This document shows, in pieces, positions 1-45,149 of a stretch of DNA of 45,149 nucleotides. A program made the position numbers and the translations under genes. The stretch lies in assembly GCA_028707695.1 (NCBI GenBank), contig JAQWAL010000011.1, positions 1-45,149 on the forward strand, read 5' to 3'. This DNA is from Bacteroidales bacterium (GTDB taxonomy: Bacteria; Bacteroidota; Bacteroidia; Bacteroidales; UBA932). Each line of letters begins with the position of its first letter. Position 1 is the first letter of the stretch. The notes beneath the pieces were generated by a model. The model did no database searches, was not told the DNA's origin, and was given only the letters and a program-made list of their open reading frames with translations.

Positions 1-7
1 TTTTTTT

Positions 8-15
8 TATCTTTA
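8..15 (+). promoter_or_regulatory. Possible -7 promoter box for the first small gene
   Basis: TATCTTTA resembles the Bacteroidetes -7 element TAnnTTTG and lies about 27 bases before the ATG at 42. The -33 region would fall at or beyond the window edge, so it cannot be judged. This is a weak call from one box only. Confidence 0.25.
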
Positions 16-41
16 GGTACTATTATTAAAAATGATATGCC

Positions 42-326
42 ATGGATAAGGAAAAATACAGAAAAGAGGCCAAAGATAGTATCGATAAACTATTTGCTCA
101 AATAGAAGAACTTGAATCAAAAAAGGATAGGGTCAAAGATGAAGCCAGGAAAGAAATTGAGGAAATCCTTGATAATTTGAAAGTCAAAAAGGCACAATTA
201 GAGACTAAATATGAAGAGTTGGTTGACTCTTCGGAGGACAAATGGGAAGAAGCAAAAGAGGCTTTCTCTTCTGCAGCAGATTCTTTCAAAGAGGGATTTG
301 GGAAAATAGCATCCCTGTTCAAGTAA
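42..326 (+). CDS. Small charged coiled-coil protein of unknown function
   Basis: This 94-residue protein is almost entirely Lys/Glu/Asp-rich amphipathic helix, with heptad-like spacing over residues 5-65 and a short hydrophobic tail ending FGKIASLFK. It has no signal peptide, membrane segment or cysteine, so it is probably a soluble cytoplasmic helical protein. It lies 58 bases upstream of another coiled-coil gene on the same strand and may be co-transcribed with it. I do not recognise a named family. The coding frame is clean and the AT-rich context before the ATG fits the other genes here, so I think it is a real gene. Confidence 0.7.
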   Translation: MDKEKYRKEAKDSIDKLFAQIEELESKKDRVKDEARKEIEEILDNLKVKKAQLETKYEELVDSSEDKWEEAKEAFSSAADSFKEGFGKIASLFK

Positions 327-384
327 TCAAGAGATGTTATATCTCCGGTTCCATGATTGTTAACATTATAAAATTTGAATAATT

Positions 385-1248
385 ATGAAAACTCAAGGAC
401 AAGGAGGAAAAAACAATGTCATGATGGCTTCCGTGGTGACATTGGGTGTTTTATTGCTTACATCTTTGATTGTTATGTTTTTATACATTAACAAATCAGG
501 TAAACTAAACAAGAGTAACGAAGAACTTGAAAACAGGCTGGCTATTATAGAAGATAATTTGTCAAAAAGTGATGCCCAAAACAAAGTTAACGTTGCCAAG
601 TTGGATTCTATGGATTTACTCGTTTCCCAAATGGAAACGGATCATGAACAGCAGATTGCCATCAAGGATCGCAGGATAGCAAATTTGGAAGTATCCGGTA
701 ATAAAAAAGAGAAGGAACTTCAAAAGGAGATAGATCGCCTGATTGATTCAGAAGTCAATCTGGAAAAATTGCAAAACAGGTATGACCGGCTTTTGGCTGA
801 AGCTCTGCGAAAGAGAGATCAGATAAAGGTTCTGGAAAACGATTTGAAGGTGTTGAGGGATAGTGTTGACCAATCAAGGAAACTGTTTGCCTACAATATT
901 TCTCCTTTGACAAAATGGGACAGGTGGTTGTGTGCAGATAGGTACAACGTGGATGTAGCCCGACGTGTAAACGAAATTCATGTGAAATTCGAAATTGCAG
1001 GATCTCCTTTTGTAAATCATGGTAAAAGGAATGTCTATTTGAATTTGCTGGATCCTCAAGGCAATTTGCTATATCCCCAAGGTGGTGATTTCCAATATAC
1101 AGTAATGCAGGAAATTGATTACTCAGGATCATACATCCCGGTAGAATTTATCATAAGCAACCCCGAAAAACTCCTGCCCGGCACTTATACTTTCCAAGTT
1201 TATATAGGCAATGAGCTTGTCAGGGAGACATATGTAGATTTCAACTAA
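385..1248 (+). CDS. Membrane-anchored coiled-coil protein with C-terminal beta domain
   Basis: The 287-residue product has a short cytoplasmic-type N-terminus, one strong transmembrane helix at about residues 14-36, a long coiled coil at about 38-165, and a globular C-terminal part at about 170-287 rich in beta strands (motifs such as RNVYLNLLDPQGNLLYPQGG). The layout suggests an inner-membrane anchor holding a periplasmic stalk and head. I do not recognise the family. An internal AAGGAGG at 403-409 precedes in-frame ATGs at 421 and 424, but starting there would leave only about one residue before the hydrophobic helix, so I keep the ATG at 385, which has the usual AATTATG context. Its stop abuts the convergent ilvE stop with no spacer. 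Confidence 0.75.
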   Translation: MKTQGQGGKNNVMMASVVTLGVLLLTSLIVMFLYINKSGKLNKSNEELENRLAIIEDNLSKSDAQNKVNVAKLDSMDLLVSQMETDHEQQIAIKDRRIANLEVSGNKKEKELQKEIDRLIDSEVNLEKLQNRYDRLLAEALRKRDQIKVLENDLKVLRDSVDQSRKLFAYNISPLTKWDRWLCADRYNVDVARRVNEIHVKFEIAGSPFVNHGKRNVYLNLLDPQGNLLYPQGGDFQYTVMQEIDYSGSYIPVEFIISNPEKLLPGTYTFQVYIGNELVRETYVDFN

Positions 1249-2253
1249 TCATAGTTCCAGGCACCAATTGTTTTTGTCGTAAACCACACCTGTTTGTATG
1301 CCTGTAAGTGTGTCGTGTAGTTTTTTGTTTGTACTGTTTCCTTCTGATTTTGAACTATAAACGGTACCAGTCAGTGGATCGTGGATTTCCGATATATTCA
1401 GGACCACAATGGCTGTACCACATGCTGCCATTTGGTCAAAAGTGGCTAGTTCTTCTGTCAGTACTGCTCTTTTTTGCACTGTCATACCCATATCTTTCGC
1501 AATGGTCATCAGGGAATTATTTGTAATGGATGGTAATATGTTTGGAGAGTCAGGTGTAATGTAGTTGTTCCCTTTTATACCAAAAAAATTGGAAGAGGAA
1601 AATTCATCTATATGGTTCCTTGTTTGGGAATCCAAGTACAACAGAGCTGCATATCCTTGTTGTTTGGCTTTTTGCCCAGCAACTATGGATGGTGAGTAAT
1701 TTCCTCCTATTTTGTACGCACCAGATCCCATCGGGGCAGTTCTGTCATGATCCCTGGCAATAAGGGCTTTATTGAAACTACTTTTTTTATCTCCTGCAAA
1801 AGAAGAGACTGGGATTGCAGCAACAATAAACAAAACATCATTGGATGATACAAGGTCTATTTGTCCACCAATACCAATCAAAAGTGGACGTAGATACAAC
1901 GTTGCCCCACTTTCATATGGAGGTAAGTATCCTATGTTTTCCTGAACAGCCATTTTGCACGCCTCAATGAACATTGATTCAGGAGGGGATGGTATTCCCA
2001 GAAATTCTGCAGAACGCCTTAGTCTGGAAGCATTTTCGATGGGTCGGAACAGTCTTATTTTATCGTCATATCCACGGTATGCCTTTAGTCCTTCAAAGGC
2101 TTGCAAACCATAGTTCAATGATGCAGAAAGGGCATTTATTGTAATTTTGTCGTCATTTATCACTTGTAAATGACTCCATTCCCCATCTGAGTAGTTTGCA
2201 ACAATTATTGCGTTTGTTTTTGTGTATTTGAATTTTAATTCGTTCCAATTCAT
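1249..2253 (-). CDS. ilvE: Branched-chain amino acid aminotransferase
   Basis: This PLP enzyme (334 residues, fold type IV) moves the amino group between glutamate and the branched-chain 2-oxoacids, the last step of Ile, Val and Leu synthesis. The N-terminal LNYGLQAFEGLKAY stretch (46-59), the Schiff-base lysine K181 in GSGAYKIGGNYSPS, and the C-terminal GTAIVVLNISEI segment are all typical. It is the last gene of the ilv operon, 12 bases after ilvA, which fits its job exactly. Its stop codon touches the stop of the convergent coiled-coil gene, and no terminator hairpin is visible there. Confidence 0.95.
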   Translation of the reverse strand: MNWNELKFKYTKTNAIIVANYSDGEWSHLQVINDDKITINALSASLNYGLQAFEGLKAYRGYDDKIRLFRPIENASRLRRSAEFLGIPSPPESMFIEACKMAVQENIGYLPPYESGATLYLRPLLIGIGGQIDLVSSNDVLFIVAAIPVSSFAGDKKSSFNKALIARDHDRTAPMGSGAYKIGGNYSPSIVAGQKAKQQGYAALLYLDSQTRNHIDEFSSSNFFGIKGNNYITPDSPNILPSITNNSLMTIAKDMGMTVQKRAVLTEELATFDQMAACGTAIVVLNISEIHDPLTGTVYSSKSEGNSTNKKLHDTLTGIQTGVVYDKNNWCLEL

Positions 2254-2265
2254 TTTTTGTGAGAT

Positions 2266-3528
2266 TTAAATCAAGTAACCAAAAAGGTCCTTTTTATCGT
2301 TTATGTATTCGAATATTATTTTATTGTTATTTAATTTATCCAACAACATTGACAAGTCGTTTTTACAAGAGAGTTCAATACCTATCAAGGCAGGCCCTTG
2401 TTCCCGGTTTGTCTTTTTTGAGTAGGAAAAGTGGGTAATGTCATCGTTAGGGCCAAGGACATTGTTTACAAAATTTAGCAATGCTCCTGCCCTTTGAGGG
2501 AATCGCACTATGAAATAGTGTTTTAGTCCCTCGTACATCAATGAACGTTCCCTTATTTCCTCTGTCCTGGAAATATCATTGTTACTGCCACTGATGATAC
2601 ATACTACATTTTTGCCGTGGATTTCTTCTTTGATAAATTCAAGGGCTGCTACAGACAAAGCTCCAGCTGGTTCTGCCACTATGGCATTTCTGTTGTACAA
2701 TTCCAGAATTGCAGAACATACCGATCCTTCTGGTGTAGGGATAATTTTGTCAATCACATTTTTACAGATTTCAAATGTGATCACACCTGGCCTTTTGACT
2801 GCTGCGCCATCTACAAAAGTATCTATTGAATTAAGTTCTGTAATTTTTTTGTTTTCAATAGATTGTTTCATTGAAAGAGCACCTGAAGGCTCTGCTCCTA
2901 TTATCTTTGTCTGTGGAGATTTTTGTTTGAAGTACCAACCAACTCCTGATGCAAGTCCGCCACCACCCACCGGAGTGACAAGATAGTCCAGCTCTTCTTT
3001 GAAGTCCTTGAGAATTTCAATGCCTATTGTAGCTTGACCCTCAATAACAGATATGTCGTCAAACGGATGTATGAAACTGCCGTTTGTGGAGTCGCAAAAT
3101 TTCCTGGCTTCCCGGAATGAGTCATCAAATGTATCTCCCGTAAGGATAACTTTGATGTTTGACTTTCCAAACATCTTGACCTGGAGCACTTTTTGTTTTG
3201 GAGTGGTTGTAGGCATGAATATTGTGCCTTTGATATCAAGCACATTACATGAATATGCCACTCCTTGTGCATGGTTACCGGCACTTGCACAGACAACTCC
3301 TTTTATCCTTTCTTTAGCAGATAAGGAGCTTATCTTATTGAAAGCTCCTCTTATTTTATAAGACCTGACGCTTTGCAAATCTTCCCTTTTAAGGTAAATG
3401 GATGCTCCATATTGTTCAGATAAACTCTGATTATATAACAAAGGAGAATTCACGACAACCCCCTCAAGTAAATTCATTGCCTTTTCTATCCTTTCCAATT
3501 TTGGAAAACAGTTAATTTCACTCATCAT
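2266..3528 (-). CDS. ilvA: Threonine ammonia-lyase (threonine deaminase), biosynthetic short form
   Basis: It converts threonine to 2-oxobutanoate and ammonia, the entry step to isoleucine. The 420-residue length matches the shorter Bacillus-type enzymes with one C-terminal regulatory ACT-like domain (about 330-420) rather than the about 510-residue E. coli form with two. K58 in RSYKIRGAF is the PLP lysine and VGGGGLASG is the phosphate-binding glycine loop. The ATG starts directly after the ilvC stop with no gap, which suggests translational coupling; a second ATG follows immediately. Placement in an operon with ilvB, ilvC and ilvD supports a biosynthetic role over a catabolic one. Confidence 0.95.
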   Translation of the reverse strand: MMSEINCFPKLERIEKAMNLLEGVVVNSPLLYNQSLSEQYGASIYLKREDLQSVRSYKIRGAFNKISSLSAKERIKGVVCASAGNHAQGVAYSCNVLDIKGTIFMPTTTPKQKVLQVKMFGKSNIKVILTGDTFDDSFREARKFCDSTNGSFIHPFDDISVIEGQATIGIEILKDFKEELDYLVTPVGGGGLASGVGWYFKQKSPQTKIIGAEPSGALSMKQSIENKKITELNSIDTFVDGAAVKRPGVITFEICKNVIDKIIPTPEGSVCSAILELYNRNAIVAEPAGALSVAALEFIKEEIHGKNVVCIISGSNNDISRTEEIRERSLMYEGLKHYFIVRFPQRAGALLNFVNNVLGPNDDITHFSYSKKTNREQGPALIGIELSCKNDLSMLLDKLNNNKIIFEYINDKKDLFGYLI

Positions 3529-4566
3529 CTATGGTCTTAAATTTCTCACAACCTCTCCTGTTTTCCATAATTCACTAGATCGTAAATCATTAAGTTCCTC
3601 TTCAAGTTTAATGCGATAATCACTTCTACCATTGGAATCTATGGATTTTTGTGCTTCGTTTCCGTTTGCTACTTCGGAATATAGTTCGTTAAAAACAGGG
3701 AGTAATGCTTCTTTAAACTTAATCCACCAATCAAGGGCTCCTCTTTGTGCAGTTGTAGAACAATTCGCATACATCCAATCCATTCCATTTTCTGCAACCA
3801 AAGGCATGAGGCTTTGGGTCAACTCCTCTACTGTCTCGTTGAAGGCCTCCGAGGGAGAGTGACCGTTCTCTCTTAGAACTTGGTATTGTGCAGCAAAAAG
3901 CCCTTGCAAAGCCCCCATCAAAGATCCACGTTCTCCAGTTAGGTCAGAGTACACTTCTTTCTTGAAAGTGGTTTCAAATAGATAACCAGAACCTATGCCA
4001 ACACCAAGTGAAACAACTCTTTCATATGCTTTACCTGTAGCATCACTATATATCGCATAACTTGAGTTCAATCCTTTGTCTTGGAGAAACAACCTTCTTA
4101 AGGAAGTTCCGGAACCTTTTGGTGCTACAAGGATAACATCAATATCATCGGGAGGGACAATACCCGTCTTGTGTTTGTATGTAATGCCAAAACCATGTGA
4201 AAAGCAAAGTGCTTTTCCTTTGTGCAAGTGTCTTTTAATTGTTGGCCATACTTCAATCTGCCCGGCATCTGACAAAAGATAAAGTATTATTGAAGCTTGT
4301 TTGCAGGCTTCTTCTATACCAAACAGGTTTTCATTTGGTAACCATCCATCCTGCACTGCCCTATCCCAGCTATTAGAGTTGGCTCTTTGCCCAATGATAA
4401 CATTAAAACCGTTATCTTTAAGGTTTAATGCCTGACCTGGACCTTGTATTCCATAACCAATGACAGCTATGGTCTCTTCTTTCAAATAGTCCAGTGCATT
4501 ACTTAGGGGAAATTCTTCCCGGGTAACAACATTCTCCAATGTTCCTCCAAAATTGATTTTTGCCAT
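3529..4566 (-). CDS. ilvC: Ketol-acid reductoisomerase
   Basis: It catalyses the Mg- and NAD(P)H-dependent isomeroreduction of acetolactate or acetohydroxybutyrate. The N-terminal Rossmann fold carries AVIGYGIQGPGQ (about 34-45), CFSHGFGI contains the conserved histidine, and the C-terminal helical domain has the metal ligands in SDLTGERG. At 345 residues it is a short, class I-like enzyme in the form seen in Bacteroidetes, with a C-terminal extension after the knotted core. It sits 24 bases after ilvN, and its ATG follows ATAATT, the recurring start context in this operon. Confidence 0.95.
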   Translation of the reverse strand: MAKINFGGTLENVVTREEFPLSNALDYLKEETIAVIGYGIQGPGQALNLKDNGFNVIIGQRANSNSWDRAVQDGWLPNENLFGIEEACKQASIILYLLSDAGQIEVWPTIKRHLHKGKALCFSHGFGITYKHKTGIVPPDDIDVILVAPKGSGTSLRRLFLQDKGLNSSYAIYSDATGKAYERVVSLGVGIGSGYLFETTFKKEVYSDLTGERGSLMGALQGLFAAQYQVLRENGHSPSEAFNETVEELTQSLMPLVAENGMDWMYANCSTTAQRGALDWWIKFKEALLPVFNELYSEVANGNEAQKSIDSNGRSDYRIKLEEELNDLRSSELWKTGEVVRNLRP

Positions 4567-4590
4567 AATTATAAATTTTTTAAATTGGGT

Positions 4591-5109
4591 TTATGATACT
4601 TTTCTTAAGAGTGATTCTACTGGCTCCCTTTGCAATACTACATTTCCAGACCTGGCATAGGATATAAGGAGGTTTTTCCGTTCAAGACTCTGCTTGAGTG
4701 CATCCAGTTCTGCTTTGCTGCCAGATTTTTCCGCTATAATATATTCATTGGAAATTTCTATTATTTTTCCATTCAGCCGATTAAGGAAATGATTAAAAAA
4801 AAGTGAATCTTTAATGAAATCGGGTGATATTTTATACAATGCCATCTCTTTGTAAATTAGCTCATCTTGTAAAAAGTAATTTACATTTAGAATGTCAATA
4901 TTGTTATTCAGTTGATTAACAATTCTTTCTACGGTCTCTTCTGAAATTATGGCAGATATGACTACTGTGCTAATCCCTTTTATGTAGGATTCTGATACAT
5001 TAAGACTTTCAATGTTAATGTGACGTTTTAGATAAGCAGATGTAATTCTGTTTAAAACAGATATTTGATTGTTTACAAACGCCAATACTATGAATTCTTT
5101 ATTTTCCAT
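4591..5109 (-). CDS. ilvN: Acetolactate synthase small (regulatory) subunit
   Basis: The 172-residue protein has an N-terminal ACT domain (about residues 5-80; start of fold EFIVLAFVNNQISVLNRITSA) and a second alpha/beta domain. This is the layout of IlvN/IlvH subunits that bind valine and confer feedback inhibition on IlvB. It is encoded 9 bases after ilvB, as is usual for the two subunits. The sequence is rather divergent, and whether the valine site is functional cannot be read by eye; identity rests on length, the ACT pattern and position. Confidence 0.88.
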   Translation of the reverse strand: MENKEFIVLAFVNNQISVLNRITSAYLKRHINIESLNVSESYIKGISTVVISAIISEETVERIVNQLNNNIDILNVNYFLQDELIYKEMALYKISPDFIKDSLFFNHFLNRLNGKIIEISNEYIIAEKSGSKAELDALKQSLERKNLLISYARSGNVVLQREPVESLLRKVS

Positions 5110-5118
5110 AATTATAGT

Positions 5119-6819
5119 TTATTGTGTTATTAATTCATCCAAAGATTTTCCGGCAGGAACCATAGGGAATATGTTCTCTTCTTTTGTTACATCAATCTCA
5201 AGTAAAATCGGACCCTTATGGCTTATCATTTCTTTTATTTTGCTTTCCAAATCATTAAAATTCATTATTTTATACGATAGAATCCCATATGCTTGAGCTA
5301 TTTTTGAAAAATCGGGATTATCCATTTCGGTAAATGAGTATCTTTTTTCAAAGAACAACTCTTGCCATTGCCTGACCATACCAAGAAATGAGTTGTTAAG
5401 AACGACAATTTTTACAGGCAGGTTGTATTTCATGATTGTACCTAATTCGTGTATAGACATTTGAAAGCCCCCATCTCCAGTAAAGATTATAACATCTTTC
5501 TCTTTTTTGCCACATATTGCACCAATTGCTGCAGGTAAGCCAAATCCCATGGTGCCCAAACCACCTGAAGTAATGAAATTCCTTGGATTGCTGAATTTTG
5601 AGAATCTTGCTGCAAACATTTGATTCTGACCTACATCAGTTACAATTATGCTATCATTGCAACACCATTCTGCTACAGACTCAACCACTTTTGCCATACT
5701 TATGGATCCGCTTTTTTTTTCTTTCAAGTACATACTTTCTATCATATTACGGTCCTCTATTTTGACCTGGTTCATGTATCTTATCCATTCTTCCCTTTTC
5801 CTGTATTTGATTCCAGGCATAATTAATTTGATAGTTTGCAATGCATCCCCATGTAGTTTAAGGTCGCATTTGACACATTTGTCAAACTCTGCCTTATCAA
5901 TATCTATATGGATTATCTTGGCATTAGGAGCAAATCCAGGGATTTCACCTGTAAACCTGTCGCTAAACCTCATACCAATAGCTATCAAAAGATCAGATTT
6001 TTGGATCATATGGTTAGCAGTGAGAGAACCATGCATTCCTGCAAATCCTCCGTGTAGGATGTAATTGGTGGGGACAGAAGAAATGCCCAAAAGTGTTGTT
6101 ATAATGGGTATGTTCCCTTTTTGTGACAATTCCATACATTTGTCTGATGCACCAGAAATCAATACACCTTGGCCAGATATTATCAAAGGCATTAATGAGT
6201 TGTTTATCATATTCACTGCCTCTGAAATAGATACGCTAGGAATCTCTGGGAGCATTTTGCCTTTTATTTGTTGAGGCTTGTAGGGTGTGTATGAAAATCT
6301 TGTGAGTTCGGTTTGCGCATTTTTTGTAAAGCTTATCAAAACAGGGCCAGGCCTTCCGCTTCTTGCTATGTAAAATGCTTTGGACATGATTGTTGTAATT
6401 TCTGAGGCAGATGTTATTTGATAACTCCACTTTGTGAGAGGTATTGTAATACTTATTGTATCTGCTTCCTGAAAGAAATTGCTTCCCAATTTGTCGTATC
6501 CAACTTGAGCTGTAATGCATACCAGTGGTGTTGAATCCATCATTGCGTCAGCGATTCCTGTAACCAAGTTGGTTGCTCCGGGACCAGCTGTAGCAAAACA
6601 AACTCCGGGTTTCCCGGTAGCGCGGGAATATCCTTGAGCTGCGTGGACTGCTCCTTGTTCGTGCCTTACCAGTATGTGTCTGATTTGTTGCTGGTAATCG
6701 AATAGCTTGTCGTAGAGTGGCATTATCGTTCCTCCTGGATAACCGAATATTGTGTCAACACCTTCTTTTTGTAGTGATATCAACATTGCCTCTGCCCCTG
6801 TGATCTTACTGTTTTCCAT
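5119..6819 (-). CDS. ilvB: Acetolactate synthase large (catalytic) subunit
   Basis: This thiamine-diphosphate enzyme condenses pyruvate with pyruvate or 2-oxobutanoate. The cofactor-activating glutamate is E54 in VRHEQGAVHAAQGY, and the ThDP/Mg motif begins GDGGFQMSIHELG and ends in VVLNNSFLG. FAD-type middle and PYR/PP domains follow the family order, and the length (566 codons) is normal. I start at the ATG at 6819, which has the same TTAATTATG context as ilvN and ilvC. A TTG at 6840 overlapping the ilvD stop as TTGA would add seven residues and remains an alternative. Confidence 0.95.
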   Translation of the reverse strand: MENSKITGAEAMLISLQKEGVDTIFGYPGGTIMPLYDKLFDYQQQIRHILVRHEQGAVHAAQGYSRATGKPGVCFATAGPGATNLVTGIADAMMDSTPLVCITAQVGYDKLGSNFFQEADTISITIPLTKWSYQITSASEITTIMSKAFYIARSGRPGPVLISFTKNAQTELTRFSYTPYKPQQIKGKMLPEIPSVSISEAVNMINNSLMPLIISGQGVLISGASDKCMELSQKGNIPIITTLLGISSVPTNYILHGGFAGMHGSLTANHMIQKSDLLIAIGMRFSDRFTGEIPGFAPNAKIIHIDIDKAEFDKCVKCDLKLHGDALQTIKLIMPGIKYRKREEWIRYMNQVKIEDRNMIESMYLKEKKSGSISMAKVVESVAEWCCNDSIIVTDVGQNQMFAARFSKFSNPRNFITSGGLGTMGFGLPAAIGAICGKKEKDVIIFTGDGGFQMSIHELGTIMKYNLPVKIVVLNNSFLGMVRQWQELFFEKRYSFTEMDNPDFSKIAQAYGILSYKIMNFNDLESKIKEMISHKGPILLEIDVTKEENIFPMVPAGKSLDELITQ

Positions 6820-6836
6820 AATTAAGTCTTTATTAA

Positions 6837-8666
6837 TCAAATTTTCCTGACTGCTCCTTTATCTGCAGAAAGTACATGAGCCGAATATATTTGAAGGGAA
6901 ATTGGAATGTCCCTGTTTCTTCTTTTTGGTGAGTAGATTGGTTCCCCTTTTATCTCGGCTAAAAGTTCTCTTTTCCTATCTTCCCATGTATCTGTTCCAA
7001 CAGATGCATTTAATGTTCTTTCAGGAATATTTATTGATATCTCATCTCCATTTTTAAGTAAAGCAAGTTCACCACCTGCAGCTGCTTCGGGTGATACATG
7101 GCCTATTGATAATCCGGAACTTCCTCCGGAGAACCTGCCATCAGTAACCAAAGCACATTTTTTGTCCAGTGCCATTGATTTCAAGTATGAAGTTGGATAT
7201 AGCATCTCTTGCATTCCAGGCCCTCCTTTAGGCCCTTCGTACCGTATCACGATAACAGAGCCAGCATGTACGGTCCCGTCCAGGATTCTTTCGCAAGCCT
7301 CTTCCTGGGAGTCAAATATTACTGCTTTGCCTGTGAATTCAAGCATTTCTAAAGGTACTCCTGCAGTTTTGACTATAGCACCATCTTTTGCGATATTACC
7401 TTTTAGCACTACCAAACCACCATCGGTGCTGTAGGGGTGGCAAATGTCCCTAATGCACCCGTTTTCACCATCAAGGTCCAGATTGTCATAAAAATTGTTT
7501 TGTGAAGCTAAAACCCTGCTTTTACAGCCTCCTGGAGCTGCTCTGTAAAAACGGCTGGTTGATTTTTTGATCCTTTTTTCTTTAATTGAATTTTTTTTGA
7601 GACACTCTTCCAGCGATATCAAATTTACACGTGGTACAGAACAGTCAAGAAATCCGGCTTCTTTTAGTTCTGCTAAAATTCTCATAACACCTCCGGCCCT
7701 GTGAAAGTCTTGCATATGATGTCTCCCGTTTGGAGATAGTTTGCATAATACCGGTATTTTCCTGGATAGGATATCAACATCTTCCATATCCAAAACTACC
7801 TGGGCCTCGTGAGCTATTGCCAGCAAATGAAGGACTGTGTTTGTAGAGCCTCCCATTGCAATATCCATGGACATAGCATTGATTAGGGATTCTCTGGTAA
7901 CTATTGACTTTGGCAGAACGGTGGTGTTCCCGTTGTAATAATACTCTTGGGTAATATCACAAATTGTCTTTGCAGTCATTTTTATGAGTTTCTTCCTTAG
8001 AGAGTGAGTTGCCAACAAAGATCCATTTCCAGGTAACGACAGGCCTATTGCCTCTGCCAGGCAATTTATTGAGTTGGCTGTGAACATTCCGGAACAGCTG
8101 CCACAAGTAGGGCATGCCTCTTTCTCAAGCTGCATTAGTTCATCTGCTTGTGAATTGGAATCTCCTCCTTTCACCATCACATCTACCAAGTCGTAATCTA
8201 CCCCTGCTATCCTGCCTGCCTCCATTGGACCTCCTGAAACAATTATGGAAGGTATGTTCAACCTTACCATTGCCATGAGCATTCCAGGAGTTATCTTGTC
8301 GCAATTGGAGATACAAATCATAGCATCTACTTTATGTGCATTGCACATATATTCAACGCTGTCTGCAATCAACTCCCTGGAAGGAAGAGAATAAAGCATT
8401 CCACTATGTCCCATTGCAATACCATCGTCAATAGCAATTGTATTGAATTCTGCGGCAAACATGCCTCTCTTTTCAATCTCCTTTTTGATATATTGTCCCA
8501 CGTTGTGTAGATGGACATGACCCGGAACAAACTGGGTGAATGAATTTACAATGGCAATCAATGGTTTGTCCATTTGTTGGTCTGTCATTCCGTTTGCTCT
8601 CCAAAGTGCTCTGGCCCCTGCCATCCTTTGGCCTTTTCTGGTTTGGTTGCTTCTTAATTGTATCAT
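6837..8666 (-). CDS. ilvD: Dihydroxy-acid dehydratase
   Basis: It dehydrates 2,3-dihydroxy-3-methyl acids to the 2-oxo acids of Val and Ile synthesis, using an Fe-S cluster and Mg. The family signatures are present: [12 protein letters not shown] with C122, and [15 protein letters not shown] with C185, C188 and C191. The active-site serine region [10 protein letters not shown] appears near the C-terminus (here as [11 protein letters not shown]). At 609 residues the length is normal. It is the first structural gene of the operon and lies directly behind the attenuator-like leader, about 20 bases after the T-tract. Confidence 0.96.
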
Positions 8667-8685
8667 TGTTCAATAAATAATATGC

Positions 8686-8757
8686 AAAAACAAAGCACCC
8701 TGCTTTTTCCGAATCCGGTTAAAGCAGGGGGCTTTTTATATTGCGTTAACAGGATTC
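8686..8757 (-). terminator. ilv attenuator: intrinsic terminator with competing antiterminator
   Basis: Read on the minus strand, arms at 8735-8721 and 8706-8692 form a 15-base-pair stem with one C/T mismatch, a small inner CCG/CGG stem, and a T-tract at 8690-8686, which is an intrinsic terminator just before ilvD. A second pairing is possible: 8757-8746 (GAATCCTGTTAA) with 8722-8711 (TTAACCGGATTC), 11 of 12 pairs. That hairpin would hold the terminator's 5-prime arm in its loop, so the two are mutually exclusive. The antiterminator's first base is the last base of the leader-peptide stop codon. The plus-strand reading has no gene to terminate. Confidence 0.75.
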
Positions 8758-8933
8758 TAAATAGGAATGGTAATAATGACAAAAATGACTAGCAGAATAA
8801 TCACGTTAAAGAGATTATTCAGCAGGGATATGAAATTAATTGAGATAACACCAAATAGCAAATCTAATCCAATGTTATTTAGTGGATTAAGGAAAGACGT
8901 GCTTTTTGTTTTAGATGCCTGAAGGGCTTTCAT
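8757..8933 (-). CDS. ilv leader peptide rich in Ile, Val and Leu
   Basis: A 58-codon frame runs from ATG at 8933 to TAG at 8757 upstream of ilvD. Of its 58 residues 26 are Ile, Val or Leu, and the last 18 include 13 of them; the C-terminus is NVIILLVIFVIITIPI, all its Ile codons being ATT. It ends 22 bases before the terminator arm. This is the arrangement of an attenuation leader such as that of the enterobacterial ilv operon. It could alternatively be a small membrane protein, but the position between promoter and terminator argues for a sensor of charged Ile/Val/Leu tRNA. Confidence 0.72.
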   Translation of the reverse strand: MKALQASKTKSTSFLNPLNNIGLDLLFGVISINFISLLNNLFNVIILLVIFVIITIPI

Positions 8934-8970
8934 GTTATGTTCTGTAATGAGTTTCTAAACAATTACACTG

Positions 8971-9000
8971 CAAATGTATCAAAATATTTGTATTTGCAAG
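8971..9000 (-). promoter_or_regulatory. Promoter of the ilv operon
   Basis: On the minus strand CTTG (9000-8997) is followed after 18 bases by TACATTTG (8978-8971), a good match to the Bacteroidetes pattern TTTG/TTG - TAnnTTTG. Transcription would start near 8965, about 30 bases before the leader-peptide ATG. The rest of the gene-free stretch 8667-9154 is the leader just described and the divergent pdh promoter. Confidence 0.5.
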
Positions 9001-9092
9001 TGTTTTGACAAATAATAATTTTTAAGTGAATTGAAATGTGTAATAATAAGCATCTATATTTTCCATGTGAAATAATTGACCATGTCAACAAA

Positions 9093-9124
9093 TTGCAAAC
9101 TCAAGCGTTATACTGGTATATTTT
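9093..9124 (+). promoter_or_regulatory. Possible promoter of the pdh operon
   Basis: TTG at 9093-9095 and TATATTTT at 9117-9124, 21 bases apart, resemble a Bacteroidetes promoter and would give a leader of about 25 bases before pdhA. The match at the -7 box is imperfect (final T instead of G). Confidence 0.35.
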
Positions 9125-9154
9125 AGGTTTATTAATAAATAATAATGTGCTGAT

Positions 9155-10246
9155 ATGTTTAACGAATATAATCCATTGGAAAAAAAGATGTTCCAAGTTA
9201 TTGACAATAACGGTAAAGTCCTCGATAAAAAGTGGATGCCCAAAATTGACAATGAAAAGCTTGTGACTATTTACAAGGATATGCTGTTTGCCAGAACAGC
9301 AGACTTACAAATAGTCTCATACCAAAGGCAGGGAAGGATTTTCACTTACCCTCCCAACTATGGGCAAGAAGCTATTGCTGCAGCTGCCGGAGTTCATATT
9401 AAAGACAATGATTGGCTGGTTCCGGCATTCAGAGAGATGGGAACAATGCTTGCAAAAGGGGTATCATTAAAGGAGTTGTTCTTATATTTCATGGGATACG
9501 AAGATGGCTCTGCATTTAAAAAAGCTAAGAACACACTCCCAATAAGCGTTCCAATTGCCTCCCAACTTTTGCATGCGGCTGGTATTGGGTATGCGATAAA
9601 ATACAACAAAGAAGATAAGGTTGTTTTTGGCTTTGTTGGCGATGGAGGAACCTCAGAGGGTGATTTTCACGAAGCTGTAAACTTTGCCGGTGTATGGAAA
9701 GTACCTGTTATTTTCATAATTCAAAATAACCAATATGGGATTTCTACACCTACAAAAATGCAAACAGCGTCTGAGTCTTTAGCTATAAAGGCAGTAGCTT
9801 ACGGAGTAAAAGGAATCCAGGTAGATGGCAATGACTTTTTTGCAATGTACAAAGCAATTGAGGAGTCTGTGGATGCTTGTCGCAAAGGTGAAGGACCAAT
9901 CCTTATAGAGGCCGTGACATACCGTAAAGGAGCACATACCACTTCTGATGACCCTACAAAATACAGGACAAAGGAAGAGGAGCAGGAATGGGAAGCAAAA
10001 GACCCTATGAAAAGGCTCAAATCTTACCTTATATCAAAAAAACTTTGGAGTGAAAAAGAAGAAGATAGTATACTGCCTCAATTTAAAGAAGAGATTGACA
10101 GGCAGTTTATAGAGGCAGAGAATTATGGTCCATATCCGGCAGAAGATATCTTCAAATATATGTATTCCGAAATGCCAGATGATTTGAAAGATCAAATCTC
10201 TGAACATGAAAGGTTTCTACAGTGGAAAAGTACCAAGGTTAAATAA
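9155..10246 (+). CDS. pdhA: Pyruvate dehydrogenase E1 component, alpha subunit
   Basis: This is the ThDP-binding half of a heterotetrameric 2-oxoacid dehydrogenase E1 that decarboxylates the oxoacid and passes the acyl group to E2. The ThDP/Mg motif runs from G162 (GDGGTSEGDFHEAVNFAG) to N192 (IIQNNQYGIST), and the 363-residue length is normal. It leads a five-gene plus-strand cluster with E1 beta, E2, E3 and a lipoate ligase. Pyruvate is the most likely substrate. A branched-chain 2-oxoacid dehydrogenase has the same alpha/beta architecture and cannot be excluded by eye, especially next to the ilv operon. Confidence 0.9.
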   Translation: MFNEYNPLEKKMFQVIDNNGKVLDKKWMPKIDNEKLVTIYKDMLFARTADLQIVSYQRQGRIFTYPPNYGQEAIAAAAGVHIKDNDWLVPAFREMGTMLAKGVSLKELFLYFMGYEDGSAFKKAKNTLPISVPIASQLLHAAGIGYAIKYNKEDKVVFGFVGDGGTSEGDFHEAVNFAGVWKVPVIFIIQNNQYGISTPTKMQTASESLAIKAVAYGVKGIQVDGNDFFAMYKAIEESVDACRKGEGPILIEAVTYRKGAHTTSDDPTKYRTKEEEQEWEAKDPMKRLKSYLISKKLWSEKEEDSILPQFKEEIDRQFIEAENYGPYPAEDIFKYMYSEMPDDLKDQISEHERFLQWKSTKVK

Positions 10247-10269
10247 CAATTAGCAAAAGGGTAATAAAG

Positions 10270-11247
10270 ATGAAAATAATGAACATGGTCAATGCTATCA
10301 ATGATGCATTGGATATAAAGTTGGCAGAAGATAAAAGTGTAATAGTATATGGAGAAGACGTTGGCGTAGAGGGTGGTGTTTTTCGGGTGACCGAAGGTCT
10401 TCAAAAAAAATACGGTGCAGAAAGGGTATTTGACAGCCCCCTGGCAGAGTCCGGAATTGTGGGAACAGCAGTAGGTATGGCTGTGGCAGGTTTGAAACCG
10501 GTGGTTGAGATGCAGTTTTGCGGGTTTATATATCCCGCATTCAATCAAATAATAAGCCATGCAACAAGAATGAGGAATCGTTCCAGGGGATTGCTTGAAA
10601 CACCAATTGTCATAAGGCTTCCTTATGGAGGAGGTATAAATGCTCTGGAGCACCATAGTGAAAGTATGGAAGCTATTTTTGGTCACATTCCTGGGTTGAA
10701 AGTTGTGGTTCCATCCACTCCTCATGATGCCAAAGGGATGCTTATTGCTGCTATTGAAAGCAAAGATACTATTCTTTTCATGGAGCCAAAGAGGATTTAC
10801 AGGGCAATCAAACAAGAAGTTGCAGATGGCAAGTATACAATTCCCCTTGGAAAGGCAAACGTTTTGACACAAGGCAAGGATGTTACAGTTGTTGCTTACG
10901 GTGCTATGGTCAGGGAAGTCCAAAAGGCAATGGTAATGGCAAAAGAGGCTGGAATAAGTGTAGAGTTGATTGATTTGCGTTCTGTTTATCCAATTGACAG
11001 GGAAACGATAGCAAAATCAGTCAAAAAGACTGGCAGGATAATTACCGTCACAGAAGGACCAAGGACATATGGTGTGGGATCGGAAATAAGCCAAATTGCA
11101 CTTGAAGAGGCCTTTTTACATCTGGAAGCTCCTCCTGCCAGGGTCTCTGGCTACGATGTGATTGTTCCGCTGCCAAAAGGGGAACACCATTACATGCAAG
11201 ATGCCTATAAGATTTTTTATGAAATTGAAAAAACTGTAAAATATTGA
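10270..11247 (+). CDS. pdhB: Pyruvate dehydrogenase E1 component, beta subunit
   Basis: The 325-residue subunit contains the transketolase pyrimidine-binding fold (GEDVGVEGGVFRVTEGL near residue 29) and the C-terminal transketolase domain (LIDLRSVYPIDRETIAKSVKKTG). HHSESMEAIFGHIPGLKVV is the conserved histidine-containing segment. It pairs with PdhA to form the alpha2beta2 E1. The gene begins 23 bases after pdhA, preceded by AAAAGGG; a second in-frame ATG three codons later is possible. Confidence 0.92.
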   Translation: MKIMNMVNAINDALDIKLAEDKSVIVYGEDVGVEGGVFRVTEGLQKKYGAERVFDSPLAESGIVGTAVGMAVAGLKPVVEMQFCGFIYPAFNQIISHATRMRNRSRGLLETPIVIRLPYGGGINALEHHSESMEAIFGHIPGLKVVVPSTPHDAKGMLIAAIESKDTILFMEPKRIYRAIKQEVADGKYTIPLGKANVLTQGKDVTVVAYGAMVREVQKAMVMAKEAGISVELIDLRSVYPIDRETIAKSVKKTGRIITVTEGPRTYGVGSEISQIALEEAFLHLEAPPARVSGYDVIVPLPKGEHHYMQDAYKIFYEIEKTVKY

Positions 11248-11251
11248 TAAT

Positions 11252-12520
11252 ATGAGATATGTTTTTAAATTCCCAGATATTGGTGAAGGCCTTGAAGAGG
11301 GGACAATAGTAGAATGGCATGTCGAAAAAGGACAGACTGTAAAAATGGGAGACTCTTTGGTGACCATGGAGACTGATAAAGTTGTAACAGCTATTCCATC
11401 TCCCAGGGATGGTGTGATTGCTGCAAAATTTGGTAAAGTTGGAGAGACTATCCATGTGGGAGCTGCTTTGGTGGAGATTGAGATTGAAGGTGTTTCAATT
11501 GAAGAAGATGCCAAAAAAGAAGCAGTAGAAGAAGAGGGCGCCGGCGTGGTTGGTACTTTGGAGGTTGCTGGAAATAGCATGGTCTTATCTGCAAGCAAAG
11601 AAGGGCTTCCTTCGGATGACTCATCTAAAACTTCAAAATCTGGCAAAGCATTGGCAACACCAGTAGCCAGGGCAATTGCTAAGGATTTGGGTATAGATAT
11701 CAATGTCATTACAGGTACTGGTCCTGGAAACAGGGTAACCAAAGAGGATGTTATAAACTTTGGTAAGGAAAAACCATCTAAAAAAGTTAGTTCCTCTCCT
11801 ACCCCTGGCAATCCTTCGGAAAAGAGTGTGGAAATTGAGCCTTTGTCCCAGATAAGGAAGACGATTGCAAAAAACATGATACAGAGCAAACATAATGCTG
11901 CTCATATGACTGTTTTTGAAGAGGTTGAAATTTCCACTCTAGATCAAATACGAAAAAAATATAAAGAAATATTTGCTAAAGAAGATGTCAAATTAACTTA
12001 CCTGGCATTCATTATCAAGGCCGTAGCATTATCCCTTAAGAAATATAGGGCATTGAATGCAGAGATGGACTGGGATGGTGGTAATATGATTTACAAAAAA
12101 TATTACAATATTGGTATAGCCATTGATACCGAAAAAGGACTTGTCGTGCCTGTTATAAAAAATGCAGACAAGCTTTCCATAAAGGAGATAGCAGTTGCCA
12201 TTGACAATATTTCTGCAAAAGCTAGGGATGGTAAGCTCACAATGGATGATATGAAAGATGGAACATTTTCCATTACCAGTTATGGTAGTATTGGTGGTTT
12301 ATTTGCGGTACCTGTAATAAACTATCCTCAGGCCGGAATACTTGGAGTTGGAAGGATTTCAAAAAAACCGGTGGTAAAAGGCGATGATATTGTAGCAGGT
12401 TTGGTATTGCCTCTCTCTTTGAGTGTAGACCACAGGATTGCAGATGGAGGGGAGACCGCCAGGTTTATGAATAGCATCATGGATTATCTGGCAGATCCGG
12501 TTTCTTTGATTATGGATTAA
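11252..12520 (+). CDS. pdhC: Dihydrolipoamide acyltransferase (E2) of the PDH complex
   Basis: E2 is the core of the complex and transfers the acetyl group from lipoyl-lysine to CoA. Domains in order are one lipoyl domain (1-80, lipoylated lysine K43 in METDKVV), an acidic/Ala-rich linker, a peripheral subunit-binding domain (about 133-170, ALATPVARAIAKDLGID), a second linker, and the catalytic domain (about 190-422). The active-site motif SVDHRIADGG carries H394 and D398. It starts only 4 bases after pdhB. At 422 residues with a single lipoyl domain it is ordinary in size. Confidence 0.93.
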   Translation: MRYVFKFPDIGEGLEEGTIVEWHVEKGQTVKMGDSLVTMETDKVVTAIPSPRDGVIAAKFGKVGETIHVGAALVEIEIEGVSIEEDAKKEAVEEEGAGVVGTLEVAGNSMVLSASKEGLPSDDSSKTSKSGKALATPVARAIAKDLGIDINVITGTGPGNRVTKEDVINFGKEKPSKKVSSSPTPGNPSEKSVEIEPLSQIRKTIAKNMIQSKHNAAHMTVFEEVEISTLDQIRKKYKEIFAKEDVKLTYLAFIIKAVALSLKKYRALNAEMDWDGGNMIYKKYYNIGIAIDTEKGLVVPVIKNADKLSIKEIAVAIDNISAKARDGKLTMDDMKDGTFSITSYGSIGGLFAVPVINYPQAGILGVGRISKKPVVKGDDIVAGLVLPLSLSVDHRIADGGETARFMNSIMDYLADPVSLIMD

Positions 12521-12539
12521 AAAAGTGGAGGAAAACAAT

Positions 12540-13892
12540 ATGTACGATTTAGTAATAATTGGATCAGGTCCTGCAGGCTACGTTGCAGCTATAAGGGCTG
12601 GACAGACAGGACTGAAAACAGCAATAATTGAAAAAGATGTTATTGGTGGTATGTGTCTTAATTGGGGGTGTATACCCTCCAAAGCTATGATGGAGAGTGT
12701 TAAACTATACCAAAGGATCATCAAAGACGCATCCAGGTTTGGTGTTGATGGGATAGATAAAAAAGAACTTTCCTTTAACTGGAACAAGGCTATCAAAAGG
12801 TCTGAGGGAATAATCAAGAAACTTACAGGTGGTGTAGAGTTTCTGTTAAAGAAAAATGGTGTCGAAATCATAAAAGGGAACGCAAAAATTGTATCTGCAA
12901 ATAGTGTTTTGGCAGATAACAGGCTTCTTGAAACAAAAAACATAATTATAGCTACCGGATCGTCGTCTACAACTATAGAAAGCAAACACGATGGTTTGGT
13001 AGTTGATCCCACACAACTTTTCATTGAAAGGGAGTTGCCACAGAACATAGTTGTAATAGGAAAGAACCCTGTGGCCGTAGAGTTGGCACAATCCTTTAAT
13101 ATGATGGGTAAGAGTGTCACTTTGGTTTCTGATGGCGACCATATAATGCCCCTTGCCGACCCCTATATCAGGAATTTCATGTTGAACAAAATCAAGAAAG
13201 AGAGGATCAAGATGTTCAACAATATAGAAATCAATACGACAGATGGTATTTGGGAAGATGGAAATTTGCTGGTCGATGGTCAGTCTCTCCCTTGTGATTT
13301 GATTGTAAATGCAAAAGATCGCAAGGGAAATATTCTGGAGAGCGATGTTCAGCTAGAAACTGAAAACGGGTTTATAGTAACAAATGAGAGATTCGAAACA
13401 TCTGTAAAAGGCATATTTGCCGTAGGAGATGTTAATGGCAAAAGCATGTACGCCCATGTAGGCTCTGCCCAGGGATTAAATGTGGTTAATTTTCTAAGTG
13501 GAATTGAACAGGAACTGGATATGAGCAAACTTCCTATGAATATGTACACGGTTCCTGAAGCAGCCCAGATAGGTATGACCGAAGATCATGTAAAAGAGGC
13601 TGGATATGACTATAAAGTAAGTGAATTTCCTCTGTCTGCAAATGGTAAAGCGCAAACAGAGGGAAATGCAGAAGGTTTTATCAGGATATTGTCGGAGACC
13701 AAATATGGAGAGGTTCTTGGTGTGCAAATAGTTGCCCCTAATGCAACTGATATGATCAACGAAGCTTCTGCTTACATGCAGTTGGAGTCAACAGTTTATG
13801 ATATTGCACAAACCATACATACTCACCCTACTGTTTCAGAAGTTTTCATGGAAGCCGGGTTTGAAGCTGTAGACAAAGCCATTCATAAATAA
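12540..13892 (+). CDS. lpdA: Dihydrolipoamide dehydrogenase (E3) with degenerate NAD domain
   Basis: E3 reoxidises dihydrolipoamide with FAD, normally passing electrons to NAD+. The FAD motif GSGPAG (8-13), redox cysteines C39 and C44 in GGMCLNWGCIPSK, the second FAD motif GIFAVGDVNG (291-300) and the C-terminal HTHPTVSE with H429 and E434 are intact. The NAD motif is not: the usual GGGxIGxE is GKNPVAVE (174-181), the acidic residue ending the next strand is S197, and the VGRxPN segment reads VNAKDRKGN. I start at ATG 12540 because GGAGG at 12527-12531 lies 8 bases upstream; the GTG at 12525 would overlap that site. Confidence 0.88.
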   Translation: MYDLVIIGSGPAGYVAAIRAGQTGLKTAIIEKDVIGGMCLNWGCIPSKAMMESVKLYQRIIKDASRFGVDGIDKKELSFNWNKAIKRSEGIIKKLTGGVEFLLKKNGVEIIKGNAKIVSANSVLADNRLLETKNIIIATGSSSTTIESKHDGLVVDPTQLFIERELPQNIVVIGKNPVAVELAQSFNMMGKSVTLVSDGDHIMPLADPYIRNFMLNKIKKERIKMFNNIEINTTDGIWEDGNLLVDGQSLPCDLIVNAKDRKGNILESDVQLETENGFIVTNERFETSVKGIFAVGDVNGKSMYAHVGSAQGLNVVNFLSGIEQELDMSKLPMNMYTVPEAAQIGMTEDHVKEAGYDYKVSEFPLSANGKAQTEGNAEGFIRILSETKYGEVLGVQIVAPNATDMINEASAYMQLESTVYDIAQTIHTHPTVSEVFMEAGFEAVDKAIHK

Positions 13893-13893
13893 T

Positions 13894-14517
13894 ATGGATC
13901 ATATTTCTGTTCCTGCAAGATACGATTTGCCTGACTACTCATTTTTTGATTCTTCCACAAATTCCAGGTATTTTCTTTGGCAGCCAGATAACGTTTATAT
14001 TGTTCTGGGCAGGGCAAACAGTATTGAAAAGTCTGTCTTATTAGACAAAGCAGTTGCAGATAATGTAAAAATATACCAACGACCATCTGGAGGAGAGAGC
14101 GTTGTGCTCTCTCCCAAAATGGTTGTGTTCTCTGCTCTGTTCAAAAGAAATCAAAGTGAAAAGCCAGGCGCTTTTTTCTCAAATATCAATCAAAATCTAA
14201 TTGAACACCTTTCTGAATTGGGAATAGAAAACTTAAATTCAAAAGGAATATCCGATCTTTCCATTGGAGACAAAAAAATAATGGGTTCTTCTATGTACCT
14301 TAAGGGCAATGACCTGTTTTACCATGCAGTATTAAATGTTTCAGAAGAGGTTTCTTTAATATCCAAATACTTGAAACACCCTAAAAAAGAGCCTGATTAC
14401 AGAAAAGGCAGGCCCCATTATGAATTTGTAACATCATTGCATGCAGAGGGTTATTATATTGATGTTGATGTCATTATGGACTCAGTAAGGAAAGCTTTGG
14501 AATCACTTCAAAAATAA
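13894..14517 (+). CDS. Short lipoate-protein ligase-like protein
   Basis: This belongs to the biotin/lipoate A/B ligase fold that attaches lipoate or octanoate to lysine. Visible motifs are YQRPSGGESVV (61-71), the counterpart of the usual RRxSGGGxVxH loop, and GDKKIMGSSMYLKG with K128 as the likely catalytic lysine. At 207 residues it lacks the C-terminal accessory domain of full-length LplA and has Glu in place of the third loop glycine. It begins two bases after the lpdA stop, so it is most likely the enzyme that lipoylates the E2 of this operon. LipM-like octanoyl transfer is an alternative. Confidence 0.75.
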   Translation: MDHISVPARYDLPDYSFFDSSTNSRYFLWQPDNVYIVLGRANSIEKSVLLDKAVADNVKIYQRPSGGESVVLSPKMVVFSALFKRNQSEKPGAFFSNINQNLIEHLSELGIENLNSKGISDLSIGDKKIMGSSMYLKGNDLFYHAVLNVSEEVSLISKYLKHPKKEPDYRKGRPHYEFVTSLHAEGYYIDVDVIMDSVRKALESLQK

Positions 14518-14542
14518 TTGCAAATTAATCAATTAATTGTAT

Positions 14543-14550
14543 TAGCTTTG
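14543..14550 (+). promoter_or_regulatory. Possible -7 box for the DEAD-box helicase gene
   Basis: TAGCTTTG matches TAnnTTTG and would place the transcript start near 14557, leaving about 75 untranslated bases before the ATG at 14633. A TTG at 14518-14520 lies 22 bases upstream of the box, at the long end of the allowed spacing. Confidence 0.35.
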
Positions 14551-14632
14551 CAGCTGCTTTCTACAAAGTCGTTGTCGTGTCGCAATGTTTTGTGAAACTT
14601 TTAAACAACGCAAATTATCGTAAACAAATTTC

Positions 14633-15958
14633 ATGACATTTAAAGAATTAAACATTATCGAACCTGTATTGGAGGCTTTGATAAAAGAGGGTTATGACAC
14701 CCCGACGCCAATACAGGAACAGGCAATTCCATTTTTACTAAACGGAAGAGATGTACTGGGTTGTGCTCAAACAGGTACAGGCAAAACAGCTGCTTTCTCT
14801 ATTCCAATAATACAAAAACTAGTCAGCGACAAGCTGAATAGCAATTCAAAAAAAGACAAAACAAAGATAAAAGCTTTGATATTGACTCCTACCAGGGAGT
14901 TAGCTTCCCAAATTGGAGATAGTTTTTCCAAATATGGTGCTTTCACATCGTTGAAACATACTGTAGTATTTGGTGGTGTTAGTCAAAAAGCACAAACAAA
15001 TGCATTAAAAAAAGGTGTAGATATTTTAGTTGCAACTCCAGGTAGGTTATTGGATTTGGCAGGGCAAGGTTATATCAATTTTTCCAATATTGACTTTTTT
15101 GTTCTTGATGAAGCCGACAGGATGTTGGATATGGGTTTCATAAACGATATTGAAAAGATAATCAAGAAAATACCGGCACAACGTCAAACATTGCTCTTTT
15201 CTGCGACCATGCCAACTCAAATAACTTCATTGGCAGAATCCCTTTTGGATAATCCTGTCAGGGTGGAAGTTACTCCAGTCTCCTCTACAGTAGATACAAT
15301 AGACCAATATTTGTATTTTGCAAAAAAAGCTGACAAAGGCAGTTTGCTCATGGATATTCTTAACGATAAGTTTGTAGAGAGTGCTTTGATTTTTTCAAGG
15401 ACAAAGCATGGTGCCGATAAGCTATCCAAGAATCTCTCCAATGCCGGAATCAATGCAGATTCAATCCATGGGAACAAATCCCAAAGTGCCAGGGAAAAAA
15501 GCCTGTCAAATTTCAAGAAAAAGAAAACCAGGGTTCTTGTTGCTACTGATATCGCAGCCAGAGGAATCGACATTAGTCAAATCTCACACGTAATCAATTA
15601 TGATTTACCGGAAGATCCTGAAACATACGTACATCGTATTGGAAGGACTGGAAGGGCCGGATATGACGGTACTGCCCTATCATTTTGCGATGTGTCGGAA
15701 ATAGGACTTCTCAAAAGCATTCAAAAACTGATTGGACGTGAAATACCAGTAATCTCGGAGCATGAATACAATTGTGAAGAGTGTGCTGTGAAAATGACAA
15801 GACTAAGGAAAAGTATTGCATCACCCAAATCTGCAAAAAGGGATGTTGAAAATGGTGGTAATTCAGATCAGGGCAAAAAATACTCCGGAAGCAAAGGTCG
15901 CAAAGGTAAAAAGGCTCGTGGACAATTCTGGCAGAAAGGTAAACGTAAAAGCGCATAA
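14633..15958 (+). CDS. rhlE: DEAD-box ATP-dependent RNA helicase, RhlE-like
   Basis: The 441-residue protein has all family motifs: the Q motif near residues 22-30, motif I AQTGTGKT (45-52), PTRELA, TPGR, DEAD in VLDEADRMLDMGF, SAT, then the second RecA domain with ARGIDI and HRIGRTGR. A basic tail rich in Lys/Gly after about residue 380 probably contacts RNA. Such enzymes unwind RNA in ribosome assembly and at low temperature. The long apparent leader fits cold-responsive control but is only suggestive. A terminator follows the gene. Confidence 0.93.
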   Translation: MTFKELNIIEPVLEALIKEGYDTPTPIQEQAIPFLLNGRDVLGCAQTGTGKTAAFSIPIIQKLVSDKLNSNSKKDKTKIKALILTPTRELASQIGDSFSKYGAFTSLKHTVVFGGVSQKAQTNALKKGVDILVATPGRLLDLAGQGYINFSNIDFFVLDEADRMLDMGFINDIEKIIKKIPAQRQTLLFSATMPTQITSLAESLLDNPVRVEVTPVSSTVDTIDQYLYFAKKADKGSLLMDILNDKFVESALIFSRTKHGADKLSKNLSNAGINADSIHGNKSQSAREKSLSNFKKKKTRVLVATDIAARGIDISQISHVINYDLPEDPETYVHRIGRTGRAGYDGTALSFCDVSEIGLLKSIQKLIGREIPVISEHEYNCEECAVKMTRLRKSIASPKSAKRDVENGGNSDQGKKYSGSKGRKGKKARGQFWQKGKRKSA

Positions 15959-15983
15959 AACAGCTCTTTAATTATCTTATATT

Positions 15984-16020
15984 GGGAAGCAGAAAGAAAT
16001 TTTTGCTTCCCTCTTTTTTT
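15984..16020 (+). terminator. Intrinsic terminator after the helicase gene
   Basis: Arms GGGAAGCA (15984-15991) and TGCTTCCC (16004-16011) form a perfect 8-pair stem with a 12-base loop, followed by TCTTTTTTT to 16020. It lies 25 bases after the helicase stop. Confidence 0.85.
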
Positions 16021-16029
16021 GTACTTTTG
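16002..16029 (+). promoter_or_regulatory. Possible promoter of the dehydrogenase/glycosyltransferase pair
   Basis: TTTG at 16002-16005 and TACTTTTG at 16022-16029 match the Bacteroidetes promoter pattern with a 16-base spacer. The -33 element lies within the 3-prime arm of the preceding terminator. The start codon at 16058 is about 20-25 bases beyond the expected transcript start. Confidence 0.4.
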
Positions 16030-16057
16030 TAACTGTTATTTTTAAAGTTAGAAGTAT

Positions 16058-16834
16058 ATGGATAATTATGTACTTATTACGGGTGCTTCCGGTGGGATCG
16101 GACTTGAATTTGCAAAAATATTTGCATCGAAAGGGTACAATCTTTTGCTGGCAGCAAGATCATTGCAACAATTGCAAGCTGTTTCTGATTTGATTTGTGA
16201 GCAAAATAAAGTTAAGGCCATTCCAATCCAGATTGATTTATCAAAAGAGGGCTCTGCAATTGGCTTGTACAATAACATTAAATCAATGGGAATACAGGTA
16301 GATATATTGGTAAATAATGCAGGATACGGAGATAATGGTTTGTTTTACGAGACAGAAACATCCAATGACATTGGGATGATACAACTAAATATAACATCAT
16401 TGTTCCTGCTAACAAAGTTGTTTTCAAAAGAGATGTCTGCTAGAAACAAAGGGATGATTCTTAATGTAGCGTCAGTAGCATCCTTCATGCCTGGTCCTTA
16501 CATGGCGCTTTATTATGCAACAAAGGCATTTGTTTTGAATGTTTCAATTGCCGCTGCAAAAGAGCTTAAAGGTACAGGAGTCACTGTTACAACATTATGC
16601 CCGGGACCAACAAAAAGTAATTTTTTTCATAATGCAAATGCATCTGGCAAGCGAGTCTCATCTATGTTTGTTATGCCAGAAGCCAAAGAGGTTGCCGAGT
16701 ATGGGGTTAAGCAGCTATTCAAAAAAAAGGTGTTTGCAGTCCATGGTTTTTCTAATAAATTCATGGTCTTATTAACCAGGGTTTTACCGGTTAAGATTGT
16801 AGTAAATGTAGTTGGAATGATACAAAAAAAATGA
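16058..16834 (+). CDS. Short-chain dehydrogenase/reductase
   Basis: This 258-residue classical SDR has the cofactor motif TGASGGIG (8-15), NNAG at 86-89, and the catalytic set S139, Y152 and K156 (YYATK). R34 in AARS after the second strand suggests NADP(H) preference. The hydrophobic C-terminus (VLLTRVLPVKIVVNVVGMI) resembles DltE/3-oxoacyl-type SDRs that associate with membranes. The substrate cannot be told from sequence. It sits one base before a membrane glycosyltransferase gene, so a role in lipid or envelope metabolism is possible but inferred. Confidence 0.88.
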   Translation: MDNYVLITGASGGIGLEFAKIFASKGYNLLLAARSLQQLQAVSDLICEQNKVKAIPIQIDLSKEGSAIGLYNNIKSMGIQVDILVNNAGYGDNGLFYETETSNDIGMIQLNITSLFLLTKLFSKEMSARNKGMILNVASVASFMPGPYMALYYATKAFVLNVSIAAAKELKGTGVTVTTLCPGPTKSNFFHNANASGKRVSSMFVMPEAKEVAEYGVKQLFKKKVFAVHGFSNKFMVLLTRVLPVKIVVNVVGMIQKK

Positions 16835-16835
16835 C

Positions 16836-18554
16836 ATGAACAGAAAATTTCAGCTTGTTCTTGACAAGATAAACAAAACCAAAACCAACCGACTGTTATT
16901 GATTTTGCTTGGGATATGGTTCATTGTCAATGTAATTCAGACAATTTTCACTGATATTATCCCAGATGAGGCATATTATCATTTTTATTCCGAAAACTTG
17001 GCTTGGGGTTATTTTGATCATCCGCCTTTGGTATCATTGATGGTCAAGTTAAGTTCTTCCCTATTTGGTGGTGGATTTGCAATTAGGTTTACAACTATTG
17101 TTTTGCAATTATTTACCCTGGTATTAATATGGAATACAATTGACAAGAAATACCATACACAGGAAAACCTTTTGGTTTTCTTTGGTATAGCTGCTTCTAT
17201 TGTTATGTTTGTGGTTTATGGCTTTATTACAACTCCAGACTCTCCACTTCTTTTTTTTACAGCTCTTTTTCTTTTTTCATATAAAAGATTCTTAGGCAAT
17301 GAGTCCCTCACAAACTGCCTGCTTCTTTCTGTTGCAATGGCAGGATTGGTGTACAGTAAATATCAAGGTGTATTGGTTATTTTTTTTGTAATCTTATCCA
17401 ACCCTAAGCTGCTTTTGAATTACAGGTTCTTACTCTCTTCTGCCTTTGCATTATTACTTTTTTCTCCTCATTTGTTATGGCAGTTGGATAACGACTTTCC
17501 ATCTTTCCGTTACCATACTTCCGGGCGGGCAAAACCCTTTAAATTAAGATATTTTATTGAATACCTGCCAAATCAAGCTGCAAATTTCAATCCTTTTACT
17601 TTGGCTGTCGCATTATACATAATCTTTAAAATAAAAGCGAAGGACACTTTTTTCAAATCATTATATTTTATTGTGTCCGGGATGATTCTTTTTTTCTGGA
17701 TAAGCACTTACAGAGGACATTCACAACCTCAATGGACAATAGCAGCTTCAATACCAATGATTCTATTTGTCTTTTGTAATGCTGTTGACAATCATAATAT
17801 AATGAAGTATTTAAAACGTTTTGTATTTCCTTCCATAGTTATTTTATTTATTTTCAGGATTATTATTGCATGTGATACCTTACCTTTCAAATTGGAATTT
17901 TACAATCAAAAAAGATGGGTTCAGGAAGTTGAGAAAATAGCCGGAAACAGAGTAGTTGTTTTCCGGGATGGATATCAAAGACCTTCATTGTACAGGTTTT
18001 ATTCCAAAAAAGAAGCAACAACTGTAAACTCTTTATTTTACAGGAAGAACCAGTATGACATGTATGGATTCAACCATCAGTATTCTAACAGGGATTTAAT
18101 GATTGTTACAGATAAATCAGATAGTCTGGCAATACCTTACCCTTTGTTTGGAAAGGATACTTTATTCGTGCGTTTTGCAGATAAACTCGTAACTGGAAAT
18201 GATGTTCATATTTCGCATAAAGTTTTGCATGACAATGTAGTTTATTCGGGAGATACGCTAAGTATAGAAGTTTTTGTTGAGAATAAAGGTGAAACAGCAA
18301 TTTTATTTAAACAAAACCAAGAAGCAGCAACATTTAAATTTGTTATTGCTGGTAAAAATGAACAAAAATCTTTGGGTGTATTTCCAAGTTATCTTCCGGA
18401 ATCCTTGGAACCAGGGGAGTCCTTCTCTTCTTCTTTCTCTGTATTAATTCCTGAATCTTTTGAAATTGGCTCTAAAAAAGGTCAGTTTGCCATAAAAGTG
18501 CCTCCATTCAGGGAGGGATACAACAGTAAACCATTCGATTTCAAAATATTGTGA
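16836..18554 (+). CDS. Membrane glycosyltransferase of the ArnT/PMT (GT39/GT83) type
   Basis: The 572-residue protein has many transmembrane helices over about residues 20-345. The first periplasmic loop contains the metal/catalytic motif PDEAYYHFYS (D44, E45) and GYFDHPP (58-64), typical of polyisoprenyl-phosphate sugar transferases of the dolichyl-mannosyltransferase/ArnT group. The C-terminal about 170 residues (400-572) form a soluble, probably periplasmic, beta-rich domain. It likely moves a sugar from an undecaprenyl-phosphate donor to an envelope acceptor; the acceptor is unknown. It follows the SDR gene by one base and is probably co-transcribed. Confidence 0.85.
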   Translation: MNRKFQLVLDKINKTKTNRLLLILLGIWFIVNVIQTIFTDIIPDEAYYHFYSENLAWGYFDHPPLVSLMVKLSSSLFGGGFAIRFTTIVLQLFTLVLIWNTIDKKYHTQENLLVFFGIAASIVMFVVYGFITTPDSPLLFFTALFLFSYKRFLGNESLTNCLLLSVAMAGLVYSKYQGVLVIFFVILSNPKLLLNYRFLLSSAFALLLFSPHLLWQLDNDFPSFRYHTSGRAKPFKLRYFIEYLPNQAANFNPFTLAVALYIIFKIKAKDTFFKSLYFIVSGMILFFWISTYRGHSQPQWTIAASIPMILFVFCNAVDNHNIMKYLKRFVFPSIVILFIFRIIIACDTLPFKLEFYNQKRWVQEVEKIAGNRVVVFRDGYQRPSLYRFYSKKEATTVNSLFYRKNQYDMYGFNHQYSNRDLMIVTDKSDSLAIPYPLFGKDTLFVRFADKLVTGNDVHISHKVLHDNVVYSGDTLSIEVFVENKGETAILFKQNQEAATFKFVIAGKNEQKSLGVFPSYLPESLEPGESFSSSFSVLIPESFEIGSKKGQFAIKVPPFREGYNSKPFDFKIL

Positions 18555-18556
18555 AT

Positions 18557-18637
18557 ATGTGTTTCTTTTTCAGACAAATGAGTGATGCAGAAGCTATCGC
18601 TAAACGGTTTAAGATCAAAATTGGCCAATGTCAATAG
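18557..18637 (+). pseudogene. Possible N-terminal remnant of an SRAP (HMCES/YedK) gene
   Basis: A 26-codon frame starts MCFFFRQMSDAEAIAKRF, which looks like the beginning of SOS-response-associated peptidase (SRAP) proteins, where Met-Cys at the start provides the Cys2 that crosslinks abasic DNA. It stops at TAG 18635-18637, and I find no continuation of the domain before the terminator at 18698. It may be a decayed gene left between two transcription units. The match is short, so chance resemblance is possible. Confidence 0.35.
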
Positions 18638-18697
18638 AAAACTCTGTGTGGGGGATGCTCCTATGATTTGTCGGCAAAACCACTATATGTAGAGATA

Positions 18698-18726
18698 AAA
18701 AAAGAGGGAGAATATCCCTCTTTTTT
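18698..18726. terminator. Bidirectional intrinsic terminator between convergent genes
   Basis: A perfect 12-pair inverted repeat, AAAAAAGAGGGA (18698-18709) and TCCCTCTTTTTT (18715-18726), with a five-base loop. Both strands end the stem in a T-run, so it can stop the glycosyltransferase transcript from the left and the Hsp20 transcript from the right. Confidence 0.88.
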
Positions 18727-18733
18727 CTAATCA

Positions 18734-19180
18734 TTACTCTATGTCAATCATTCTTATTGGTTTAGGTTTAGCTTCCTCCCTCTTTGGGATAACCACTTTA
18801 AGTAAACCGTTCTCGTATTTTGCATATATCTTTTCACTGTCTACTGAAATTGGCAGAGAGAAAGAACGGCAGAATGATTGGTAACTGAATTCCCTGCGAG
18901 TATAGTTTCCCTTATCCTGGTCTTCATTTTCGATTTTCTTCTCAGATGAAATTGTCAGGATTCCTTGATTCACTTCTACTTTGAAATCTCCCTTATCCAT
19001 TCCCGGAGCAGCCATTTCAACCTCATATTCATCTGGATTCTCTTTTACATTGACAGATGGCAAAGTTGTATTGGTTTGGGAATAATTCCTGAGTAACATG
19101 TCGTTCCAATCGTGGTTGAAAATATCATTGAAGATATTGGCCCACATTGGAAAGGTCTCGTTTCTTCTAATTAGTGTCAT
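18734..19180 (-). CDS. Small heat-shock protein, Hsp20/alpha-crystallin family
   Basis: The 148-residue chaperone has a short N-terminal arm, an alpha-crystallin domain at about 40-135 and a C-terminal IxI-like tail (PIRMIDIE). The domain shows VEMAAPGMDKGDFKVEV and the hallmark ENGLLKVVIPK. It would hold unfolding proteins in soluble oligomers. Unlike most genes here its ATG is preceded by a strong Shine-Dalgarno, GGAGG about six bases upstream. A 13-base palindrome lies about 95 bases upstream. No CIRCE element is visible. Confidence 0.93.
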   Translation of the reverse strand: MTLIRRNETFPMWANIFNDIFNHDWNDMLLRNYSQTNTTLPSVNVKENPDEYEVEMAAPGMDKGDFKVEVNQGILTISSEKKIENEDQDKGNYTRREFSYQSFCRSFSLPISVDSEKIYAKYENGLLKVVIPKREEAKPKPIRMIDIE

Positions 19181-19274
19181 AATAACCTCCGCTTTTAAAA
19201 TATTAATAAATACTTTATCCTTGTATGGGACTTTGACTCTATTAATCTCAAATTAAATACCAATCATCAAAACA

Positions 19275-19287
19275 TGACATAATGTCA
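19275..19287. promoter_or_regulatory. Palindrome TGACATAATGTCA upstream of hsp20
   Basis: Six-base arms around one central A form a perfect dyad between the end of the YjbH-like gene and hsp20. It has no T-tract and is too short for a terminator, so it may be an operator. It is not CIRCE. Function is a guess. Confidence 0.3.
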
Positions 19288-19309
19288 GTTTGCTTATGTT
19301 CTGAATTGG

Positions 19310-20062
19310 TTAAAGAAGAGGGATTTGTGCATGAAATCCAAATGAAAGATATTTTAAATCCTGGATAAATGCTTGAAAGAATATGTGTTGGAATAAAAGA
19401 ACATTGCCTCCCAAATTAAAGTCTTTTGTGTCATATTCTGCAATAAGATTTAGATTTTCAAAAAAAACGGGAGCGAAAGATATTCCTCCGGATATTGGAA
19501 CATCCAACTGAAATTTATTGCTGGAAAGAATATTGTAAGCAGCATGAAGACCAATAGTACCTAAAGGGATATCAAGGTGTTTGCTTATGGCAACATAATG
19601 GGTACCAAAATATTTATTGCCACCTGATGAGCTAAAATAATTCGTTGTGTTTGAGGTTAGAAGATCATTTGAGCCGATAACAATTGCCGGGAAAAAGTTT
19701 TTTTCCTTCAATAATCGAAATCTTAATGATACCGATCTGTCCACATTGTTGAACCTGCCTTCGTATTTCAGGTCAAACGCAGTGTTTGTAAGGGAAGCTT
19801 CAAAAAAAGGAAGGAATGTGATGTTCACAAAATAATTGAAAGTGTTGTATGTCCAGGTTTCGGGTGTCATGTTTGTATTCAGAAAGTTACCACCTATTTT
19901 GACTGTCCCTTCCGGGGACATTGTTGCAGATGGGCTGTTCAGTAAACCAGTGACACCTAATGTTGTTTGGGAATAAACCATAGACCGTGGGAATAACAAA
20001 GAAAAGGCCGCCAGACATGAAATGAAAGGCAGCCTTTTGATGTTAAAGGTATATAAGGACAT
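19310..20062 (-). CDS. YjbH-like outer-membrane protein (N-terminal-type half)
   Basis: The 250-residue protein has a signal peptide (about 1-31, cut after a VYSQ-like site) and then alternating beta strands to a C-terminal IPLL, as in an outer-membrane barrel. GVTGLLNSPSATMSPEGTV followed by NYFVNITFLPFFEASL resembles the N-terminal part of YjbH/GfcD proteins, which are linked in enterobacteria to exopolysaccharide or group 4 capsule export. It is the last gene of a minus-strand trio, 10 bases after a lipoprotein gene. Family membership is recalled from pattern; no polysaccharide genes are next to it. Confidence 0.7.
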   Translation of the reverse strand: MSLYTFNIKRLPFISCLAAFSLLFPRSMVYSQTTLGVTGLLNSPSATMSPEGTVKIGGNFLNTNMTPETWTYNTFNYFVNITFLPFFEASLTNTAFDLKYEGRFNNVDRSVSLRFRLLKEKNFFPAIVIGSNDLLTSNTTNYFSSSGGNKYFGTHYVAISKHLDIPLGTIGLHAAYNILSSNKFQLDVPISGGISFAPVFFENLNLIAEYDTKDFNLGGNVLLFQHIFFQAFIQDLKYLSFGFHAQIPLL

Positions 20063-20072
20063 TCCTTATGCT

Positions 20073-21356
20073 CTATAGAGTTCCACCACCACCAGAACCA
20101 TGGCTATGGTCGTCTATTATAATATCCTGGAAGAACAGTGCTGTTGCTCCGGCTGAATGAACCTCGAAGTTGAGGATTTTTGTACCTGAAGAAGTCTCAA
20201 TTTCAATTTCAAAATTATTCCTGTCAATAGCCTGACGCCCGGTTGTCACCAACTTGTAGTTTGGTTGGATTGTCCTGCTAACAGTTATGTTTTCCTGAAT
20301 TGTTTCAAAAGAAGCAAGGGCCGATGTATTTCCGAAATATGGTTTAATGACATTTTTTATCATTGCCTCCAAAGATGTTGCATCAGCACCGGTTATCCCT
20401 GCGTTGGACAATACCGTGGCCACAGGTGTTTCAAATATGTAACCTTTTTTCCTGTCAACTTTTATTGTTGTAACATTGATAGGTGAAAGAGTTGTGTTTT
20501 CAATAGGAGTATCAACAACATTTATATCTTCTTCCAATGCACCGAGACTTGTTCGTAATGTAATGTACGAAATCTTATAGACAGAGAAGTGGGTTATTGA
20601 AGTGCTATATTTGTTGGTTGCAGCATCATAGGTTACTGGTGTTTGCTGAACTTCCCATTGGTTTGTTGACTCATTGAAGTATTCCAGTTGTACATTTTTG
20701 AATCTATTTGCAGTAAGAGGGTTATCTACTACAAGCGGCAAAGGGTTGCTAAATTGCAGACCAGAAGGTTCAAACCTCAAAACAGCAAGTCCTGGATTGT
20801 TGACAGTGCCAACAACAACATCAGGAGTTATTACAGCTGTAATGTTTATGGAGCCAGTTACAGGCTGGTTGTTTGCATCTGTCACAGTGGTACCCGCCGG
20901 AATGGTAAGTGTTACCGGAACAGCCCCGCCAATATCAATTGTACCACCTTCTACAGGAGTGATAGGTGTGACCCCCGGTACAAATGGAACCATTGTAACT
21001 GATATGTTGAATGTTATGGTGTGATTAGGAGCAGCTTCCTGGAACTCCAGACTATAAGTGGCATCAAAAAAGTCATCTTTTGAGAAGACCAATGTATACT
21101 TGCCCGCCTGGGTCAGGTCTTTGAATTCAAAAATACCAGTAGTATTTGTAGTAGTATTCAAGTTGCCCATTGTCACAGTTACTCCTTGCAAAGGAGAATT
21201 ATCTTGTTGGCTCAAAACCTGACCTTTTATGGTGTATTTTGCAGGTTGCGGAGCCGGAGGGGTAGGCTCGTCCTCTTTGTCACAAGAGGAAAATATGGAT
21301 AACGATCCAACGAGGAGAATCATCAAGAAACCCCTGAAAAATTTAGTTGTTTTCAT
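20073..21356 (-). CDS. Outer-membrane lipoprotein with carboxypeptidase-like regulatory domain
   Basis: From the ATG at 21356 the product has 427 residues: a lipoprotein signal peptide with lipidated C25 (SIFSSC), then DKEDE, which fits the X-K-(D/E)2 surface-export signal described for Capnocytophaga lipoproteins. A Pro-rich linker precedes a carboxypeptidase-regulatory-like beta-sandwich (about 40-120, IKGQVLSQQDNSPLQGVTV) and a further beta-rich region with a ZU5/GAIN-like look (IPAGTTVTDANNQPV and following). The C-terminus is HDHSHGSGGGGTL-like and may bind metal. An upstream in-frame ATG at 21365 adds three residues. It is flanked by two YjbH-like genes in one operon. Confidence 0.78.
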   Translation of the reverse strand: MKTTKFFRGFLMILLVGSLSIFSSCDKEDEPTPPAPQPAKYTIKGQVLSQQDNSPLQGVTVTMGNLNTTTNTTGIFEFKDLTQAGKYTLVFSKDDFFDATYSLEFQEAAPNHTITFNISVTMVPFVPGVTPITPVEGGTIDIGGAVPVTLTIPAGTTVTDANNQPVTGSINITAVITPDVVVGTVNNPGLAVLRFEPSGLQFSNPLPLVVDNPLTANRFKNVQLEYFNESTNQWEVQQTPVTYDAATNKYSTSITHFSVYKISYITLRTSLGALEEDINVVDTPIENTTLSPINVTTIKVDRKKGYIFETPVATVLSNAGITGADATSLEAMIKNVIKPYFGNTSALASFETIQENITVSRTIQPNYKLVTTGRQAIDRNNFEIEIETSSGTKILNFEVHSAGATALFFQDIIIDDHSHGSGGGGTL

Positions 21357-21386
21357 TACGTTCATGGTTAAAGTATTACATGTTGT

Positions 21387-22352
21387 TTATAAAAAAAGAT
21401 TGTTATTTATTAAATTTTTATTAAAAAAATTGAAACTACTGTTTTCATCGGGGGATGTTTGATAAAATATTCCTCTAAGTGGGTATGGTCTGGCAACGTA
21501 TTCCATTGAAAACCTTTTTGCAGGATAAATGTTCAATCGCTTTTTCCAATTCCTGTTTCTTGGAGGCAGGTTTATAGTAAAAAAGAAGCCTCCGTTCAAA
21601 GAGTATCCTTCGTACTGGAGGGTCTGTATGTAGAAACCCACCGAAGAATTTTTAAAAAAGCGGATTATCTCTCCCCTAGCAGCTATATCATCCTGAAGGT
21701 ATTTGGAAATATTGCCGTTTATGAGGATATTGGCCTTATCAAAAAAGTAGTTTGCTCCTACCCTCCAGTTTGTTTTTCCAGATTTCGATATTGTCCAGCT
21801 ATCCAAAAATGGTAAAGACCAGTAAGTGTAACCTGCTTGTGCATAAAATCCGGCATTTCTAAATATCTTCTTGTAAACCTTAATATCAGCACCAGCTCTT
21901 TGCATGTTGAAATTTCCTAAGGAAATGAGAGCAGAAACCCCGCCGGGCAAACTTAAATGTTGACTAAATGTTAAGAAACCAGGCCTTACCCTGTTCTCAT
22001 CAGTGGAAAAATCGTTGTATACAGGAAGGATCAATTGAGCTGTAGCAACAGCACCCCTCCATAAATTAAATTTTAAGGCGGGGTTGATATTCAACTGAAG
22101 TAAATAAATCCTGTCAAGCCTTGCATTTTTAAATCTAAATTGAGGGTAAAACAGTAAATCAAGCTGCCAATTATCATCTCCAAGGTTATACTCTTGTGTT
22201 ATCCAGTTATTTGAAAGAACTTTGTTTTTTAAAGAATCATCTTTATAATTGTTACTTTGGGCTTTGGAAAGTATTGGAATTACAGTTAAAGCAAAGACAA
22301 AAAACAGAGCAAGTACAGCAATGTGAGTTTTATTATGCATGTTTTTTACCAT
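21387..22352 (-). CDS. YjbH-like outer-membrane protein (C-terminal-type half)
   Basis: The 321-residue protein has a signal peptide to about residue 32 (SKAQS) and many amphipathic beta strands. Motifs include FYAQAGYTYWSLPFLD, SVGFYIQTLQYEGYSLNGGFFFTINLPP and, near the end, RFSMEYVARPYPLRG, which resemble the C-terminal half of YjbH-family proteins in Bacteroidetes. It is the first gene of the trio, 30 bases before the lipoprotein gene, and divergent from umuD. The natural reading is an outer-membrane barrel working with the other two; the function is inferred. An ATG four codons in is an alternative start. Confidence 0.7.
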   Translation of the reverse strand: MVKNMHNKTHIAVLALFFVFALTVIPILSKAQSNNYKDDSLKNKVLSNNWITQEYNLGDDNWQLDLLFYPQFRFKNARLDRIYLLQLNINPALKFNLWRGAVATAQLILPVYNDFSTDENRVRPGFLTFSQHLSLPGGVSALISLGNFNMQRAGADIKVYKKIFRNAGFYAQAGYTYWSLPFLDSWTISKSGKTNWRVGANYFFDKANILINGNISKYLQDDIAARGEIIRFFKNSSVGFYIQTLQYEGYSLNGGFFFTINLPPRNRNWKKRLNIYPAKRFSMEYVARPYPLRGIFYQTSPDENSSFNFFNKNLINNNLFL

Positions 22353-22398
22353 CTTTTTTTATGAAACCCAATACTAATCTACAAATGGGGCGTTTATC

Positions 22399-22427
22399 AT
22401 TAACAAATGGAACGTTCTAAAGTTAAT
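22399..22427. promoter_or_regulatory. Two near-concentric dyads between yjbH-like gene and umuD
   Basis: ATTAAC (22399-22404) and GTTAAT (22422-22427) surround the palindrome GAACGTTC (22410-22417); the two dyads share almost the same centre. Such nesting suggests a binding site for a dimeric repressor. The inner motif recalls the GAAC/GTTC halves of Gram-positive SOS boxes but without their 4-base spacer. Confidence 0.4.
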
Positions 22428-22491
22428 AAAATTTATACAAACAAATAAGTTTTATTAAAAATAATTAAAACCATATGTTTTTTCAATTGAT

Positions 22492-22499
22492 TATCTTTG
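22492..22499 (+). promoter_or_regulatory. Probable -7 box of the umuD-vanZ-umuC operon
   Basis: TATCTTTG is a full match to TAnnTTTG. The transcript would start near 22506, only about 10 bases before the umuD ATG. No clear TTTG stands at the -33 position, which would fit a promoter that needs activation or derepression. Confidence 0.45.
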
Positions 22500-22515
22500 T
22501 TCCCAAATATTAGCA

Positions 22516-22944
22516 ATGAAACCTCGTATAGATATATTTTTGCCGGAAACAGAAAAAGAAATTTGGGTAAAGTACTCAGAAACACTTGTGAAAGCTGGTT
22601 TTCCCTCGCCTGCAGAAGATCATAAGGAGATCAAATTAGACCTTAACAAAGAATTGATCAAAAATCCTGCTTCCACTTTTTTTGCCAGGGTTTCAGGTGA
22701 AAGCATGATAAATGATGGAATAAATGATGGGGATATACTTGTTATTGATAAATCATGTGAACCATCTGACGGAGTGCTTGCTGTTTGTTTCCTGGATGGG
22801 GAATTCACATTGAAAAGGGTAAGGATTAGAGAAAAGGAGATATACCTTACACCCGCAAATCCTAAGTATAAAGCTATAAAAGTGACAGAAGACAACGATT
22901 TTTCCATCTGGGGAATCGTAAAATACATAATTAAGAAAGTTTGA
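22516..22944 (+). CDS. umuD: UmuD-like self-cleaving S24 peptidase, polymerase V accessory protein
   Basis: The 142-residue protein matches UmuD along its length. The cleavage site is A27-G28 (KAGFPSP), the catalytic serine S63 is in SGESM and the lysine K100 in GEFTLKR; the 37-residue spacing equals that of S60 and K97 in E. coli UmuD. There is no DNA-binding N-terminal domain, so it is not LexA. After RecA-stimulated self-cleavage it would activate UmuC for translesion synthesis. It is followed after 21 bases by a vanZ-like gene and then umuC. Confidence 0.93.
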   Translation: MKPRIDIFLPETEKEIWVKYSETLVKAGFPSPAEDHKEIKLDLNKELIKNPASTFFARVSGESMINDGINDGDILVIDKSCEPSDGVLAVCFLDGEFTLKRVRIREKEIYLTPANPKYKAIKVTEDNDFSIWGIVKYIIKKV

Positions 22945-22965
22945 CTTTTAGTAACTGGTTTTTTT

Positions 22966-23376
22966 ATGAAGACAACCAAATTTTTATTCAGGATATTGTT
23001 TGCATTATACATTTCCATACTTCTTTTTTTGTCTTTGTATTCATTCAAAGAGACCCAGGTAAATTTGTCGTTTAAAATACTTGGTTTGGATGCAGACAAG
23101 GTTATCCATTTTATAATGTATTTACCATTTCCATTTTCTGCATGGTTTGCATTTGGAGGTATCATGAAAAACTCATTTGGCAGGTACTCAAAGTTGGTTT
23201 TGTTTGTCTCCGGACTGGCAGTTGCATCTTTGACTGAATTATTGCAAAACACCACATCGTATAGGTATTCAGACTTTTACGACTTATTAGCCAACTATTT
23301 TGCAATTTTTTTAGGGACTATATTGGTATTAATAATAGATCGTTACGCAAACAATGTTTGGCCTGGCAGATTGTAA
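22966..23376 (+). CDS. VanZ-like small membrane protein
   Basis: This 136-residue protein has about four transmembrane helices (near 5-25, 45-65, 70-92 and 105-127). It carries the VanZ-type pattern of acidic and His/Lys residues between helices, such as LDADKVIHFIMYLPFPF and LTELLQ. VanZ itself gives low-level teicoplanin resistance, but most relatives have unknown function. The last 23 bases overlap the start of umuC, and umuD ends 21 bases upstream, so it is a real member of this DNA-damage operon by position. Any functional link to UmuC is unproven. Confidence 0.82.
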   Translation: MKTTKFLFRILFALYISILLFLSLYSFKETQVNLSFKILGLDADKVIHFIMYLPFPFSAWFAFGGIMKNSFGRYSKLVLFVSGLAVASLTELLQNTTSYRYSDFYDLLANYFAIFLGTILVLIIDRYANNVWPGRL

Positions 23377-24613
23377 TAATTTTTATGTGAGTTGCGAAAG
23401 GGTTTTCAATCCCTCCCTCAATGGAAAACCGGTTATTGTATTAAGCAATAATGACGGTTGTGTTATATCCAGGTCACAAGAGGCCAAGGACTTGGGAATT
23501 TCCATGGGAGAACCTCTTTTCAAATTGAAAGATCTTGTCAAACGGGAAAACATCCGTGTCTATTCTTCCAATTTCCCGTTGTATGCAGATATGTCGCAAA
23601 GGGTCATGGACACGATTATCTCTATGGTTCCGGCAGCAGAGATATACTCTATCGATGAAGCTTTTATTAATTTTGATGGAATAGCTGTTGACAAACTTCA
23701 CAAGCTGGCTTCAGATATATCACAACAAGTCAAAACCAATACCGGTATACCACTTAGCATTGGGGTTTCAAAGACTAAAACATTGGCAAAGATTGCGTCC
23801 AAGTTATGCAAGAAATATCCTAAACTTAACAATAGCTGTGTTATGATAAAACAAAGCAATATAGATAAAGTGCTTAAATCTTATCCAGTTAATGATGTTT
23901 GGGGTATCGGAAGGCAATACTCTAAAATGCTTTATTCTAACAACATAACGACAGCTGAGCAGTTTTTGTGTGCCGATCCTAGATGGGTCAGGTCAAAAAT
24001 GAATGTGACTGGTCTCAAAAGTTGGAAAGAGCTAAAGGGAACTCCTTGTTTTGGACTTGAAGAGAATATTCATGACAAACAACAAATTTGCACAAGCCGT
24101 AGTTTTGCCAAAGATTTATTTGATCATGAGGAGGTTATAAGAGCTGTTGCAAAATTCACATCTTCCAGCGCACAAAAGTTACGTGCACAAAATGGTGTAG
24201 CATTGAAAGTAATGGTCTTTTTATATACCAATCCATTCAAGGAAAACCATGAAAGGGACTATAAAACCATCTTTATTCCGTTGGAGTATCCTACAGATAA
24301 CACACTGGAACTTGTGAAAATTGTTTGTCGCCATACGGCAATGAACTTAAAAAAAGGTTGTGGATACAAAAAGGCTGGGGTTGTCATATCGTCAATATCT
24401 AAAAAAGAGCATACTCCTGGTTTTTTATTTGATTCCGGAAGGTCAGAAAAAGGAGATCTGCTCATGAAATGTTTGGACGATATCAATGCCAAATATGGGA
24501 GGGAATCGATAGTTACCGGAACCCAGGGACCAAACAGGATTGTATATAATATGGACCACTTATCTCCTAAATACACAACTTGTTGGGATGATATAATCAA
24601 AGTGAAAGTTTAA
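23354..24613 (+). CDS. umuC: Y-family DNA polymerase V catalytic subunit
   Basis: UmuC performs error-prone translesion synthesis with UmuD-prime. The 419-residue length is typical. The metal-binding residues are D6 in GLADCNNFYVSCERVF and D101-E102 in SIDEAFINF; SLNGKPVIVLSNNDGC is the finger region, and helix-hairpin-helix and little-finger parts follow. The ATG lies inside the end of vanZ in another frame, implying coupled translation. Its 3-prime end overlaps the convergent GH13 gene by 17 bases. Confidence 0.95.
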   Translation: MFGLADCNNFYVSCERVFNPSLNGKPVIVLSNNDGCVISRSQEAKDLGISMGEPLFKLKDLVKRENIRVYSSNFPLYADMSQRVMDTIISMVPAAEIYSIDEAFINFDGIAVDKLHKLASDISQQVKTNTGIPLSIGVSKTKTLAKIASKLCKKYPKLNNSCVMIKQSNIDKVLKSYPVNDVWGIGRQYSKMLYSNNITTAEQFLCADPRWVRSKMNVTGLKSWKELKGTPCFGLEENIHDKQQICTSRSFAKDLFDHEEVIRAVAKFTSSSAQKLRAQNGVALKVMVFLYTNPFKENHERDYKTIFIPLEYPTDNTLELVKIVCRHTAMNLKKGCGYKKAGVVISSISKKEHTPGFLFDSGRSEKGDLLMKCLDDINAKYGRESIVTGTQGPNRIVYNMDHLSPKYTTCWDDIIKVKV

Positions 24614-26258
24614 TTACTTTGATACCATTGGAGCATTTTCCAAAATGAATGGTTTTGTCAGATTCCAACTGCCCTTTCCAAATATCACCGTTTAACATAT
24701 CTCTCATTTCACAGAGGTTTACTTTAGGTAATTTGAAAAATTGGAACATATCATTTGGCAAATTCAATTTTACCTCTTTATCTGGATTATTGAAGGATAC
24801 GTGTATGATAAAAAATGAACTACCATGTTTGCGGGAAAAGGAAAAATTTTCTTTTCCTTCATATTGTGGATTTTTGGAGTTGGCATAGTGCAAATCATAT
24901 TTCTCACCTTCAGTGAAAGCTTTTTCTGTATTTGCAAGATTTAAAAGAGCTTTGTAAATATTTCTCAATTTTTGGTCAAATTCACCTCTTCTCCAATTCC
25001 TTATACTTTCCAAAGACCAGTAATCAAAGATACTAGTTTTTCCGTCTTCTTTGCTAAAGCCCTCTGCATATTCTCCCTTTTCACCTAGTTCTTGTCCAAA
25101 ATAGAGCATATAAGGAGATTTGTTTAGAAGCAATGATACTACTAGTGCAGGTAACCCTTTGTAAGGATCTGTAGCAAAATATTTTGAGGCTAACCGGACT
25201 TCGTCATGATTCTCTGTAAAATTGAGCATATTATTCTCGTGTAGCCCCAAGGAGTGCCAACATTTTGATATTTCTGAACACTCTTTCTCCCCTCTAGTTA
25301 TCGCTTTTAAAGTGTCGTATAGCCCAACTTTATCGTATAGGTAGTCGAACCCGGATTGTTTAAGGAACAGGCTGTATGAATGTGGATTATATGTCTCTGC
25401 TATAAATATGACGTCCTTGTGGTTTTCCTTTGTCTTTTGAATTACCCATTCCCAAAAATCCAAAGGGACCATCTCTGCCATATCGCATCTAAAACCAGAA
25501 ACACCTTTGCAAAGCCAATAATCCAGTATATCGTACATTTTATTCCAGGTATCTGGAATTGGGTTAAAGAATGATTGTTTGTTGCCACTGAAAATATCAT
25601 ATCCGTAATTCAGCTTCACAGTCTCGTACCAATCTGCATCTGATGGTTCGGGGTTGATGCAATCATTCCCTGTAACTTTTGCAGGTATTTCTATATATGG
25701 TTTTATATCTGTGCTTTGTGCTGGAGATTTAAAGCTACTTCCCAGAATATAATAGAAGTTGTTGGATGGATGGAAGGAGTAATCAATTTTATCGTGTGCG
25801 CCAAATTCTTCTCTATCTCCAGGTCTTTTAACAGATTTGTATTCCCGTGACAAATGGTTTGGCACAAAGTCAATTATAACACCAATGGATAATGATTTGC
25901 ACCTGGCGATTAGTTGTTCAAATTCATTGATTCTATTTGCAGGATTAGTTGCAATAGAAGGAGCAACATCATAGTAGTCAGTGATTGAATATGGTGATCC
26001 AGCCTCACCTTTGACTATAGAAGAATGGTTGGCCGGCAATCCACATTCTGGAAAAGCAGTTTTTGTTGCATGTCTAAGAATTCCTGTAAACCAAATATGA
26101 GTGCAACCCAGGTCTTTGATTGTATCCAATGTCTCAAGAGTAAAGTCATCCAACTTTCCACATCCGTTGGTTTTAAAAGAAGATCCGGGAACAAGATCAG
26201 ATGTCTTATTCCCGAATATCCTAGGCAATACCTGGTAAATGATTGGCTTGAATGACAT
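24597..26258 (-). CDS. GH13 alpha-amylase family glycosidase
   Basis: The 553-residue enzyme shows the GH13 barrel motifs: DFVPNH (130-135), GFRCDMAEM with nucleophile D259, FIAETY with acid/base E288, and FTENHDE with D352. A C-terminal beta domain follows from about residue 440. There is no signal peptide, so it acts in the cytoplasm, perhaps on stored glycogen or imported maltooligosaccharides. Exact specificity (amylase, maltosyltransferase or glucanotransferase) cannot be read. It lies 3 bases after the phosphofructokinase gene, consistent with feeding sugar into glycolysis. Confidence 0.88.
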   Translation of the reverse strand: MSFKPIIYQVLPRIFGNKTSDLVPGSSFKTNGCGKLDDFTLETLDTIKDLGCTHIWFTGILRHATKTAFPECGLPANHSSIVKGEAGSPYSITDYYDVAPSIATNPANRINEFEQLIARCKSLSIGVIIDFVPNHLSREYKSVKRPGDREEFGAHDKIDYSFHPSNNFYYILGSSFKSPAQSTDIKPYIEIPAKVTGNDCINPEPSDADWYETVKLNYGYDIFSGNKQSFFNPIPDTWNKMYDILDYWLCKGVSGFRCDMAEMVPLDFWEWVIQKTKENHKDVIFIAETYNPHSYSLFLKQSGFDYLYDKVGLYDTLKAITRGEKECSEISKCWHSLGLHENNMLNFTENHDEVRLASKYFATDPYKGLPALVVSLLLNKSPYMLYFGQELGEKGEYAEGFSKEDGKTSIFDYWSLESIRNWRRGEFDQKLRNIYKALLNLANTEKAFTEGEKYDLHYANSKNPQYEGKENFSFSRKHGSSFFIIHVSFNNPDKEVKLNLPNDMFQFFKLPKVNLCEMRDMLNGDIWKGQLESDKTIHFGKCSNGIKVIKLSL

Positions 26259-26261
26259 GAA

Positions 26262-27494
26262 TTACCAGTTCAAAATCTTTTTGAAATCATACTCCTCTGG
26301 GTTTGAAATAACCTTTGAAGCAGCTTCATAATCACTTTCGGTAATATAATGCAAAATGTTATTAATGATGGCTTGTACTCTGTCCGATTCAAGACTTACA
26401 CCCCTTGGTGGGATTTTTCCAGTGTCTGGATCTTGTATGTCTTTTAGGAATAGCGGTTTTACCTTTCCAAGGTGGTCAATGTAAACCATACAGCCAGATT
26501 GTCCTTCTGTAAACAGTTGGTAAACTCCTATTCCTAGTTCTGTACAGTAGACCAAATCATAGGCACTAGGATACTGGCATCTAAGTTCGTATCCAAGTTC
26601 TACAGGACGTGATTTAGTAGATAAACCGATAGACCTAAGTCTTTTTTCCAATATTTCATTGAAAATATGAGCTTTTGAAACTTTACCCAACTCTGGATGG
26701 CCGTGATCGTCATAAGAAAATGTCACTCCCGACATCTTTAGTTCCTCTTCGCTTAGTTCGTGGAATACGCCTTCCGAAATCATTACTGCTCCATAGTTTA
26801 TACCAAGAATCAATCTCTTAACAATTGATGAAACAGCAAGTTTAACTATTTTATCTATAGTTATGGTTGTTTTATTGAACATCTCAGGAATAACTATCAT
26901 TGGATAATGGGCTGCAGAACCGATACCAAATGCCAGATGCCCGGCAGAACGTCCCATGGCACATACTACAAACCAATTGTTACTAGTCCTTGCATCTTCG
27001 TAAACAGTTGTAGCTAGCCTAGCTCCCTCTGATTTTGCCGATTCGTAGCCAAATGTAGGTCTTTGTAATGGCAAAGGAAGGTCATTGTCTATAGTTTTGG
27101 GAACATGAATGTTGGAAATCGTGTGATTGTGTTCTACCAAAAACTTGGCTACCCTGTTTGCTGTTGATGCAGTGTCATCTCCTCCGATTGTAACCAGTAG
27201 CTTTATGTTGTTCTTTACAAAAAAATCAAGGTTGAAATTATGTTCAAAGTCATCTTTGGTTGGTTTATACCTACTCATTACCAAGTAAGAACCACCACGA
27301 TTAAAAATTGAATCTGCCATAAGGAAATCCAGTTCTGTGTAATCTGGATTCTTGGAAAAAAGCCCTTTGTACCCACCGTTCAATCCGAGGACTCTGTATC
27401 CATTCGAAATAAATGTTTTAGCAATACTGCCTACTACAGTATTCATTCCAGGCGCGGGACCACCTCCCGTCAAAATTACGATTGTTTTTTTCAT
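26262..27494 (-). CDS. pfp: 6-phosphofructokinase, pyrophosphate-dependent type
   Basis: It phosphorylates fructose 6-phosphate. The start TGGGPAPGMN forms the phosphoryl-donor loop. GGDD at 104-107 (D107 where ATP enzymes have Gly) and PKTIDND with K133 (where ATP enzymes have Gly) are the two features that mark use of pyrophosphate. At 410 residues it fits the mid-length bacterial PPi-PFK group. PPi makes the step reversible, so it could also serve gluconeogenesis. It starts a two-gene unit with the GH13 gene. Confidence 0.9.
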   Translation of the reverse strand: MKKTIVILTGGGPAPGMNTVVGSIAKTFISNGYRVLGLNGGYKGLFSKNPDYTELDFLMADSIFNRGGSYLVMSRYKPTKDDFEHNFNLDFFVKNNIKLLVTIGGDDTASTANRVAKFLVEHNHTISNIHVPKTIDNDLPLPLQRPTFGYESAKSEGARLATTVYEDARTSNNWFVVCAMGRSAGHLAFGIGSAAHYPMIVIPEMFNKTTITIDKIVKLAVSSIVKRLILGINYGAVMISEGVFHELSEEELKMSGVTFSYDDHGHPELGKVSKAHIFNEILEKRLRSIGLSTKSRPVELGYELRCQYPSAYDLVYCTELGIGVYQLFTEGQSGCMVYIDHLGKVKPLFLKDIQDPDTGKIPPRGVSLESDRVQAIINNILHYITESDYEAASKVISNPEEYDFKKILNW

Positions 27495-27514
27495 TACTTT
27501 ACTTATTGAGCTGG

Positions 27515-27522
27515 CAAAGTTA
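27515..27522 (-). promoter_or_regulatory. Probable -7 box of the pfp gene
   Basis: On the minus strand this reads TAACTTTG, a full match to TAnnTTTG, with transcription expected about 13 bases before the pfp ATG. No -33 TTTG is clear. Confidence 0.4.
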
Positions 27523-27541
27523 ATAATAATTAAAAAATATT

Positions 27542-27549
27542 TAAATTTG
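27542..27549 (+). promoter_or_regulatory. Possible -7 box of ligA
   Basis: TAAATTTG matches TAnnTTTG but is only 11 bases before the ligA ATG, which would give a nearly leaderless transcript. The upstream -33 element is not evident in the AT-rich spacer. Confidence 0.3.
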
Positions 27550-27560
27550 TAAGTTAAATT

Positions 27561-29579
27561 ATGAAAGTCAACAAAGAAAATGCCAAGGATAGGATTTCTT
27601 TTCTAAGAAAGGAAATTGAGTTGCATAATAGTTTGTATTATGTAGATAATAAGCCAATTATTACTGATTTTGAATTCGATTTGTTGATGCAGGAGCTACA
27701 GGCTCTTGAAGCAAAATATCCTGAATTTATAACAGACTCCTCTCCCACCCTTAAAGTTGGTAGCGACTTGTCTGTCAGTGGAATTGGTAAGTCCTTCAAA
27801 CAAGCCAGACACAAAACCCCAATGCTTTCTTTAAGCAATACTTATAATAAAGAGGAGCTGTATACGTTTGACGAAAGATTGTCAAGATTGTTAGGCAAAA
27901 AGATAGAGTACGTCTGTGAACTAAAGATTGATGGTTCTGCCATATCTTTGATATACAACAATAGGAACTTTGTTCGGGCGGTTACCAGAGGTGACGGGAA
28001 TGTAGGAGACGATGTAACTGCAAATGTCAAATGCATTGGATCAATCCCGTCAAAACTTCCGGAATCTTTTTTTTCTGGAGAGGTAGAGATTAGGGGAGAA
28101 ATATTTATGTCATGGGACTCTTTTGACAGGCTAAACAAAAAAAAGGAGGAAAATGAAGAGCCCCTTTTTGCAAATCCAAGAAATGCTGCAGCAGGATCGT
28201 TAAAGCTTTTGGATCCTTCACTTACTGCAAGCAGGGAACTGAGTGCTTTTTTTTACTCTGTATCTGGTCAAGGACTCGTATTTGAAAACCATGTACAATC
28301 TTTGGAATGGGCAAGACAAGCAGGGTTTCCTGTGTCAAATCATTACAGGCTATGCAAAAGCATAGATGAGGTTATTGAATATTTGGATTATTGGGATATT
28401 GAAAGGAAAAAACTAAAATTCCCTACAGATGGAGTTGTTATAAAAGTAAATGAAGTATTACTCCAAAAAAACGCTGGATATACGTCAAAATCTCCCCGGT
28501 GGGCAACTGCATATAAATTTAAAGCAGAGCAAGCTTCAACTGTATTGAAATCTGTAGATTATCAAGTGGGCAGAACAGGAGCTATTACACCTGTAGCCAA
28601 TCTGGATCCAGTACTTTTATCTGGGAGTACCATAAGACGAGCTTCCCTTCACAACGAAGAGCAAATAAAATTATTGGACATTCACTTGGGAGATACCGTG
28701 TATGTAGAAAAAGGAGGTGAAATAATCCCAAAAATTGTAGGAGTAGATGTATCCAAAAGAGACCAAAATGCACAAAAACCTTTGTTCCCGGTTAATTGTC
28801 CTGACTGTAACACATTGCTTGTAAAAGAGGAAAGCGAGGCCAAACACTATTGTCCAAACATCAATGGTTGTCCAATGCAAATAAAAGGCAGGTTGCTGCA
28901 TTTTTGCAGCAGGAAAGCCATGAATATATTGGCTGGAGAAGCCACAATTGAAGTTATGTACAAAAAGGGCATCCTGAATACATTCCCGGATTTTTTCAGG
29001 TTGACAAAAAATGATATCCTGGAACTGGATGGCTGGAAGGAAAAATCTACAGAAAGGTTCCTGAAAAGTGTGGAAGCTTCAAAATCTGTTCCTTTTGAGC
29101 GAGTATTATATTCTTTAGGCATAAGGCACGTTGGAGAAACCACTGCAAAAAATTTAGCATTTCATTTCAAGTCAATCTATGCTCTTTCTATTTCTAAAAA
29201 AGAAGAGTTGTTGCAAGTAGCCGATATTGGCGAAACTGTTGCTGATTCTGTGATGAATTTCTTTGCTGACCCGTTCAACCAAGAAATAATTAAATTGCTC
29301 AACTCCTACGGTGTAAAATTAGAGTCAAATAATTCCAATAGCATATTATCTAATAAGTTAGAAGGATGCTCATTGGTTGTATCAGGACTTTTTTCAATTC
29401 CAAGGGAAGAATTAAAAAAAGTGATTGAACAACACTCTGGTAAAAATGTTACATCTATTTCGGGGTCAACATCTTATTTGATAGCTGGAGATAATATGGG
29501 CCCATCCAAATTGGAAAAGGCTAATAAATTAGGCGTCAAAATATTGACTGAAAATGAGTTTTTTGAGATGATTAAATAA
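27561..29579 (+). CDS. ligA: NAD-dependent DNA ligase LigA
   Basis: It seals nicks during replication and repair. The 672-residue length is standard. Order: Ia domain (HNSLYYVDN with the NMN-contacting tyrosines), adenylation domain with AMP-lysine K122 in ELKIDGS, OB fold (VGRTGAITPVANLDPV), four-cysteine zinc finger (CPDC and CPNINGC region), helix-hairpin-helix repeats, and a C-terminal BRCT domain (about 595-672). The BRCT is preserved. It heads the long plus-strand run and is divergent from pfp. Confidence 0.97.
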   Translation: MKVNKENAKDRISFLRKEIELHNSLYYVDNKPIITDFEFDLLMQELQALEAKYPEFITDSSPTLKVGSDLSVSGIGKSFKQARHKTPMLSLSNTYNKEELYTFDERLSRLLGKKIEYVCELKIDGSAISLIYNNRNFVRAVTRGDGNVGDDVTANVKCIGSIPSKLPESFFSGEVEIRGEIFMSWDSFDRLNKKKEENEEPLFANPRNAAAGSLKLLDPSLTASRELSAFFYSVSGQGLVFENHVQSLEWARQAGFPVSNHYRLCKSIDEVIEYLDYWDIERKKLKFPTDGVVIKVNEVLLQKNAGYTSKSPRWATAYKFKAEQASTVLKSVDYQVGRTGAITPVANLDPVLLSGSTIRRASLHNEEQIKLLDIHLGDTVYVEKGGEIIPKIVGVDVSKRDQNAQKPLFPVNCPDCNTLLVKEESEAKHYCPNINGCPMQIKGRLLHFCSRKAMNILAGEATIEVMYKKGILNTFPDFFRLTKNDILELDGWKEKSTERFLKSVEASKSVPFERVLYSLGIRHVGETTAKNLAFHFKSIYALSISKKEELLQVADIGETVADSVMNFFADPFNQEIIKLLNSYGVKLESNNSNSILSNKLEGCSLVVSGLFSIPREELKKVIEQHSGKNVTSISGSTSYLIAGDNMGPSKLEKANKLGVKILTENEFFEMIK

Positions 29580-29617
29580 TTATTATAACTTTATTTATAA
29601 ACAAATTTTGGTTTAGA

Positions 29618-30793
29618 ATGAAAAAAATATTGGTTTCCAATAAAGTGTACTATGTTGGAGTAAACGACAGGAAAAAGTCTCTTTTCGAAAACAACTGGCC
29701 TTTGCCAAATGGAGTTTCATACAATTCATATGTAATAGCAGACGAGAAATGTGCGCTAATAGATACATTGGAATTTGGTTCAAAAGATGACTATCTGGAA
29801 GAAATTGGAGAAATACTTCAAGGCAGACAACTTGATTATTTGATAGTCAATCATATGGAGCCTGATCACTCAAGCATGATCGGGTGGATCCAGAAGATGT
29901 ACCCAAATGTAAAGATAGTAGCAAACAGCAAGGCTTTCAAAATGCTACAATCCTATTACGGGATTGGTCAAGATCATATACATGAAGTGAAAGATGGGGA
30001 TACTCTTGACCTTGGCTATCATAAATTAAATTTTGTAATGACTCCATGGGTCCATTGGCCAGAGACAATGATAACATATGACACAACAGACTCCATCCTT
30101 TTCTCATGTGACGCATTTGGATCTTTTGGAACTCTTGATGGTGGAATCTTTGACGATGAAATCAACTTTGGATTTTACGAAGATGAGATGAGGAGGTATT
30201 ATTCAAATATTGTTGGCAAGTACAGTCATATGGTTCAAAAAGCTTTTGCAAAATTAGAAAGTTTTAAAATCAATTTCATTTGTCCATCCCATGGACCTGT
30301 GTGGAGGAAAGACCCTCAAAAGGCGATTTCATTGTATGACAAATGGAGCAAGCACGAGTCAGACGAGGGGGTGGTGATTGCATTTGCCTCTATGTATGGC
30401 AACACCGAAAAGATGGCAGATTACCTCGCCAGGCTAATATCAGAACAGGGAGTCAAGAACATACGGATTTACGATGTTTCTAAGACCCATGTATCATTCA
30501 TCTTGAATGACATATGGAAATACAAGTCGGTTGTTTTAGGGTCGAGTGCCTACAATGCCGGGATGCACCCAATGATGCAACATTTATGCAACGAATTGGA
30601 GGTACTAAACCCCAAGGACAAAAACTATGCTTTGTTTGGCTCTTTCAGTTGGAGTGGCGGAGGAGTGAAAACCTTGGTGCCTTTTTCAGAAAAGATGAGT
30701 TGGAAAATGGTTGCCCCGCCTGTAGAAATAATGGGATCTCCCAAAATTGAAGAGATGTCAGGGTTTGAGGAAATAGCAAAAAATATTATATAA
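29618..30793 (+). CDS. Flavodiiron protein (A-type flavoprotein)
   Basis: The N-terminal metallo-beta-lactamase-like domain holds the diiron ligands H79, E81, D83 and H84 in HMEPDHSS, with further ligands in VHWPETM, FSCDAFG and CPSHGPVW. The C-terminal flavodoxin domain starts near residue 252 with the FMN loop ASMYGNTEKMA. At 391 residues there is no rubredoxin or reductase fusion, so an external donor is needed. The family reduces O2 to water or NO to N2O in anaerobes and microaerobes. It is followed two bases later by a thioesterase gene. Confidence 0.94.
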   Translation: MKKILVSNKVYYVGVNDRKKSLFENNWPLPNGVSYNSYVIADEKCALIDTLEFGSKDDYLEEIGEILQGRQLDYLIVNHMEPDHSSMIGWIQKMYPNVKIVANSKAFKMLQSYYGIGQDHIHEVKDGDTLDLGYHKLNFVMTPWVHWPETMITYDTTDSILFSCDAFGSFGTLDGGIFDDEINFGFYEDEMRRYYSNIVGKYSHMVQKAFAKLESFKINFICPSHGPVWRKDPQKAISLYDKWSKHESDEGVVIAFASMYGNTEKMADYLARLISEQGVKNIRIYDVSKTHVSFILNDIWKYKSVVLGSSAYNAGMHPMMQHLCNELEVLNPKDKNYALFGSFSWSGGGVKTLVPFSEKMSWKMVAPPVEIMGSPKIEEMSGFEEIAKNII

Positions 30794-30795
30794 TC

Positions 30796-31170
30796 ATGGA
30801 TAAAGCTTCGATTCGGTTCAAAACATCAAAAAAAGTAGACCAAAGTGATACTGCTTTGAACCATGGGTCTGGTTTATTGAATGTTTTTGCAACCCCGGCT
30901 ATGGTTGCTTTAATGGAAAAGTCTGCCCACCAGCTTGCATTGGCTAACATTCCTGAAGGTTTGGACACGGTTGGTATAGAGATTAGTGTAAAACATACAA
31001 GAGCCACTCCTGTGGGTAAGGAGGTTTTTGCCGAAGCAGTATTGGAAAAGCAGGATGGGAAACGTCTGTATTTTACAATCACTGCATATGACAATCAAGG
31101 TGAAATAGGAACAGGAACACATATCAGGTATATCATTGACCCTATAAAATTCATGGAGAGAACTATTTGA
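30796..31170 (+). CDS. Hotdog-fold thioesterase, FlK-like
   Basis: The 124-residue protein fits the FlK family of single-domain hotdog thioesterases. T33, E41 and H67 have spacings of 8 and 26 residues, the same as the catalytic T42, E50 and H76 of fluoroacetyl-CoA thioesterase. The surrounding motifs are ATPAMVALMEKSA and VGIEISVKHTRATPVG. Most FlK relatives are not known to act on fluoroacetyl-CoA, so a general acyl-CoA clearing role is likelier here. Its TGA overlaps the TTG start of yihY. Confidence 0.82.
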   Translation: MDKASIRFKTSKKVDQSDTALNHGSGLLNVFATPAMVALMEKSAHQLALANIPEGLDTVGIEISVKHTRATPVGKEVFAEAVLEKQDGKRLYFTITAYDNQGEIGTGTHIRYIIDPIKFMERTI

Positions 31171-32099
31171 AAAAATATGGCAATATAAAACATACTTATC
31201 AAAGGATACTGAAATTCCTTATCAATGACATCTGGCATCTTGATATGTCGGAAATTAGTATTATGCGTGCCAGAATGATAAAGTACCTGAAGGTTTTGTT
31301 GATAACCATCAAGGGGTTTGCAAATGATAAGGTTTCACTTCAGGCTACATCATTGAGCTACTTCTCTGCGATGTCCATTGTACCGTTTGTTGCAATAATG
31401 TTTGCTGTTACCAATGGGTTTGGTGCAGGCGAAAGGCTTGAGAGTTTACTGTATAGTTATTTTGAAGGCAATGAACAGATAATATCATACGTACTTAAAT
31501 TTGCTACAAATATTATAAAAACAAGCAGAAATGGGCTTTTTGGTGTGATTAGCTTTTTATTTTTGCTCTCTACTATAATATGGCTGATGCTAAATATTGA
31601 AAAAGCATTCAATGAAATATGGAAGGTTGAATCTGGCCGTTCATTCAGGAAAAGGGCAATCTATTATATGACTCTTTTGTTTGTATCTCCATTTGTAATT
31701 TTCCTTTTCCTCACTTTGGCATTGGTGTATACTAACACATTAAAATCAATTGGACTTGAATTTGACAAGTATCTCCCAATAACTTCCATTTTTACATGGA
31801 TTACTGCTTATTTTTTCATAACAGGAGTATTCACCCTTATGTATAAACTAATTCCAAATACAAAAGTAAGGGTTTCTGCAGCTTTTAATAGTGCATTGGT
31901 CCTTGCATTTGCTTTTATTGTTGTTCAGTTCTTTTATTTGGAAACCCAATTGATGGTAAACGGGTTGAACGCTGTATATGGAGTGTTTGCTGCAATCCCT
32001 CTCTTTATGGTATGGATGAATATCAGCTGGACGCTTATACTGTTTGGTGCAGAACTCTCACATGCATTTCAGAATGTAGATAATTACAAGTATATTTAA
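31167..32099 (+). CDS. YihY/BrkB family inner-membrane protein
   Basis: The 310-residue product has about six transmembrane helices and the family phrases ATSLSYFSAMSIVPFVAIMFAV and the C-terminal WMNISWTLILFGAELSHAF. Members were once called RNase BN, but that activity belongs to another gene, and the true role is unknown. The start is TTG at 31167, overlapping the previous stop as TTGA; the cytoplasmic lead with LKFLINDIW is family-typical and supports using it over later ATGs. Confidence 0.87.
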   Translation: MKKYGNIKHTYQRILKFLINDIWHLDMSEISIMRARMIKYLKVLLITIKGFANDKVSLQATSLSYFSAMSIVPFVAIMFAVTNGFGAGERLESLLYSYFEGNEQIISYVLKFATNIIKTSRNGLFGVISFLFLLSTIIWLMLNIEKAFNEIWKVESGRSFRKRAIYYMTLLFVSPFVIFLFLTLALVYTNTLKSIGLEFDKYLPITSIFTWITAYFFITGVFTLMYKLIPNTKVRVSAAFNSALVLAFAFIVVQFFYLETQLMVNGLNAVYGVFAAIPLFMVWMNISWTLILFGAELSHAFQNVDNYKYI

Positions 32100-32109
32100 A
32101 ATAAAAATT

Positions 32110-33522
32110 ATGGATCTTAAATTGACATCAAGAGCAGAAGATTTTATTGATGATAAATATTTTCACGAACTTTTACAAAACACAAAAGAGGATCTTCCAA
32201 AGATAAGGGAGATACTTGCTAAAAGTAAAACCAAACAGGCTTTGACACTGGAAGAGACTGCAACACTACTTGCAATAAATTCCCCCGAAGCAAAGCAGGA
32301 GTTGTTTGAGACAGCCAAGGAGCTGAAAAGGTCCATATATGGCAAAAGAATTGTTTTGTTTGCTCCATTGTATATTGGTAATTATTGTATAAACAATTGT
32401 CAGTATTGTGGATTCAGAAGTTCCTTGAGAAAAGCTGTAAGAAGGACGTTAAGTGATCAGGATATTGTGGCAGAAGTAACACAACTTGAAAAAGAGGGGC
32501 ACAAAAGATTGATTTTGGTTTATGGTGAACACCCCAGGTATACTCCGGAATTCATAGCCGACAGCGTTAGGACATGTTATAACGTGAAAACCGGAAATGG
32601 GGAGATACGCAGAATCAATATCAATGCCGCACCACTGGACATAGAGGGGTTCAGGACTGTCAAAGAGGCCGGAATAGGCACTTTCCAGGTTTTTCAGGAA
32701 ACTTACCATAAAGAGACTTATGCCAAGTATCACCCTGGTCCCGGCATAAAAAGTGACTATATGTGGAGATTGAATGCAATGGACAGGGCTTTTGAGGCGG
32801 GTATGGATGATGTTGGCATTGGAGCATTGTTTGGATTGTATGACTGGAGGTTCGAGGTATTGGGTTTGGTCAAACACTCAATATACTTACAAGATAAATA
32901 TGGGGTTGGCCCCCATACCATAAGTTTCCCACGAATCAAGCCTGCATACGACATGAAACTGGACTTGCCGTACGAAGTTAGTGACGAGGATTTTAAACAA
33001 TTGGTGGCAACATTAAGAATTGCAGTTCCATACACAGGTCTTATAATGACTGCAAGGGAAACTTCAGAAGTAAGGGACGCTGTAATTGAATATGGAGTAT
33101 CCCAGATAGATGCAGGTACCAGGTTGGAGATTGGAGGTTACCACGAAGGCAAGAAAGAAGTGCAGGAGTTGAATCGTGAGCAATTCCAGATTGGAGACTC
33201 CAGGGAACTTGATTCAGTCATCCAGTGGTTGCTAAATCGGGGGTTCATACCTAGTTTCTGCACATCATGCTACAGGCTTGGACGTACAGGTGAGCACTTC
33301 ATGGAATATGCAATACCTGGTTTCATAGGAAGGTTCTGTACTCCCAATGCAATGCTTACCTTAGCTGAATACTTGGAAGATTACTCATCTGCAGAGACAA
33401 AAGAAGAGGGATACAAACTTATAGAAGAGGAACTTTTGCTTATCAAGGATTCAAAGAAAAAAGAGGACCTGGCAACTAAATTGCTAATGATTAAAAATGG
33501 TAAGAGAGATATGCTCTACTAA
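32110..33522 (+). CDS. hydG: [FeFe]-hydrogenase maturation radical SAM enzyme HydG
   Basis: HydG cleaves tyrosine to p-cresol, CO and cyanide and builds the Fe(CO)2(CN) units of the H-cluster. The SAM cluster motif is C93, C97, C100 (NYCINNCQYC). The C-terminal motif C384, C387, C410 fits CX2CX22C, the site of the auxiliary cluster that separates HydG from ThiH. Length is 470 residues, normal for HydG. HydE, HydF and the hydrogenase itself are not in this window. Confidence 0.93.
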   Translation: MDLKLTSRAEDFIDDKYFHELLQNTKEDLPKIREILAKSKTKQALTLEETATLLAINSPEAKQELFETAKELKRSIYGKRIVLFAPLYIGNYCINNCQYCGFRSSLRKAVRRTLSDQDIVAEVTQLEKEGHKRLILVYGEHPRYTPEFIADSVRTCYNVKTGNGEIRRININAAPLDIEGFRTVKEAGIGTFQVFQETYHKETYAKYHPGPGIKSDYMWRLNAMDRAFEAGMDDVGIGALFGLYDWRFEVLGLVKHSIYLQDKYGVGPHTISFPRIKPAYDMKLDLPYEVSDEDFKQLVATLRIAVPYTGLIMTARETSEVRDAVIEYGVSQIDAGTRLEIGGYHEGKKEVQELNREQFQIGDSRELDSVIQWLLNRGFIPSFCTSCYRLGRTGEHFMEYAIPGFIGRFCTPNAMLTLAEYLEDYSSAETKEEGYKLIEEELLLIKDSKKKEDLATKLLMIKNGKRDMLY

Positions 33523-33528
33523 AGAAAT

Positions 33529-35823
33529 ATGTTTACAGATAAGGATAATGCAATAATTGAAAAGGAATTCGAAGTTCTGCGTCTGGCAAGTCTTAAAAGA
33601 TGTGCAAATCAGGGAGAATACGAAGTAGTCCTGAAAGCCTTTGATTTTGCCAAGTCAGCTCATAACGGTGTCAGGAGAAGGTCGGGGGAGCCATATATAA
33701 TACACCCTATTTCCGTAGCCCAGATTGTTGTTCAGGAGATAGGCCTTGGCTACAAATCCATTGTCTCTGCCTTGATACATGACGTGGTAGAGGATACCGA
33801 GTACACTCTGGAAGACATTGAAAGGTTGTTTGGAGCAAAAATCGCTTCATTGGTAGATGGTTTGACCAAAATAAAAAGCGCTTTTGATTCACAGACTTCT
33901 TCGCAGGCAGAGAATTTCCGCAGGATATTGCTTACCCTTAATGATGATGTCAGGGTTATTCTAATCAAATTGGCAGACAGACTCCACAATATGCGTACAT
34001 TGGAGTATATGCCTGACCACAAGAAGTCGAAGATCCTTAGCGAGACCATGTACATATTCATACCTCTGGCTCACAGACTGGGATTGTACAGCATAAAATC
34101 GGAGTTGGAAAATATATGGCTTTACCATACTTTACCTGCCCAATATGAGTATATCCAAAGCAGGATATCCCAAACGATTGCAGAAAGAGGTTGCGCCATG
34201 GATGAGTTCATTGAACCTATTTCCGAAAGTTTGAGGCAGGCCGGGTACAAATTCAATATCTCCAAAAGGACAAAGACTCCCTACTCCATCTGGAGGAAAA
34301 TGGAATCCAAGTCAATTCCTTTTGAGCAGATATATGATTTGTATGCTGTCAGGATTGTTTTTGATCCCAAGGAGAACCAACCAGAGAGGATTCAATGTTG
34401 GCATATTTATTCCCTTATAACTGAACTATATTTGTCCAAGACAGACAGAATCAGGGACTGGGTGAGCACCCCAAAAATAAATGGATATGAAGCTTTACAT
34501 TGCACAGTAATGGGTCCACAAGGTAATTGGGTGGAAATACAAATCCGTTCTGTGAGGATGAATGATTTGGCAGAGAGAGGGGTTGCTGCTCATTGGAGTT
34601 ATAAAAGCGCTGGGTCTCCATCTGAAAATGAGATGGATAAATGGCTAAATATGGTCAGGGAGGTCTTGGAGAATCCCGATTCAAATGCGTTGGAATTTTT
34701 GGACAGGTTCCATTCAGACCTTTTATCTTCTGAAATATATGTATTCACCCCTAAAGGAGAATCACGCTCTCTGGTAAAAGGATCTACAGCCTTGGATTTT
34801 GCATATTCCATACACTCAGAGATAGGCAGTAAGGCAATAGCAGCAAAAGCAAATTTCAAACTAGTGCCCATTTCTTACGAACTAAGGAATGGCGACCAAA
34901 TAGAAATCATTACAGCTGAGTCTCAAAAACCTCAAAGAGAATGGCTTGACTATGCAAAGACACCTAAAGCCAAGAGCTTTATAATGGATGCTCTCAAGTC
35001 AGAAATCAAGGATCATTTAAAATCGGGTCAAACCATCCTGGATGAAAAACTTTCGGAAATGGGTATTAAACCACAAGCAAGGGTCTACAGAAAGCTGACT
35101 GCTGCATACGGACTCAATAACCGGGAAGAGTTGTTTAGCAAGATTGGTGCTGGAATTTTGGATTTGTCTGATCTCTCCACAACCATAAAAAAAAGCACAA
35201 CACGAAAAAGGATTCGTTTCTGGAATCTCCAATTTTCAGGGTTTGGTAACCAAAACAATGACTATAACGACAACTTTGACAATGAAGAAGAGGATGATAA
35301 CGGAGGTACGGAGGAAGTGGCACCAGTTCCTGTCCCTAAAAAGTCAATAGATAACAAGAAAGATTACCTGCTCAAAGAAAATCCTCTGGAGAAAACTTTG
35401 AGTTATCAAGTTGCAAGGTGTTGCAAGCCAATACCAGGAGATAAAGTTATAGGTTTCATTGATGACAATGGCGAGGTTATTGTACATAAGAACAGCTGTC
35501 CTGAAGCAATCCAACTAGCATCACGTTATGGTAACAAGATTGTAAAAGCAAAATGGACCAAGCACACTGTATCGTCTTTCCTTGCAAGAATTAGTATGAG
35601 AGGAATAGACAGGATTGGGATACTAAATGAACTAACTCAATTTATCACGCTTGTTTTGAATGTCAACATACGAAAAATTTTCATTGAAACCCACGATGGG
35701 ATATTCGAAGGGTTTATAGACTTATATGTGCACAATACAGAAGATTTGGACAAAATAATAAAGCAGATGTCTCAGGTAAAGGGTGTTGAAAATGTTATAA
35801 GGACAGAATTGAAAGAAGACTAA
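33529..35823 (+). CDS. Bifunctional (p)ppGpp synthetase/hydrolase, RelA/SpoT family
   Basis: The 764-residue protein has the full Rel layout: HD hydrolase domain (HP at 59-60, ALIHDVVEDT with H84 and D85), synthetase domain (YDLYAVRIVFD and KINGYEALHCTV), TGS domain (about 400-460, VFTPKGESRSLVKGSTALDFAYSIHS), a Cys-containing zinc-finger/helical region (CCKPIPGD) and a C-terminal ACT domain. Both active sites look intact, so it should make and degrade the alarmone. A very acidic linker (about 580-605) separates the helical and zinc-finger parts. It begins 6 bases after hydG. Confidence 0.95.
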   Translation: MFTDKDNAIIEKEFEVLRLASLKRCANQGEYEVVLKAFDFAKSAHNGVRRRSGEPYIIHPISVAQIVVQEIGLGYKSIVSALIHDVVEDTEYTLEDIERLFGAKIASLVDGLTKIKSAFDSQTSSQAENFRRILLTLNDDVRVILIKLADRLHNMRTLEYMPDHKKSKILSETMYIFIPLAHRLGLYSIKSELENIWLYHTLPAQYEYIQSRISQTIAERGCAMDEFIEPISESLRQAGYKFNISKRTKTPYSIWRKMESKSIPFEQIYDLYAVRIVFDPKENQPERIQCWHIYSLITELYLSKTDRIRDWVSTPKINGYEALHCTVMGPQGNWVEIQIRSVRMNDLAERGVAAHWSYKSAGSPSENEMDKWLNMVREVLENPDSNALEFLDRFHSDLLSSEIYVFTPKGESRSLVKGSTALDFAYSIHSEIGSKAIAAKANFKLVPISYELRNGDQIEIITAESQKPQREWLDYAKTPKAKSFIMDALKSEIKDHLKSGQTILDEKLSEMGIKPQARVYRKLTAAYGLNNREELFSKIGAGILDLSDLSTTIKKSTTRKRIRFWNLQFSGFGNQNNDYNDNFDNEEEDDNGGTEEVAPVPVPKKSIDNKKDYLLKENPLEKTLSYQVARCCKPIPGDKVIGFIDDNGEVIVHKNSCPEAIQLASRYGNKIVKAKWTKHTVSSFLARISMRGIDRIGILNELTQFITLVLNVNIRKIFIETHDGIFEGFIDLYVHNTEDLDKIIKQMSQVKGVENVIRTELKED

Positions 35824-35832
35824 TCACATAAT

Positions 35833-37662
35833 ATGGAAATCATAAGAACAAATATAGGCAGGGTTATTATTTTTTTGATGTTTGGTTATTTTGCAACAAG
35901 TTCTTGTGCAAATACTTCTACTCCTCCAATGGGTGGACCGAAGGATACAATACCACCATTACTGATTGAAGTAGTTCCTGACTCTGGTGCAATTTCTTTT
36001 CCCTTGGAAGAGGGTATTCTGACAATGACTTTTGACGAATACGTGGTATTGAAGGATCCTCAACAAAACATATTCCTCTCTCCTCCACAAAAAAAACAGC
36101 CAGAGGCAAAAATAAAAGGGAAAAGTGTTATTGTCAGGTTTCAGGAAAAGTTGGATTCAAATAAAACGTACTCTCTGCACTTTGGAAACTCAATACAAGA
36201 CAACAATGAAGGGAATCCTTTCTATAAATATGTACTCCCTTTTTCCACAGGCTCTTACGTTGATTCTTTTATGGTATCGGGCATTGTTTTACATGCAAGC
36301 ACATTAATGCCTGCCAATGGAGTAGTTGTAGCTATTTACAACAATTTGTCGGATTCTGCGATATATTCTGCCAATCCTAGTGCGGTTGCAAAAACTGATA
36401 ATTTTGGATATTTTGTTGTCAGGAACATAAAGAAAGAGCCATATTCAGTTTATGCTTTTGAAGACCTGAACAACAATTTCCGATACGACAGGGAAAGTGA
36501 ACGGGTTGCTTTCATGGATTCGTTGTTGGTTCCAACCAAAGTCTTGTCAGATACTTTGAAGGAACTAGAATATGTAGGAGAAAAAGATACTTTGAAGGCA
36601 ATTTCAAGACCAGTTGAAAAGGAACTTTACTTATTCAGGGAAGATAATGAAAAACAGTTTATACGTGAAAGCAAGAGGCTTCAGCACAGGATGGCCTATT
36701 TGCTTTTTTCTGCTGCCAACCCAATAATCAATTCATTGGAAATCTCAGGATTGGATGAATCTTCGTTTGTAACCGAACACAATATCAGAAAAGACAGCAT
36801 AGTACTTTGGGTTACAGATACTTCCATTGTAATGCCAGATACCATGAAAGTTAAGATTGAGTATATGAAAACCGATTCAACCGGGAATCTCACTTCATTC
36901 AAAGAAAATTTCAATTTGCCAAAACCAAAACCTGCTAAAATTGAGGAAGATGATCAACAAAGGCAATCTACTGAAAATGAGGTGAAAAAAAGAGCAGATT
37001 TATTGGAATTCAAAATAGTAGCAGATCCTGCCCTTATTGAGCAGAGTGGTTTCCAGCTTGTTTTTGAAGCCCCGCTATCCTATTTGAACAGAGATTCAAT
37101 CTCTCTTATTTACAAAACACCAAAAGGAGAAACAGGTATAATGGATTATGCTGTTTCATACGATTCTTTATGGAGAAGGATTGTCAACATCAGGCCAAAC
37201 GGAGTCTTGTTGAAAGGATATGATTACACTCTGGACATTTCAGAAGCATCTTTCATGGATATATATAAAAGAACCAACGACTCGATTGTGAAATCAGTCT
37301 CGCTTCCTCAAGATGAAAGTTTGTCAAAGCTAACACTTGATATACAGCAAGCACATGGTCATTATATCATTGAACTTACAAATGTTACCAGGGATAAGAT
37401 TTTTCGTAGTTACTCCATTGACAGGGATACAGTCTTGGAGTTTCCATATCTTCAAAAAGGACCTTATTCTGTCAAGATTACAGAAGATTTGAATGGCAAC
37501 GGAATAGGTGATACTGGTAATCTGTCTCAGAAAAGACAGCCAGAGAAGGTTCGGCTCTATACATTGCCCGATGGAAAATCAATCATTTTAATACCTGAGT
37601 CTACCGAACTGGTCCAGTCTATCAAATTGAACCAAATTTTTAATCCGGACAACAATGATTAA
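35833..37662 (+). CDS. Lipoprotein with SbsA Ig-like domain, Bacteroidetes-conserved
   Basis: The 609-residue protein has a signal peptide ending in ATSSC with lipidated C25, then an Ig-like domain (about 40-140) beginning GGPKDTIPPLLIEVVPDSGA and containing FGNSIQDNNEGNPF. This pattern is common to a conserved Bacteroidetes envelope lipoprotein of unknown role. Further beta domains follow, including two stretches (YAFEDLNNNFRYD; VKITEDLNGNGIGD) that resemble Ca-binding prealbumin-like repeats. It overlaps the next gene by 8 bases and lies 9 bases after the Rel gene. Confidence 0.82.
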   Translation: MEIIRTNIGRVIIFLMFGYFATSSCANTSTPPMGGPKDTIPPLLIEVVPDSGAISFPLEEGILTMTFDEYVVLKDPQQNIFLSPPQKKQPEAKIKGKSVIVRFQEKLDSNKTYSLHFGNSIQDNNEGNPFYKYVLPFSTGSYVDSFMVSGIVLHASTLMPANGVVVAIYNNLSDSAIYSANPSAVAKTDNFGYFVVRNIKKEPYSVYAFEDLNNNFRYDRESERVAFMDSLLVPTKVLSDTLKELEYVGEKDTLKAISRPVEKELYLFREDNEKQFIRESKRLQHRMAYLLFSAANPIINSLEISGLDESSFVTEHNIRKDSIVLWVTDTSIVMPDTMKVKIEYMKTDSTGNLTSFKENFNLPKPKPAKIEEDDQQRQSTENEVKKRADLLEFKIVADPALIEQSGFQLVFEAPLSYLNRDSISLIYKTPKGETGIMDYAVSYDSLWRRIVNIRPNGVLLKGYDYTLDISEASFMDIYKRTNDSIVKSVSLPQDESLSKLTLDIQQAHGHYIIELTNVTRDKIFRSYSIDRDTVLEFPYLQKGPYSVKITEDLNGNGIGDTGNLSQKRQPEKVRLYTLPDGKSIILIPESTELVQSIKLNQIFNPDNND

Positions 37663-38272
37663 AAGGTTATTAGTAACTGTTATACTTGTTAACACTTCTA
37701 TTTTAGCCCTCACTGGCCAAACCAACCAACATATGTTAGGATTGAGGGCTGGTTATAATATAAGTGGTATGGACTCCAGACCAACACGAAACTACAAATC
37801 AATAACAACATACGAAAATTATTCATTGGTTTATACATACTACCATGACTTGTGGGGGACTATAGATTTTTTTGGGATCCAATCTGGCATTTCCAAATTA
37901 TCTCAAGGGTACAAAACGGACGAAGGAGAGAATCGTTATCAAGTTATTTCCATTCCTTTGGTTTCTCAATTCCATTTTGATTTTTGGAGAATGCGGTTGT
38001 TGCTGAATGCTGGATGTTTTGGGGGATATCGCCAAAACAGGGTTAATTTCGATGGTTCGGGGTTTGATGAGTTTGATAATAAAATAGACTTAGGTATTAT
38101 TGCTGGAGGCGGGTTGGCTTTTATTTTGAAACCGTTGGAATTTCATATAGAGGGCAACTATCATTATTCTTTTACCTATTTACATAATCCAACAAAATAC
38201 AGCGACAGGGATTACTTATTTACAAATCCCAAACAATTGATTTTGAGTATAACTCTAAACATTCAATTATAA
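37655..38272 (+). CDS. PorT-like outer-membrane beta-barrel protein
   Basis: The 205-residue product has a signal peptide (about 1-22, ending LTGQ) and alternating strands typical of a small barrel: LGLRAGYNISGM at the start, IIAGGGLAFILKPLEFHIEGNY, and a C-terminal SITLNIQL. It fits the Bacteroidetes porT/OmpA-like barrel family. PorT proper serves type IX secretion, but many relatives do not, so I give no gene symbol. Its ATG is inside the end of the Ig lipoprotein gene, suggesting coupled expression. Confidence 0.75.
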   Translation: MIKRLLVTVILVNTSILALTGQTNQHMLGLRAGYNISGMDSRPTRNYKSITTYENYSLVYTYYHDLWGTIDFFGIQSGISKLSQGYKTDEGENRYQVISIPLVSQFHFDFWRMRLLLNAGCFGGYRQNRVNFDGSGFDEFDNKIDLGIIAGGGLAFILKPLEFHIEGNYHYSFTYLHNPTKYSDRDYLFTNPKQLILSITLNIQL

Positions 38273-38285
38273 ACCGCATTGAAAA

Positions 38286-39611
38286 ATGAGAAAGGTAGTA
38301 GTCAAAGTAGGTAATGTGGAAATTGGACATGATGGAGAGATTATTATCCAAACCATGTGTAATACCCCAACTGCAGATATTGAGGCAACATACAAACAAT
38401 GCAAATCTTTGTATTCAAAAGGTGCTCAAATCATAAGGGTCACAACCCAAGGCCCAAAGGAGGTAAAATCATTGCAACAAATAAAGGATATGCTACTAAA
38501 AGATGGTATTTCTGTCCCACTGGTTGCAGATGTCCATTTTTCCTATAATGTAGCTCATTTGGCAGCCAAAGTTGCACACAAAGTAAGGATTAATCCAGGG
38601 AATTTTGCAAAAGACCACAAAACTGCCAGGAAAGAGTTTTCAAATCTAGTGACCATTTGCAAAGAACATGGGACATCCATCAGGATTGGTGTAAATCATG
38701 GGTCGTTGGGAGAACATAATACCCAAAAGTACGGGAACACTCCTGAAGGGATGGCAGAAGTAGCTTTTGAGTGGATAAAAATGGCCCAGGAATTTGATTT
38801 CGATCAAATTATAATATCCCTTAAAGCAAGCAACCCTCTTGTCATGACTAAGGCATACCGTATATTATACGATAAAATGTTGGATGATGGTATCTTGTAT
38901 CCACTTCATTTGGGTGTAACCGAAGCTGGGAATGGAGAAGAAGGAAGAATCAAGTCTGCTTTGGGATTGGCAACTCTGCTTAAAGATGGGATAGGCAGTA
39001 CAATAAGGGTTTCTTTAACCGAACCTCCCGAGAATGAACTACCTGTGGCCAGAATCATTGCGGACTATTTTTCGGGAAATCCCAAAATGGTTAAATCAAA
39101 TTTGCCAAAAGATTATTTTTGCAATTCGTACCAAGAATTCATAATAAAGGCAGCTTGTGATTATGGCCCCTTACTACTTGATAAGGAGCTGGATGATATA
39201 TCAATCAAAGCATACATCAACGGAGCTGAGGTTGGTAAAGAGCAGATGGAAAGGTTTGTTGATAATCTTATGCAGGGTGCCAGGAGAAGGTTTACAAAAC
39301 CTGAGTACATTGCTTGCCCGGGGTGTGGCAGGACTCTTTACAATCTGGAAGAAGTGTTCAAGCAAGTTAAAGAGAGAACATCGCATTTGGTAGGGTACAA
39401 CATAGCTGTGATGGGATGCATAGTAAACGGCCCAGGAGAGATGGCAGATGCAGATTATGGTTATGTTGGAGAGGGCAAAGGAAAAGTCAGCATATACAGG
39501 GGCAAGACACCTGTATATAGATCTGTACCACAAGATGAAGCTATAGACAAATTGCTGGAACTCATTGAGCAAGATGCTCGCAATAGAGTCTTCCTCCCTC
39601 GGAACGGATAA
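38286..39611 (+). CDS. ispG: 4-hydroxy-3-methylbut-2-enyl-diphosphate synthase (IspG/GcpE)
   Basis: IspG performs the [4Fe-4S]-dependent reductive ring opening of MEcPP in the MEP isoprenoid pathway. The TIM barrel spans about 1-250 (PLVADVHF, KVRINPGNF), and the cluster domain has C344, C347 (ACPGCGR), C378 and E385 (MGCIVNGPGE). At 441 residues it is longer than E. coli IspG (372) but much shorter than the usual Bacteroidetes form of about 600. About 70 extra residues lie between barrel and cluster domain. It overlaps the convergent protease gene by 50 bases. Confidence 0.93.
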   Translation: MRKVVVKVGNVEIGHDGEIIIQTMCNTPTADIEATYKQCKSLYSKGAQIIRVTTQGPKEVKSLQQIKDMLLKDGISVPLVADVHFSYNVAHLAAKVAHKVRINPGNFAKDHKTARKEFSNLVTICKEHGTSIRIGVNHGSLGEHNTQKYGNTPEGMAEVAFEWIKMAQEFDFDQIIISLKASNPLVMTKAYRILYDKMLDDGILYPLHLGVTEAGNGEEGRIKSALGLATLLKDGIGSTIRVSLTEPPENELPVARIIADYFSGNPKMVKSNLPKDYFCNSYQEFIIKAACDYGPLLLDKELDDISIKAYINGAEVGKEQMERFVDNLMQGARRRFTKPEYIACPGCGRTLYNLEEVFKQVKERTSHLVGYNIAVMGCIVNGPGEMADADYGYVGEGKGKVSIYRGKTPVYRSVPQDEAIDKLLELIEQDARNRVFLPRNG

Positions 39612-40899
39612 CTTTGACCACGTCTCCTTTTTTTGCTATACCATAGGACATTGTCGCTTCGTACCATTTTCCGTTTATCTCTATTTTACCAGACGGCCTC
39701 ATTTCGGTCATAACAATTGCTTGGCTGCCATTCAAAGATCTCAAAGAAGAATCGGAGCTCACATAACCATCATTTTCATTCAATACAGTTTTCAAAGCAA
39801 TTCCTGGTAAAAAATCATTTTTGAAAAGCTTGCCAGCCAAATAAATGGAAAGAGACAAAGATATAAATGTAGACAATAAGACAATGGAAACAGGTTTTAC
39901 AAGAACAATAAAATCAAAAGTCCCTTTGTGGTAGAAAAGTTGGTTATCAATCATTGCAAATGTCAAGCCGGTAACCATCAATATGATACCACTTATTCCT
40001 GCAATTCCAAAACCAGGAAGGATAAATATTTCAGTCAGTATTAGTAATATCCCAATCACAAAGACAATTATTTCCCAATGTTCTGCCAACCCCTCAAGGT
40101 ATAGAGGCGAAAAGTAGAATATGGCACCAATTATGGCGGCTGCAGAGGGGAATCCTATTCCTGGGCTTTGTAATTCAAAATAGATACCTCCAATAATTAG
40201 CATAAGAAGGATTCCTTGTACAACTGGAGTCAAAAAGAAGAGCAGGATTTTGTCTAGAAATGAGAGATGTTGGGTCTTTAATGTGTAATCTTCAATATTT
40301 GTCAATTTCCCTGCAATCTGGTCAATGTTTTCTGCCAAACCTTCGCAATAACCAGCTTTGATAGCCTCTTCTGCCGTGAAACTCAATACTTTTGTGCTGT
40401 CAATAATGCCTTCTATATACACAGACGGATCTACCATTGCCTCTGCTATTGAAGGATCCCTGCCATTCACCTCTGCAGTGGAGCGCATCATGGCCCTCAT
40501 GAAAGACTGGTATTTATCTGGCATTGGAGAACCACTTTGATCTACTACGGTTGCAGCTCCAATGCTACCTCCTTTTTTCATGTAGATACTGTCACAAGCT
40601 ATTGAAATCAAAGCCCCGGCAGAAATTGCCTGGTTGTTGATGAATACAGCTGTCGGGATTTTTGTCCTCAACAGGGCACTTCTCATACTATCGGCAGCAT
40701 CAACAGCACCACCATATGTATTCATGTCAATTATTATAGCATTAGCACTCAATTGGGTTGCCTCCTCTATCCCTTTTGACAATCTCTTGAAAGAAGAGGA
40801 GTTGATTTCACCTTTGATTTCTATGACGTAAATCAAATGATCTTGTGCAAATACCATTGTACTTAGCAGTAAAAAGATAATTATTGAAAAGATTCTCAT
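39562..40899 (-). CDS. NfeD-family membrane serine protease (ClpP-like plus NfeD)
   Basis: The 445-residue protein has a signal sequence (1-18), a ClpP-like protease domain with the Ser-Lys pair S93 (NQAISAGALIS) and K129 (PMPDKYQSF), about four to five transmembrane helices (roughly 215-345), and a C-terminal NfeD OB-fold (about 375-440). Relatives cut stomatin-type proteins and are thought to act in membrane quality control; no stomatin gene is beside it. The last 50 bases are antisense to the end of ispG. Its promoter region is shared with the divergent dipeptidase gene. Confidence 0.92.
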   Translation of the reverse strand: MRIFSIIIFLLLSTMVFAQDHLIYVIEIKGEINSSSFKRLSKGIEEATQLSANAIIIDMNTYGGAVDAADSMRSALLRTKIPTAVFINNQAISAGALISIACDSIYMKKGGSIGAATVVDQSGSPMPDKYQSFMRAMMRSTAEVNGRDPSIAEAMVDPSVYIEGIIDSTKVLSFTAEEAIKAGYCEGLAENIDQIAGKLTNIEDYTLKTQHLSFLDKILLFFLTPVVQGILLMLIIGGIYFELQSPGIGFPSAAAIIGAIFYFSPLYLEGLAEHWEIIVFVIGILLILTEIFILPGFGIAGISGIILMVTGLTFAMIDNQLFYHKGTFDFIVLVKPVSIVLLSTFISLSLSIYLAGKLFKNDFLPGIALKTVLNENDGYVSSDSSLRSLNGSQAIVMTEMRPSGKIEINGKWYEATMSYGIAKKGDVVKVIRSEGGRLYCEHLAQ

Positions 40900-40944
40900 T
40901 TTGACCTATTTATTTATAAGTGTAAATATACTCCCTTTTTTTGC

Positions 40945-40952
40945 TATTTTTG
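40945..40952 (+). promoter_or_regulatory. Probable -7 box of the dipeptidase gene
   Basis: TATTTTTG matches TAnnTTTG and would start transcription about 30 bases before the ATG at 40990. A small TTGATT/AATCAA inverted repeat follows in the leader. Confidence 0.35.
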
Positions 40953-40989
40953 TTTTGATTTAATTTTTTTAATCAAACCTAACAAAATT

Positions 40990-42591
40990 ATGAATTTTAA
41001 AAGACTTCTTTTTGCAGCATCATTGCTGTTTGTTTTTGCTCCTCTCTTGGGCCAGGCTCCTTTGCCTTATGACCCTGATGATTCTGATTTTTCAGAAAGT
41101 TGTACCTCCATTATGGTTGGGAAAAAAGCTAGTAAAGATGGGTCTGTAATGACTGCCCATACTTGCGATTCCAACTATCGGACATGGTTGGAAATGGTTG
41201 GTAGGCAAACCTATGGCTCCGGAGAATCCGAAGGAGTTTTTTGGGGCAGATTGCATACAGAAGAACCATGGGATATGCGTAACGTAGAAGAAAAAGGCAG
41301 AATACCTGCTGTTGCAGAAACCTTTGCATATTTGAATACTGCCTATCCATGTTTAAACGAAAAACAACTTGCAATTGGAGAGACAACAATTGTGGGCAGA
41401 AAGGAATTGGTAAACAAAGAGGGTCTCTTTTTGATTGAGGAACTTCAACGTTTGGCCCTGCAAAGATGCTCAACAGCCAAGGATGCTGTATTATTGATTG
41501 GTAAATTGGCACAGGAATACGGTTACGGAGACAACGGAGAGTGTTTGACAATAGCAGACAAAAATGAGATTTGGCATCTTGAAATTTTTGGTTCGGGTCC
41601 TGGAAAACCGAGTGCCATATGGGTTGCTCAAAGAATTCCTGACGACCATGTGGCAATTTCTGCCAATATTCCAAGAATCTCAAAAGTTGATTTTGAAAGC
41701 GATCAATTTCTTTATAGCAAAGATATTCGTGAGAGGTCTAAGGATCTTGGATATTGGGATGGCAAAGAAGAATTTGTTTTTTGGAAGGTCACAAATGATA
41801 AGAAACCGTTCTCAATAAGGGAGTACTTTGTATTGAGTACATTGGCTCCGTCACTTAACCTTAATTATGACGATCTGGAGTTACCCTTTTCTGTAAAACC
41901 AGACAAACTTGTGGATGTAAGGGATATACTGGCTCTTTACCGTCAAACTTACGAAGGGACAGAATGGGACCAGACCAAAAACCTGGCTGTAGAAGTAACC
42001 AGAAGGGACAGGATCAAAGGAGAATACAAAGAGGTTGTCAAGCCTGTTTCAAATTTCATGACAAACGACATGAGGGATTTGCTTAATTCTTTAAAACCTG
42101 GTGTCACAGAAAGAGTCAGGGGAATTGCTGTTATACAGTGCTCCTATTCTCAAATAATACAACTAAGGGACTGGCTTCCCGATGAGGTTGGGGGTATTGC
42201 TTGGTTCTCATTTGACAATCCATCCCAGAGTCCAAGGATTCCTGTTTATTCTGGAACTATTGATTTGCCTGAAAGTTTCAAGATATGCGGCCAACATAGG
42301 TACAGAGAAGATGCCGCTTCATGGGCTTTCCGGGAAACCAACAGGATAGCAACAATAAACTGGAATAAAACCAGGGGGATACTGGAACCGGAAATAATGA
42401 ACTTTGAACAAAAGATGTTCGAAACTTCTGCATTAGTAGAGAGTGAAGCCGTTGAATTGATAAAGGAGGGTAAAATGGATAAGGCCAAAGAAATCCTCAC
42501 AAGGCATACCCATGATTTTGCATCCATGACCATCAACAGATGGAAAGAACTTAAGGCAGAACTCTGGACTATTTTTGCAAGAAGTATGTAA
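40990..42591 (+). CDS. C69 family dipeptidase
   Basis: The N-terminal-nucleophile peptidase has 533 residues. A signal peptide (about 1-22) is followed by a short propeptide and SCTSIMVGKKASKDGSV, where C38 is the predicted nucleophile exposed by self-cleavage. THTCDSNY-like and the later GYGDNGECLTIADKNEIWHLEIFGSG segments are typical of the dipeptidase A/C69 group. It would cleave dipeptides in the periplasm, in line with peptide-fermenting Bacteroidetes. No terminator is visible before carA. Confidence 0.9.
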   Translation: MNFKRLLFAASLLFVFAPLLGQAPLPYDPDDSDFSESCTSIMVGKKASKDGSVMTAHTCDSNYRTWLEMVGRQTYGSGESEGVFWGRLHTEEPWDMRNVEEKGRIPAVAETFAYLNTAYPCLNEKQLAIGETTIVGRKELVNKEGLFLIEELQRLALQRCSTAKDAVLLIGKLAQEYGYGDNGECLTIADKNEIWHLEIFGSGPGKPSAIWVAQRIPDDHVAISANIPRISKVDFESDQFLYSKDIRERSKDLGYWDGKEEFVFWKVTNDKKPFSIREYFVLSTLAPSLNLNYDDLELPFSVKPDKLVDVRDILALYRQTYEGTEWDQTKNLAVEVTRRDRIKGEYKEVVKPVSNFMTNDMRDLLNSLKPGVTERVRGIAVIQCSYSQIIQLRDWLPDEVGGIAWFSFDNPSQSPRIPVYSGTIDLPESFKICGQHRYREDAASWAFRETNRIATINWNKTRGILEPEIMNFEQKMFETSALVESEAVELIKEGKMDKAKEILTRHTHDFASMTINRWKELKAELWTIFARSM

Positions 42592-42631
42592 ATAGACTCA
42601 GTGGTTTCTTTCATTCTTTACCTTTTATAAT

Positions 42632-42639
42632 TAACTTTG
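42632..42639 (+). promoter_or_regulatory. Probable -7 box of carAB
   Basis: TAACTTTG matches TAnnTTTG; transcription would begin near 42646, about 30 bases before the carA ATG. The leader is too short for a PyrR-type attenuator, and no hairpin is seen in it. Confidence 0.4.
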
Positions 42640-42675
42640 CCGGGTTTATTATAAATTTATAAAAGCAGAAAAAGA

Positions 42676-43755
42676 ATGGTTGAAAGTACTCCTGCTACAC
42701 TGGAACTTGAGAATGGGTTAAAATTCAAAGGGTTCTCATTTGGTTACGACCAAGCCGTCCACGGTGAGGTCGTTTTTTCTACTGCTATGGTAGGATATCC
42801 TGAAAGTCTTACTGACCCCTCCTACTCTGGTCAGATTTTATGCGTTACCTTCCCTTTGGTAGGAAATTATGGTGTCCCATCTGATGAATTTATCGATGGT
42901 TTGTCAAAGCATTTTGAATCTGAAAAGATTCATGTTCGAGGATTGATAATTTCTGATTACTCGTTTGAATACAGTCACTGGAATGCAGCCAAAAGCTTGG
43001 ATACCTGGCTGAAAGAACACAAGGTTCCCGGTATTTATGGTGTTGATACAAGGGAGTTGACAAAGATATTAAGGGAAAAAGGTGCAATGCTTGGGTCAAT
43101 ACTACCTGAAGGTAATAAAGAAACTCAAGACAATTATGATCCAAACACCGAGAATCAAGTAGCCCTGGTAAGTTGCAAGGATATAATTAAATATGGACAT
43201 GGAGATAAGAAAGTAGTGTTAGTGGACTGTGGTGTCAAACACAACATAATACGCTGTCTTGTAAATAGGAATGTAGAGGTTATTCGTGTTCCTTGGGATT
43301 ATGACTTTACCAAATTGGACTTTGATGGGTTGTTTATATCCAATGGACCTGGGAATCCCGATTTTTGCTCTGCAACGGTAGACAACATCAAAAAAGTGGT
43401 TGAATCGGACAGGCCAAAACCCATATTCGGGATATGCATGGGAAATCAACTTCTTTCCAAGACAGCGGGAGCTAGTACTTATAAATTGAAATATGGGCAC
43501 AGGAGTCATAATCAGCCAGTAAGGATGAGTAATTCCACTAAGTGTTATATTACCTCACAAAACCATGGCTATGCAGTAGATGACACTGCTTTGGGTAGTG
43601 ATTGGGAACCACTATTTGTAAATATGAATGATGGAACAAATGAGGGCATCAGGCATAAATCAAAACCATTCTTTTCTTGCCAATTCCATCCAGAGGCCTC
43701 AAGTGGCCCTACAGATACTGAATTTTTATTTGACGACTTCATTAATCTTCTATAA
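42676..43755 (+). CDS. carA: Carbamoyl-phosphate synthase small (glutaminase) subunit
   Basis: It hydrolyses glutamine to supply ammonia to CarB for arginine and pyrimidine synthesis. The N-terminal CarA domain (1-150) is followed by the class I amidotransferase domain with C254 (FGICMGNQLL), H338 and E340 (CQFHPEAS). The 359-residue length is normal. It lies 9 bases before carB. Confidence 0.96.
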   Translation: MVESTPATLELENGLKFKGFSFGYDQAVHGEVVFSTAMVGYPESLTDPSYSGQILCVTFPLVGNYGVPSDEFIDGLSKHFESEKIHVRGLIISDYSFEYSHWNAAKSLDTWLKEHKVPGIYGVDTRELTKILREKGAMLGSILPEGNKETQDNYDPNTENQVALVSCKDIIKYGHGDKKVVLVDCGVKHNIIRCLVNRNVEVIRVPWDYDFTKLDFDGLFISNGPGNPDFCSATVDNIKKVVESDRPKPIFGICMGNQLLSKTAGASTYKLKYGHRSHNQPVRMSNSTKCYITSQNHGYAVDDTALGSDWEPLFVNMNDGTNEGIRHKSKPFFSCQFHPEASSGPTDTEFLFDDFINLL

Positions 43756-43764
43756 TCATAAAAA

Positions 43765-45149
43765 ATGGATAAAATCAACAAAGTCTTATTATTAGGATCG
43801 GGAGCCTTGAAAATTGGTGAAGCCGGGGAGTTTGATTATTCCGGTTCCCAGGCATTAAAAGCCATGAAAGAGGAGGGAATAACAACCGTCCTGATAAATC
43901 CCAATATTGCCACAGTTCAAACCTCAGAAGGAGTAGCTGACAAGATTTATTTTTTGCCTGTCACACCATATTTTGTAGAAGAAGTTATAAAAAAGGAGAA
44001 GCCTCAGGGTATACTTTTGGCATTTGGCGGGCAAACAGCATTGAATTGTGGCGTAGAGCTGTACAAGAGCGGAGTTTTTGAAAAATATAACCTGGAGGTT
44101 CTTGGCACCCCTGTTCAGGCAATCATGGATACAGAAGACAGGGAATTGTTTGTAAATAAACTTGACGAAATTCAAGTTAAAACAATTAAAAGTCATGCTG
44201 TAGAAACTATAGAAGGTGCAAAAAGCGCTGCAAAGGAGTTGGGCTATCCTGTGATTTTAAGAGCTGCATATGCTCTTGGAGGTATGGGAAGTGGATTTTG
44301 TGATAATGAAGAAGAACTTGAACAACTTTCTGAAAAAGCATTTTCATACTCTACACAGGTTCTGGTAGAAAAATCCTTGAAAGGGTGGAAAGAAATAGAA
44401 TACGAAGTAGTAAGGGACAGGTTTGATAATTGTATTACAGTATGTAACATGGAGAATTTTGATCCATTGGGTATTCATACTGGTGAAAGCATAGTGGTTG
44501 CACCTTCCCAAACACTGACAAACAAAGAGTTCCATCTATTAAGAGAGTTGTCAATTAAAATTGTAAGGCATATAGGTATTGTCGGCGAGTGTAACGTTCA
44601 ATATGCATTTGATCCTTATTCCGAAGATTACAGGGTTATTGAAGTCAATGCAAGGCTAAGCAGATCTTCTGCATTGGCATCAAAGGCAACAGGATATCCT
44701 TTGGCTTTTGTGGCAGCAAAATTGGGATTGGGATATGGTCTTTTCGATTTGAAAAATTCTGTGACTAAAAATACTCCAGCTTTCTTTGAACCTGCATTGG
44801 ATTATATAGTATGCAAGATTCCTAGATGGGATTTATCTAAATTCCACGGAGTTTCCAGGGAAATTGGATCCAGTATGAAAAGTGTGGGTGAGGTAATGTC
44901 AATTGGACGTAGTTTTGAAGAGGCAATCCAAAAGGGACTGAGGATGATTGGTCAGGGAGCGCATGGATTTGTAGCAAACAAAGAGATAAATGTAGAGGAT
45001 ATTGATAGATCTCTAAGAGAACCTACAGACAATCGTATCTTTGTCATATCCAAAGCTTTCCAGAAAGGGTATTCCATTGATCAGATACATGAACTAACTA
45101 AGATAGACAAATGGTTCCTGGTCAAGTTATTGAATATTGTCAAAACCTC
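43765..45149 (+). CDS. carB: Carbamoyl-phosphate synthase large subunit, 5-prime part
   Basis: The frame opens at ATG 43765 with [20 protein letters not shown] and stays open to the window edge, giving about 461 of the expected about 1070 residues. The visible part is the first pre-ATP-grasp domain ([25 protein letters not shown]) and the first ATP-grasp domain ([30 protein letters not shown]), which forms carboxyphosphate and carbamate. It is cut by the window end, not truncated biologically as far as can be seen. Confidence 0.95.

Follow-up and report, generated by a model that had tools for sequence, protein, structure and literature searches.

The region upstream of ilvD in this Bacteroidales genome raised the question of whether expression of the four genes that follow is governed by translation of a short leader and, if so, how many RNA helices are involved. 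Leader-peptide attenuation is well known from textbooks, with most examples described in Proteobacteria, Actinobacteria and Firmicutes; the enterobacterial attenuators comprise a leader peptide, antiterminator and terminator hairpins, and a protector helix. The whole stretch of DNA analysed, hereafter the window, was 45,149 nucleotides in length, and the elements concerned lay on its minus strand in the order leader, antiterminator 5' strand (A), terminator, ilvD, ilvB, ilvN and ilvC. A short leader ORF rich in the codons of the pathway, a predicted terminator hairpin between that leader and the first structural gene, and an alternative antiterminator exclusive with the terminator were all recognised from the sequence, and the element upstream of ilvDBNC is very probably a ribosome-mediated transcription attenuator, classical in mechanism and simple in layout. 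The features of the region were as follows.

8999-8971, minus strand: putative promoter, TTG (8999-8997), 18-nt spacer and TACATTTG (8978-8971), from sequence
8933-8757, minus strand: leader ORF of 58 codons, MKALQASKTKSTSFLNPLNNIGLDLLFGVISINFISLLNNLFNVIILLVIFVIITIPI, with ATG at 8933 and stop codon TAG at 8759-8757, from sequence
8804-8772, minus strand: likely control codons V I I L L V I F V I I, from the footprint calculation
8757-8746, minus strand: antiterminator 5' strand (A), GAATCCTGTTAA, from folding, the A:B shuffle test, covariation and placement
8735-8721, minus strand: terminator 5' arm, AAAGCCCCCTGCTTT, from folding and covariation
8722-8711, minus strand: antiterminator 3' strand (B), TTAACCGGATTC, plus TGC at 8726-8724, from folding and covariation
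8706-8692, minus strand: terminator 3' arm, AAAGCAGGGTGCTTT, from folding and covariation
8690-8686, minus strand: terminator T-tract, TTTTT, from sequence
6837-8666, minus strand: ilvD, dihydroxy-acid dehydratase, the first gene behind the switch (NF009103, 2.5e-285, above cut-off)
5119-6840, minus strand: ilvB, acetolactate synthase large subunit (TIGR00118, 4.8e-201, above cut-off)
4591-5109, minus strand: ilvN, acetolactate synthase small subunit (TIGR00119, 9.6e-24, above cut-off)
3529-4566, minus strand: ilvC, ketol-acid reductoisomerase (TIGR00465, 1.4e-92, above cut-off)
9155-10246, plus strand: pyruvate dehydrogenase E1 alpha gene, the divergent neighbour on the other side

The neighbouring pyruvate dehydrogenase gene is divergent, and the hairpin therefore does not mark where a gene lying upstream ends. 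The ilvD gene and the listed ilvB ORF share four bases (6837-6840) if ilvB starts at the TTG at 6840; the real start of ilvB may be an ATG a few codons inside this ORF (MENSKITG).

The first-pass annotation had described a terminator in competition with a second hairpin, whose loop takes in the 5' arm of the terminator and whose first strand begins in the leader stop codon, and this geometry was confirmed. The terminator coordinates, including the T-tract, were correct, with 14 of 15 positions paired between the two arms; the terminator segment folded at -24.9 kcal/mol (z = -4.9), a stability reached by none of 200 dinucleotide shuffles. The second hairpin paired 11 of 12 positions between strands A and B (8757-8746 with 8722-8711), the single exception being a T/C mismatch, and the antiterminator segment, at -12.8 kcal/mol (z = -5.4), was likewise matched by 0 of 200 dinucleotide shuffles. 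Position 8757 is the final base of the stop codon, such that strand A begins within it. Strand B spans the top of the terminator 5' arm together with the terminator loop, leaving the lower part of that arm (8735-8727) inside the antiterminator loop. In the fold, the antiterminator was lengthened by GCA at 8744-8742 pairing with TGC at 8726-8724, and the overlap between the antiterminator and the terminator 5' arm is consequently greater than the two bases originally described. A pattern scan for terminators between 8300 and 9300 called none, probably because it accepts no loop longer than 8; the hairpin was recovered by folding instead. An Rfam scan of the window at gathering scores, covering T-box and other curated covariance models, returned 0 matches.

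Covariation in relatives, which had been put forward as a check on the two hairpins, was observed for both in an alignment of 12 sequences, as judged against 500 shuffles that ignore relatedness. In the antiterminator, both sides had changed in five pairs (a number attained by 1 of 500 shuffles), 87.4% of cells were paired, and the covariation score was 0.203 compared with 0.116 after shuffling (0/500). Sliding the partner by one column reduced the score to 0.093 or 0.080, with four or two both-side pairs remaining. The terminator also had five pairs changed on both sides (0/500); its cells were 77.8% paired, and it scored 0.247, compared with 0.160 after shuffling (0/500), and still 0.225 when slid by +1 column. 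The number of extra pair types did not exceed the shuffles for either helix, being reached by 97 of 500 for the antiterminator and 358 of 500 for the terminator. Among the changes between strands A and B, GC became AU at columns 3:55 and 4:54, and CG became UA at 8:50. Both helices are supported by these compensatory changes. One sequence, L088, was shifted by one base in strand B within the alignment.

The leader was rich in Ile, Leu and Val codons, with a C-terminal end of ...FNVIILLVIFVIITIPI, and its conservation was examined among ilvD loci from several sources. A genome collection contributed the best 80 of 596 candidates; 28 of 60 relatives had a match; and 114 of 299 genomes in the family had one, from which 30 loci were taken, 18 being new. 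A further 67 upstream regions of the window's family were then added. Partial genes and genes near a contig end were left out, as were G084 and G218, the latter two for no special reason. The ilvD start served as anchor for all but two of the 194 loci (L107 and L108), and the upstream sequence was 150 nt or longer in 190. Of these 190 upstream regions, 121 contained a leader with six or more Ile, Leu or Val among eight consecutive codons; the corresponding values were 17 of 190 for the reverse complement and 9.6% for 1900 shuffles. With at least seven in eight, the values were 91 of 190, 4 of 190 and 0.6% respectively. Val, Ile and Leu made up 59% of the last 20 codons among 118 leaders, which had been chosen for that richness. 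The remaining 69 of 190 loci were without a leader of the six-in-eight type, and some of them, L128 for example, belong to the window's own family. A few leaders, at loci with no significant antiterminator helix, probably arose by chance, among them those of the Desulfobulbales loci L029 and L040. Near-duplicates were present; L140 was identical to L026, and L182 to L078, over 701 nt. The motif TAnnTTTG, the Bacteroidetes promoter consensus, occurred in the 110 nt preceding the leader start at 90 of 114 loci, compared with 12.2 expected from shuffles.

Since the C-terminal part of the window's leader is hydrophobic and resembles a membrane helix, the ORF might instead encode a functional small membrane peptide, followed by a plain terminator that merely lowers expression. 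This is very improbable. The leaders of relatives varied in both length and sequence, yet kept their runs of Ile, Val and Leu near the hairpin; leaders upstream of hisG bear runs of His instead; and strand A is anchored at the stop codon.

A terminator was called in 118 of the 121 loci with an Ile/Leu/Val-rich leader, and 112 of these terminator sequences were distinct. For each, the segment evaluated for pairing began 12 nt before the first base of the stop codon and ended no more than 27 nt after it; its partner was the terminator 5' arm plus loop, and 200 dinucleotide-shuffled copies of strand A served as the control. Pairing between A and B exceeded the shuffles at p < 0.05 in 79 of 118 loci, where about 6 were expected, and 38 loci were at the floor of the test, which is also where the window fell (p = 0.005). 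The helix was not significant in 39 of 118 loci; at some of these, for example L083 and L103, the caller had taken another hairpin, and at others the helix may be absent. When the best partner was sought from 120 nt upstream of the stop codon onward, the best A site was centred 0-19 nt from the stop codon in 80 of 118 loci, against about 16 under uniform placement, and lay within -5 to +20 of it in 79 of the 112 loci with distinct terminators. The leaders of L191 and L183 use different stop codons, and the A-like TTCACGAGTTGTTAG located after the L183 stop codon falls inside the L191 ORF.

Two styles of layout were discerned by eye and left uncounted. In the first, seen in many Bacteroidales, strand A resembles the terminator 3' arm (TGAGAAAGG ... 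CCTTTCTCA ... TGAGAAAGG type), and hence a single strand B serves both helices. The second style, in which strand A (GAATCC/GGATCC type) matches the terminator loop and upper stem, is that of the window's genus and of some of its family. The core GGATCC is self-complementary in many relatives, allowing strand B additional pairing inside the terminator loop. The layout predicted for many Bacteroidales is simple and tied to the leader stop codon; the window's family has a form of it that is directed in part at the terminator loop. In L119 and L120, both antiterminator strands look to have been replaced jointly (TTTCAT/ATGAA instead of GAATCC/GGATTC); the A:B test was not significant for either (p = 0.139 and 0.114).

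Leaders were also identified upstream of hisG and leuA. In the window's genome, the sequence before hisG comprised a leader, MNLYSNIHSVHHHHLRLNGRRDLLCVYSG, and a terminator of -22.8 kcal/mol (L195; G000:C65, upstream of 80067), and that before leuA a leader, MRRQHFLLSLNLLGLMAPDRVVCV, and a terminator-like hairpin (L196; G000:C29, upstream of 35056). Matches to hisG and leuA were present in 41 and 55 of 60 genomes respectively, many of the leuA matches being below cut-off, and 30 loci of each were sampled, with the leuA locus L254 skipped. At least three His in six codons occurred in 27 of the 30 hisG loci examined (0.6 expected from shuffles), and at least four Leu in eight codons in 24 of the 29 leuA loci examined (7.3 expected). 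Pairing of strands A and B was significant (p < 0.05) in 19 of 27 hisG loci. PF00425 (anthranilate/chorismate-binding), which was sought in connection with a Trp leader, had no match in the window's genome, which is 88% complete. Together with those of ilvD, the predicted leaders indicate that many Bacteroidales use attenuation for at least three amino-acid pathways.

The position of strand A beneath a terminating ribosome, and the fact that, of the 79 loci with significant pairing, 39 had the stop codon wholly within the A helix, would also agree with a mechanism in which occupancy of the stop codon, or release from it, is what matters, rather than stalling at specific codons, the helices being secondary. 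Such a mechanism is most unlikely, because the codons track the pathway, being Ile, Val and Leu before ilvD, His before hisG and Leu before leuA. Furthermore, the distance from the His run to the start of strand A was 8-12 nt at 15 of the 19 significant hisG loci, and in the window genome's own hisG leader strand A starts inside the ORF. Codon-specific stalling, as in classical attenuation, remains the preferred reading.

The consequences of stalling were explored with a footprint model, in which the ribosome covered 12 nt from the first base of the A-site codon and each of the last 16 codons was tried. For a transcript ending before the terminator 3' arm, the modelled probability of the antiterminator was 0.99 with the ribosome at codons between 8804 and 8771, then fell to 0.86 at 8768, 0.62 at 8765, 0.37 at 8762 and 0.00 at the stop codon. 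The closing TIPI codons are therefore largely a spacer. The model thereby agrees with the original proposal that a ribosome at the stop codon would cover strand A and that one stalled on Ile/Val codons would leave it free. Once the whole hairpin was transcribed, the terminator had a probability of 0.91 at each of the 16 ribosome positions, being about 12 kcal/mol more stable than the antiterminator. Since the terminator is always favoured at equilibrium, the switch must be kinetic, and the antiterminator must outlast the crossing of the T-tract; we infer that it does persist for this time.

According to the proposed mechanism, RNA polymerase would begin near 8965, trailed by a ribosome translating the leader, and leader translation would control read-through via charged tRNA. 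With charged Ile, Val and Leu tRNAs plentiful, the ribosome would reach the stop codon and cover strand A, the terminator (8735-8692) would fold and the transcript would end near 8688. With charged tRNAs scarce, the ribosome would stall in the VIILLVIFVII run, leaving strand A free to pair with strand B (8726-8711) once the latter had left the polymerase. The terminator 5' arm would then be partly paired and partly held within the antiterminator loop, and the polymerase would cross the T-tract to transcribe ilvD and the genes behind it. The transcription start site, termination, stalling, coupling, the response to amino acids and the transcription of the four genes as a single operon are what we infer from this arrangement.

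The first-pass annotation had further held that only two alternative helices are needed, a simpler layout than the four-segment enterobacterial attenuator. The four-segment alternative is that, when there is no translation, strand A is sequestered by a protector or pause helix (1:2) in the leader, making termination the default, as in E. coli trp, where an untranslated leader leads to termination. In the fold of the window's leader, CAGG..TCTAAA near the leader start did pair with TTTAGA..CCTG at the stop codon and strand A, and among relatives there was a mild excess of pairing between leader and strand A at p < 0.1 (20 of 79 loci, about 8 expected). Against this, p < 0.05 was reached in only 8 of 79 loci (about 4 expected), the value was 0.15 in the window and 0.95 in its closest relative, L082, and the whole upstream fold was unremarkable (z = -1.36, with 13 of 200 shuffles as stable). 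A third helix is at most weakly indicated by these sequence comparisons, and the four-segment arrangement is rather unlikely here. The shuffle test lends a protector no support in the window or its closest relative, but the window's own fold contains the pairing, and such a third helix may be present at some other loci.

Possibly, the layout has been pared down to two helices, with the sensor strand lying under the terminating ribosome. If there is no protector helix, polymerase would continue past the terminator on an untranslated leader, whereas E. coli terminates by default. A more far-reaching version, in which two-helix attenuators for Ile/Val, Leu and His occur throughout the Bacteroidales without a protector and with read-through as the default, and in which the window's genus employs a loop-docked topological block, is possible, if on the doubtful side. 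Were it true, the outcome for an untranslated leader would be the opposite of that in E. coli, and, docked on the terminator loop, the antiterminator of the window's genus and of some relatives would act largely by trapping the 5' arm inside its own loop, a block that is topological rather than a matter of base pairs.

In its pathway-rich leader peptide, alternative hairpins, T-tract and place before the first structural gene, the ilvD element resembles the trp, his, leu and ilv attenuators of enterobacteria. It differs from them in having no clear protector helix, in the antiterminator 5' strand beginning at the leader stop codon and in the lack of an Rfam match; moreover, the antiterminator of the window's genus takes the loop and top of the terminator and not the whole 5' arm. 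The element offers a direct test of transcription-translation coupling in the phylum, as well as a readout of amino-acid starvation in bacteria that are frequent inhabitants of animal guts.

Among other described systems, Staphylococcus aureus has a Leu-rich attenuator upstream of ilvD, for which reporter activity on Leu depletion and the effects of mutations provide support (PMC5794164). It shares with the present element the same first gene, a leader rich in branched-chain codons and a terminator before ilvD, but belongs to another phylum, and its predicted antiterminator pairs with the U-tail and leaves the terminator stem-loop intact (PMC5794164). The ilvB-II motif of Corynebacterium and the C. 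glutamicum ilvBNC leader likewise have branched-chain leader codons and overlapping antiterminator and terminator; they differ in having three hairpins, including an anti-antiterminator, and in preceding ilvB, not ilvD (PMC10272879, PMC11857589). The simplicity of the layout has a precedent in actinobacterial trp attenuators, for which complementary triples have been described (PMC1262725). In those attenuators, as in many Bacteroidales loci, three mutually complementary segments serve both helices, but amino acid, phylum and segment sequences differ (PMC1262725).

Within the same phylum as the window, passages on Flavobacterium psychrophilum give strong clues for leader-peptide attenuation before amino-acid operons (PMC9723704), and passages on Bacteroides thetaiotaomicron describe sORFs in 5' UTRs (PMC7366714); the passages available from both contain no ilvD leader, antiterminator layout or comparison (PMC9723704, PMC7366714). 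A paper on Bacteroidota his genes contained one match to 'attenuat' and none to 'leader'. Open-access titles and the opening lines of abstracts included no Bacteroidales ilvD attenuator, and Lopatovskaya 2010 and Vitreschak 2004 may hold Bacteroidetes predictions. The mechanism is classical, but its reach and reduced layout in the Bacteroidales, and in the phylum, appear to be little described. Within the window's genus, ilvD was matched in only 13 of 25 genomes, and in 8 of the 12 most complete, and the branched-chain pathway seems to be patchily distributed there.
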